DNA from: Syncephalis plumigaleata | Taxonomy: Eukaryota; Zoopagomycota; Zoopagomycetes; Zoopagales; Piptocephalidaceae | Assembly (NCBI GenBank): GCA_025201365.1 | Contig: JAIXMF010000003.1 | Location: forward strand, 1-64,000 | Length of the DNA: 64,000 nucleotides | Direction: 5' to 3' | Shown: positions 1 to 64,000 of the stretch, piece by piece | Layout: each line of letters opens with the position of its first letter | How positions within the stretch are numbered: the first letter of the stretch is position 1 | Notes under the pieces: generated by a model | What the model saw: the letters and a program-made list of their open reading frames with translations, nothing else | Told to the model about the DNA's origin: nothing | Database searches by the model: none | Made by a program: the position numbers and the translations under genes

Positions 1-1380
1 ATCTCATCACTTCTCTCGCTCGATCTCGTTCCTCACACTCACTATACTCACTCCATCTCTCTCCATCTCGTCACTATACTCACTTCTCTCGCTCGATCTA
101 CTCATAACTCGTGCGCTATACTCGTTCCCCTCGCTCGATCTCGTTCGTTGCGCGCTATACTCGTTTCTTGTTCGATCTTGTTACTATACTCACTCCTCTT
201 GCTCATCTCGTTCCTCACGTTTTACTCTTTACTCGTTCGCTCAATAACCGCGTAACTCGTTACATATCGTCTTCGGGTACATAGTAATATGGAACGTACA
301 TTGATCGGTTAATGCTACGTGATTCTACGCAAGGTGTACTAAAGGTTTATTGTTATTAACGAGTGAGTCAAGAACAGACCTCGAGCGTGTCCTATGAGGC
401 TTGACGCTTTCACTTCATCATGACTAACTCCTGTTCTAGAAGGCAACTTAGCTTCACGATCTAGCATGCATATATAATACCCGGTCAGGGGACATTCAGT
501 CGTGTGCCGATCTGTCTACTATTACCTGATCTACGCCGTTTAACGCCACTCTCTACATATCAACAGGCTATGAAACAACGTGTGCCATTCTCGACTACGT
601 GCCTATATGCTCCATATATTGACCGGTGCATCCTACGTGAACCTATACCGCGTAACTAACTCGCATGGTTACATGTACCTGGTGGTTAATAGTTCCTAAT
701 CATTCTTGGTTATTGGTGAATACCACCTGCTTTACACGTTCACTCCTCTCTCTCTATTGTTTACTCTTTCCTTTCTCTCTTTCTTCGCCGTTCACTACTC
801 GTATTCGTGATGCTCGCTGTACCTGTTCTTTTTTCTCTTTCTCCTATTCTTGTATACGCTTACCTTTGCTTAACACACTCGCGTACTTGTACTTTCTCCT
901 CTCTCGCTTGTTTATGTTTTACTCGCGTTTGCTGTTCACCGCTCCTTGTTGTTGTCGTTGATCTAACGTTAGTTCGCGTCATCATCTACGCGTTCTATTC
1001 ATCCTGTCTATTGTCTTACCCTTTGTAGTTTGCGGTGCTTTTCTACGCACGCTCACTACGATCACGCGTTCATACTCACTTTATTCTGCTGTAATCGCCT
1101 CCCCTTCAGCCTGTAGCGCTTGTGCACGACAAGGCTACCGTGTTGTTCCTGCGAGTGTCTTACAGCTGTCATTGCGTCATGATCCACTCGCGCGTTTATT
1201 CCTTTGTACGTTAACAGTGCTCATCTGCTACTCTTTGTATTGCAAGGTAAGCTGCCGTTTGTTTATTATATTTCTACTGTGCACTAGCTACGGGTATTGC
1301 TTGCGCGTCTAAAGCTATCCTGTATGCTGTTTTGCATACTGTGTACGCTTCAAGTAAGTTCCGTTTGTTTACTTTTCTAT
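1..1380. repeat. CT-rich degenerate repeat element, copy A
   Basis: Degenerate repeats of short pyrimidine-rich words (ctcgctcgatct, actatactcact) fill the first 240 bases. A more complex stretch follows from about 660 to 1380. That second part resembles 4500-5290 on the same strand: the segments around 1015-1130 and 4845-4960 align by eye, with shared words for a tttgtagtttg-like motif, a tgcttttctacg-like motif and a ctttattctgctgt-like motif. The open frames inside it are low-complexity shadows without protein-like composition. The identity of the element is unknown. No transposase or other protein was recognised. Confidence 0.55.
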
Positions 1381-1394
1381 GCTCATTACACTCG

Positions 1395-1715
1395 TATAAG
1401 CCATTTATTAATAAAAAGCAATAAAGCTATTAGTACACCTACTAATTGGCATTAGTATGGTATTAATAAGTGTTAATAAATTACTAATATAGCCTTAGTA
1501 AAATTAACAAGGGTTAGCAGCTTAAAACTAGCAAAAAATTACTAATGAAAGCATTAATAAAAGTTAACAAATTTGTTAACAAATTCATTAGTAAAAATTA
1601 GCAGTTTAATCCTAACAAAATACTGGCAAAAACTAGCAAAAATATTACTAATGAACCATTAATAAAAGTTAACAAAAAGTTAACAAATTTATTAACATTT
1701 ATCCCCCATTATTAA
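1395..1715. repeat. AT-rich arm with repeated ttaac/gttaa words (left)
   Basis: This stretch is built from variants of attaataaaagttaacaaa. The complementary words (gttaacttttattagtaat) appear at 2595-2965, so the two stretches form a loose inverted pair around a central region of about 0.9 kb. It is low-complexity and non-coding. Confidence 0.5.
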
Positions 1716-1734
1716 CAGCCATTTCCCCTATATT

Positions 1735-1860
1735 GCACCTATTTATAGCTATATATAGAGCGGCTATATATGCTATATATAGAACTATATATAGATATTA
1801 CGTCATATTTCTATATATAGTACTATTTATAGCTGTTCTATATATAGCTATTAATAGAAA
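1735..1860. repeat. TATATA hairpin cluster
   Basis: The block ctatatatag recurs several times in about 120 bases. Each copy is self-complementary, so the strand can fold into stacked short hairpins. No coding sense was seen. Confidence 0.5.
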
Positions 1861-2010
1861 CGCAGTCACGGATATTATTTGTATGGCGTTTTACTTTCCA
1901 CCCATTAACTATCGTTGTTGTGGTCCAATCTCGCTGTTGTGCACTCATTCGACGTATCTCGCTTTTCCGGACCAGAATATGTACCTGTTGCCTAAATAAA
2001 TGACAAATAG

Positions 2011-2260
2011 GGCGAGTAAAATGTCGATAGTTGTCGTGATTCTTGATTTGGCTGTGCTTTCCAGTATCCATGTTTTCCTCCTCCGATATCCATCAGATCG
2101 GCATGCGGGTGCTGCCATTCTGCTGGGCATCACAGAGTGCACAAGTCTTGTTATTCGCTGAACCCAGCATAGCTTAGTAGTATGGCGAGTAAAGCCGCGG
2201 AAATCACCGTGATTCTTGAATTTGTATGGTAGTTTCCCTATAATACCGTGTTTTTCAATG
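2011..2260. repeat. Two diverged direct repeats, period about 173 bp
   Basis: The word ggcgagtaaa at 2011 recurs at 2184. Both copies are followed, about 16-19 bases on, by a gtgattcttga-like word. This lies in the middle of the region bounded by the two AT-rich arms. The rest of the stretch to 2590 holds no recognisable gene. Confidence 0.35.
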
Positions 2261-2594
2261 CTATTGCCATAACGCACTTGAAAACATGCACAAATAGTGC
2301 ATTTCGCATGCCCAGACGGCAATAGCGAGTTGATTGATATGCGAGTCGGCTACAATCGATGCATTTTCAGGCAATAAATCGCAAATAGTCTATTTTTCCC
2401 ATACAAATCGCGTTATTTGGGCATCCGGTCCTTTTCATTTTGCTCAAATGGCGTTATTTCTCAATGGCAGTGGCATATTCTGGTCCGGACGGGCCTTCTG
2501 ACTTCAATAGGTGCAATACTACCTCCAGAAGACCAGAATTGAGCGAGAAAAATGGATAAACCAGAAAAATGACCTGATTCTCCAAGGGCCCCAA

Positions 2595-2965
2595 TGGGCC
2601 ATTAACTTTTATTAATAAGTTTGTTAACTTTTATTAGTAATTTTATTAACTTTTTATTAGTAATTTACTAGCTTTTATTAGCCAGACAAGGGCCTGGTAC
2701 CCTCAAGAGCCGCAGAAGAGCCACAGAAGAGCCCAAATAGCTATTAACTTTTGTTAATAAATTCATTAACTTTTTATTAGTAATTTTGTTAACATTTGTT
2801 AACCAGAAAAATGACCTGGTCCTCCATGAGTCGCAATGGTGCCCCATTGGCCTATTAGCTTTCATTAACATGTAGTCATGGCTATACTATTAGCAAGAGA
2901 CAACAAAGCAATCCGATGGGTATTAGTAAGCTAACTGATTTTTATTAACATTTATTAATAACAAT
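2595..2965. repeat. AT-rich arm with repeated ttaac words (right)
   Basis: Repeats of taacttttattagtaat are complementary in sense to the left arm at 1395-1715. From 2965 to 3320 there is unique sequence in which I recognise no gene. Confidence 0.5.
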
Positions 2966-3389
2966 GGCTCACATTAATGGGTCTATAGGTATAGCCATGG
3001 TGATCATGACAACATTCATTATTGTTTCAATTCTGAGACATATGCATGACGATGACCATACACTCTGGCCTTCATGACTATACCTCCTTTTATATCCCTC
3101 CAATAATAACACAGCACATACCAGCATGTTCCTCATTTCAATATGATTGAATGAATGCACTTGTAGTGTTCTCGCTTCATTACCCATGTCATGAAAAATT
3201 GGTGAGTGTAGTTGACATGTTCACTATACACATGACTCCCATGTCGCTACCTCCTCTAGTATGCTTCCTATATCGTTTTCATTAATACCACCATGTTCTC
3301 CATTACAATGCTGTAGCTTTGTTACTCGATTTATTATACATTATTGCATTCATTCAATGTTGTTATGCTCATTTCTTTACTAGTCCCGC

Positions 3390-5290
3390 TCCTTCCTCGC
3401 ATGTTATATTCATTACACTCATTCTCTCACTCGCTCGCTCTACTCATTCCTTGCATAATCTTGTCACTATACTCACATTCCTCTCGCTCGATCTCATCAC
3501 TTCCCTCGGGTTCTACTCACTATACTCACATTCCTCTCGCGTTCTATTCTTTCATCGTGCGTTCTACTCACTTCTCTCATTCAATCTTGTTCTTTATACT
3601 TACTATACTCACTCATCTCTCTTCATCTCGTCACTATATCCACTCCTCTTGCTCGATCTACTCGTTCGCGGCGTGCTTTACTCTTTCTTCTTACTCGTTC
3701 TATTCATTACTCGTGTGTTCTACTCACTACTCTCACTCCTCTCGCTCGGATCTACTCACTATACTCAATACGCTCACGCATTCGTCTTACACTCCTCGCT
3801 TATTCTACTTGTTTCTCGCTCGATCTTGTCACTATACTCACTCCTCGCGCGTTCTACTCATTCCACTCACTTCCTCGTCCGTTCTACTAATTACTCTTAC
3901 GTTCGTCGCGCGTTCTACTCACTTCTCTTGCACTTCTATTCATTCGTCGTGTGCTATACTCATTACATTCAATACGCTTTCTATTGCATGTTAACTAATT
4001 AACGTTCAGCATATATTCTTTTATTATACGTGTATGCACTCGTTACTATTAACTAACCACACTACTACAGCAACTATTCTTCTCGCTCAATCTCGTTTCT
4101 CTTGCACGATCTACTCATTACTCGCCCGTTCTTGTCATAATACTCACTCCTTCCGCTTGATCCCGTTCCTTTTGCTTGATCTACACGTTCCCGCTCAACC
4201 TACTCATTCGTTGCGCGCTTTACTCTCCTTTCTCTCGTGTTCTACTTGCTTCCCTTATACGATCTACTCACTATGCTCGTTTCTCGTGCACTTCACTCAT
4301 TCCTCTCGCTCGATCTTGTTCTTTTGCTCACTTCTTTCGCTTAAGCTCACTCCTCTTGCACGATCTAGTTCGTTGCGCGCTTTATTTATTCCTCTTACTC
4401 ATTATACTTGTTTCCTGCTCGATCTCCTCGCTTACTCGTCAACCGCATATCTATCACCGTACCACTCGTAGGAGGTGGATATGCTCACTAGTGCACTTGT
4501 GAACGCACTCGCTTTGTTTACGCGTTACTTCTTTATTCCTCTCACTATTTGTTCTGCCATTCATCATTCCTGCTTCCCTTGATTCTTTTGCTTACTCTTC
4601 CACCTCTATCCGTCTTTCCCCGTTAGCCACTCTCCATCTGCTCCTCGCTACGCTAACACTACACGTCGCTTACCTGAATACAATCCCATACCTGTACTCC
4701 TCTTCTCATTACTCGTTTGTTGTTCTCGGTCACCTTCACTATTCGTATATTCCTATTCCCGTTGTTGTTATTGCTGCTGCTCTATCAATAAGTCAACGCC
4801 ACGCCATACGTTTACGCGTTCTATTCGTTTTCTCTATTGCCTTTACTTCTTTGCAGCTTGTGATGCTTCTCTACGGACAACCACTGCAATTACACGTTAT
4901 ACGCACTTTATTCCGCTGTGTTTGTCCTCCACTCTATAGCACTCGTACACGATAAGTCTACACTGTTTATTTGTATTCTAGTCTGGTGCTTGTACCTGTA
5001 CACGATACTACTGCTACTTGTTGACCCTATCCCTTGTTTATCAAACTACGATACTGCACTCTCGTCAGATCCGTACCAGTTACCTGTATTCTATCACTGT
5101 ATGCTTCTATGGAATCCTCACACTGTTTGTTTACCGGTCTGTATGCGTATCGTCATCAGTCTGTATTGACTACTAGGAGTAGCTTTATATGCGTACATGC
5201 AGGTTAGTCGACCAGGAATGTACTGCTATAGCTTCTCCCGGTAGTATACCACTTGCTAAAGCATATTGTTTGGTTAATATCGCTCACAGC
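3390..5290. repeat. CT-rich degenerate repeat element, copy B
   Basis: This has the same architecture as 1-1380: dense ctcgctcgatct/actatactcact repeats up to about 4480, then a more complex segment that matches 660-1380 with moderate divergence. The offset between copies is about 3.8 kb in direct orientation. Long serine- and leucine-rich frames here follow from the pyrimidine bias and are not treated as genes. Confidence 0.55.
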
Positions 5291-6642
5291 AAACGCTGCT
5301 TCTCAATAGTTTATTGACAGCACTGCTTGTTGCTTGTACTGATAGCTCGTTCGCTTACTCGTCTGCTACTCTATTCATACATTCGTATCTCTATTGTTTA
5401 TTTGTAATCTACACGGTAAGTGGTGTATACGCGGTATTCACTCTATTCACTAGTTGCTGCTGCTACTCCTCTTTCTTGTCTGTCAACTCTGTTTATTTAT
5501 TTATTTGTTTGTATTCTATAAGCATATGTGCTCATTCGCTCTATTCACTCCTACTATTATCCATACTACTTGTCCTTCTGCTTCTATTCTCATTCAGCCA
5601 ATAAACACCGTATCAACTTCATACATATCGCTGTATTCTCTACACTCTATTGAACATACTTTGTTTCCAACCAATACAATTAGCTACTACTACTACTACT
5701 ACTATTCCTATCATTCATATTCAGTTATCAGCAGTATACAATCAACTAGAATATATCACTCATCCACTCACTGATTATGCATTAATATCGATGGATGTAT
5801 ATTTACCTGTAGTCATTGTAATGAATTGTATAGCAAATCATCGAACAACACAATAGATACTGATCATCTGACGTGATCGTGCGTGCATTGACATGGATAC
5901 ACTATTAGTATACGGTAAGTATCGAGCAATAACTGATTCATTCTACTAAAATACTAATATACCACTAAATCGATTAGCAATCATATAGGCAATGAGAATG
6001 TGATGACACTCGCATAGCATGACCATACAACTACTGATATCGCGTATGATCTAATGATTTCATCATCAATAAAGCTATTCACTATTCACTATCATGACTA
6101 GTTGTTGAAACATGCTAAACAACGCATTAAATCGACTAGAATGTCTCGACATTAGTGTATGTGTCTGTGCATTTACCAAACAAATCTACATGCATCGATA
6201 TACAATATCACTTGTACGATTACTCTTATTCATTCTATTGCTATGTATACATGAATAGATAGATATCAATGATGACAGACATGAGGCTATTATCACGCCA
6301 TCATCATGTCGGTACGTATATGAAATCATCTGAGGCATACTACTCAATTCATCACTCATCTCGCATGTTGTTACAGGATCATAGTCAATGCTAGTCCTCA
6401 GAATAGGACTATTGAGACATTTGACAGGTATCTATCAGCATTACTGTCAATGTCATTTGCTTATTATTGCTAATAGTACACTTTGCTGTAATCATAGTAA
6501 GCCATGCTAGATTGATGGAATAATATGTCAGCAATATCATAAGCAGATGTAAATATGCACACCATTTGATTTATACTGCCTCTTGTCTTTGTCTTGTCTT
6601 TCCTTACCTGTCACGCTCTATTTATTCCTATGTTGTCTGACC
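5291..6642. other. Intergenic region upstream of the calpain gene
   Basis: No convincing long coding region was found. A good donor (gtaagt at 5911) after a short ATG frame at 5893, with a ctaat branch-like word and a tatag acceptor near 5987, could be a 5-prime leader intron or a very short gene. Neither can be supported further from sequence alone. Confidence 0.3.
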
Positions 6643-9234
6643 ATGTCAAAGCACATGCCGCTATCGCCTACCTCATCTGTTTCTGTTCATTCGCAACATT
6701 CGACGTGTGCGGAGGAACACGAAACACGACGATTGACAGCGGAGGAACTAACAGTGCTGCAGCACACGTCGCTTATTAACGGCCTTGTTCACTTGCCTTG
6801 GGTGAGCAATGACGTGTATGAGCCGTTTGAGTTGGATGAGCACTACAAGTAAGTAAGCATTCGTGGTGTAGTCATACAGTGTACTCACCGCCATATCGAT
6901 ATTCGACTAGTGATCCTATGGGTCTACTGAAACTATCGTCACGGCAAAAGGAGCGTTATCACCAGTGGTTGCGTCCCTCGCAATTCCTAAGGAATCCGAC
7001 AATGATCAAACGTGTGTCTAGGTGAACGGAACTAGTGTCCAGTTGAACGTAGACTTACTGTAGTATTAGTAAACAGATCTCGCAAGAAGTGCTGACCAAC
7101 TGCTCATTCGTGGCCTCGCTCTGTGTATGCGCAGACTATGAGCAGCGTTTTAGAAGCGGGTATGTATTTCCTGTTCACATTGTTTATCTATCTATTTTAT
7201 TGAACATGCAAGCTGTGTACACTTAGTTGATTACACGATGCATCTATCCGCAGGATCGACGTGGACGACCCTACTATAATCCATGGGGAAAGTACATGAT
7301 CAAACTATTACTGAATGGCATTCATCGAAAAGTAAGCAACCTAATGATATTGGCCACTACTACTACTACTACTAACGATTCATAGATTAGTAAGTTGTAA
7401 ATGAGCAAGTAACAAATTCAACACTATTAATATAAAGTGAACAACAACAATCAATCGATCTAGTCATTGATGATCGTATACCGGTGGATCGTCAGAATCA
7501 TCCACTAGTGGTTACTACGACGGAACAGGAGTTATGGCCCATGCTAATCGAAAAGGCATACCTAAAGGCACAGGGCGGCTACGACTTTCCCGGTTCCAAT
7601 TCAGGGATCGACATGCACGCATTAACCGGCTGGATACCGGACCATGTACTACTGCAGGAATCCGAGCAAGCATCGGATATGACATGGCATCGATTATACG
7701 CCGGACTGAATAGCGGAAAGGCCGTGGGCACCTTGGCTACAGGCCAGGTGGATATCATCGATCAAGATTGGTTGTGGCTAGTGCCAACTCATGCCTATGC
7801 CATTCTACAGGCAGTCGAGCTACCTAGCGACATACGCGATGATGGTGGCGACACGCGTATGCTACGATGCAAGAATCCTTGGAGACAGCACGGCTGGCAG
7901 GGCCAAGACGGGCCAGACGACGTGATCCATTGGCATCCACGGCTTCGTCGCGTGTTATCCGCTTACAAGACGGGAGATGCAGCAGCCGATGGCGAGTTCT
8001 GGATTGGCTGGTCGGCCGTGTGTCGTTACTTTGACACGCTACACCTTAGCTGGGATCCAGATCAGTTCCACTATCGATTTACTCGACATGCAGAGTGGCC
8101 GATTACTATAGGACCACCATTCGATCGACATTGTTTCGCGTGGAATCCACAGTATAGCATACGTGTCAATGCTAGCAACGATAGCGGCAGCAATGGAGAG
8201 ACACAGACTACCGTATGGCTACTGCTAAGCAGACACGTAGAATCGATAGAAGCTGACAATCGTGACTACATGACAATGCACGTTTACGCTACGCAATCAG
8301 GCGAGCGTGTGTTCTATCCGGTAGAACCTACTGCAGTCAAGGTATGGATGAGAGAGGTAATGATGGAGATGGCATACTAACATGACAATACTCCTATAGG
8401 GAATCTACGTTAATAATCCACATGTACTGGTAAGTAATCGTAGTATTGGATTGCAATTGTAGAATTAATCAAGCTGATCGAAAGGTCAAGTTATGGCCAG
8501 CACCTGGTGAGCAATATTATACGGTAGTGCTATCGCAACAAGAACGATCCAAGCCATTGTACTACACGTTGAATGTGTGTGCAAACACACCATTCTCATT
8601 TCGGGAAACACCTGGATTTGCCTATTCATGTCAGGTGAGATGATACCTACAACGATATTGTGATTATTGCTGACAGATGACGTATTACTATGCTTGTATT
8701 ACATTGCTCGTATGGAAGATACCGGATGTCTGGACTATGGAGACTGCCGGTGGCAATAACAGCTATGCAAGTTGGATTGACAATCCGCAGTATAGATTGT
8801 GTATACAAAGAACTGCATGTGTGCATGTGCTGCTTGATCTATTTGATGTAGCAGAACATCATAGTGATAGCTATGATCCCGCTACAATGGTTGCAGCTAA
8901 GATCGATTTATTCATGGGCGATACTCGGATAGACAGGTAAGCGTAGATGCAATGCAATGCAATGAGACTATGCTAATCAGCGATACAGATCACAGTATCG
9001 ATATTTGGTGGCACATTCTGGTGATTATCGAGCTGGATTCACCTATACATCGGCATCACTAGATCGTAAGTAGTGCGTGGCATTGTAGTGAAAGTAGCAG
9101 CAGTATAACTGAATCTATTCCTATAGCTGGAGTATACGTACTATTGCTGTCGACATTTGATAAGGGCACACCATCATCGTTTAAACTAACGATTACATCG
9201 AGTCAACCTGGAGTACAAGTCATTAAACTGTAAT
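6643..9234 (+). CDS. Calpain-7/PalB-like cysteine protease
   Basis: This is a calpain family (peptidase C2) protease. In fungi, PalB/Rim13 relatives process the pH-response transcription factor at ESCRT-III. Readable exons are about 6643-6848, 6911-7021, 7064-7163, 7227-7331, a 4-nt exon at 7386-7389, the large exon from 7464, and several 3-prime exons. The catalytic Cys lies in NCSFVASL, the His in THAYAIL and the Asn in KNPW. The segment [20 protein letters not shown] is the calpain-7 signature. C-terminal calpain-like domains follow to the stop at 9232-9234. The start is the first ATG of the frame that reads MSKHMPLSP. Junctions near 7163 and 8342-8475 are uncertain; the latter may contain a one-base discrepancy. 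Vps20, its expected ESCRT-III partner, is also in this window. Confidence 0.88.
7386..7389 (+). other. 4-nt microexon of the calpain gene
   Basis: The exon ending at 7331 is in phase 0, and the next exon at 7464 needs one preceding base. Between them a tatag-type acceptor at 7385 (with an actaac branch word just upstream) and a gtaagt donor at 7390 define the exon atta. Including it restores frame and gives a basic-then-I-I-I-D-D-R junction, as expected in the calpain family. The flanking introns are 54 and 74 nt. Confidence 0.7.
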
Positions 9235-9252
9235 GCAACAACATAGTAGATA

Positions 9253-9600
9253 CTAGACAATACAGGTAATCAAGTTTATTGTGATGACGGCTTTATCCTT
9301 TTGACAACTACCACTATTAGTAGAACCTCCTCCCATGACTACAGAGGATTGTTGAATGACACAGCTAGTTCCTTCTTTGCAGTTCTTCCAATTCTTGTCG
9401 TTACATTGACCGCCTTCGGGAATTGTGGCTCGACGCTGAATAGTTGCAGCATCAGCGAATACCGCATATGACGATGCTAGAGCGACAATGGCCAGGATGA
9501 TGGAGTATTGCGTGATTGAATCGGTCCACTCGATTGAAGGATATCGGCTATGGATGTTGCAGTTTGACAGAAATGACTTGATGTATACGCCTAGCACAGC
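9253..9600 (-). CDS. Small secreted cysteine-containing protein (5-prime end unresolved)
   Basis: The frame reads a hydrophobic leader (SIILAIVALASSYAVFADA), a possible dibasic processing site (QRR), then a short domain with cysteines in GGQCNDKNWKNCKEGTSC and a later SGSCQK. It ends at 9253. No ATG lies in frame upstream, so a short first exon must be spliced on. One option is an ATG near 9670 with a weak gtacaa donor. A TATA-like box at 9685-9690 and a leader would fit expression from there. No family was recognised. The composition is that of a fungal small secreted or effector-like protein. Confidence 0.55.
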   Translation of the reverse strand, partial: AVLGVYIKSFLSNCNIHSRYPSIEWTDSITQYSIILAIVALASSYAVFADAATIQRRATIPEGGQCNDKNWKNCKEGTSCVIQQSSVVMGGGSTNSGSCQKDKAVITINLITCIV

Positions 9601-9684
9601 TAAGGTGAACAATAGTAGAGCAATTGGAAGATGAGAATGTGAATGAGATGCTTGTACTCGAGACTATGCATTTGTAGATGGCTA

Positions 9685-9690
9685 TTTATA
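9685..9690 (-). promoter_or_regulatory. TATA box of the small secreted protein gene
   Basis: The minus strand reads tataaata, upstream of the leader of the cysteine-containing secreted protein. Confidence 0.4.
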
Positions 9691-9739
9691 CACTCGATGA
9701 ACTGAGTAGCAAGCAAGTAAGCTCCGTTTACTACAATAG

Positions 9740-10680
9740 TACAATCTGAATGATCCCTACATTATACGAATCAGGATATCATTGCATTTCTGATACTGTT
9801 TCAGGTATCTTCATTTGATATTCACTCATTGCATTATTATTGGCATGTACAATCTATAGTAGAATAGTATCGTATACCAATCATTTGATCATTCTCGCAA
9901 TATTCGCTGAGTTCATTGTCAATCACAAATATATATAGACATCATTATACCTGCTATAGAATAAGCAAACGAATGACTATGGCATTAATTAGCGGAATAC
10001 ATACCAATGATAATAGAACTGGATGCTGTTTAATGTCAATATTCCATAGTCATTATTGCGGAACTGAACTACGAAGATAACAGGTCGATACATGCTACAA
10101 GTAATCAATTAAGGCAGCATTGCCTGCTATTATCAGACAGCGAAATATCTCGTATCATTCATCAATGCAATGACAAGAAAGCAAGTATCAATGACTAGTA
10201 TGAGAAGTTGTCATTACAAACAAGTCAGGTAGGAGCAAATGCAATCCAGTACACTACATCAATATGTGTCGTCTATTTCCGTATTATCAACTCGATGATA
10301 TCACGTATGCAATAATGCGAATCAACTACAATAATATCACATCTCGTTGAATGATATACAATAGCGTGTAGAATGCTACCATTTATTCAGTATACCAGGA
10401 CAAAATAAAGCATCTTGATGATGATCGATTATCGAAATGTAAGCGTGTACTATTGTACTACTTCTTGTTCTTGTTATCCATCTCGCATAACGCTCAGGAA
10501 TGCCATAGCTTGTCAGTATCCGTTTGATTTGGTTACATGATCATCCTGTACCATGATCTCTCGTGCATCCTTTTACCGACTACTGGTCCAACTATCGTGT
10601 AGAATGCAGTTGTTAGTATCAGCTAGTTTCATCTACATGAATAATCAACTACATTTATATCACTAGTGTAATGGTCAATA
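9740..10680. other. Intergenic region between two secreted-protein genes
   Basis: AT-rich unique sequence. I saw no ORF with protein-like composition, no RNA gene, and no further intron-like tandem units. Confidence 0.4.
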
Positions 10681-10687
10681 CGACATG

Positions 10688-10693
10688 TTTATT
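10688..10693 (-). terminator. Polyadenylation signal of the microexon gene
   Basis: AATAAA on the minus strand, about 120 bases after the predicted TAG stop of the microexon gene. Confidence 0.45.
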
Positions 10694-10813
10694 CAATAAA
10701 TGATTGAATGGTCTTGTAGATATATTTCTTGTGTCCAAGGAATAATGACTTGAATAGCATGAATACTAAAGGGTCTTGCGCCAATACATTCTTGACTTGA
10801 ATACCTATAATAT

Positions 10814-13026
10814 CTACTTGATGATGTCCTTGTCTTGCTCTGTAGTCATAATGGATTAGTATGAGTATGATTATTGTGGATTATTACTTACTGCTTATTG
10901 TGGTGGCATTCAATCGATGTACATCGCATTGTGATTAATATATCGTAGATGACGATTGAAATAATGACTTACGAGTTACTATACATGAGCGTATGTGGAT
11001 CGTGTGTCATATTAACATTAATACACCTATACGTTATCATCGGAAACAGTAACTTACGCACTGTTATCCACAAATGTATGGAAATCATGTGCCGTATTGT
11101 CATTAGTACCTCATTCATTGCAGTCAGAATGATTACTTACAATCTGTTATGCGAAAACGTATGTTGGCCATGTGCCGATACTGTGGTTAGTACGCCATAT
11201 ATTACAATTATATTGTAACTTACGCGCTACCATACGGGAACATAAGAAAATCGTGCGCCATAATACAATTAGTACATTGATACATTGTAATCATTCTGAT
11301 TACTTACTTTCTATCATACAGGAAATTATGCGCCACGCTACAATTAGTACATCGATACATTGTAGTCAGAATGATTACTTACGCCCTGTCATACAATAAC
11401 GTAGATGGATCATTTGCCATATTATTATTAGTACGTCATTCATTACGGTTAGAATGGCTACTTACATCCTAGCATACAAGACGTGTGTAAATGTGTGCCA
11501 TAGCATAATTAGTATCCCATTCATTACGTCAGAATAATGACTTACAGGCTGGTATACAGAAACATACGTGGATCATGTGCCATAGTGTAGTAGTACACCA
11601 TTCATTACGGCAATAATGATAACTTACTCTCTATAATTCAGGAATATATGTTGATCGTATGCCATACTGCGATTAGTGCATTCATTCATTGCAATCAGAA
11701 TAATAACTTACGGTCTAGCATACAAGAGCATACGTGATTAGTACATCAGGTATAATGATCAGAATGATTACTTACATACTATCATCGAGAGCATAGGTGG
11801 AGCATGTGTGATATCATAGTTAGTACATCCATTCATTACGATCATAACGGTAACCTACGCACTGTTATAGGCAGATATATGAATTGTATGGCAGATTATG
11901 ATTAGTATACCATAGATTATAAATGGAATGATAACTTACACACTGTTATACCGGGATATACGTATGGATGTGTGCATATCATAATTAGTATATCCATTCA
12001 TTACAGTCAGAATGATTACTTACAGGCTGGCATCCAAGAACATATGTGAATCATATGACATATTATAGTCAGTATCTCATACGTTGCAGTCAATATGTTA
12101 ACTTACTCTCTATCATACGAAATCATAGGTGGATCGTATGCCATACCATAATTAGTATCTTATCCATTACAGTCAGAACAAAGACTTACTTGCTATCATA
12201 CAATGGTGCATAAATTGTGTGCCATGTCATAATTAGCACGTCATACATTCAACTAGAATGATAACTTACAGGCTGATATACAAGAATGTATGCGAATCAA
12301 ATGCCATAGCGTAGTTAGTGCCTCATTCATTACAGTCGGAAGGGTAACTTACAGTCTATCATACACAGGCATGTGTTAATCGCGTGCCATATTGTGATTA
12401 GTGCCTCATTCATTCAGCTAAAATGTTAACTTACAGGCTGGTATCCAAGAACGTATATGAATCATATGACATATTATAGTCAGTATCACATACGTTGCAG
12501 TCAGTATGTTAGCTTACTCTCTATCATACGAAATCATAGGTGAATCGTATGCCATGGTAGAATTAGTACGTCATTCATTACGATCAAAATGTTAACCTAC
12601 GCACTGTGATAGACAAGTATATGAATTGTGTGACAGATTATAATTAGTAATCCGTTCATTACAATCAGAATGATAACTTACTTTCGCTTGACATAGTAGT
12701 CACATATGATTTTGATTTATATTACGATTAGCATAGTACTTGTTATGGTCAATAGAATAGCTTACTGCTTCGAGCTAACAAATTAATAATAAAATAAACA
12801 TTATGTGTGATTAGCATGTCAAAACAACCACTTGATATACATGAACTTACGATCTATCAGTAATCATCGGTGGGCAATGAAACAATAGACTATGATTAGT
12901 ACATCAATTGATAGGGTCACGGCCAGACATACTAGGACGATCCAGGACGGGACTAGCTTCAACAGCGACCAGACTGGTGAGAGCGACAACGGCGACGGCA
13001 ATAGCGATAATGGCAAAGAACTTCAT
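10814..13026 (-). CDS. Microexon-array gene: secreted peptide of about 65 aa from about 27 exons
   Basis: Exon 1 (13026-12933) encodes a classic signal peptide, MKFFAIIAIAVAVVALTS and on to a V-E-A cleavage region. It ends at a GTATGT donor. Then come exons of 3 nt (12853-12851), 9 or 2 nt (12774 or 12767 to 12766), 5 nt (12686-12682), and twenty exons of exactly 3 nt from 12603 to 11058. Exons of 6 nt (10978-10973) and 2 nt (10893-10892) and a terminal exon from 10839 follow. All 26 introns are GT...AG, 52-83 nt, mostly 77-81, nearly all with a CTAAT/CTAAC/CTGAC branch word. With the 2-nt form of exon 3 the joined message is open to TAG at 10816-10814 and includes ADLLLKDLVAIPDLMANAF, a plausible amphipathic helix. 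No family was recognised. The role is unknown, possibly effector-like. Confidence 0.75.
10973..12603 (-). repeat. Tandem array of about 80-bp intron-plus-microexon units
   Basis: About 20 degenerate units of roughly 80 bp share a consensus on the minus strand: donor gtaagttatcattctgact, then gtaatgaatg, the branch region gtactaattataatatggca, catgattca, and gtatgatag as acceptor, followed by 3 nt. Units differ visibly from one another, yet the donor, the acceptor and the 3-nt gap are kept. Blocks repeat at a longer period too: the exons at 12518 and 12435, with their introns, match those at 12107 and 12024, an offset of 411 bp. The array therefore grew by tandem duplication of introns together with their microexons. 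Confidence 0.8.
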
Positions 13027-13164
13027 GTTGAGGTTGGCCTAGTGGAATGGATAGATAGCTCAGCTAACTAGAACGAGAGTAGAAAGTAGAGAGAGAGAGT
13101 AGTGAAAGTAGAGTAGAAGAGTGAGTAGGAAGACGACAAGTTGAGTGTGTCAAAAAGTGCTCGA

Positions 13165-13170
13165 TTTATA
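13165..13170 (-). promoter_or_regulatory. TATA box of the microexon gene
   Basis: The minus strand reads ggctataaatcg about 140 bases before the ATG. It is followed by a strongly pyrimidine-rich leader (minus strand across 13075-13130). This TATA plus CT-rich leader is the usual layout of highly expressed fungal promoters. Confidence 0.5.
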
Positions 13171-13339
13171 GCCGAGATGATGATGATGGCGGATATTGGT
13201 ATAGGCGAGTTTCCAATCCATTTCTTGTAGGTAGCACACCGAGCAGATGAGTACCAATTAGATGGAGGAATACATGCCAACCTGTTTATGTCAATTGCCG
13301 AATGCAATCCGAATGTATGAAGCAATATCGACATAAGCT

Positions 13340-13783
13340 ATTCAAGTCACCTATTGTATGATTGCATTGTCGCCTATGCTTACAATGTATCATGTGGCAT
13401 TCCTTTCCCCACATGAATGTACACCGTATGTGCTATTACCATTGTATTAGCCAAATATCAATCCATATTATAACAATGAGCGTGTATTATGGCAACTACC
13501 AATAACATGTTCATTTCATTGCTTGACCATATCCATTATGATAAGTGTGATTACTTGGACATAGGCATATCAGCAGATTACTTCATGTTAACATTGATCT
13601 AGTAAAATGACATGACTATACATGACGACAATAACAATAAAGAGTATCAAGCATCATGTGGTTGATATCCTAGTTAAACAATAGCTATGTACACTTCTAC
13701 TCGAGTGATTCTCTTTCTCGTTAACCATTACGTATATCCCTACTGTTTACACTTATACAGCTGTTACTCTCTATTCCACTTCA
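13340..13783. other. Intergenic, divergent promoter region
   Basis: Lies between the microexon gene (leftward) and the holo-ACP synthase gene (rightward). No coding region was seen. Confidence 0.35.
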
Positions 13784-14363
13784 ATGACAGTACCTACTAG
13801 TCGTATTCTAGGTATTGGAACAGATATTCTGCAATTGTCACGTATACGTAAAGTGATTACACGTACACCATGGGCGCTTAATAGATTTGCTCGTCGCATT
13901 TTGTCACAGGACGAAATGACTGACTGGCAACAACAACAGAAAACACATAGCGCAAACACCGTTCTAGAGTTCAATCTACGGTATTTAGCAACACGGTATG
14001 TAATTATAAACAATCTAGGAATCCAATCAACTAGTTATTAAACGAGAGATTACGTATTAGTTGGGCTGCCAAAGAAGCCACCTACAAGGCATGCTATCCT
14101 CATCAAATACTTACCTGGAATGATGTCACCATTTATAAGAAACACGGTAATAGCTCATATAATTTCTTATTCAATTTAATAATTATTTATATCAAGGTCA
14201 ACCGAAAATACGAATTCATAACATGGATTCAAAAACAAACATGCTTGACGGTCATCTTTCCTTATCACACGATGGCGATTATGTGGTAGCATTTGTCATT
14301 CTAACAATGCATTCTATCGAAGGTGAAGGTCAACAACAGCAACAGCAACAGCAACAGCAATGA
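13784..14363 (+). CDS. Holo-[acyl-carrier-protein] synthase (phosphopantetheinyl transferase)
   Basis: An AcpS-type enzyme that moves the 4-prime-phosphopantetheine arm from coenzyme A to acyl carrier protein; in fungi the stand-alone form (Ppt2) serves mitochondrial ACP. The N-terminus carries the GIGTDI motif with the Mg-binding Asp. The second exon carries WAAKEATYKA, the other conserved motif. Two introns are visible: about 13996-14053 (gtatgt donor) and about 14148-14198 (gtaata donor). The protein is about 155 aa, close to the usual AcpS length. It ends in a run of about nine glutamines encoded by caa/cag repeats just before the TGA, which is unusual for the family. Confidence 0.85.
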
Positions 14364-14393
14364 TAACAATGGATATGAGCATCAATATGACTA

Positions 14394-17300
14394 TTATAAT
14401 ATAATGGATTGTCCTTGCTGATTATTGTTACTACCACTCGTTAAATGGTTCAGCTTCTCCATACCGTAAACGATAAGCCAGCCTAATAGAATAAGACTCA
14501 GTAGGAATAGACCAAATGATGGCCAGTATGCTGTTAGCCAACACCAAAGAAATACGTAAATCAAGTTGATGTAATTAGCGAGCCATCTTAATCGAATAGT
14601 TGGTATTTGTATGATTGTTCGTTCATCTACTAGATTAACCAGCTGTCGTAGATAATTAATTCATTAATAAATGTGTACATGATGATTAATAAAGTAAACA
14701 TTTACCTCTTCATTCAACCACTGTTCCGCTAATAGTGTCCATTCCACTAGCCATGCATTCTCATAGCTCATAACATAGGTTTGTGCACGAGGTCCACGAG
14801 GTTTTATACCAGCAGGTGAACATTTACGCCAACCTTGTCGTACCTACATTATGTGTGTGTGTATACATGAGCTATCACTTTATTATTCAATACGAGTCAC
14901 TTACCATACGACGACCAGCAGGTGACAATAGATTGGAATCTGTTGACATTACTTCAGCCCACAAACCTGCATAATCTGCACCTTGATTTGTTGCGTAGAG
15001 ACCAAGTTGACGACTAGCTCTTCTGATATCTAAGTTATATTTATCATGAGTTAGACATACAGCTAATGACTATCAACTGCTATTTACCTGGAATGTCGCT
15101 TGTATACGATCAGCAACACCGCCAATGACTCGAATGTATCGTTGCAGTTGTTGTACTTGCTTGTCATGCTGATCTCCTTGTCTCCATCGCTTGACTGTTG
15201 TAATGGCTTTCTGTAGGAAACTTTCATTCAGTTGTGATTCATTTAGCGCTGCTAATGCTGCTGCTGTCGCCTCTTTATCAGATGATTTGTCTCCTGTTGC
15301 CAGTAATGCCATGGGATCTAACTCTTTCAACTTCTCCTGACATGACTTTTCTGCTAATCGGAAATGTGCCAATGTACGCATGATCTATAATGCATAGTTA
15401 GTTCATTACTTGTTTATCAAACACATTTGTATAGCTGAATTGCTTACCGTAGTATGTGGTTTCACCGTAAGATAGAGACAATCGTATTTCTCCATTGATA
15501 ATTGCATCCATCGAGTGCGTAACACTGTGTCTGATGTATCTGGACGATGTGCTGCAATTAGTGTGGCTGCCGTGTTGACTCCTGCATGATTTCTACGTAA
15601 TGCGCTAATATCCGGTCCTGTCATATCGCCCTCCTTGTTCAACATGATAATCTCGCCTATCATTATTATTTGGTTATCTAACAATTACAAGCATATCCAT
15701 GTTTCTTTCTTACCATCTTTTAGAATAGGCAATAGACCTGGTGCGTTCAACTTGTCCACAACTCGTTCCACTAAACGACATTGTGCTCGCCAGTTCAATG
15801 AGCGACTCGATGAGCTAGTACCCGTTGACTTGTTATTTCCCCATGCAGACGATGATGATGATGATGCTCGTTCTTGTCTTCCCGTGACATCAAACTGAGC
15901 TGCTCGTTGCAAGAATATTTGTACTAGACGTGTATAGAACAGTAGATTGTCCAAGATGAATGTTCTCCTATGATGATGATGATGGTTGTATAATTAACAA
16001 GAGCCATGATCATTACCATTCTTCTTACCATTCTTTCTCCAATTGACGTGGCTGTAAGATAGCCTGATCTTTACTATCTTTATCGACAAACATATGCCAT
16101 GGTGCTAATAGATGAGCCATACTGAAATAATCTATTTACCGGTCAATCAATTGATATATTGTATTCATCATACTCATATTGCTCACCTCATCATAAGTGG
16201 TATCCAATGGGCAACTATCCAATGCCTGATACAGGAATGGATAGAGTCGTTCTCGTATAATATTATATACCGTACTAGTCAATATTAGTCATTGTTGTGT
16301 GCGTGTATCTATCATATGACTTACTTTTTCACTGAAATATACGCTTGTGCACGAATATTATTCTCATTAGCTGGTACTTCTAGAACACGTAGATCGGTGT
16401 CGGTGACATGTGCTACAAGTTCATAAGCAAATCGAGCAATTGGGAATGACTGGATACGCAATTATGTTATTAACATTGATATATATATATATTATTTACA
16501 GCATCCACTTACTAGAGAAGTATTTGTTTTGTTATTGCTATTGTAATGATGTGCTGAGGGTAGCCAACATTCAGCGGCTATTGTAAACAAGAATAGTGTA
16601 CTATCCATTCTTATAGCTTGATCTACATATGAATCCAGTGTTCTAATATAATATTAATACAGACTATGATAGGTGTGCCATTAATAATAGCAGTATTAAT
16701 ACTTACCTACTCTCAAATACACCTGATGGTTTCTTACTCAATTGATCAGGTAATGGTAGGAAATAGTGTAATAGATCAAGGGCTAATTCTTGATAGAGTG
16801 CTGATACTGCAGATGATGATGATGGCGATGAATACTTTGTCGATGAATCGCCTGATACAATATAATTACTGCTAAATGTGCTACCAGTACCTGCAGTAAG
16901 TGATCGAATAAAGCAGAACATCCAATACTCTAGCATATCTATTCGCAATAGATTATTAAGTAATAGTCAAGGTATAACTATATCTGTATATCTATATAGT
17001 AATCATATCATCTAATCAACAAAGGATACAAAGCTTAACTGTCGTTTGATCTGTAGTGGATGGCTTACCGCCAGCCATAGTACTATGTGGACCTAAAAGA
17101 CTCGCCTTATTCAAAGCAATGGAGGCATTCAGTGTCGCACTAGATGTCGCCATAATACTAGGACGACCAGTTGTCGTTTTAGTTGTCTCCATTCTAATTC
17201 GAATAGCATTTGGTAAATCTAGATATTTCCCTTCTTGAATCATCGACTTCCATCGTAACTATGAAGGGACACAACATGTCATTATTCCATTGAACTGCAC

Positions 17301-17770
17301 TAGAACGACAACAACGACGAGTACTTACCGGCAACTTGTCAACTGATACTTGAAAGAGTAAATCATCTCGATTACATCCACGGAATAATTGACGCATTAA
17401 TGGTCCTGACGGATTAAACAGAGCACGAATGGCGTTTTCCTCCGCTTTACTTAGAGATCGGTGTAGCCAGCCACTAGTATCGGTGTATTTAGTACGTGTA
17501 CCTGCACTCATTCATGTTATAACTCGTATATACTAACCGTTTACCGTCACTACCAAAGAATGCGTTGCATATATCGGTCAGTTGGCTGTGTAGTCGACGT
17601 GGTATATCATCGCCAGTTGCATAACCCGCTGTTGTGAGCGGTTTGCTCAGTGCACCCATTAACGCTTGACATGCAGGTAGAACTTGATCCTGTGCAAGGT
17701 AACGACCTAGATTCGGATCTAGTGCAAGTGCCTGAGGCGGCAATGTTATGGCAGAAGCAGCCATGAGCAT
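14394..17770 (-). CDS. SMPD4-like neutral sphingomyelinase 3
   Basis: A multi-exon gene of roughly 15 exons. The N-terminus reads MAASAITLPPQALALDP. Mid-protein segments include an LLAPWHMFVDKDSKDQ region followed by FILDNLLFYTRLVQIFLQRA, matching the layout of the SMPD4 family (PWRY ... VQENLLMYTKLFVGFLNRA, from memory of the human protein). Near the end, LLSPAGRR and a final double hydrophobic segment (WLANYINLIYVFLWCWLTA and FGLFLLSLILLGWLIVYG) match the C-terminal membrane anchor of SMPD4. The family is reported to hydrolyse sphingomyelin and to localise to the ER and nuclear envelope. The ATG at 17770 is the first in frame; an in-frame ATG at 17764 is also possible. Assignment is by recalled family similarity, not by search. 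Confidence 0.7.
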
Positions 17771-18018
17771 ACAATCAATCAACTAGTCAACAAAATAAAG
17801 AAGGAAAGGAAGCGTGTTTAATTTGACGTCAATGAATGATTTACCATTATAAAATACTAATAAAAAACAATGAGCACACTCAATTGACGGCAATGCCAAA
17901 TCACCACGTCTTTCCTATTTGACGCCTCTTATTATTGACTATTACACCGTTGTTCTATAAGAGTGACTATCCCCCACTCTTCTCTTGCACTCCATTTGTA
18001 TACACTCACACTCACGCC

Positions 18019-18927
18019 ATGGGTAATGCTTTGGGTAGAACTAGCGGTATTACTGAACAGGACCGTGCTATACTAGAACTGAAAGTGCAACGGGATAAAC
18101 TACAACACTATCAGTTAAAGGCAAGTATATACATATATATAGATATATATAGAGAGATATAGATGATAACCATACACTAGTAGATTCAAACAGTACTGCA
18201 ACATGAACAACTAGTAGCTCGTCATCATTTAGTACGTGGTGACAAGAAACGAGCATTATTAGCGTTGAAGAAACGTCGCTATCAAGAAGGACTGCTAGAG
18301 AAAACAGATGCACAACTGTTGAACTTGGAAGAATTGGTAGGTAACCAATGTAGATATACACTAGTAACCCTTACTAATACAATACATTAATTGCTTAGAC
18401 TTATTCAATTGAGTTTGCCGCCGTACAACGTCAAGTGATAGAAGGCATTCGTAATGGCAATCGTGTCTTGATTGAGATACAAAAGGAATTATCACTGGAT
18501 GCGGTGGATCAACTTATGGAAGAAACAGCCGGTGCACTTGCTTATCAAAAGGTAACAACACTATACTTGATCTACTCATATTCTATAGCATTAACATAAT
18601 CTATTTATTATATGTAATAACTTGTAGGAAGTGGAGGAGGCAATTACAGAACGTTTGACATCAGAGGAACTAGAGGATATTGAAAAAGAACTAGATGCCA
18701 TGGTAAAGGCAGAGGAAGAAGCAGCATTGGCAGATGAATCATGTACATCACCGCAAAAGACATCTACTCCCACTAAACAGTTATCAACAGAGGAACAACT
18801 TGTTATGGCACCTTCTATTCCTGATACGAAATTGACACTCTCTGAAGAAGCAATAACTCGAAATGAATGGGCTGAATTAGAAGCTGAATACGGTCAAACA
18901 CGCGGTAATCTAATCTATCAAGCATAG
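18019..18927 (+). CDS. VPS20: ESCRT-III subunit Vps20/CHMP6
   Basis: It begins MGNALGR, a myristoylation-type N-terminus, followed by ITEQDRAILELKVQRDKL, the Vps20/CHMP6 signature. Exons are 18019-18120, 18184-18336, 18399-18551 and 18628-18927, giving 235 aa, near the usual length. The Snf7-type helical core is basic in the first half and acidic in the second (ELEDIEKELDAMVKAEEEAA). Vps20 links ESCRT-II to Snf7 polymerisation on endosomes. The first intron starts with GC: AAG then gcaagt, ending tag. It is a clear GC-AG intron with otherwise perfect consensus, and frame is correct only with this donor. Confidence 0.93.
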
Positions 18928-19058
18928 CTTATAATTGAATCGTGTTTATTCATTTATTAATTATACGTTTTATTCATTAGATCACTCGCTCATTCCAGCT
19001 TAATCTGCGTCATTCAATGATTACTATAATAATGAAGCCATTCTATGGCATGTGTATT

Positions 19059-19667
19059 TTACACGGGAGATGATTCAGTGTAGGGCTTGAATGCTGGAGG
19101 TGGTTCACTGTATCATGCAACATTGTTTGTTCATTTGTTTGTTTGTTCATTTGTTTGTTAGTTTCGTCGTAGATGTTCATCTTCTTTTGCCAATATTTAA
19201 ATGATTACTCACCTACGCTCCTCCCAAATATCGGCTAGATTCGGTCTTTGACGTTTCAACTCCCATTTGGCCTTTTCACGCTTATATATTTCTTCCTAAA
19301 TGAATAATAAATGATAGCGGTTACTCTTACTATTAGTAGTAGTAGTATAAGGTCATTTACATGTTTAATCTCTTCTGACATCGTGTTTAATTTCATACAA
19401 AACTTGACGTGCTCCCATTTCTCGGTACAAGGACGACGATGTCCATATCGATAATAGTCAAGGATATGATAGCCTACCGCTAAATAGTTACTCGTTGATA
19501 AACAATTGACAGCAATAATGCGATATCATGTATTGCTTACTATAACATTGCCATAAATTATCGATAGCTTTACCAAGTCGATAGTTTTCATTAGCGCGTT
19601 CTTCGTCCAATTTGAATTCTGCTTCATGTGCAGGTTTCTGTAATGTAGATTCAATAGAGATGGACAT
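19059..19667 (-). CDS. DUF3128 (Emi1-like) cysteine protein
   Basis: Exon 1 starts MSISIESTLQKPAHE and ends in WQCYS, across a gtaagc donor. Exon 2 continues with a YYRYGHRRPCTEKWEHVKFC segment. This C...YYRYG...C...W...C pattern is typical of the DUF3128 family, which includes yeast Emi1. A third exon ends in WEERS, and the last exon supplies EPPPAFKPYTESSPV and TAA at 19061-19059. Four exons give a protein of about 120 aa. The function of the family is poorly defined, with a mitochondrial link suggested in yeast. It is convergent with the Vps20 gene. Confidence 0.75.
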
Positions 19668-20048
19668 GTTGCAATAATAGCGTATAACTTGATAAGTAGC
19701 AATCTATACGAGATCAAGATCAGTCAAGGGTAACAGAACAAGACGAGTAGAAAGGAGGAAAGCGAGTGAGCAACTAAATAAATTTGTATATCCAATTGAG
19801 ATATCGGCTTTGAACGTCGTTTACGCCAATGTTTATCCGTATTCATTCCGGGCCTCACCACGATGGTAGTTGTAATTTCTAGACACTCCTCATTTGCCCA
19901 ACCTCTCTTCTCCTCACACATCGTTCGACGTATTTCAGTCACTTTGCCAATAGTAATCGGTTAGTTCCTATCTATCTATCGGTATATACGTATATACATA
20001 TATTGATACTGCGGTAGTAACGATATTAGCGGGTGCTATTACAAAACA

Positions 20049-22388
20049 ATGCCCAATTCATATCGGGTAGGAGGTCCGAGTGGAAGATCTAATCGCGTTC
20101 ATGGATCACTCGTCGGCATACATGGCAAATCAGCTGTTAATGGCCCTCACAGAAACAGCAGCATACAACCCGTCACTAGTACTTCTACCGCTACTTTTGC
20201 TACAACTTCCGGTAATACCATGACAACGGCAGCCTTACAGCATGAATTCAGTGATATGCCATTATTGGATACGAGCGATTTCTGTCATTTAATGCTAAGA
20301 ACGCTTGTCTCGCGTATGGTGGCGCGTGCCACTCCCTTCACTCATCTTACATCGACATCCACCCAGGTATTGGCCGAGTTACTTGCGTTGAAACTTGGAC
20401 AACTAGCTAAAACGGTCAAGTTGGCAACAGAAATGGCGGGACGTACGCAGGCAACCCTTCAAGATGTGGCCATCGCACTAGATCGTGTAGGTACAGGTCA
20501 TGCTGGATGTAACGCGGATAGTGAGGCAGGCTACGGCGGAGCAATCGATCGTGATCAGGGCGAGTTACGTCGTTGGTGTTTAAGCGAGGCTGAAACTAGC
20601 GTGAAGGCCATTGGCGGTAATGCAGTTACGGTACTTCATCAACTGGTACAATCAGGACGCGTACCACCTGCACCACCCTATTTAATCTATGAATACAAAA
20701 GCGACGATGAGAATGATATGACATCAATGTCAATGAGCGAGGAAGATGAAGAGAGCGATACTGAATCAGCAGACATCAATATGGACATAGATACACCGGT
20801 GACATTAACAGTAGACGACAATGTATCAGATCAATCACTACCCTCTTATATTCCACGACATTTACCGCCCTTACCATCCTATGACACAGCCATTGAATCA
20901 TCTACTCATACATCTAGTAATACAGCTACAAATACAAGTAATGCTGCTGTATCTACAACAACATCCATTCAAACGACAGAGCCATCGCAGAGTAATATAA
21001 AAGCTACCGCACCTGATATCACTCATCAAACTACACCAAAATCAAAGCGTAAACGATCCCGTCATCCTAATGCTGAACAAGCAGATCAACTAGCATTAGC
21101 TGCTTTACACTCGAATGATACGGCAACCTTCATGGCCAGAACAATATTCAATCCATCTAGTATGAATACGAAACATCAATTTCTAGCCTATGAAGTACCC
21201 GACACCAACATTGATGATTTTATGCATATTAGTTATCCTGGTATATTCGCTACTGATGATAAACCGCGTGTTAGTGTAAAGCATATTAAACAGCCGGCAC
21301 CGCCACCACCCGGATCTACAGTAAAAGGCCCGCAACTATCATTGTTAACGACAAAGAAACATATTAATGCAGCACCTATGGATACACTATTTGGACCATG
21401 TGAGTTAGGCAAGGTGCCTTCAGTATCAGATACTGTACAACATTTAATGCAACCAGCCATCCTAGAACGTATAGTCACCAATAATCATACTATTCGTGGA
21501 CGAGCACTACCTCCACCATCAGCAACGACATCGACGACATCGACATCAGCAGCAGCAGCAACATCTAGTAGTGGCACATCACTCATAGCTAAAATACCTG
21601 CTATATCATCATCTACATCAACTGCAGCAAATGTCATACCAACTACACCTACACCCATTAGTATTAAAGTGAAATCTGCTCAATTATCAAAGAAACTAGC
21701 AGAAGCAGCAGCAGAAGATAAATCAACTAAAGCAACTACATTGTCATCTAATAAACCGGCACCCTCTATTGTTAGTGTAGTACTTCCTAGTAAATCGACT
21801 CCTACTCCTACTCCCTCATCTTCATCATCAAAGGTACCGGTAGAGAAGTCGCGCGATACATCAGACAAACTCGCTATATCCACTACTACTACTACTACTA
21901 CTACTACACATCCCGCTACATCAACACCATTATCACCCATCATCAAATTGAAGTCTCCTCTATCATCTAGCACTACATCAGATACTCATTCTACTACTAC
22001 TACTTCAATGGCTGCACCATCCACACCTAGTACACCTAGTACACCTTTACCAAAGATTAGATTAAAAATCGGTAAACTATCCATTGGTCTACCGCAGACA
22101 TCTCCATCTACATCGACATCTACATCAGTATCTTCCTTATCCAAGCCATCCATTCCTACAGTAACAGCAGCACCCTTGTTAGATACAAATGTAATGACAA
22201 GCAACGAACCAGAAGAGATTATCAATTGTATATGTGATGCACCCACCATCGATCATGGTAGATTTATGATTGCTTGTGATCAATGTGCTACATGGTTTCA
22301 CGGTGAATGTGTACATGTAGGGCCAGATACAGTACCTGATGGCACAGAATGGTATTGTCCACGATGTTCAACTACTAAGCAGTCATGA
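20049..22388 (+). CDS. TAF3: TFIID subunit TAF3 (histone fold plus PHD finger)
   Basis: A single open frame of 779 codons. Residues about 70-150 form a bromodomain-associated histone fold (DFCHLMLRTLVSRMVARATP to LQDVAIALDRVG), as in TAF3 and TAF8. The middle is long, disordered and Ser/Thr/Pro-rich, with an acidic stretch and a run of threonines. The last 50 residues form a PHD finger: CICDAP, CDQCATWFHGEC and WYCPRC give the C4-H-C3 zinc ligands. TAF3 recruits TFIID, and its PHD reads H3K4me3 in animals. The histone fold plus C-terminal PHD layout is that of metazoan TAF3; yeast TAF3 lacks the PHD. It lies head-to-head with the DUF3128 gene and convergent with the helicase gene. Confidence 0.87.
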   Translation: MPNSYRVGGPSGRSNRVHGSLVGIHGKSAVNGPHRNSSIQPVTSTSTATFATTSGNTMTTAALQHEFSDMPLLDTSDFCHLMLRTLVSRMVARATPFTHLTSTSTQVLAELLALKLGQLAKTVKLATEMAGRTQATLQDVAIALDRVGTGHAGCNADSEAGYGGAIDRDQGELRRWCLSEAETSVKAIGGNAVTVLHQLVQSGRVPPAPPYLIYEYKSDDENDMTSMSMSEEDEESDTESADINMDIDTPVTLTVDDNVSDQSLPSYIPRHLPPLPSYDTAIESSTHTSSNTATNTSNAAVSTTTSIQTTEPSQSNIKATAPDITHQTTPKSKRKRSRHPNAEQADQLALAALHSNDTATFMARTIFNPSSMNTKHQFLAYEVPDTNIDDFMHISYPGIFATDDKPRVSVKHIKQPAPPPPGSTVKGPQLSLLTTKKHINAAPMDTLFGPCELGKVPSVSDTVQHLMQPAILERIVTNNHTIRGRALPPPSATTSTTSTSAAAATSSSGTSLIAKIPAISSSTSTAANVIPTTPTPISIKVKSAQLSKKLAEAAAEDKSTKATTLSSNKPAPSIVSVVLPSKSTPTPTPSSSSSKVPVEKSRDTSDKLAISTTTTTTTTTHPATSTPLSPIIKLKSPLSSSTTSDTHSTTTTSMAAPSTPSTPSTPLPKIRLKIGKLSIGLPQTSPSTSTSTSVSSLSKPSIPTVTAAPLLDTNVMTSNEPEEIINCICDAPTIDHGRFMIACDQCATWFHGECVHVGPDTVPDGTEWYCPRCSTTKQS

Positions 22389-22678
22389 TAATATCATGAT
22401 GATTATACAAGTATGCAGATATCCAGTTGAATAATCGTAAACGATGCAATGTACTAAAAAGTGATGACGATATAGTTGCATGTTAACTATGAGTAAGAAG
22501 AAGAAAGAGGACAAGTTTCTAGTCTAGATTGATTGCATTGTATGTAGTTTTTCTTTCATTAAAATATTAATAAATACAAGTATCTTATAACTTATTTATT
22601 GAGTATTTCCTATTCTATATTTCTAATAAATTACAACGAATATATTACTATCTTGTAGTTAGTGATACACTCTAGTGA

Positions 22679-25600
22679 TCATGGCGGTAATGAGCCATAA
22701 TCATCGCTGTATGGCACTTCCTCTTTCTCACTTGAATCAGCAATGAAATCAGCTAGACTACCCATATCCTCATCGGTATCTTCTATAGATTCAGTGGGAT
22801 TTGTGTATCGTCTCGTCATTTGATGTGGTAGATGTGATGGTCTACTATAACGCATCGTGTAGCCTGCACCTCCAAATAATCCACGACGACCACCAAACTT
22901 GTTATCCGCTTGACTTAGCAATGATTCACGATAGAAGTTGCTTATATCCACTGCTGTCTCTTCAGGTTCATCTGCATCATCATCATCATCTGCATCATCA
23001 GCAATAAAACTATTCGGTAGATCATGATGGTCACGATCGTCGTTCTCATCTTCATCGGCCGATGCATCTGTACCCGATACTTCTGCCTCCATTTCAAACC
23101 AACGATGTGCCTTCATTCTACCAGTTTGTCTCGATGGATTTCTAGTCTGAATACGTTGCGATGCCTCTATCGGTGATGATGAAGGCACATTATCTTGAAT
23201 AGGAACTTCATTAGATATCGAATGAGGTAAATGAAGAGATGACGCTAATGGTGGAGATGATGACAATTCCGTTAAACGTCGAATGGGATTGTTGCCACTA
23301 CGATGTTGACCAGCACCCCGTTGAATAGGCAATGACGATGGAGGAGACGATGCTACTGGAGATGCTGCTTTACAATCAAGATCGAGTGAATCTAATGATG
23401 CTTGATCTAGTGCCATTAGTAGATCATCATCTAGAGAGTCAAACTCATTATTGGATTCAGATGGCAACATGGAAGTGGTAACAACATTCAACGTCTCATG
23501 CTTGTCGGATATTATCTCGGTAATGCTTGTATCTCGTAATAATGCCGATAGATCCGGTAATTCGGTTAGATACAAATGACTTGGTAGTAGTTGATGTTTA
23601 CTCTTTAAGTTGCTATTACTACATGTATTAGTAAACACTCTACTAATTATGTCGTCTTTTTCTTCTTTTGTATCTCTAATAGCAGTCGATTCTTGTTTAT
23701 CGAGTAGTTCCATCCATAATGAAGGATTACTAAGTGGAAATCCGTCATCATCAAGCATGTCATCCTTCATGTTCGTGTCATTCTCTTCAATCGATGAAGG
23801 TGTTGCTGTAATGGCACTTGGCATCACGTAATCTGGTGGATCACTCGCTAATTCGTCATCTTCCATGTTTGACGGTGCTGTAGGGAATTCTAAATGCATC
23901 GGTATATCATTAATAGATTCTAGGCTGTCCTCCTTTGATGATTTCTCCTTGACCTGATCCGATCGAGTTAACGTAGATCGAGGCATGTTCCCGTCGATAG
24001 TAGCCTGCCATAGATCCGATTGCAACAAATGCCTACACATAATTGCTTCGTAATCACTAACAACATCGCCGTCATTATCTAGAACAAGTTCATCTATCGA
24101 GTACATTAGACGTACAAAGTCTAGAGTGTCGCGAGTATGCTCGATAAGATGAGTGGGCGTGACACGCGTTTGTCGTACGGTAAATCGACTAAAGTTGACC
24201 TTTGGTGCATTATCCATGTAGTAACGACGTCTCCATTCCTCCTCTTCAATCTCTGATAGATATGGATCTTTGGCGTATTTCTTGGCTGCTGCAGATGTAG
24301 AATGACTTTTGCTACTGCTATTAATGATGGATCTACCAAATAGATGAAGTTTAGCAGTAGTAGTGGTAGTGTCATTACTATCATCACAATGATGACTATT
24401 AGAATGTTGCTGATTGATAACACCATTATCTGTCGCACTGCTTATCGCTGAGTTAACCGCTTTGAAATGACATTGTGGTTTCACATTCTCAGGTAAGATA
24501 CGTGGATTGCCCGGACACATTCGAATGCAATCTGGATCCATTATGGCGCGTTGTACATTCTTGTACATGGTACGTGATTTCGCATATCGACTGGCTTCCT
24601 TGCCTTCAGTAAGCAGTATGACAATACGACCTTCACGATGTCGACCAGTACGACCCATACGTTGCAACTAATTAGCATTACCCATTAGCAGTTATAACAG
24701 CTATTATTATTTATAATTACCATACGAGTGGGTGAGCTCTGTGCGTCAAAACAGATAATAAGATCAACATCGCCAATATCCAATCCTTCCTCGCCGATTG
24801 AAGTAGCCACCAATGTATTGTAGTAGCCACTTTTAAATAAATCTAAAACCTAGTATGAATACATGTACATGTTGGTAAATAGTCAGTATTAACATGAATA
24901 CATATACTACTAACCTTTTGTTGTTCCTTTTGGCCAAATCCTTTTTGAACTTGATTCTTCGCCGTGGTACCTTCTCCTTCCTCCATTCCTTCCTCCGGCT
25001 CCTCTTCCTCCTCGTATTCCTCGATATGCTTGGCCGATTTCGATGACTTGTTCGTTTTCTGTCGTTTATTCGAGTTGGTTTTCTTTTTCTTTTTACCGCT
25101 AGAACGCGTACCACGTCCAATAAATTGTGACGCTCGAATTAACGGCTGATAAGCGTTCAACACGTCAACAAGCTCACTAACAGATTCGCGATACTCCGAG
25201 AATACCATCACTCGTGTGTCGCGACACTCGCTACCAATGGCGCCGCTTTCCTTGAGTTGTCGCTCATGTTGTTCGAAATGACCACGTATGATTGAAATTA
25301 AACGCGTCACTTTGGGATGACTAGGTGCCGTGGATACCTTAACAGCTGCTCGCGCCACACGTAAACACTCGTTAAACGTCGGATCCTTGGTGATGGCACC
25401 CTTTAACGGTGCTATCGCGACTAGAAACGATCGAATACCATGTTGAAGCATTAGATCCATCGAGTAAGCAAGTCGATGCAGTGTCATTAGATCGCCAATC
25501 ACCTTGGGTGACGCGTTACGTCCCATAGCACCGCGATAGTTCTGCATTGCTTTGATGACTTGAAATGGCGCTACCGATCCCGGATCCTTATTGTAAAACT

Positions 25601-26870
25601 CGATGCCCGGACCACCACGCGTACGATCAATAATCGGACGTATACAATTACTTAGCAGTTGGCGTATATTGGCGATAGGACCGGTTATCGGTATGGTTTG
25701 CACATCAAGCTGACGATCATAGGTGTAGCGTCGTACCTGGTCCGTCTCCTCCGTACGAATTTCTATACGTGAAATACGCAGATTCTCCACAATTGACTGT
25801 ACTACATCGGGATCACCACCTGGGGTAGCGGTAAGTGCCAACAAGCGTACTTGATATTCGCGTAGTGCACGAGCAATCTCACAATACGCGAAATTACCGG
25901 TGGCCTTGTGTGCCTCATCGATGACTAGACAGGATATTTGCTCGCGAGGACATATACCGCTTAGTAGATCTCGATGCATCGTCTGTGGTGTTAGGAAGAA
26001 AACACGCTTCTCTCGCCACAGTTTTGATCGTGCTTCAGGTCGAAGTTCTCCCGTTAGTTCAACCGTGTCGTGAATCGGTGTGTCAACCATCTCGCGGTAT
26101 GCTTTAAGCTGCTGCGACACTAACGGCTTAGTAGGACATGCAAATACAATTTTAGTGTTGGGAAACCATCGATAATAGTTATACATGACCACGGTGGCAA
26201 TGAACGTTTTACCGAGACCTGTTGGCAGACAAGCGAGTGTATTGACAAACAGCGCTACTCGTATAATATCATATTGATAATCGCGTACCGGTCGATTATT
26301 TGGATAGATCCACGTTTGAAGAGCATCCTCATCGATAGGATGCACGCATTCACGACAATCCCATTCGGTAGTATCGAACTTTGGTGGTAATAAGGAACGT
26401 GCAGCAGCAGCAGTATTTGTTGTAGTTGTTGTTGTAGATACTACTGGCGAGGAGGAGGAAGATGGTGTCGATGTTGTCGGCATTGGTCGTGTAAAATAAT
26501 CAGTAATGGTACCAGTAGCTCTTACCGCTCCATTAACTAGCGTTGATGGTACAGGTGGTTTCGATGTGATTACACGCTGATAGGATGGCTGCGTTGAATA
26601 TGAAGAATACTGAGGTGTACTATTAGGTGAGTGTGGCGTATTAGAGGATGCACTAATAGTTGGCTGCACTACGTTAGAAGGTTTGCTTGCAGCACTTAAT
26701 AGATTACGTTCAATAGCTTCTAGTTCAGCGGCTGCTGCTGCATCAGCTTCCGCGCTGCCAAATGCAAAGTTGTCCCGTTCGAACGCATCCATAACGTCCA
26801 TTAACAGATCATCAGCCAATACATCGTCGAATTCGTCAAATTCATCATCATATTGCTCTGTATTTGTCAT
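22679..26870 (-). CDS. MPH1: FANCM/Mph1 family DNA helicase
   Basis: Three exons (26870-24915, 24849-24721, 24667-22679) join in phase 0 to 1357 codons. The helicase core shows Walker A (LPTGLGKT), a [16 protein letters not shown] box, LTATPG, a later [18 protein letters not shown] and [13 protein letters not shown]. This combination and order are typical of FANCM/Mph1/Fml1, which remodel forks and D-loops during repair. The N-terminus is acidic and disordered. The last roughly 600 residues are low-complexity and acidic, with no nuclease domain seen. The start [16 protein letters not shown] is the first ATG of the frame. The promoter is shared with the divergent F-box/JmjC gene. Confidence 0.93.
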
Positions 26871-27086
26871 AATGACCGGTAGAATGAGACGCGAATTATA
26901 ATAACATGAAATAGGCGAATTAAAAAAGTATACACGCGTAATAATACAGTGGAAATTATAAAAGGGAAAACAAATTTATTTAACGTGATTATGACGCATA
27001 CAAATACGCAGAGATATCCTCTTTCCATTTATTACTGTCTCTCTTTCCTTGCATTGACACTCTTTTACTTGCTGCATGTCAAAATA

Positions 27087-30000
27087 ATGTCTCAGCTTGA
27101 ACAAGAACGACAGTTGTCATTGGGTCGTTTACATCGACTGCCTGACGAGATTATAGGTCATCTTTTACTGGCACGATTCAGCGATAAAGTATTACAAATA
27201 GGTGTGAAGCAACCTTATATTCACAGCTAACAGCATATATGCTACTATTACTACTGAACATAGGAGCTGCTACTATGGGGTGCATGTAGTCGATGGTGTT
27301 ATGTCCTATCTAGACAGGAGCCGCATTGGAGACAACGCTTTCTAGAATATTTGCTACATCGATTGACGGATGCCAAGAATTGCGATGATAGCACGACGTC
27401 ACACGCCCATATCACTCGTCGACAAGCCATGATGCTATTTGATGGATCGTGGTTCTCTGCCATGCAACAACTACGACAAGTGGTATCGCTTAACCGATCA
27501 TATGCAGATATACTTGCTCAAGTGTCCAACAAAACATTGAATCAACGATTCGATCATGCACCTGGTCTCTATTGGCCAATGCATATACCAGGTATGCGAA
27601 CATCTAGTATGGATTAGATCATATTATACTGAATCTTATAGCAATGTAACTAGCGGTTAGATCATGGTACCTTTATGAAAGCTGGCGGTTAGCTCATTTG
27701 ACATTGGAACACTTAATGGTACTGCACGCTCCAGACGATCTTAAACTTGATCTATTATCGACGAGCACTCTATCCAATGCACAATTCCAACGGGAATACA
27801 ACGCCACTTGTACACCAGTATTAATTGATGGATTGGCTACGAAATGGCCAGCTTATAGAGGTGCCTGGTCTATAGATGAACTAGTCAAGAAGGTGAGCAC
27901 TCTGTTATAGACATGTAGATGATCATTCTACGAACGACACATTAATTTATTACTAGTGGGGCGATGTTACATTTAGAGTGTCATTGGAACAGTCTGGACC
28001 GCGACCCGATCGTATTAGTCGATTTCATTTATCAATTCACGATTATGTACACTACTGTAGACATCAACGAGATGCATCACCTATCTATATATTTGATGCT
28101 GCATTTGGTGAGCGTACTCCTGCCATGTTATCTGACTATGAAGTAGGTTGACTACTACTACTACTACTACTACTAAAGAAGAGTAGCGTATGATGATATT
28201 AACAGATTAGCATATCCATTAGATACCAATGTATTTTAAGCAAGATTACCTCGCTGTATTGAATGAACCGCATCGTCCACCCTATCGATGGTTTGTTATG
28301 GGACCTGCTCGTTCAGGTAAATGGCCAATGACAAGCGATAGTATAAGACTAATCGCGATACATCAAACTACGTAGGTGCATCATGGCATGTAGATCCATC
28401 TGGTACTTCGGGTGAGTGAGTTACTCCAACTATTAGGATAGATTGTATTAATTGGTATATCATGAATAATTCAGCATGGAATACACTCGTATCTGGACGT
28501 AAACGCTGGGCACTGTAAGTCAACCGACCATTTATAATGCAATAACTAATGATGCATCTATTTACACTAGTTATCCCAATCATGTCATTCCACCGGGAGT
28601 CAAGGTGATCGATACTCACCGATCTATTAGCCAGAGTCCAACGTCATTGGCGTGGTATCAGGACGTCTATCCTACACTTGCTCCAGAGCAGCGACCACTC
28701 GAATGTATACAAGAACCGGGCCAAACGATATTTGTACCTGGTGGATGGTGGCATATGGTGCTTAATCTTAATGAGACCATTGCTGTAACGCAAAACTTTG
28801 CCGATGATCATAATCTAGAGGCGGTATGCGAGGAATTGGTCGATCTGCCCAAGGTAAGCAGTAGTAGTAATAGTAAAGAAATACGCTTTATTGTTTATAT
28901 CTCATTATCTAATTTATGACATGTCAGTTGTGGCCACATTTTGAACAAGGTGTCATCAAACAATATCCGCATCTAGAACCGTTTATGGCTAAATTCCGTA
29001 AAGATACCAAACCAACAAATGATCAACGAATTATTACCGAGGGATTCTCAACTAGAGATGCGTTCATTACCAGTTTCAAGGATATTGATTTATGGATGCC
29101 ACGCTGTGAATTAGCTGTTCAGCGATACTTGGATAATATCAATGATGGCACGCTACTTGAATCTAAATCATCATCGGTGCAGCTAGCACTACCATTAACC
29201 TTGATTGCACTTAGTACAGGTCAGAATCCCGTAAGTTTCATCAATACAACTGCTGCATGATTCATCGTTTCTATATCTATTTCTTTATTTATTCATTCAT
29301 TTATATGTTTCTAGGTATTTCGTGTAAATGAGCACTGGATTTTAAAATACTATGCTCATCTGGCTGCAGGTCATCGTGCCTACGAGATGGAAGTAAACGT
29401 TTTACAACAACTGTCAAGCCATGCCACCTTACAGCATAAACTACCACAACTACTAGCACATGATCATCTTCACGATTTGCCCAAATCCAACGATCAACAA
29501 TGGTCATGGCCCTACATACTATGTCAACATCTCGATGGTGTATCTCTTCAATCGCTTATCCTAGATGATAAAGAGGAATACGTAGATTGGTCACAAGTAA
29601 CCGAATGGCTTGCTGATACATTAGCAGGTAAGCTTTTCTGCTTGTACCTTTGTTTCCTCACTTGATACTCACACATCAATATCGAATATATAGCGTTACA
29701 TACATTGACCATTGAGGGTGATCAACCATTGACAACTTCACATACCATAAGTGATCCATCTTTCCGCCTATATCTGCAATCATTAGCTAAGCATTGTCAG
29801 TTACGACATCAATCATGGCGACACTTGCCACCATGGCTTATCGAGGATATCCCTCGGTATATTGAGCCATTTATGCAATGGTTAGAGCATGGACGCATTG
29901 ACATACAACAAGACGCATCTAGCATGTCAATTGAACTCATTGAGCAATGGTTATCGCGTGGCAGTATCATTCATGGCGATTTAAACGCTGCCAATCTACT

Positions 30001-30397
30001 CGGTGACCATTCGTATTCGACAGATGCAGCACAATGGCAAATATCAAGTATGATCGATTTTGCCGATACACGCTTTGGCGCTGATCCATTATGGGATTTC
30101 ATTCCACTTCATATATCAGCATTCGGTGGTGATACCGAACTATTCCATCTATTCCTCGATAGTTATCGGGCTAAAGTGCCTGACACATTCCTTGCAAGTA
30201 CAAGTGACGAACCGGCTACAACACATACACCGCACTATCCTTTTGCATTGCATTATATACTAACATGTTATCTATTATTATGGCCTTACGAAGGAGTTAT
30301 TCGATGGCTTGTATCGATTCGATCCGAGTTATGCTCGTGTGAATCATTACAACAATTGTCACAACAATTATGGACTAAACAAAATGATGAGGAGTAG
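27087..30397 (+). CDS. F-box / JmjC / APH-kinase fusion protein
   Basis: About a dozen exons. The N-terminus reads an F-box (LHRLPDEIIGHLLLARFSDK, then ELLLWGACSRW after a gtatta donor at 27189). The middle is a JmjC domain: PVLIDGLATKWPAYRGAW, a cupin strand with ASWHVDPSGTSAWNTL (iron-binding H and D) and GQTIFVPGGWWHMVLN (second His). The C-terminal third is an aminoglycoside-phosphotransferase-like fold: VFRVNEHWILKYY, catalytic SIIHGDLNAANLL and metal-binding MIDFADTRFGADPLWDF. JmjC proteins of this JMJD6-like group are 2-oxoglutarate/Fe(II) hydroxylases. A similar F-box/JmjC/APH order occurs, from memory, in plants (the At1g78280 type). It ends at TAG 30395-30397. Confidence 0.82.
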
Positions 30398-30526
30398 CTT
30401 TTAGAATATAATAAGTATTTAATTATCATATAAATGTATGTAGATTATACGTAAAGTAGTCGTATATCATTGATATCAGTGATATTCAATTGCAATAACA
30501 GATGATGCACATTTACGTATGCTCAT

Positions 30527-31714
30527 CTAAAGTGTGCGCATCTCGTTGTCCTTCCAGTAGCCCAGTAGATTGATGTGGAAATCAGCAGTCTGCACCCAAA
30601 ATAGTTTCTATTATAGCAAGCAGCATGTTAGCAACTAGACAGCCATCACACATTGTATAGCAATTCTATACACGTACCAACAAGTGAGCTTGATTGGGTG
30701 ATAATGTATCGCCTTCATTACAAATGGTATACGGCTGATCAATGACGAGTTTACCTATTATTTATTCGTATACTCGTTATTAGTATGCGATTATCTGTAG
30801 GTCATGTGTATGTACACGCAATACATACCTCCATCACGTTTTAGTGGCATGCCCAATCCTCGTAGTTGAGTGTCCATGTTACCGGGGAATGGATCATCAC
30901 CTCGCATTAACACGCCAGCGGGTATGGTAACTGTTGTCTCGGCCTTGTTACCGGTACGAGCGTAATCTGCTCGACGGAATGCATCGAAATAACTAGTATG
31001 TATATAATATGTGCAGTATAGGCGAATAACATTCAATGTTAGATGATTATACTATATATACAGATACACTTGTATACTACTAACGTTTTCACATCATCGA
31101 ATGACTCGTTGGTGAACATGAGACCAACACCGCCTACAATTTGCTACATTACAGTCAACATTAGCAATCATATCATGCAATAATACCTAAAGTAATCATA
31201 ATCCTACCGAGGAAAGCTTGTCAAAGTTTTCTTTATAAGCTGATTCCGGTGAGTCGCCTAGTGCTTTGATCAACACCTTGTTGCTACCAAATAAGAATCT
31301 ACAATTAAGTAAAATATCATCTCATTAGTAAGAATATCTAACTATACGAACAATAACTTACTGGCTGTTCTCCATCGTCTTACGCACTTCTTGCAAGTAT
31401 TTATTACGCATATTGGATACAGAAAACAAAAAGACAGTGGAATACTTGTCGGCACACCCTCTAACCTGTATACGCGTACATTTATATATATATATATCGA
31501 TATTGTTAATACAAATAAGATACTACTACTACTACTACTAGAATAAGAGACTACTTACTTTCTCAATCAATCCTTCTTTGGCATCACGACCTTTACGTGT
31601 GGTCTGCGTTAAGGAGACTGATTACAATATAAGCAATAGTAACAATTAGCATAACTATAATCTACTATCCTACACATGATACGTACAAATCTTCTGTCGC
31701 TTTGATTTAGGCAT
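30527..31714 (-). CDS. MRT4: Ribosome assembly factor Mrt4 (P0-like)
   Basis: It begins MPKSKRQK, the usual Mrt4 start, and continues through about eight short exons: TTRKGRDAKEGLIEK, CADKYSTVFLFSVSNMRNKY, RFLFGSNKVLIKALGD, then GVGLMFTNESFDDV, FARRADYAR-like text and PAGVLMRGDDPFPGNMDTQL, and ends with WKDNEMRTL and TAG at 30529-30527. Mrt4 occupies the P-stalk site on pre-60S particles before ribosomal protein P0 replaces it. The protein is about 230 aa, as expected. It is convergent with the F-box/JmjC gene, whose stop lies 130 bases away. Confidence 0.9.
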
Positions 31715-32643
31715 GTTAAATCGTAAATAATAAACCACAAAGAAGAATGGGCGGCAATGTAAAAACGAGAAAAAAAGAAAAAAGAAAAAGGAACCTTTAT
31801 AAAAGTCACCACACAAATCATCCACATCATGTGTGTCTATCGAATGGAATTTAACCCATTAGAATAAGCAAGTAAATATCTTATACAATTATATACTAAT
31901 AAACTGATTATAACATTAGAGACAAACACGTATGACTATAGATTTAACCTATTGCTTTATCGATATTGATTGTTATTTATCAGAATGAGCTCATCTATAT
32001 GAGTAAATGAACTAGGAGTGACAAATGTCATTGTTGAGCATCATCGATAGAATAACTAACAGGCACTAAAAAAGGAAGAAAAAAAGGTCGATTGCCGAAA
32101 GGTGGATGTAGTTTAACGCGCGCGTGTACGTGTGTGTACTTGTGTGAGTGTGTGTGTACGGCAAATAAAAGAGGGAGAGAGGGAGCGAGGAAAAATGGGG
32201 AGAGAGAGAGAGAGAGTAAGCGAGTAAGCGGTAATGTTAGTAGTGAACATACCGTTAAATAAACAGGCAAACAAACGAACGAACAAACAAACAAACAAAC
32301 ATATAGATAGATAGGACAAATCACAAACAAAGCCGAGACAATTTGCATCAACCAAGTTACTCGATAAAAAGCAAAAGTAGAAATTGTATATGTGTATGTA
32401 TATACAACTTCTACTAAAGAGTGAAAGAGAGATGGTGTGAGATAACAATAACAATAATAACAATGACGACGATCATGTTGAAAAAGAAAGAGAGAGAGAA
32501 AGAAAGAAATGTACGTCTAGACACTACTATTACTACTATGGTGAGGATCTAGTTATAAAGAGCGAGTGTCGACAGTAATCCATTATATGACATACGAATA
32601 GCCTTACTTTATACTATGCTATGCTATGCTTAGCTAGTGTATA
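31715..32643. other. Region between Mrt4 and the SAP gene
   Basis: Low-complexity sequence, including gt/tg and ga repeats at about 32110-32225 and 32420-32510. It is probably the SAP gene 3-prime UTR and the Mrt4 promoter. Frames here are shadows of the simple repeats. Confidence 0.4.
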
Positions 32644-35613
32644 TTACCATGGACCAGAGGGTCTAGTGGTCGATGTGGGCGAGCTAGTATACGACCAAGG
32701 TGCAGTAGTAAATCCATTAGGTGCTTCGTAAGGAGATACTGGTACAGAAAGGCTATAAGATGGATTATAGTTGCTGTTGTTGCTAGTAGGCGACGCTAGC
32801 ATATCATGAGTGTACATTTTGTCTTCGTTATTCATATCAAAACGAGAATGAGCTGATGAACCATAATAGTTGCAGTTCGAGCTATCCTCGTCATTATTAT
32901 TGCTGTTGTTGTTGTTATTATCAGATGGTGGCGATGATGCTGATGCTTCGTTGATATTAGTGTAGTGATTCGTCATATCTTGTATTGTTTGAGATGAATG
33001 ATAATGAGTTGGTGAAGAAGGTTGTGCTAGTGTAGACGACTTGAAACCAGGTAACATCCAATCATTCATGGTTGACTGTTGCTGTTGTTGTTGCTGTTGT
33101 TGTTGTGTAGACCATGTTGATTCTACAGAAGTAGCGGTAGTTGTATTAGTAGCAGTTGTAGGGCTGCCATAACAATTAACGACAGCTGCATTTGCCAATG
33201 GATCATCATCATCCAATACATGATCCATGACATCAGCAACTGCGGTGGCCATGGTACGTGCACCCAAATCCGATTGTGTAAGTGGCGGTGTCATAGGATT
33301 GGCGGGTGCCAGTGTATGTGAGTGTGCCGATGTAATGGTAAACATGCTAGGACGTGTCTCGTCCATGGAACGACGGGCTGGCATGGCTAGAGCGGCGACC
33401 GAGTTGTAGCCATGACCACTGGCACCGGCAGACATCAATTCCGACATGGACATGTCGGTAACAGGCGAGACGGGTGCACTCATGATACTAATGTTGTTGT
33501 AGGATGGCTTGAAACCATTGACATTGCACAAAAGTGGACCACGTTTAGCGGCTGTCTTGGCTAGCTCGATCTCCTCACGTACACGCAACACTAGTTCGGC
33601 CTTCTTGCCGCGAGTATCACGACCATGGCGACGTAGTAGTCGTTTCAACGTGGTCACCGTGACGTCGTCCAAGTCAACCGAGGAAAGATCGATTGAGGGT
33701 CGTGAACGACGGCCTGCACCTGGAGCATAGCCAATACCCTCGACACTAGCCAACGGGTTAAGCGGAGGAAGTGGCAATCGGTCTGCCGGCTTGCTTGGCA
33801 AACTAGGCGATTGTTTCGGTTTGCAAGAGGGAGAGTCACCACCATCATTGCCTTCGGTTGAGGCGGTACTAGCGATGGTTAATGGAGTGAGCGTCGAGTT
33901 TTTCCTATTAGAAACGGACATGATTGCGTGATGGCCAATGACTGTGGCTTCAACGTCAACACTTCGCGAACATCTTTTTGAGTTGGTGAATCGCTTTGAC
34001 TACGATTGACCGGAACTGGACCTTGACAAGGAATAGAAGGTGGGTTAGCGTACCATTAGACGATAATGATGAATGTTGCTGCTGCTGTTGCGTGTAAGGC
34101 AATGGAGAATATTGGCCAACAATGGTTTACTCTTGTATTCTTGACTGGCAGAATGTCCATTAGATACGGTAACTGCACGACGACGTGCTATCGAGCTGCT
34201 ATTCTTATTACCGCCACGCTTTGTCGTGGTCATCGATGAAGAAGATGAAGATGAAGAAGAGGAATTATCCTGTCGATTTGGGAAAGTTTCAAACTTCAAC
34301 ATACTTTCAATACCAAGTGATACTAGGCTGGGGCGTGGTTGCGTTGCTGCACCAGTGGAACTTGATCGTGGTCTATTAGATGATGATGACAATGATGATG
34401 ATGATGGGTTGCGCGCCACCCATGTAACGGATCGAATGGCTGCAATGGAACTTGGCTGAGTATTGGTACGAATTGATAATGGACGTGGCGACAAAGGGGT
34501 ACTACTGCTACCGCCTTTGACATTGCTACCAGATCGTTTGCTGCGTGAACTAGCCGCCTTACCGCTATTACGTGGTTTCAACTGCGAGTTAAGCAATTGC
34601 TCATTGTTAGCGGTAATGGAGCTGGGAGATATACCATCCTGTACCAAACCAGCATTCGACACGAGTTGACCATTATTGCCGGTGGGGAAAGGTGTCGTGC
34701 ACAGGTAGTTTGGCATGATGGCCGTGGTAGCATCAAATGCCTGTCCCGACATGGTCATAGCCATGGTGGTTGGCTCGGTCCAAGTGTACGTGTTGTTGGT
34801 CGAGCGTATATCATGGACACCACCATCATTGCCATTGCCATTAGTGTTAATATTAGAAATGGTATCGGGGAATGGTAACAATGAAGGCGAGGAACCATTC
34901 TGATCTGGAAGCATGTCGCGCCACTTTTGCTCGCTAATAACCGGTGGAGATGGCGGTGAGTCGACGAGACCCGGCGATATCGACACCAATGACGTCTGAC
35001 CGATGAGCATGCTCAATGGCATGCAAGAGTCGACAATATCCGAGCATGATTCAAGTGCCATCTGATGCTCTTGACTCATTCCACCGTCGTTGTTCAATGC
35101 CATCAACGAGGGAGACGGTGTTTGCGAGATAGATTCGCTTCCACTAAGTGTGGCGGTAGCAGGCTGACTAATCTGCATTTGCATCAACCATTCGGACAGC
35201 GTGGGATCTGGGGATACCTCATGCAACGACTGTGGATTGATCGGTGTCTGCGTATCATCCTTGTACTCGGGATAAGCAGATTTCATGGAAATGGCCGAGA
35301 AATCGGGAGTCAAGTTGGCGGCAGACTCATTCATGAAGGCAGCCGTGTCGACGGTCGTGAATGATTGCGGCGATGGCAATGGAACGGTAATGGCATCCAT
35401 AGAGGTCGAGATGGTAATTGGAGACGGTTGATGGCGTAGAACATGCTCGAGTGCCTCCCATTCCTGATGAAATGATACATCCTGCTCTTGCTGCATCATA
35501 TACATGGACGAGGCATCCATATTCTGTTGGCGTGGTTGCATATTATGAAATTGCAATGCCATATCAAGTGAAAGCGGTTGTTCCTGATAATCCATTATAA
35601 TCGAGATGATCAA
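32644..35613 (-). CDS. Large Q/S-rich nuclear regulator with SAP domain (frame interrupted mid-gene)
   Basis: Two long frames, 35613-34045 (522 codons) and 33921-32644 (425 codons), lie in the same reading frame on the same strand. The gap between them reads as protein in the other two frames (QYSPLPYTQQQQQHSSLSSN, then PSIPCQGPVPVNRSQSDSP), switching three times. The switches lie near short runs at about 34114, 34042-34044 and 33899-33903, so one gene of about 990 codons is likely. The first half is activator-like, rich in S, P, Q and N. The second half holds a SAP motif (VTVTTLKRLLRRHGRDTRGKK), a DNA-binding helix pair, and a polyglutamine run. An intron in the gap cannot be excluded, but no good donor and acceptor pair fits. 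No specific family was recognised. Confidence 0.6.
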
Positions 35614-38600
35614 ATAATTGTCGCAACACCTATGTAAGCAATAATAATGATTAGTATGTTTGTGGTACTTGTACTCGATATAGAACTAAGCTGCTGCTTA
35701 TGTATATGTATATTTGAATGTAATTGCAAATAAATCTATATGCATTGCATCCATCGTAGCTTACCACCGATGAAATGAGGATAAGGAAGTTGGAGAGAGC
35801 GAGAGAAAAGAAAAAGGAAATGAATTTAAATTGCACTACTCGTTTAGGTTGGAAATACCAAGAATCAATGATATGCTAATGAAAGTGCTGAGTATGAAAG
35901 AAAACAAACAAACAAACAAACAACGGAAGCAAGCAAATGGTTATCGCAATCATGGATGATATCGAAATGCGCAGCCTATTTAAGCAGCATTACTTGCTTG
36001 ATCATTATTACAAACCAAGTGCTAAAGAGCAACGCATTATTTGACTAGAGATATGCATGGGACCCAAACAATGTTTGACATGGTCATGAACAAAGCTTAC
36101 TGCGTTGTCATATCATATATAGATATAATATTCTATGCATCGTAGTAGGGATACACAAGTGATCACATACGTGCATCACATGTAATGCTAGTCCATTCTT
36201 GCAACGGCACAGAGGGTTGCGGATCCCTTACATACATTTATTGCAACTAGAGAGAACTAGCTGCAAACGCTTACGATCCATATGATCCATTGTTGATTAG
36301 AAGGAGACAGATGATATCGATACTTTACCTTATATTGATGTCCTTGGATGATTTATACGACAATTGATCTTAACGATTGACAAGAATAATAATGGTAATA
36401 GTAGTAGTAGTAATAGTAATAATAGTAGTAATAATGTAGTAAGTAGCTCTAGTAAAGATAGTAGGGTAACAGACACCGGAAATAGTGATCTGCAGTGGAC
36501 AAGGAATATACGATACGAGCGGTTTTGTTTGTAAATATCTATAGATAGATAGATAGACAACAGACGAATACTAGGCGAAAGCAAACGGTGGCGAAACAAG
36601 GAGATATTTTGTCTGAAACTATCCAACAACGGGGAGGGAGATATGTTTAGCGGAGAAGTAAAGACAGGTAGACAGGTGTGTAGATAGACAGGTAGATAAT
36701 AACGTTGAAAAAGTAGACCAAGAAAACTCTACCAACTAGGAGACACTTATTTGTTTAGGACGGACAAAGCTCAGGCCGATAAAGTTAATAAACAAACAGT
36801 AAAAGCGGATAAATAGGGTCAGTGTAGAAACGAGAAAGACAAGAGAAAAGGTAAGCTATAGCGAGAGTGAGTGAGAGTGAGCGAGTAAGTGAGCGAGAAA
36901 AGGTACAAAACGCTAATATATTTGTATGATAGTGTATAGAAAAAAAGACGTTTAGAGTGGAGATAACAAGAGAAAAAGTCAAGGCGATGCGCAAACGTTT
37001 ATGTGTGTGGCGTATGTATGTATGTATGTATGTATGTGGATTGTGTGTGTGTATAGGCAGGCGGATGGTTTGGGTGTTGTGATCAAAAAAGATGAGTAAA
37101 AGTAGGCAGGAAAGAGTGCAACGAGACTACAGGCGAGCAGAGAACAATGTAACACACACGTAGTATCTATTTGTGTAGAGCGGCGTAACAATAACGGGAA
37201 ATCGACTGGACTGCCAATATTGCAATGACGAGATAGCACATACGCACACGCACCGTTTAACGACAATCTATAAATGTATAGTAGAGCACGATGTAAGTGT
37301 TGTGCAATGAAGGAGTAATGCGCGCGCGGTGTGTGTGTATGTGCGTACGTACGTACTACTTTGAATCTAGTAGGTGGACAACGGTGCAAGTAGTAGTCTG
37401 AAATCAAGAAATGTATCGTTGAAGAAAGAAAAGATACAAGCTGAACGTTTGAATAATTCTAAATGGTTACGGGAAGGTAGAAAGAAGGAAGAGAAGAGCC
37501 AGGCATAAACAATACAGGCGTACGGCTCAACTACAATTGCATTTATAATGAATGAAGGAATGATAATGAAATGGGATGCAGGCTAAAGGCAGGAAAGCTT
37601 GATGAACATTACCGCGTGCCGATAGCAAAGGTGTACGTTGTGATGATTCAACAGCTACAATAAGAACAACGACAGTATCCATAGCCACACTGCCAAAATA
37701 AGAGAATGATGCTAGTGAGAACAATAATACCGACAATGACAATGACAGCGACGACGACGACGTAATATCCATAAAGTATAACCGGTAATTCATATGCAAA
37801 AGTTACTTATCGCTTCTCTTCTCATTATAGAATAGAATAGTTTATTATCTAGAATAGAAACCAGTATATTAGAACCATTAGCAACATCATGTATAGTCAT
37901 TACCCTTTACATGATAGTGCCCATAGAATAATAATGCATCGCAGTAGCAATCCGTGCACATTCGTAGAATACATACGATAGAGACGATCCTTAAAATGTA
38001 TCACATCTAAGATGACGATAATACTACATTTTAAGAAGTGAAATGATAGGAGACGACGCATCCACGAAAGTACGCTTCAAAGGGAAATGCGAATGGTAGC
38101 ACAAGCTGTGTGGTGCCATACCCAGCACTACTGAAAACAGTCTGGACCTCGTTTTGCTCCTGCAGTTTTCAGTGTTGTTACGCAAATATCAGTAAATGAA
38201 AGTATTGGCACGCAATGGCTAAATAGATGGATAGACGAGATATGCCCATGTCTAAATGTATGTTCCATCTATCTATTTAGAAATGATTGTCTATCAGAAT
38301 AGAAAGGATAACATTTGGCTAAGACAGGGCATTAATAAAGAACCTACCATTTACGGTGATAGAGACAGGAATAGACTTGACCACAGTGGTGGCTATAATG
38401 AGTAGGTGAATGAAGAATGAGGTATGCTTTGTTAATTGTTATTATTCGGGAATGCACATGCATGCATTTCCAATTAGCATGGCATTGTAAATGTGTTGTG
38501 CTGTACTGAATTGTTGTTGTGGCAGCTGTTGGGATATTCGGCTATACGGTTAATTGTCCTTTTTTTGCTGTTCTCTACGCAATAGCAGTTGCAGCACCAT

Positions 38601-38973
38601 GCGTGTTATGCATAAATACCGCTCATACCTTTTCTCTTGCCTTCTCCCTTTCCCTCTTGCTTTTATAGTACAAACCCGACTGGCAGATGCTGCACTTCCC
38701 CTCATCCTCCACCCCCGAGGTGGATGCAAGTCAACCACAGACCATTGGCAATGGTAATTGTCTGTTCTTCGCATGCAGAGAAGAAGAATAATAATAATAA
38801 ATTGATTTCTACTCTTTCTAATTTATTTAATGATTATAACGCATCGGCTTAATATGGATGGGTTCACTCATAAGATTACAGTAAATAATAGCATAGTACA
38901 GACAAAAAAATCGCGCATATTAACAAGAAGTAATAATCATCCATGCTCTACTAAATGGAATACATCGGCTATT
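35614..38973. other. Long upstream region without a recognisable gene
   Basis: About 3.3 kb upstream of the SAP regulator and downstream of the coiled-coil gene. It holds simple repeats (tag runs near 36395, gatagata near 36540, gtatgtat near 37013, gt/tg stretches near 37320). An inverted repeat at 38218-38280 has arms ctaaatagatggatag and ccatctatctatttag. No frame has protein-like composition. It may be a long 5-prime leader and regulatory region. Confidence 0.4.
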
Positions 38974-41028
38974 TCACGGAGACGAGGTTGTCGATGCGGG
39001 TGCAATGTCTTGATAAGCAGGTGGTTGCTCACCTTCCTTCAATGCACGTTCAAACACTCTGATTCGCATGTCAGTAAGTGCTTTCCGTTTTCGCTCCAAT
39101 TCCGCGTACACTTGATGTGCGTATTGATTCCGTTGACTAGCTTGCTGAGTATGATCCGCCAATACCGTATCCATCTGTCCTACAACGGCCATTAATGCAT
39201 TATACAAGCGTACCATACGTTCTAGTTAACCGGACATTGTGGCCAGCATTATACGAATTAGTCATTGTGTACACGAGACAAGTACAGCCATTGTGCTGCT
39301 TACCTCGAGTGAATATATCACCCGTAAGAAATGAGGCGATTGAGGATATCAAATCATTCTCGTAGTCTACGAGTCCTGCGGGTATCGTCTCAGGAACACA
39401 TGGATCAAGGACACGCGCTTGTGCCTGACGATAACAGGCTTCAGCAAGTTTCTGACGAGATGCTAAGTGAGATAGCGCGACAAACATTGGAGTTAATAGG
39501 CGTGTTCAGCTACTATTTATGTATACTTGTGTATGACTTACCTCGCATCGGTGCTGTTTGCATATATCCATTGGTGGTTATTGCGCCAAATATCGAGATA
39601 GATTCAATACGATGCAACTGCTCGACAACATTGGTAAGCGCATCGGCTAATGACGAGCGTGCCGACTGAAGATGCATGTGGACCACATCGTCTCGTAGAC
39701 CACTTCACGTAACTAAACGATGATAACTCGCACATTAATACAACATCGTCATTGGTAGTAGTACGCGTGTGCTGCCAAGTCACGATAAGCACTTACCGAT
39801 ACATAACGAGCAGTTAGCTCTGATAATCCTAATTCCAAAGCATCCTCTTCTGGGCATTCTATTCATTGATACAAGTGACGGATTAGTCGGATTTCACTAT
39901 GAATACTTGTAAATAAAGATACTTGCCAGGTGTAGGACCATTGAATGACTATATTTATATATATACATATTATATTCATTGCTTTAATGATAATGGTCAC
40001 TTGTCATGATACTTACCTGATCAACAAATTGCACTAATGTACCACGCATCATGTCCAATTGTTGCTTGTCATGTTCAATTTTATTCAACTTCATATAGAG
40101 AGTTCCTTAGACGATATACGATCATTACAGTATAGTCTGCTTACCTTCTTCGTCGCCAACTCTATTTGATCTCGTAATTCTTGCATATATCGTTCATTAC
40201 GTTCAGCTTGAGCCTGTGCCGATAGATATTCTTGCTCTTTCTTCTCTAAACTACGATGAATATCACCCTAATCATAATGATTAGTAAGTTTGCTAGTTTG
40301 TTAGCTTCCATCCACTATAGCAAATAGAATCAATTACATACCGTAAAAGCATGTTTTACTCGCTTCAACGAGAATCGACGCATTTCCGAACTTTCGAAAG
40401 TAGTATTTTACTGTTGCGTAGTGTTAGACAATGCTATCGCATGAATACGTAAATGAACTTGCCTTTTATGCTCCATGCTAGATGCCTCCTCGGTTGCTTT
40501 ATTCAATTGCTCGCGAAGTACGGCAAGCTCCTCTTTGCACGGTATCAACTCAACCTCAGCATATTCCAGCGCGCGTATACCGTTGCTTAGCCGCAAATAC
40601 TCGGCTAGATTTAGTCCACTACTACTCGTTTGCGAACTACCAGGATAGGCTGGCACTTGGTTTTCATTGCTGTTTGCCATTATTGACTGCATGGAACTTC
40701 CCGGCATAGACTGTGGCGGCACAGATTCCGATCCTGGACGTGGTGGATAGGCGGGCACAATTCGCCCCGTGGAAAGACTACGATGCGGTAATGCCGGTGG
40801 CATTATACGTGAAGGAGGCGCCGGTGGTTGTTCCGGCAACGGATGCTGTAAAAGCATACTAGAAGGTGTGGAGAGAGTGGAGGCACTAGGTCTAGCGGTA
40901 GACGGTTGTCGCATGTCATCGCTAGACTGAAACCGCGCATGATATGCAGAAGGCGTGGCGTTACCTGGACTCCCACCACTAAATGTAGGCGAAGGTCTGT
41001 CTGAAGGGGAAAAGGAAGCAGTAGCCAT
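38974..41028 (-). CDS. Coiled-coil protein with proline-rich N-terminus, unknown family
   Basis: Exon 1 starts MATASFSPSDRPSPTFSGG and carries about 150 residues rich in S and P with PPAPPSRIMPP-like SH3-ligand text. It then enters a heptad-rich stretch (EYAEVELIPCKEELAVLREQ). Later exons read SSEMRRFSLKRVKHAFTG, a long Q/E/K-rich coiled coil (YLSAQAQAERNERYMQELRD), GLSELTARYVSV, and a final helix (QVYAELERKRKALTDMRI) ending TTSSP and TGA at 38976-38974. About eight exons. Long helices with a proline-rich head suggest a membrane-shaping or trafficking adaptor such as a BAR-like protein. That is a guess. Confidence 0.6.
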
Positions 41029-43734
41029 AGAACTGCACTAGAGCGTGTATATATATATTAGTTATGTAAGAGAATGCGTAGAGAAATAGAAAATGAAACA
41101 AGAGTATAACCTATGAAAGAAGAAAAATACTCTCGATAAATCGTAAAAAAAGAAAAGCTATTACAGTGCTAAACGTGTTCTTTAACTGTCATATGAGCCG
41201 CGCATGTCTCAGGAAGTCTGTATGCCAAGACCAAAAACCAATCAAAGCTTACTATGCACTAACGGAGATGTCGATAGTTTTGCCGTGTGGCTTACCTGTC
41301 CGTACTTGGACCACCACTGACTAATCATGACAGGATTTTCGGATATCGGCTATGTACATTGGCCAATTTCTCTTCTAAATTAGTCCAATAGCAACGTTGC
41401 AGCTCTCCTTATTTATGGTTATAATGATTATACGTATGTGAATAAATTGAATAGTAGCCATTACTATTCGTATATAGAGTATTGATAGAAATAGGATCAT
41501 TTGTGTATTTGCCAAGAAATACCATATTATGCGCTCATCTACTATCACTTGATCGGCACGTATAAACTATTTCTAGCCTATTAGCATATGCATTATAATT
41601 ACGTTACAATAGCCATTACCTATGAAAGAAGTCACCGATAAATATAATGAGGAAATGACGTTACTTAAACGATGATGCTAAAAATAGAATACTTGAAATT
41701 GAATGGAACATTAATGAGCGTGTTGTCGTTTTTGCCAAGTATTAAGATGACGAATGGCTACAATCCAGTCGGTATGAGATACATTGCTGCAATGAAATAA
41801 TCTAGAATCATCATTGTCATATATGTGGTGAGATATCGTCATGTTAATACTGAATAGTATCGAGATTGTTGTACTGAAACTGGCAATCTAGCATACTATC
41901 CTGCTGCCTCGCATTTACTTGTTTGTTTACTAATATACACTCGATCTGAATGGACAAACCATTGATTATTGCCAATCTATATACGATAGAATAAGCTACC
42001 AAGTTGACTATTTACCTTTTATTGTGAACATATACAACAACTAAACTGATTCATAAAGTGTCTACTACTACTACTACTACTACGCAAACCAGTCAATAGC
42101 TATGCTCTAGCAAATCTTCTTTCGAATCTTGCTAATAAAATAATCAATCCGGTAAGGTCGTGTATTTGCATTATGCTGCTAAAAGTATTCGTATACACCG
42201 CATAGCATGCCTCGCTTCGCACTCCTTTATCTACCAGTGATTGCCAGTGATTGATTGGTTAACACTAAGCCTTGTCCTGCTGTTTAGAATCAAGCTGCTG
42301 TCGAATAGAAAATGTGACTACCATAGTTTTAATGTCGCCTATCGTCGGTGTGCTGGCGTGCTGAGACCTGGTGCCGGCAACAATAAAGTGAATGGCAAGC
42401 GACGAATTAATCCCCTTGTTCATGTGATCTGTTAGTATAACGCAACCACGCTATCCGTGTAACACCTCACGACAGCCTTTTCTCTTTCTCTCTCGCTCTC
42501 TCTCCCTTTTCCTACACGCCTTATTTCTACAAGTGCAGTGATGTTCCAAATATGCAATTCACCGAAACAGGTTGTGCCAACACCACGCCCACCACACCCA
42601 TCATCATCATCATCATCACATAGCCTCGTTAATCTAAACTGTGGTCTACGCTCTACAAGCAGTCTCGGCAAAGGCTATTGCTCACTTGCCGCGATGACGC
42701 CTATTGTTCACTGCGTTTCTTTTTGCATTAGTTTGTGATGCCAAACATGGCATAATGTGTTATTTTTACATACGCATCATCCTCGCGAACCTTGTGAACG
42801 AGCTAGCATGAATAAAAGTAAAGATTATCCTTACATAGCAAAATGGAATAATATCATATTCGTTGTCTACGACATTTCGTTGTACAGTAGTAATACCGTA
42901 TGTTCTATTGGAAAACGAAATAATGGTGTGGTTTCCGGTAGATGGTGTAACAAGTGGATGGCGTGTTCGGCTATTGGATATTTCTCTGCAAGTTTGTAAT
43001 GTAGAGGCCTCATGAATAAAGTGAAACTGAACAGGAATTGTCTTCATGTCATTCTTGCAGGTAGTGGAAGTGGAAGAAATCATACGTTCTCGATCCAGAA
43101 TGAGGCCACTCCTCGTTCGAGCAAACATGTAAACAAAGTCGACCTTGATTCGCCGCCATTACTTGTCAGATTCATTGCGCAAGAAAGCAAAAGAAAATGC
43201 CACCCTGACTGTCACATTTCTACACACGATATGCAGTTTAAACCATTGAAACATTCCATGTTTGCGATAATCACAACTGCTGCGACTATTACACAACCCT
43301 AGCGTGCAGCTTGTACCAGCTTTTTTTCTTTTCCCACTCGACTCTGCTGCTGCTGCTGCTGCTGCTGCGTTGAATGATACGCCTGTAGTCCTCAATCAGT
43401 CGCCTACCTTATTGTTCCAACCAACACAAGTATTGTAACACCAGATTGGAACTTCTCCGAAGCATCATGTATCTGCCGAGCCTCCTTAAATACACGCATT
43501 GTTGAGACTTGCGACTACAACTTCTCATCATCATCCTCGCTACCTTGCCATAAGCGCCATCTCTATTTAACCCTTCGACCTTCTATTCCGTCACCTTATC
43601 TAGCTGTCAAACTCAATCTTTACCTACTGTTTCTTTTGTCTTTTTTATTAAAAACAGACGTTGTCTTCTTTAGTTGCTGTCACGTTTTTATGACTTTACA
43701 TTTATCATAAGGGTTCTATTCACTCGGAAATACA
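41029..43734. other. Intergenic region upstream of the first transporter
   Basis: About 2.7 kb. A strongly pyrimidine-rich stretch at about 43500-43730 leads into the transporter ATG and looks like a CT-rich promoter/leader. A ctg/cag run lies at about 43345-43368. Frames at 42750-43300 are short and have no recognisable motifs, so I do not call them genes. Confidence 0.4.
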
Positions 43735-45308
43735 ATGGGTTTTAAGGAGTTTACGCGGCATCTGCTTGTGCGGAAGTCGCTATCAGACCTTGCTGCTCAA
43801 GCGCAAAGCGGAGAGCTAGCACGATCTCTAGGAGCCATTCAACTTACCGGATTGGGTATCGGTGCCATTATTGGTACTGGTATTTTCGTGTTAACCGGTA
43901 CTGCTGCTGCAAACTATGCCGGTCCCGCTGTCGTCATTTCATTCGTGATCTCGGGTCTTGCCGCTGCATTCGCCGCCCTGTCCTACTCGGAGCTCTCCTC
44001 GATGATTCCGGTGGCCGGTTCGGCGTACACTTACACTTATGCCACTATGGGCGAATTCCTTGCCTGGATCATTGGATGGGACTTGATTCTCGAGTATCTT
44101 GTTGGTGCCGCCACTGTATCCGTCGGTTGGTCAGGATACATGATATCGTTCCTGGAGACCGTGTCTGGAACCAAGTTTTCCACATCACTCATCAATGCAC
44201 TGGTCAAGTTTAACCAGCAACACAGGCATTCGAGTCGACCGGCGATATCATGAACTTGCCAGCAATCCTCATTGTTATTGTGATTACAATTATTCTTGTA
44301 TTCGGTATCAAGGCGTCCGCCCGATTCAACGCCGCCATGGTTGTAGTTAAACTTACGGTTATCCTCCTATTTATCTTTGCTTGCTGCAGCAAAGTCAATA
44401 CCGATTACTACGAACCATTTGTACCTGAGCGTACACCCGACGGCAAATATGGCGGTAAAGGTATCTTCACGGCATCGACGGTTGTGTTCTTTGCCTATAT
44501 CGGATTCGATGCAGTCTCTACAGCCGCGCAGGAAGCCAAGAACCCACAGCGTGATATGCCAATCGGTATTCTTTCATCTCTGGTCATCTGTACTGTTCTC
44601 TATATCGCTGTAGCTGCCATTCTTGTTGGTCTCTTACCTTATACCGAGCTTAATACTTCTCACCCACTTACCTATGCCATCCAGAAAGCTCTTGGATGGA
44701 AATGGCTTGTCATTATCATTGACATTGGTGCCATCGCTGGTTTAACATCTGTCATGCTTATCATGTTGATGGGTCAACCACGTATCTTCTACGCCATGGC
44801 AGTTGACGGTCTCTTCCCCAAGTTTGTCGCTAAAGTTCATCCAAAATACCGTACACCTTATGTTATTACCCTCATCACTGGCGCTGTTTGTGCCGTTGCT
44901 GGTGGCGTACTACCCATCGATGTACTTGGTGAAATGACATCTATCGGTACACTCTTCGCATTCTTACTGGTTAATATTGGCGTCATCATTCTACGCTATA
45001 CAGCAAAGGATATGCCACGTCGATTCAAGGTACCAGGTGGACCATTCATCGTTCCAGGTCTCGGTGCACTCTTGTCACTTGGATTGATCGCCACTGCAAC
45101 CATTCCAACCATCGAACGATTGTTCATCTGGATGGCTGTCGGTATTGTGTTCTACTTTGCCTATGGCTATCGTCGCTCTTACCTTAATCATCCAGAGCGT
45201 CGTCCTGTCGATATGGTCGGACGTGGTAGCGATCCATTCGCAGAAGTCAACAATGAGAAAGAGGTTGCCGACCACCAAACCGAGCAGGGCATGATGCGTG
45301 AGCATTAA
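43735..45308 (+). CDS. Cationic amino acid transporter (APC family), copy 1, one frame break
   Basis: An APC-superfamily transporter of the CAT/YfnA type. The N-terminus reads MGFKEFTRHLLVRKSL, then the TM1 motif GLGIGAIIGTGIFVLTG, and 12 predicted membrane helices over about 525 residues. The frame breaks at about 44212: the text is aaccagcaacacag where copy 2 has aaccaggcaacacag, one base more. The two frames (43735-44253 and 44250-45308) otherwise continue each other exactly. The C-terminal part has a DMPRRFKVPGGPFIVPG loop and ends at TAA. It probably imports amino acids at the plasma or vacuolar membrane. It lies tail-to-tail with copy 2, 226 bases apart. Confidence 0.88.
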
Positions 45309-45534
45309 TTAAAAAACATATATTATTAGTAATGTTAATAAATTAACTTTGTAATGAGCTACAACCAAATTCTTCTATTATAATGTCAACAGTTAAATGT
45401 CGTGGAGTATGTCAATTACAATCAATAAAATAATTTATTGCTTATATTTATTTATAAGAAACATGAGAATGGGATGTTTTCATTCGTATAACCGCGATAA
45501 TGTATATTGCAAATAATACAAAACTCTGCTAGAT

Positions 45535-47129
45535 TCAATTCTTTACTTCTGAGATCGGTCCTGATTCCATTTCTTGTACCTCGCGTGTCTTATCGTCGAA
45601 TTGCGTATCAGCAAATGGATCGCTACGACGACCGACCATATCGGCAGGACGACGCTCTGGATGACCAATATAGGAATGACGATAACCATAACCAAAGTAG
45701 ATTATGAGACCAACACCCATCCAGATGAACAGTCGTTCAATGGTTGGAACGGTTGCAGTGGCGATCAATCCAACCGATAGGGCTGCACCAATACCTGGAA
45801 TGAGGAATGGTCCACCTGGCACCTTGAATCGACGTGGCATATCCTTTGCTGTATAGCGTAGAATGATGACGCCAATGTTAACAAGGAAGAAGGCGAAAAG
45901 TGTACCGATAGATGTCATTTCACCAAGTACATCGATGGGTAGTACCCACCAGCAATGGCACAAATAGCACCGGTAATAATTGTGATAAGGTAAGGCGTGT
46001 GATATTTTGGATGAACCTTAGCAACAAATCGAGGGAAAAGACCATCAGTCGCCATTGCGTAGAAGATACGCGGTTGACCCATCAACAAAATAAGCATGAC
46101 AGAGGTCAAGCCAGCGATGGCACCAATATTGATAATGATAACAAGCCATTTCCATCCAAGTGCTTTTTCAATAGCATAGGTAAGTGGATGGGAGATGTTA
46201 AGCTCGGTATAAGGTAAGAGACCAACAAGAATGGCAGCTACAGCGATATAGAGAACAGTACAGATAACCAGAGATGAAAGAATACCGATTGGCATATCAC
46301 GCTGTGGGTTCTTGGCTTCCTGCGCGGCTGTAGAGACTGCATCGAATCCGATATAGGCAAAGAACACAACCGTCGATGCCGTGAAGATACCTTTACCGCC
46401 ATATTTGCCGTCGGGTGTACGCTCAGGTACAAATGGTTCGTAGTAATCGGTATTGACTTTGCTGCAGCAAGCAAAGATAAATAGGAGGATAACCGTAAGT
46501 TTAACTACAACCATGGCGGCGTTGAATCGGGCGGACGCCTTGATACCGAATACAAGAATAATTGTAATCACAATAACAATGAGGATTGCTGGCAAGTTCA
46601 TGATATCGCCGGTCGACTCGAATGCCTGTGTTGCCTGGTTAAACTTGACCGGTGCATTGATGAGTGATGTGGAAAACTTGGTTCCAGACACGGTCTCCAG
46701 GAACGATATCATGTATCCTGACCAACCGACGGATACAGTAGCGGCACCAACAAGATACTCGAGAATCAAGTCCCATCCAATGATCCAGGCAAGGAATTCG
46801 CCCATAGTGGCATAAGTGTAAGTGTACGCCGAACCGGCCACCGGAATCATCGAGGAGAGCTCCGAGTAGGACAGGGCGGCGAATGCAGCGGCAAGACCCG
46901 AGATCACGAATGAAATGACGACAGCGGGACCGGCATAGTTTGCAGCAGCAGTACCGGTTAGCACGAAAATACCAGTACCAATAATGGCACCGATACCCAA
47001 TCCGGTAAGTTGGATGGCTCCTAGAGATCGTGCTAGCTCTCCGCTTTGCGCTTGAGCAGCAAGGTCTGCTAAGGGCTTTTGAGTAAAAAGCCGTTTGGAA
47101 ATCGCACGAGCTTTTTCTTTAACCGTCAT
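45535..47129 (-). CDS. Cationic amino acid transporter (APC family), copy 2, one frame break
   Basis: The inverted partner of the gene at 43735-45308. It starts MTVKEKARAISKRLFTQKPL, so the first 20 residues differ from copy 1. From 47068 down to about 46200 it is almost identical at DNA level to copy 1, then diverges to perhaps 85-90 percent. A one-base loss near 45944 (ggtgggtac where copy 1 has ggtggcgtac) splits it into 47129-45915 and 45963-45535. Copy 1 is intact there, and copy 2 is intact where copy 1 breaks. The C-terminal tail differs (EVQEMESGPISEVKN). A TATAAA lies upstream at 47416-47421. Confidence 0.88.
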
Positions 47130-47415
47130 GATGATGATGATGATAGTTAAAGCAAATAATAAAGAGAGACGTTACTAAAAGCGTTAAGTCTTTAAACGCA
47201 ACTAATAATGACAGTGGAAGTAGATGGCTACAAGGTTTTTTTGGAGGAAGGTGGAGTTGATCGATAGAACACAAATTAATCTGAGGATCGTCGAGTGAAA
47301 TTAGAGGGGGGCGATCAGGAATGACGGGACAGGTGGTTAATAAGAACAATGGCAGGAGAGTAATCGTGCTAATGGATTCTGGAGAGCGTACGTCTCAACA
47401 TGTCATCAAGTTGCT

Positions 47416-47421
47416 TTTATA
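47416..47421 (-). promoter_or_regulatory. TATA box of transporter copy 2
   Basis: The minus strand reads gtataaaagc about 290 bases before the ATG at 47129. Confidence 0.35.
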
Positions 47422-49174
47422 CCATTGCTGACAGCTCTTATTCTTCAGTATTTTATCAACACATGCTGGGAATATATTTAGCAGTCAGCGTTTGCTATCG
47501 AATATCATGAGGGATACGACTGCTATTCACCAAATATGGCACATAGAATGCCAAATTTCGGACAATTCAGCGTACTAGCCAAGGTGATCAGCATGGGAAA
47601 GAAGCTTCAAACTGAGCCAGTATACAGACGTATTGGCACATGGATATCTATGAGTTCCTTTCTTGTCCCCTTCTATTATGTGAACGAACGGATCATTGAC
47701 AACGACAATAATGGCCAATGTATGGCTATGAAAATGTTCAACATTGAGCTTTTTTAAACGGAGACTATTACGAAAATATGAGAAATAAATCTAAAGGGTA
47801 ACTCCGGCTAGCACATCAATATTGTTTACTAGGATCATTGATGTATATTCCAAAGAGTATGCCCGCATTACGATTTATTGCCAAGAATCTATCAGTGCTA
47901 ACTAGTAATTCGAGTGACGTATTCAGTTTTACGTAGGAACATTCGAGTATCAATCATCATTGATGCTATTAATAAAAAGAAATGACAATAATAGCACGTA
48001 AAACAGTTGCAAATTTGTACTCGTGACTTGTACCATAGATTATGAGAAATTTGTTTACTAAAACATACTGCGCGTGTGATGGGAGTTCACAGATTGCACG
48101 GGACCACACTCAGGTGATTTTTACTATTTAGGATATTCTCGATAGCAATACAATGATTGGACAATGAAAGGGAAACTGATGTTGAACCGCCAATCTGGTG
48201 CATTGCTGTGTAGGAGTGTTTAACGCTTGGAGAAAAAGCCCGACCATCCTTGGCTGATTCATCGCCACAAAGATTGGGGCGCAGCGCATCGAAGGCAAAT
48301 GACATGAATGGTAATGTAAAACTTGATATTATGGATGAGCAAAACGTCATTTGTTTTCATGCTCTTCTTTAAGCAAATTAAGATCATCATTATCATCATT
48401 GTTGATCATAGGGTACACTTGATGATATGATTCTATTATAAGTACATCATGTATACTAGTAAAATGATATGTTTTGTTGTCTAGAGTACTTGTACTATTT
48501 GTTTGTAACTACCGAGTAATCGTAAAGCATAATATCACCTTATATTTGTATTGCGATCATTTCATTTATATAAACATCATTAATTGATATCGATTCACAG
48601 GCCAATTGTCTTATCTCTGTAAATATAACACGACATCGACTACAGCCCTATATTGCCAAGCGCTTAGACACAAGCGCGTAGAATATACACATAGTATATA
48701 TTAGCACTAGTTTTACATACTCATGTAACTAGGGGCGAAATACTCGATGACACTTACTTCATGATACGTGACATGGCTTGCTGTACAGCTGGCATTAGAT
48801 TTACTCGGAAGACTCCTTCGCAACGATACTCCAGCCGTAGTAGAATGAAGTCACACAGCTTTGATGAGATGAGAAGTCGATGTTGCTCATGCCATTCCTC
48901 GTTCATTTAGCCGTTGCACGCATCGCTGTTAGTTACCACGCGTTTATCGTCATGCTCAATCTCATCTATTTCTATGTTTTTGTTCAATGTATCACGTTAA
49001 ATTGTATAAATTATACACTGACTAGCACTTTTATAATTACCATTGCCATTCGACTATTAATAATAATAATCCATTCTGGAATAACTGCATCTGTACATTC
49101 TTGCTGTTATCCTTGTTGTTGCTGCTGTTGCTGTTGTTGCCTTGTCAGATACTGCTGGCACAATCCACATCATC
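47422..49174. other. Divergent intergenic region, transporter copy 2 to ABCG gene
   Basis: About 1.7 kb with no recognised gene. Frames at 47536-47757 and 48087-48350 have no motifs and ordinary AT-biased composition. Confidence 0.35.
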
Positions 49175-51538
49175 ATGACAACTTCGGAAATGAATGAACT
49201 AACAAATGCTGCTACTGCTGCTGCTACTGCTCCTTCATCTCGTCAACTCCAGTCGGTAGTCGTTGAACAAAATACATTTGTGGCCCAGCGTGTTCAGCTA
49301 AAAGATCCACTCCAAGTAAGTGTGACGTCGTAACTGTTTCTTTTTCCTTATATCAACAATTCATGACGTGCCTCGCTCTGACTTTCAATCCAGATTGTGT
49401 TTCGTGACTTGCACTATTCGGTTTCTGTTAAAGATCCCATTACTAAGAAACTAGTCGATAAGCCCATTCTAAAATCAGTTACCGGTATATTCAATCCTGG
49501 TCGACTAAGCGTTATACTAGGTGCATCGGGTGCTGGTAAATCATCGCTGCTCAATGTATTAGCGGGGAGGTACATGAAGGCACGATTAAGGGAGAACTAC
49601 TAGTAAATGGACAGCCAGCCACTGGACGTGAACTGCGTAAGCTTGCCGGCTACGTGCATCAGGAGGATGTCGTGTTTCCCACCATGACAGTGCGTGAAGC
49701 CATGACCATGTCGGCAAATCTGCGTATACCGAAAAGCGTATCAAAAGACTTGAAGCGTGAGCGCGTGGAAGATCTCATTTCACTGCTACATTTGAATAAA
49801 GTATCCGACACACAGATAGGAGATGAACGAATTCGTGGCGTTAGCGGTGGCGAGAAGAAACGAGTATGTATTGGCACGGAACTCGTCACAAATCCGTCTA
49901 TTCTGTTCCTAGACGAGCCGACTAGCGGCTTAGACTCATTCACCGCGTATAGTGTGATGCGTTTCCTTAAGCGTATTGCAAGCACTGGCCGTACAGTAGT
50001 TGCTACGTTGCATCAGCCTTCCTCGGAGATATTCCACCTCATAGATGATTTGATGCTAATGGCGGTAAGTTGACTCTACGCTCATTTGCTATTAGCCACT
50101 CATTCTAATGATTACGTCATAGGAGGGACGAGTCTTATACTTTGGACCTGCTTCACAGTCGGTCGACTATTTTGCATCGCAAGGCTACGCTTGTCCGCAA
50201 TACTGCAATCCGGCCGACTTCTTTTTCATGTCCATCTTTCACCAAATCAATCCTGCTAGCGCGAACACCGTCAATATCGAGGCCAGTGACGATGGTATGC
50301 TCATAGGGGATCGTAGCTTCTTGTCGACCCCTAGCAAACAAAGCAGCGTTAATAGCTCGATGACAAGGGAGAAATCAAGTTGCTCTAACGTTATTCCCCA
50401 GGATAAACAATCATTGGCTAAACTGCTAGATGTATGGCCAATCACGTCAGAAGGCAGGGCATTCCACGAACAAACGAGGAATCCGAGAACTGGCGGTTTC
50501 ACGCGAGAGGATGCAAAGTTCAAGAGTACATTTCTAGACCAGCTTCCCTTGTTATTTAAGCGTTATGTACGCAATAGTATACGCGATCCAAGTGTTCTTG
50601 GATTCAAATGCTTGCAAGTAGTTTTATTCGCAACACTATTCAGTATGATTTACTGGAAGATTCCGCAGCGTGATCAAGATGCACAAATCCAGGTACTAAG
50701 CAATTTAACACATTAATTCGTTAGCTAACTAACTAAACAACTAATCATTGACTAGGATCGAGCAGGTGTCCTTTTCTTCTTCGTGCTCAGCCTCATCATG
50801 TCCAATGCTATGGGTGAGTAGTACACCTTGATATAAACACAATTGATACTCACCTCTGCTGATACCAATGATATAATAGCCGTTTTAATGATATTCAGTA
50901 TGGAGCAAGCGGTATTCGAGCGCGAGAATCACTCGGGTCTTTATGGTCTACCTGCCTATTTCTTTGCTAGAATGGCCATTGAAATACCCATCTATCTTGC
51001 GATGCCGATACTTCTCGTGCCATGCACCTATTTCATATTTGGTCTCCATCCAGGGATTGACCATTTCTTTACGATGATGCTTATTTGCGCCTTGATCACG
51101 GGACTCGGCATGTCTATCGGTCTAGTGGCAGCGTCGAATTTCCGTCAAATCACCGTTGCTCTGGCAGTCGTACCATTATTTACCCTTCCCATGATGCTGT
51201 TCGCCGGGCTCTTTGTCAATCTGTCCGGTATGCCGGCGTGGATTCAATGGATCAAATGGTTATCGCCGATGAAGTATGGATTTGTCGCACTTATGAAGAA
51301 CGAGTTTTACGGACTACAAGTCGGTTGTGGGGAACGAGTACCGACAGAGCAGTGTACCGTACGATCCGGTACGGAAGTGCTCAAGTCACTTGGTCTAGAG
51401 GATCAAGGCTCGCTCTGGATGAATACCGGACTTATCGCCGCCTATTGGCTCGCCTTAATGATGATATCCTATCTCGGCCTGTGGAGATTCGTGCGTAGTC
51501 GTCGTGCCGGACGTAATACCAAGATGACCAATAAATAG
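49175..51538 (+). CDS. ABCG-family half transporter (one frame break)
   Basis: Half-size ABC transporter in NBD-TMD order. After a first exon with an ATG at 49175 and an intron near 49316-49393, the NBD shows Walker A (GASGAGKS), Q-loop context (GYVHQEDVVFPTMTVREAM), the signature VSGGEKKR and Walker B with D-loop (SILFLDEPTSGLDS). A C-terminal six-helix ABC2 domain contains FERENHSGLYGLPAYFFARM, typical of the White/ABCG2 group. Further introns lie near 50065-50122, 50693-50755 and 50813-50878. At the G4 run 49564-49567 the frame slips: one further G would make NVLAG run directly into EGTIKGELLVNG. The stop is TAG at 51536-51538. The likely role is sterol, lipid or drug export. Confidence 0.88.
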
Positions 51539-51764
51539 AGATATCCCATTCCGCTTTATTCGACACTATTTACACTTATTATATGCAAGGACACTATACG
51601 AGTCGTTCAATTGTTTCAATAAGGACAATGTATATTGAAATAAAAAATAAAAATACTAATAAAAATCATAATTCAAAACATATTAACATGATTAGTCAAA
51701 ACATGAATAAACATAAGAGAGACAAAGGTAGCAAGAGTATTAATAGAGGAATAAAGATTACTAA

Positions 51765-53039
51765 TTAACGAAGTAAACGAATAATGAATAAAGTAGCCGC
51801 AATTCCTACCGCGAAACCCTGAGCCATAGAAATATAAGGAATCGGCTCGCCGCCAGGTGGCTTTCTAGTCGTTGCGCCATCCGTACTTCCGGTGAACCAT
51901 TGTTGCTTCGCCCTATTTACACAACGATCCATGAAGGATAATGACTCGTCGTTCACGTCGTTAGCTTCCACCATTGCGGCATCATCGCTGTCACCTTCTT
52001 CTCCAACATCACCCGCGGGTAGTTTCCCATGTCCCAGTGCGTATTCTAATCGAGCAATACGCTTGGCCATAGCAAATCCACGACGTTGATGCTCACATAA
52101 GGCTTGCTCCGTCTTTTCCTGACTATCTACCACTCGACGAAGTAGCTCCATTTGCGTGGTGAATTGCTCCTCGATGTAGGCAGCCACGGTAATGTCATTA
52201 TCCTCTTGTAGTTGCAACCGACGACGATGCTGTCGTTCCTTCACCAATCCAAGCGTCGTTATAATACGATGACACCATTGTGTGTTGACGCCTGATCGAC
52301 GTAGATCGAGTTCGGACATTTTAGTCAATTGAGCTCCGTCTAGTTTCTGTTCCTCGATGAAATTGGCCGTCTCCCGTGATAGATCCAACGGTAGCGAGAG
52401 TGTTGACCGGAAGAAATCGGCCACATCCGCATATCCCCATTGTGACACGGGAATCGAGGTAAGATACTCGACATCACTTGGTAGTAGAGTGGCTAGAGCG
52501 GCATCCGGTCTAACTGTCATGTCTTTAATGCCATTCGATGAAGGTGATGATGACAATGTCATTGACGCTTCAACAGACATGCTATTCAATAGAGCTGATG
52601 AAGAGGGCGTGCGTGACAAGGCAGGCGATGTACGAGTGGATAAGGGATTACATGATCGATCTGACATTGGTGTGGGTGGCATTGCCGTATAATTACCATT
52701 GGATGTATTAGACTCATTATTTGTCGATTCAGTTTCGTTATCTGTCGTTTCCAGTATGGTTAGATGATCTTCAAACGACGTCGACATTGTTAACGGTGCG
52801 GATTTAGGTGGACATGGCAGTGTTGAGGAGCGTTTGATACGTCCTTGCGGATTAGTGGTAGTAGTAGTAGTGGTAGTAGTAGTAGATTTACAAGCAGATG
52901 CTGCTGCTGCCGCATCAAATGATGAAGCAAGTGCTGCCACAGAAATGCTCAATGAAGAGGAACGGTTAAGCTTGCGGTGTTCGACAGTTGGCGAGCTTTT
53001 TGCATCAACATGATTACTATCAGATATTATGGTCGTCAT
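51765..53039 (-). CDS. SAM-domain, tail-anchored coiled-coil protein
   Basis: A single exon of about 424 codons from the ATG at 53039. The N-terminal half is low-complexity (SSSLSISVAALASSF, a threonine run and many S/T/N). A SAM-like domain follows: VSQWGYADVADFFRSTLSLP to LTKMSELDLRRSGVNT, WCHRIITTLGLVKERQ. A coiled coil with QMELLRRVVDSQEKTEQAL comes next. The end is a single hydrophobic segment (QGFAVGIAATLFIIRLLR) right before the stop, typical of a tail anchor in ER or mitochondrial outer membrane. The frame extends upstream without an ATG, which decides the start. The protein family was not identified further. Confidence 0.72.
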   Translation of the reverse strand: MTTIISDSNHVDAKSSPTVEHRKLNRSSSLSISVAALASSFDAAAAASACKSTTTTTTTTTTNPQGRIKRSSTLPCPPKSAPLTMSTSFEDHLTILETTDNETESTNNESNTSNGNYTAMPPTPMSDRSCNPLSTRTSPALSRTPSSSALLNSMSVEASMTLSSSPSSNGIKDMTVRPDAALATLLPSDVEYLTSIPVSQWGYADVADFFRSTLSLPLDLSRETANFIEEQKLDGAQLTKMSELDLRRSGVNTQWCHRIITTLGLVKERQHRRRLQLQEDNDITVAAYIEEQFTTQMELLRRVVDSQEKTEQALCEHQRRGFAMAKRIARLEYALGHGKLPAGDVGEEGDSDDAAMVEANDVNDESLSFMDRCVNRAKQQWFTGSTDGATTRKPPGGEPIPYISMAQGFAVGIAATLFIIRLLR

Positions 53040-53450
53040 ATTTATACAGTAAACAAGAAAATAGAAAGAGCAACAAGTGTGGGTGTGGGTGGTGTTATTG
53101 AGTATTAAGAAAAGTAAAAGTAAAAAAGTTGGCAATCAATTCTTTCTACAAATGGTCAACGTATTTAAATGTGGATGACCACATGACCATGCCCGTTGCA
53201 TTGTGTAACTATTGTGACATCATGTATTCTATACTGGAAATGGATCGAGCGACTTCTTATCAATTGTGTAGATTACAGTAACAATTGTTTAATAGTTGTA
53301 TTCATGTTTTATTATACAAGTTAACCTATTAATGAGACGAGATTCATCCTAGGCATACACACTAACAACTCGATGCTGTCTAGTATATATAATCTATCAT
53401 CTCATGTTTTATTATTAGATTAGCTTGCAATGTCTATTATTGCTTTTTCT

Positions 53451-56400
53451 TTAGAAGCGACATGGACTAAGCCATTGATTAGTTTTAATAAATTGCTGGT
53501 AGACATTATTGTCGATGGCATTTTCCGTTTTCAAAATCTTAATGGCTGCCATTAACTAGTGGCATTATACGCGGGTTAATAAGCAGTCGTGTCAACTATC
53601 CAAAATCACTTACCTGATCCCAGAAACGGAAACCACGCCCCAATTCATCCTTGACATTCTGACATCCGGTGAACGTCTCCTCTACGTGCTTTAACGCTTC
53701 TTCCATGGCTTTGTTGGCCGCAGTACCAGAAGGCTTTGTTTTAATCTGCTCCAGATACACTTTAACCAGTATACCAAGTCCAGTATTGGCATCTGTACCG
53801 AATGGTAAACTATGACACCAATGAGTCAATAATCCCGTGGCCTATTGTTTTATAGAAGCACATGTACTTACTTTAGGTTGAGCTCTGCAAAATCACTTCT
53901 ATCTCGTTTCACTTGACCCGTAATAAAGCTATTCAATAAAAGCGATTCACAAAGAGTGCGCAATGATCGTCCCAGAGATTTCGAGAAACTATTGAATGCC
54001 AATAGTTCTCGACTCAATGGACCTACCCATGGCACAGACTACAATCAAAGAGATGAGCAAGTTAGGTTATTGCTACTATTGCTAAATAGAATAGGAAATA
54101 CCTGATGCGACATTTGAACAAGAGTAAAGGCACGCGCAATCAATAGAATCGATGGCTTGTCTTTATCTGCCATTTATTATTGTCATTACTGTTGTTATTG
54201 CTATTGCTATTTACTAATCAGTGTAATGACTTACCTGCAATGGCTGCATTGGCAACACCATATGTTTTACTAAATGGATTGCCGTGTAGTACACCTAGCC
54301 GTAGTAGCTCGATAGCTAGGAATAATTCCGATTGATGGCTATAATTAATGGTTTTAGACTTGGCCGATAGTGAACACGCCTGTAATAGGGCACGTCCATA
54401 TATACTATGTGTATGTTTGTCATTCAAAAAGCTAGCAGCAATGATTGATAGGCATGTTAGTCCTCCTTAAACGAGCTAATCTACCGGTGGCACTCACTTT
54501 CGATGTTCTAGTGTACGGAATAATACATTGGCGAGAATCTCCTCTTTTGTCTCCATAGGCTAATCATATATACAAATATATACATATATATATTATCGTA
54601 TTAATTGTTATTATTGTTATTTACGTACCTTATCTACTGGTCGATTACCGATAGTCTTTGCCGCTTGTGCACTTGAGGAGAGTGCCTTGAGACAGAATAA
54701 TAAATTAACATCAGTGGTCTACGTGATATGAATAGCAAACTGCGTTAATAAAACCGATCAATGTTAATAGCTATAACAGAATAGCTTACTCGTTGTTTCT
54801 TCAACTCGTCATCAATCCAGGATTGAGTGGTACTCCAACTAGTCCATGGAGATGAAGTGGATGATGTAGACTGGTCATTAGCATGATCAAGTGGTCGATC
54901 AGCATTGGGTTCAAACCAGGTTGTGCAAGTCTAAACGATAGTGTTACCCTGAGGATATTGAACAATACCAATACCACTAATAATAATAGATGCTTACAAC
55001 AGTGCGAGTCTTGTAGTAATCATGGAGATACGAGGTAATTAACGATAATGTACGCGTACGTAATGGAGTAAGATCATCGATAAACTTGTGGTACTCGTCA
55101 GACTCGCCATTACACAATGGTGCCTGCTCGACTAGTTGCCCGCTAATTAGCGTGTTGAACACCTTTACATCGATGAAGTGAGTCTACATGTATACACTAT
55201 GATGGTTGTCGGATTAACACACAGACACACACACACCTGTGGCGCAATAAGTCCTTGCGTTAAGTAGTTGTAAACTTCATCAGGTAGACGTGGTCCCATA
55301 AACTCGTGAATATCACTAGACACATGCTGTTTGTTGGTAGATGTAAATGGCAAGTCAAACTAGTTACATACCTGGGCACCTGCTCCATGTTCAACGGTTG
55401 CACCGTTCCATTGGTTGTCATCACAAGATGATGTCGCATGGCACTCTTCACCCTGCAGAACACATCCTCATAGCGGGTTTTAAGTACCTCGGGATGTTGA
55501 GCGAAAAAGTGCACGGCATTGTAGCCCGAACGATATTGACGCACCATATCGTAGACGATCTTGAAATTAAAACTAATAGGATCGACAGTGAGTACGGGGA
55601 AGGTCGAGCAGTAATCGCATCCGGCTAGTATACAAGTGTCAAGAAACTGGTCCTCCGTCAACTGTAGATCGTGCAATAGTGCCCGCTTAGACACCCATGC
55701 AAATGATCCCTTCTCCAAATCTATTGACGTGATAATGCGATCAACATCAAGCATTAGTAGTTCGGTAGCGCCATAAATAGCATGAATCGGTTGATCGGGA
55801 TGCTTCTCCAAATAGACTAGCTACTCATTCAGTAATGGCATGTAATAAACAATAATATGCATACATACATATATGATTAGTTTAACCACCACCGGTATAT
55901 TTATGTCATATTACCTGTGCCCAGCTAGAATAAGGCGCGCGCATAAATTCTATATCATGCTCGTGTAATACTTTAATGGCTACATTGACCAGCTCAACAG
56001 GAGCAATACCGCCACTGGCACTCCAACCACTATACGCCTGTTCTACTCGGCCCTTATCGTAGGCATCCCAAGCTGATGCTCGCTTTGCCGGACGTAGATC
56101 CTCAGTAGAGAAGGCACGCTCTTTACGCGGTAGCGTGATACCATGGAATACGAAAAAGGGATGGATTTCCTGTGTCTTGAATAAATTGAGCTCTTTTTCT
56201 AAAGCTGCGCGCAGACCATTGGGACTGCCACCCATAGCCACAGCGGCGGGTTCCTTGGCACTCTGCTGCAACACGCGACGTAGCCAGTAATTACCGTCAA
56301 TACCTAGACGAGTGTCACGAAGTAGATGAAGCGGAGAAGTCTGAACCAAGCGACGCTCGGCCATGAAATCTAAACACACACACACGCGCGTGATATCGGT

Positions 56401-56469
56401 TAGTCAAGCGGTCGTTATAAGCAATAGTACAGTTGCATATTACGTACAATCAAGTTGACGAACCGGCAT
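53451..56469 (-). CDS. MKT1: Mkt1-like post-transcriptional regulator (XPG-like fold)
   Basis: A short first exon (MPVRQLD, gtacgt donor) joins YFMAERRLVQTSPLHLLRDT. The XPG-N-like region reads GIDGNYWLRRVL and IHPFFVFHGI. The XPG-I-like region reads APYSSWAQLVYLEKHPDQPI and AIYGATELLMLDVDRII, then CILAGCDYCSTFPVL. A C-terminal region of Mkt1 type follows (GPLSRELLAFNSF, FGTDANTGLGILV, KTENAIDNNVYQQFIKTNQW), with TAA at 53453-53451. About 12 exons. Mkt1 acts with Pbp1 on mRNA stability and translation in yeast. Acidic nuclease residues are only partly kept, consistent with a regulatory rather than nuclease role. Confidence 0.85.
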
Positions 56470-56778
56470 ACTGAACTAGATAGAGTAGTTGTCTGCTAAT
56501 AGGAATGAATACAATCTTGACGACCACACACTAGGATGTTGTAGCTGAGTGCGTGTAAGTATAAGCGAGAGAATGAGTGAGTGAGTGAGTGAGTGAATGA
56601 ATGAATGATTGAATGTGATAATTAAGCATTTCATCTACTACAATTGAAAACAATGATTTACATTGACTAGAATACTCACATTTATTTTCCTTTCGAATAT
56701 TCCGTTCCAAATAAGCTGTGTATTATTTGATATCATTGAAGTATTTAACGAGGATATTCACTGAATTATACAAGTCAA
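56470..56778. promoter_or_regulatory. Divergent promoter between Mkt1 and rhomboid genes
   Basis: 309 bases between the two start codons. It includes a gagt/gaat simple repeat at about 56575-56610. No other feature was seen. Confidence 0.35.
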
Positions 56779-57905
56779 ATGTTGTTTAGTCGTATAAAAC
56801 CACTAGTTGCGGTAAGGAATCTGCAATCGCTATGGCGTTACAATTCAATAGTCGTGTCCATACCTGTATCACGACAACACACCACTATACTTGCAACTAG
56901 AATCCATACGATAGCATTACAGCACCATCCATGTAAAAACAATGCATGGAGACAAGTAATGAAGCAGCTAGGATATAAGCGTACCTATCGTACAACCACA
57001 GCAGCATCGACATCATCATCATCAAGTTATCGAAATCATGGCAATTTAGTTACGCCAGCATTGATATCGGCCAACGTACTCGTTTATGCTATGTGGACCT
57101 ACGCCAAATGGGAGCAGGAAGCACAGCCGTATACACGATCTAAGCTCATGACATGGATGCGGCAGAATTTTCTATGTGGACCCTACAATCTATGGCAGGA
57201 GAATCGTTGGTGGACATTGATTACGGCCAATTTCAGTCATAGTGAACTATGGCATCTTGGATTGAATATGTTTGCTCTCTATAGTTTTGGACCATCTGTA
57301 AGTAAGCATACTATTGAGAAACGACATCTAGTATAACTCTCATTCTATGATGTAATTAGCTAGCAATGCTACTAGGTACAAAACGATTTCTTGCCATTTA
57401 CATGGGATGTGGTGTTAGCGGCTCATTAGCCAGTGCTTTGTTCAATCGATGGAATGAAAGTAAGCATCGCCTATACCAATATCATGGACATATTGTATCG
57501 AATAGACCAGCAGCCTCTCATGGTGCATCAGGCAAGTAATTACGCGATAACAAGTTGACATTGACATTGACATGTAACTGATAACATATCGATCCTACTT
57601 TATAGCAAGTATACTAGGTGTGGCCACCGTTTTCTCGATGCTATTTCCACAAACACAATTTCTACTATTCTTCATATTGCCTATGCCAGGCTGGTTGATA
57701 CTAACAGGTCTGGCTGGATGGGATGCCTACTCATTAGTAACGAATAAGGTATGTTTACAATGTATAATCTCGTATTTACCATCAACTTGTACTAATACGC
57801 TTCGTTCAGCCTAGTGTATTCGATCATGCTGGTCATTTAGGTGGTATGGCTGGCGGTGTAGGTTCATTCGCGTTACTTGCAACACGAATGATTAGACGAC
57901 GATAA
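56779..57905 (+). CDS. Mitochondrial rhomboid protease (Pcp1/PARL-like)
   Basis: The N-terminus (MLFSRIKPLVAVRNLQSLWR) is basic and unacidic, a typical matrix-targeting sequence. The rhomboid core reads ENRWWTLITANFSHSELWHL then GLNMFALYSFGPS, LGTKRFLAIYMGCGVSGSLA, the catalytic serine in SHGASASILG and the catalytic histidine in FDHAGHLGGMAGG. Four or five exons: the first ends at 57297, then about 57364-57460, about 57505-57533, 57605-57748 and 57812-57905. The GxSx motif is GASA rather than the commoner GASG. Pcp1/PARL enzymes cleave inner-membrane substrates such as the Mgm1/OPA1 GTPase. It is convergent with the aprataxin gene, stops 44 bases apart. Confidence 0.9.
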
Positions 57906-57948
57906 ATAGCAAATAAACATGCCAAGCGTAATAATAACGATAGCTTTA

Positions 57949-58928
57949 TTAGTGACTATGCAATTGTAAATGACTACATAATTCTGGCATATTCTTAAAG
58001 GTGTTATGACATGACTGACATGTTAACGGTTTACCTAGCCACTCCTTCACTTGTTCAGCTGGCGTTGGCTACGAATACATACATCGTTACTCATTAGCTG
58101 TAGTTGCATGGTACATGATTGACAAGCTCACCTCGACATGCCCTTTACTCTCCAATACTTCTATTACATTATGAGCAGGTAGGAAGAACGGCGTAGTAAA
58201 TGTATTGTAGTGTCTTTTTGTTTTCAATGCAGGACTATTGAAATCCTGACTAATTACATGTAGATGCAATGGTCTGGTAGATATCATTTATTAGATAATT
58301 ACGCTCTAGCATACAATAATGAATCATTCTCTCGCCTACCTTAAACTTGGTACAATATGGAAGCCCATACGATAACACATTGACATATCGCTATTCAATT
58401 TATCGATTACACTCGTAGATCCGAGATCATCGATACTATCTATATTACACGCGTCTGCTCCAATTGCAATTTGAGCAGTAATACGACCACGCTCCATCAT
58501 CTGCCGTAACAATGGTACATGTACCTTGCTTAGATCAGTTACTCGACCAATCTCCTCTCGTCGTGGCATTATAAGCCAATGATGCTGCGCCTACATAGCA
58601 AATAAGCCACGGTTAGTACGCGTGTATGTCGCAAATCAACTAACAAAAATAACCTTGGGATATTTATCTTTAATCACCACTATATCATCGTCCCACCAAC
58701 AAACTTGCTCCGGGAACGACTGTGGCTCACGGCAAAATGGCGCCAATGCGTCACGCCACAACATACTTGATCTTTTAGTTTTGGTGGACGAGCTCGTCGT
58801 CGTCGTAACTCTAGGACGTTTAGCCAGTTGTTTCGAAGCATTCATTAGCTCTTTAACTAAATAAATACAATAAATAACAAAGAAACCATTCTATATTGTC
58901 GTAGAGACTTACATGCGTCGCGTTTCAT
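57949..58928 (-). CDS. Aprataxin-like DNA-adenylate hydrolase
   Basis: A mini first exon (MKRDA, gtaagt donor) joins FKELMNASKQLAKRP. The HIT domain includes DDDIVVIKDKYPK, HHWLIMPR and the histidine triad LRPLHLHVISQDFNSP, where aprataxin keeps H-x-H-x plus ISQDF. After the HIT domain comes a C2H2 zinc finger, LTCQSCHNTFKNMPELCSHL, ending QLHSH and TAA at 57951-57949. Aprataxin removes AMP left on 5-prime DNA ends by aborted ligation. Five exons, about 240 aa. The HIT plus C2H2 architecture without an FHA domain is the usual fungal form (Hnt3). Confidence 0.92.
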
Positions 58929-59550
58929 GCTTGAATAAAAAGGAAATCTTACATAACTAGTCGAAGTAATGAGCAAAATGTAAAAACAACAAGCATACTG
59001 TAAGACGTTCACACTAGGAGGGTGGAAAGGGAGGTATAAAGCGATAAGTGAGGTCTTATTAGTATAAGACGCTCACGCAAATAGAATAGAAATAAGGGAC
59101 AAAGCGACGAGTGAGGTCTTACGTAGAACGAGATCGTGCGAGAGAACCTTATGACACAAACTACACGAACTCAAACAATAAAGCAAGTTACGAATAGTCA
59201 GAAGTGTCAAGGAAAAGGTCAATTAATGTTTATTGATATGTGTAACGTCGTTAGTTTATATACGCAACATACACCGCTCCATGAACGTAACTCTGCTACG
59301 TTCTCTGTATTAAAAGAGACTTCTCCTCGAGTAAGAAGCGCTTAATCGGTAGGAGGGAGGTGATGTTGAGTAAGATAAATATGGCAACGTTAGTAGTGTT
59401 AATGATAGTGTTGATAATGAGAATACTGAAGTTAATGATAGAGATAATAATAATGTGACTGGTGATGCCGATGATGATACTAGCTAGTAGTATCATCATG
59501 ATCTTCGATGAAATGGGTGAGAGGCGTCACACATACTGAAACCAGATGCA
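58929..59550. other. Intergenic region
   Basis: Purine-rich on the plus strand (gggaggtataaagcga, repeated gtgaggtctta near 59050 and 59110). No gene was supported. Confidence 0.3.
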
Positions 59551-59554
59551 AAAA

Positions 59555-59627
59555 AGCCCAATGCGGGGATCGAACCCGCAACCTTGAGATTAAGAGTCTC
59601 ACGCTCTACCGATTGAGCTAACCGGGC
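59555..59627 (-). tRNA. tRNA-Lys (anticodon CTT)
   Basis: The minus strand folds as a cloverleaf: acceptor GCCCGGT pairing with ATTGGGC (one G-T), A-box TTAGCTCAATCGGTAGAGC, anticodon stem-loop with CTT in GACTCTTAATCTC, and T-arm GCGGGTTCGATCCCCGC. It is 73 nt, with no intron. Confidence 0.95.
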
Positions 59628-59636
59628 TGTTATAAA

Positions 59637-59750
59637 CTACATTACTTTGAGTTCCCGCGTGGTCTCCCACCGCAGTACTGAGAAAGCGCGGCCTGGCTTG
59701 ACTTCGGAGATCGGACGGGATCCGGTACCTTTCAGGCGCTTTGAACGTAG
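59637..59750 (-). rRNA. 5S ribosomal RNA
   Basis: The minus strand carries the conserved 5S core ACCGGATCCCGTCCGATCTC, followed by CGAAGTCAAGCC and GTGGGAGACCACGCGGGAA. The ends pair as helix I (CTACGTT with AATGTAG). It is about 114 nt, slightly short. It sits 9 bases from the tRNA-Lys gene on the same strand, as an isolated 5S copy outside any rDNA array in this window. Confidence 0.9.
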
Positions 59751-60209
59751 TTGAAAATTTGATCATTTATAACATGACATAGCACATACTTGAAAATACG
59801 CAAAAAACGAGCCTTTTGCTTTTTTAACGTTTCTACTTGCTACACCGTATCAGTATCTTGCTAAGAGTAATAAAAAAGACAGGGAAAGAAAGGAAATACA
59901 AGCTAGTGCAGTGATCAGTAGTAATTGGTAATAAAAAAGTAATTGGTAGTAAAAAAGAAAGAAAAAAAGCTATTGTAGCGGCCTGCAGCGCTCGGTAATA
60001 GATGAAGGGAAAGAAGAAAGAGAATATATGCTAGTTGATGTAGTAGTGAGCAGTACTTGATAAGAGAAGGAAAGGAAAGAAGAGGAGAGAATATATGCTA
60101 GCGAATGACGTGATAAGATCAGTAGTAATTAACAGTAGATAAAGGAAAAGAGGAAAGAGAAGCTAATGACGAGACTACTAGTAATTGGTAAGAGAAGAAC
60201 AGTAATAGA

Positions 60210-60322
60210 GCTACTGTCGTAATTACTCGTACTTGCTAACAACAATAATAACAATGAGAATATATGCTACTGTCGTAATTACTCGTACTTGCTAACAACA
60301 ATAATAACAATGAGAATATATG
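60210..60322. repeat. Two-copy tandem repeat, period 56 bp
   Basis: The unit beginning gctactgtcgtaattactcg and ending with gagaatatat is repeated exactly. A degraded third copy follows. Looser relatives of the same words (gagaatatatgct, agtaatt) occur from about 59990. There is no coding content in 59760-60760. Confidence 0.7.
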
Positions 60323-60760
60323 CTATTGTCGTGATCACTCGTAATGGGTAATAATAAAGTAAGCTAATAGCAACATTCTACGATTAATAAGAGCGTATTA
60401 GGTCATTCATTCGTTTGTTTAATAAACAAGGCGTGTTTCTATTTCATACACATGTAAACACTATGATACACATTTAGTAGTTGGTAATACACAGGGTGCG
60501 CAATCCGTATATTCATTCAATAAAAATCTCGTCATTAATTGCCAAAACAAAACAAAATTTTATATATTTCCGAACGTATATAGGGACGTTGACCGATGAA
60601 AATGCGTATTGTATTACGGAAGGAGAGGAAGTGGAAGAGTGGTCATAGCAAGGGAGACAAAGTCATCGGTAGAGTGGTAATGGTAGTAGCAGTAATGGTA
60701 GTAGCAGTGGTTATACTTTGTTATTATAATGAGTAGTGACCGCTGTGTTCCTACTGTTGC

Positions 60761-61534
60761 TTACTGCTGGGACTCCTCGTAGGCGGAGACCTCGTACTCA
60801 GTGTCCTTGTCGGCTTCCTTGTCGGCATCGGAACGCTTGATGGGCTCTTCGCGTTGACCGTTATCATTCTCGCAGTAGATTTGCTTGGTGTGTGGTCGGT
60901 ATACGAGCTTGAAGGCCTTCTCGACATTGCAGGTAAATGTATTAGTGAGTGTGTCAACACCGCTCTTCACGTAGGCGACACCTTCGCTGGCCTTCTTCTT
61001 GATGTTGGATGGGGAGACTGGACGGAGGATGACGACGACACGGTCCTTGGCGGCACTACCGAAATCACCGATGGCGTGGACACCCTTCTCACCAGCGTTG
61101 TATAAACCGGTGGCACCCCAGGCGATCGTACCGACGACGAACTTGGTACCGGTGCTGAGAGCTTCGGCGGTAGCCTTTAGCGCCTTCTTTGCGGTTTCCT
61201 TACTTTCATCGATGAATTCACCGGTCTTTTGGGCGGCCTTCTTGGCAGTCTCCTTGCTTTCATCGACGAAATCGCTAGCCTTCTCACCAGCCCTGTGGAA
61301 CTTATCCTTGGCATCTTCCTTGACATCATGGAAGAATTTACCGGTCTTCTCGGCGGCAACCGCGGTATGGCCAGCGGCAGTACCAATGGCATTACCGGTA
61401 GCACCGACGAAGCTTAGACCATCGCCAATTGGCTTCTCTTGTGGGTTGGTGAAGGGAATGTCTGGAGCGGGCATCGCTGCGACAAAGGCAGCCATGGCCA
61501 CGACGGCAGAGAAAAGAGTAATTGGCTTGAACAT
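60761..61534 (-). CDS. Secreted LEA-like amphipathic repeat protein
   Basis: Single exon, 257 codons. The signal peptide MFKPITLFSAVVAMAAFVAA is followed by a hydrophilic, Lys/Glu/Ala-rich helix region with a near-perfect internal duplication: DFVDESKETAKKAAQKTGEF and EFIDESKETAKKALKATAEA. These 11-mer-like repeats resemble group 3 LEA and related desiccation proteins. A C-terminal domain has two cysteines (TFTCNVEKAF and QIYCENDNG) and an acidic tail. A TATA box lies at about 61697-61702. The combination of a signal peptide with LEA-type repeats suggests a wall- or spore-associated protective protein. That is inference. Confidence 0.8.
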   Translation of the reverse strand: MFKPITLFSAVVAMAAFVAAMPAPDIPFTNPQEKPIGDGLSFVGATGNAIGTAAGHTAVAAEKTGKFFHDVKEDAKDKFHRAGEKASDFVDESKETAKKAAQKTGEFIDESKETAKKALKATAEALSTGTKFVVGTIAWGATGLYNAGEKGVHAIGDFGSAAKDRVVVILRPVSPSNIKKKASEGVAYVKSGVDTLTNTFTCNVEKAFKLVYRPHTKQIYCENDNGQREEPIKRSDADKEADKDTEYEVSAYEESQQ

Positions 61535-61696
61535 GTTGTTATCGTAGTGCTGTTGTTATTGAGAGAGAAACGCGAAAGTGACGTAAATTACTTCTAAAGC
61601 GTAAAAAGTCGTTGACTAGAAGAAAGAGAAAGAAAAAGTAAAGTGAAAACGTTGTAGTGATGGATTAGAACGAGATAGTCGCATTGGCATCTTGCT

Positions 61697-61702
61697 CTTT
61701 AT
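61697..61702 (-). promoter_or_regulatory. TATA box of the LEA-like gene
   Basis: The minus strand reads gaatataaagagc about 165 bases before the ATG, followed by a pyrimidine-rich leader. Confidence 0.45.
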
Positions 61703-61709
61703 ATTCTCG

Positions 61710-63190
61710 TTCGAACGGCTACGGAATTATTGTTTTTCTTTTTCTTGCTTCGTCTTCTCCGTTACAGCCATCCATGGACACGTGGATAACTAATCTGGGT
61801 GCGCATCAACTTGAGGCCACTCCATTTGGCAAACAGTAGTGTGCCGCTTAGTGAGGTAGCACGCTCGTCCGCCACGTTTAGGAGAAGTCAAAGTTTCGTC
61901 CGCAGCTTATGCTGGTCCTCTCCTATTTGTGTCAAAGCCATGTTGCGATAACCATGAATAGTGCGGATTGCTCGTTTGGAATCAGGTTTTGTTCTCCGTG
62001 CCAATTGTCAACCATATCAGGAAGTTGATAAGCATCCAGGGGACAACCACATTTGAAAATCCCACTTCTGTAACATGACCACGTTCGACATATACAAATG
62101 CAGACTCGACGACTAATTAGACGAGCACTCTCTATTGATTGAGATTTAATTCATGAGAAAAATTAGCATAAGCATTTTTCATAGGCGCATGCTCTATTTC
62201 AACATTAGGCATCGAGTAAGTATATGTATGTGTGCGCTATTGTTTGCGGAAATGACAACTATCTCAAATAACAAACTGAAACGTATAGAGGGGAACCCAC
62301 TATCCGGTGTGGTACTCGTAATAGCCGGCAGCTGCAACATAGCATATCCTATCGCTGCCCAACTTGCTGTTATTTGGTGTGACAGGTGTTATATGTCAAT
62401 GCGGCTCATGAAACAATTACGGGCGAGATGTCGAGAGGAGAGCATGAGCCATGGAGATGCACCCACATACTCGTTTGATGATGACACAGAGTTGGCAGGT
62501 TGGCAGTAACAGTTGTACCAAACAGGAATGAAGTTCGGGTATTGTTATACACCAACATACACAGGATAAAGGACAATGATGTAGACATTAGCCATTGATT
62601 AATCCGCTTTATGGAAAATCAACTGGCCATACATGGACAATTGTATTCTAATAATAACAGTAATAATAGCAGCAACAATAGTGAGCTCCATATGCATGGT
62701 ATTCTTTTCAATAAAGTACATCAACAAACGTTTATAGTAGTTAGGCTGATCATTCCAGCTCTCTTTATGTTCTAATGGATTACGATCACCGTTCAACAAG
62801 TCCATGTTTAGATAGCGGTTAACCATATTGACATGACAAGAATGGTGTTTTATCCATAGAACATACAGGTACTCCAGTACAAGTCGAGATGAACCACGCT
62901 ATTGGTTGTTCATTCATTTCTGAAACCATACTGCTCTAATGAATATATCCGCGTATGCGTAGATTAGCCCTCTCTTGTTATGAAGTTGAAATGATTAGAG
63001 AACACGTATTGGCAACGCTATTTATAGATCATTTCAATAATTAGTATAGACTTGGTGGATGACATGCTATCCAACCTACTAGTCTACTTGTACCATGTAC
63101 CGCGTAGTCTTGTGTTTTTTGTATGTTGCTTTCAATCATAATCATACCAATAAACTATTACAATTATAATCATTTGATCATAGATGAGAG
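61710..63190. other. Intergenic region, two weak ORFs
   Basis: Two ATG-initiated frames occur, without recognisable family: 62153-62509 (118 aa, plus strand) and 62599-62826 (75 aa, minus strand, with a hydrophobic TIVAAIITVIIRIQLSMY segment). The second could be a small membrane protein. Neither has supporting introns or motifs, so both stay unassigned. Confidence 0.3.
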
Positions 63191-63283
63191 CACTTGATCA
63201 TTATTTACTTATTTCTCTCTTTTGTTGGCGTATACGTGTGTTTTTGTCTTTTACTTTTTCTTCTCTTGCTAACCAGCAATCAT

Positions 63284-64000
63284 GGTGGTAAGTTGCTATC
63301 TATCATAATCATACAGACACGTCTAAGCAATTATAGAACTTCTAGTACAATTGAGTGCTCAACTGGAGAATGTTGCACTGTTGCAACTCTCGGATAGCTT
63401 TGAATTCTACTTCAAGGTATACGACCCTCCATCATTATACGTCGTATGATTGACTAATACTTTAGTATAGTTTCGATGTAATCACTGCCAAGAAGTCAAC
63501 GAGAAACTAGTCTCTTGTAATCCACGGGTATGTGTCTTGTATGAATCATCGATACATAAACTCATACGTGATACATATAGGAAACTTACGCAATGCCTAA
63601 TTCACGAAGCGAGGCTCACCTTGTTATGCGTTGCAAGTTCTGCACTCGTGATAATTCAGCCAGTAAGTCATCATTAAAGCAACTATATTGCTGGTTAATG
63701 ACTAACAACACTGCATGCTACGTGTCTATTTAGCATTTGTGGGCAATACTCGAGATTATTCGGGAGAGAAGAGCGGTGAATTCCAAACGCTAGCCGAATT
63801 AGACTGCCGAGGATTGGAACCGGTAGAATTTGAACCACGCGTAAGTTTTTATTTTATCATGCTTCTCGTCTACCTGCATGCATAACCATTTATAGACCGT
63901 TATTGCTATTAATACTATCTAATGTCATTTATTTTTATGCTACAGGATGGATTTACGTACAGGCAAACTCAGGCGTGCGCTACGACGATGTCGACTTGAC
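63284..64000 (+). CDS. CZIB/DUF866 zinc-binding protein (3-prime end cut by window)
   Basis: This is a DUF866 (CXXC-motif zinc-binding, C1orf123-like) protein. Exons read LLVQLSAQLENVALLQLSDS, FEFYFK, FRCNHCQEVNEKLVSC, EAHLVMRCKFCTRDNSA, FVGNTRDYSGEKSGEF, ELDCRGLEPVEFEPR and ANSGVRYDDVDL before the window ends. Both CxxC zinc pairs (CNHC and CKFC) are present. The start is taken as ATG GTG at 63284 before a gtaagt donor; the join to the next exon is one base off. A second one-base slip occurs near 63956 (tttacgtacag) within the last exon. Introns are short with good consensus. The function of the family is not established. Confidence 0.85.

Follow-up and report, generated by a model that had tools for sequence, protein, structure and literature searches.

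The closest described counterparts of the gene presented here are the MEG genes of Schistosoma mansoni and the bicycle and megacycle genes of aphids. MEG genes form a multigene family for secreted, variable proteins, in which numerous tiny exons, usually divisible by 3 nt in length, come after a signal peptide; the text gives 10-20 such exons per gene, mostly of 15 bp and ranging from 6 to 81 bp (3-81 bp in its abstract), with introns of 0.1-5 kb (PMC10526429). Bicycle genes encode fast-evolving putative effectors and have many very small exons of constant phase, about 17 exons on average with the internal ones nearly all in phase 2, and megacycle genes use over 100 microexons to encode about 2,000 residues (PMC9168663, excerpted text). 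Still smaller exons are known in isolation. Plant microexons of the 1-nt/3-nt size class are spliced (PMC8831610), fungal lipS has two 3-nt exons (PMC5639578), isolated 1-nt or 3-nt exons occur in Drosophila homothorax (PMC7392893) and Fusarium CYP621A (PMC12940212), and a model of intron definition in which introns are taken out stepwise has been put forward for Arabidopsis APC11 and its 1-nt exon (PMC4674806).

The gene lies on the minus strand of a contig of Syncephalis plumigaleata, a zoopagomycete whose genus is mycoparasitic according to the excerpted text of PMC10386755. It falls within the 64-kb stretch of DNA that was analysed as a whole and is referred to as the window. Like the MEG genes, and whether related to them or not, it has short exons, mostly a multiple of 3 nt, behind a signal exon; unlike them, the Syncephalis exons are mostly of 3 nt, follow one another up to 45 in a row and are separated by introns of about 80 nt that are related to one another. 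Runs of single codons are not described in the excerpted account of the bicycle and megacycle genes (PMC9168663), whereas the Syncephalis arrays consist of them, and the accounts of APC11, plant microexons, lipS, homothorax and CYP621A, as far as their excerpts go, place one or two tiny exons in an ordinary gene where Syncephalis has dozens in runs. Among the matches listed from open-licence PubMed Central titles and abstract starts, we found no description of runs of single-codon exons or of the Syncephalis gene family. From its sequence, the locus is very probably a working gene of a large family, with true single-codon exons whose introns would be removed stepwise by intron definition.

The splice chain of the window gene (Table 1) was parsed by dynamic programming, which scores donors, branch words and acceptors and takes no account of reading frame; AG-NNN-GT sites were the training set for its splice-site matrices. 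Two versions of the parser, one mildly favouring 3-nt exons and the other without length preference, returned the identical chain. It comprises 26 GT-AG introns of 61-87 nt (median 80), most of them related to one another, and internal exons of 3, 9, 5, 20 x 3, 6 and 2 nt, which is the anatomy put forward in the original prediction. That prediction left the third exon at 9 or 2 nt; the 9-nt form, which keeps the frame, is retained, and the 2-nt form is not. Exon 1 encodes MKFFAIIAIAVAVVALTSLVAVEASPVLDRP plus one base, and phase 0 is reached by 94 + 3 + 9 + 5 nt, directly before the codon run. Since the 5-nt exon resets the phase of exon 1 to zero, each later 3-nt exon is one codon. The joined message reads MKFFAIIAIAVAVVALTSLVAVEASPVLDRPNPRSTKCRPTPQRPCCYTRPDGKRIC and then TAA, with four cysteines in the product. 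It is open for 57 codons and not for the approximately 65 claimed earlier, as the TAA is in frame in the 6-nt exon (10,978-10,973), and the 2-nt and terminal exons would thus be 3' UTR. In the paralogs the stop is usually in an exon ending in TAAGCA, the own acceptor of which is missing in the window gene. Upstream of the gene there is a TATA-like element, and TATAAATCGAGC occurs likewise in the upstream sequence of two paralogs, L012 and L016. The units of the array are tandemly related, with a period of 165 and 73% matches at 12,138-12,504.

Table 1. Features of the single-codon-exon gene in the window; exons and introns are as predicted by the frame-blind splice-chain parse.
Feature	Position	Strand	Remarks
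Array gene	13,026-10,892	-	parsed splice chain; 94-nt signal-peptide exon and 26 introns
TATA-like element TATAAATC	13163..13170	-	about 140 nt upstream of start codon; putative promoter
Exon 1, 94 nt	12933..13026	-	signal peptide MKFFAIIAIAVAVVALTSLVAVEA and short pro-part SPVLDRP; ends in phase 1
Intron run	10894..12932	-	about 80 nt each; GTAAGT-type donor, CTAAT/CTAAC-like branch word, TAG/CAG/AAG acceptor
Microexon 2, ATC	12851..12853	-	splice-chain parse
Microexon 3, CTCGAAGCA, 9 nt	12766..12774	-	splice-chain parse
Microexon 4, CGAAA, 5 nt	12682..12686	-	brings frame to phase 0
Single-codon exon TGC	12601..12603	-	Cys 1
Single-codon exon AGA	12518..12520	-	
Single-codon exon CCT	12435..12437	-	
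Single-codon exon ACT	12353..12355	-	
Single-codon exon CCT	12270..12272	-	
Single-codon exon CAA	12190..12192	-	
Single-codon exon AGA	12107..12109	-	
Single-codon exon CCT	12024..12026	-	
Single-codon exon TGT	11940..11942	-	CC pair, first Cys
Single-codon exon TGC	11859..11861	-	CC pair, second Cys
Single-codon exon TAT	11776..11778	-	
Single-codon exon ACC	11712..11714	-	
Single-codon exon AGA	11628..11630	-	
Single-codon exon CCT	11546..11548	-	
Single-codon exon GAT	11466..11468	-	
Single-codon exon GGC	11383..11385	-	
Single-codon exon AAA	11308..11310	-	
Single-codon exon CGC	11224..11226	-	
Single-codon exon ATT	11141..11143	-	
Single-codon exon TGC	11058..11060	-	Cys 4
6-nt exon TAACTC	10973..10978	-	in-frame stop TAA
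2-nt exon CA	10892..10893	-	3' UTR; at site of paralogs' exon ending TAAGCA
Terminal non-coding exon	10688..10839	-	start 10,839 (after CAG) or 10,804 (candidate acceptors)
AATAAA	10,693-10,688	-	within terminal exon

That the triplets are codons is indicated by their length and by the stops they lack. In 16 distinct arrays the pattern [CTA]AG-N(L)-GTAAGT occurs 423 times with L = 3 and never with L = 4, and lengths of 2, 5 and 6 account for 14, 8 and 7 occurrences. The 517 AG-NNN-GTRRGY triplets collected from these arrays by pattern alone include 62 for cysteine and no stop codon, where 46.5 stops are expected from all array triplets or 21.0 from position-specific composition; frames +1 and +2 have 3 and 47 stops in 501. 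Across the genome, the junction pattern GTAAGT-N55..80-AG-N(L)-GTAAGT was found 1,952 times with L = 3 (109 in a reversed-pattern control), 26 times with L = 4 (control 207) and 104 times with L = 6 (control 34). The strict pattern recovers 364 of 570 known 3-nt exons of the family, from which we estimate that the genome may hold about 3,000 single-codon exons, haplotype copies included.

A quite different reading is that the array is a non-coding tandem repeat within one long intron, so that exon 1 would be spliced straight to the terminal exon, leaving the triplets without a coding role. The tandem relatedness of the units would suit such a repeat, as would the fact that unspliced exon 1 continues to a 40-codon frame in 21/21 loci compared, yet the stop-free triplets, their strict 3-nt length and the cysteine pattern argue against it, as do the codon-specific avoidance and the intronless paralog of a second family described below. 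If the entire array were skipped as a single intron, nothing would account for the missing stops, the cysteines and the codon choice, and we give this reading hardly any credence.

The original prediction treated the locus as a single gene, and in this it was too narrow: array DNA from the window matches at least about 40 clusters genome-wide, the window's own included (merged by hand; 40 of 113 first-look candidates scored), and there is a second, unrelated family besides. A 231-nt piece around exon 1 likewise has at least 40 genomic matches (40 of 202 candidates scored). We examined 24 loci of the first family, consisting of the window, 20 further stretches and three more, and obtained chains in 22; in L030 the signal exon was not seen in its stretch, and the chain of L019 stops at the third intron. 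Exon 1 is 94 nt long in 21 of the 22 chained loci and 97 nt in L031. In 18 of the 22 the message reads open to a TAA, which in 17 is in the last exon of the chain (ending TAAGCA, TAAGCG or TAAACA) and in the window gene is in TAACTC, and in all 18 a 5-nt or 2-nt exon sets phase 0 ahead of the codon run. A stricter parse that skipped the 5-nt exon, whose acceptor is weak, was discarded: stops appeared in its messages, and looser thresholds, still blind to frame, recovered the exon. Among 17 arrays (the near-identical L016, L020, L023, L026 and L028 were set aside, together with L019 and L030), 570 of 641 internal exons are of 3 nt under the parser that mildly favours this length; with the parser that has no length preference, the figure is 472 of 533 in 15 arrays. 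The longest runs of 3-nt exons reach 45 (L014 and L022), and L017 has 69 introns for 118 codons.

Some loci depart from this pattern. A 2-nt exon is present in L011, L013 and L018 and the usual stop is not reached, and no stop was found in the chain of L024. It is possible that once-working arrays are now decaying in many loci and that the window copy is itself a pseudogene, for which one could cite the 2-nt exons of those three loci and, in the window copy, the absence of the acceptor that serves the usual stop exon. We consider this improbable, since the window copy has 57 open codons that include four cysteines, and a frame open as far as a stop is present in 18 of the 22 loci with chains; moreover, the window also has a permease gene, otherwise ordinary, with a frameshift, which suggests possible assembly indels.

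The predicted products vary in sequence around a common cysteine pattern, C..CC..C, with a CC pair and one cysteine on either side in 11 of 12 aligned products and spacers of varying length; L025 is without the CC pair. Exon 1 closes with RR in 10 of the 12, L012 has a basic stretch elsewhere, and the window gene has RP at this point. L031 (C68:38,900-43,500), which is outside the 12-product alignment, has single-codon exons and no cysteine in the part that they encode.

If these junctions are spliced, their signals should be under constraint, and six pairs of similar loci bear this out. Counting both directions, the donor GT differs in 0 of 1140 positions, donor positions 3-6 in 27 of 2279, the branch word in 40 of 2817 and the acceptor AG in 1 of 1140, and the remainder of the introns in 1229 of 36856. 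Donor, branch word and AG are thus more conserved than the rest of the intron (p from 2e-5 to 1e-8), and the base before AG, differing in 17 of 570 cases, is not conserved above background in this pair test (p = 0.74); the units share descent, so that this and the other tests assuming independence overstate significance. A few introns begin with GC, the parser allowing the hexamers GCAAGT, GCAAGC and GCATGT after any base. These donors follow a G in 11 of 11 cases, compared with 93 of 704 for GT donors (p = 4e-10), and a G before a GC donor is expected if U1 pairing must be compensated. With GT-AG or GC-AG ends, GTAAGT-like donors and CTAAY-like branch words, the introns would class as U2-type spliceosomal introns. 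A likely ordinary intron in the ABC transporter gene of the window, picked by eye, is similar (GTAAGT..CTAAT..TAG).

A further constraint is visible in the codons themselves. A codon ending in CA or TA forms CAG or TAG with the G of the following donor, and thus creates a rival acceptor. In those four-fold boxes where an A-ending codon makes YAG, the first family has 6 A-ending and 138 C/T-ending codons, compared with 895 and 1283 in ordinary-looking window ORFs (19 picked from 30; odds ratio 0.06, p = 3e-23). The GGN and CGN boxes, where an A-ending gives only GAG, have the same shared descent and serve as a control; they show no avoidance (odds ratio 0.85, p = 0.74). Similarly, CAG is used for 0 of 19 Gln, AAG is rare (6 of 35 Lys) and GAG is normal (12 of 24 Glu), an order that follows the acceptor preference C > T > A > G given in the excerpted text of PMC3095350. 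Selection against in-frame tandem splice sites has been reported for human coding sequence (PMC2279118, abstract-level text). In our judgement from sequence, codon choice is the most specific sign of splicing at these junctions.

The second family is unrelated to the first and shares its architecture of single-codon exons. A gene of this family on C1, L033 (with L034), has no signal exon, and its chain includes 64 three-nt exons with no stop among them, together with two 2-nt exons and an 8-nt exon. In this parse, joining the exons does not give an open frame (frame 0 has 5 stops, the other two have 9 and 12), and the support for coding comes from the exons read singly and phase-free. So read, the residues of the 64 three-nt exons and some longer ones align in order with an intronless 131-codon ORF, L035, on C318: the score is 127, whereas the best of 2,000 shuffles of exon order reached 83 and the other frames gave 43 and 21. 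Aligned stretches are EEHWIHDYIYRI with EQPWIQDYIVRV and ANQHLDLFGTIAFEKKQKD with ANQHLDLFGAAAFEKRQKD. Two paralogs, L043 and L044, score 67 and 93, as against at most 52 and 73 when each was shuffled 1,000 times. Codon avoidance is weaker than in the first family (NCA/NTA 16 versus NAA/NGA 32, odds ratio 0.27, p = 2e-5; four-fold boxes 4 versus 16, p = 0.07), and CAG is used for 0 of 7 Gln. The intronless protein has no Pfam match, and its sole match in a protein search is P0014 from the same species.

Two public gene models contain parts of the arrays. In the NCBI model P0001, 77 of 92 residues are the join of 42 of the 48 predicted exons of L028, including 39 of its 42 three-nt exons, and 40 single-codon exons of L023, taken in order with 4 skipped, account for the last 40 residues of P0005. 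Both models leave out some microexons and retain stretches that read as intron, and for this reason we count them as independent predictions and not as RNA evidence; they look like automatic predictions, which need not rest on transcripts. Taken with the intronless paralog of the second family, these two models, with about 40 such exons each, back the original prediction of a gene built mostly of single-codon exons. The same prediction is upheld by the stop-free triplets, the phase-setting exon and the conserved cysteine pattern, and also by splice-signal conservation, the G before GC donors and the avoidance of rival acceptors.

The exons omitted from P0001 and P0005 raise the question of whether the single-codon exons, although real, are mostly alternative, so that subsets of them would give many in-frame peptides. 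Dropping any 3-nt exon preserves the frame, which would make such use feasible. The frame-setting 5-nt or 2-nt exon is nevertheless required, as chains skipping it gave stops and 18 of 22 with it are open, the avoidance of acceptor-blurring codons points to selection for exact inclusion, and the CC pair is kept in 11 of 12 aligned products. We regard optional inclusion as rather unlikely and favor a gene in which every exon is joined.

What would such splicing look like? The short introns would be recognized as introns through the donor GTAAGT, the branch word CTAAY and the AG that follows, and an intron of about 80 nt whose signals are strong lends itself to intron definition. Two sites separated by 3 nt are very unlikely to be bound simultaneously; the introns are therefore most likely removed one by one, from 5' to 3'. 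Each joined codon would then become the end of a growing upstream exon that carries the next donor. Exon 1 would supply the signal peptide and a short pro-part, ending in a dibasic Kex2-like site in most aligned paralogs and not in the window gene, and the mature, fast-changing peptide, usually of the C..CC..C type, would be encoded almost wholly by one-codon exons.

The arrays appear to evolve by whole units. Related introns scattered singly over many unrelated genes would mark introner-like mobile introns. Among the matches listed, array DNA falls in clusters across the genome, and in the 64-kb window 24 of 25 matches to an HMM of the unit are inside the array (the other has E 0.67). When an intron is paired with its closest relatives in other genes, the codon downstream is the same in 89 of 519 comparisons, with 17.9 expected. 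An assignment of one intron type to each codon was set aside on these figures, most codons having changed; by sequence relatedness, the units are descended from one another and their codons change. A gene would gain or lose intron-plus-codon units as a whole and keep its frame, and one unit-sized indel was observed, a 164-bp difference between L014 and L020 that is worth two codons. In L009 and L010 all cysteines are kept and identity is 79-100% per intron, nine single-codon or stop exons differ, and the exons differ more than the introns (12% vs 7%). Positive selection as the whole story was rejected: despite this exon excess, pN for the mature part, pooled over six pairs, is 0.023 and below a pS of 0.048.

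On a broader reading, these would be codon-cassette genes, in which the building unit is one codon with one intron, amounting to about 3,000 exons in at least two unrelated families. Recombination between similar introns would allow single residues to be gained, lost or exchanged in frame, and synonymous codon choice would be shaped by the avoidance of rival acceptors. We lean toward this broader reading, with less assurance than for the status of the window locus itself.

If RNA confirms the predicted splicing, 45 single-codon exons in a row and 69 introns in 118 codons would be a finer division than in any gene we found described, and intron-definition splicing would need almost no exon. The arrays would serve as numerous natural tests of how splice sites separated by 3 nt are kept distinct, and they would provide a means of changing secreted peptides by single residues without loss of frame. 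Families of this kind would be missed or garbled by gene predictors.

The products are best read as mostly secreted, diversified cysteine-rich peptides, the signal peptide and RR suggesting secretion and, in most paralogs, dibasic processing. A role directed at the host fungus may be supposed from the mycoparasitic lifestyle; as no Pfam family and no solved structure was matched, function is a guess. Searches of Pfam with 12 products of the first family gave weak scattered matches (best E 0.016, in one member), and no solved structure matched products of this family. A search for intronless copies of the L014 and L031 mature peptides gave 0 matches for each, an empty answer being uninformative in this search. 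A protein search with predicted products, which needs shared 5-residue words, matched 28 proteins, 18 of them named Syncephalis plumigaleata and 10 bearing no species name; none is labelled as a trematode. In some of these a similar signal peptide is followed by other, longer sequence (P0007, P0012, P0016 and P0021 from S. plumigaleata; P0022, P0025 and P0026 from JGI), which may mean that genes of ordinary structure use this signal exon too. Six short proteins (P0019, P0020, P0023, P0024, P0027 and P0028; jgi/ena) have a similar signal exon that continues into sequence like the conserved beginning of intron 1, suggesting that other samples contain relatives whose genes begin in the same way. 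A short gene of secreted type at L032 (C1:2,254,500-2,257,500) has a few 3-nt exons, and its introns are apparently unrelated to those of both families.

Several other features of the window were observed. An amino-acid permease gene on the minus strand (45,535-47,129) is broken up into two frames that overlap, no intron being seen between the two, and the matching stretch of a paralog at 44,250-45,308 is not split; the split is either a frameshift or an assembly indel. Genes for 5S rRNA and tRNA-Lys (CTT) lie about 6 nt apart at 59,555-59,752 on the minus strand. On the plus strand, 3,319-4,471 has a strong strand skew, with few G and many C and T, and several overlapping low-complexity ORFs. 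A 56-bp tandem repeat of 2.4 copies with 96% matches is located at 60,210-60,343, near an ORF of secreted type at 60,761-61,534.
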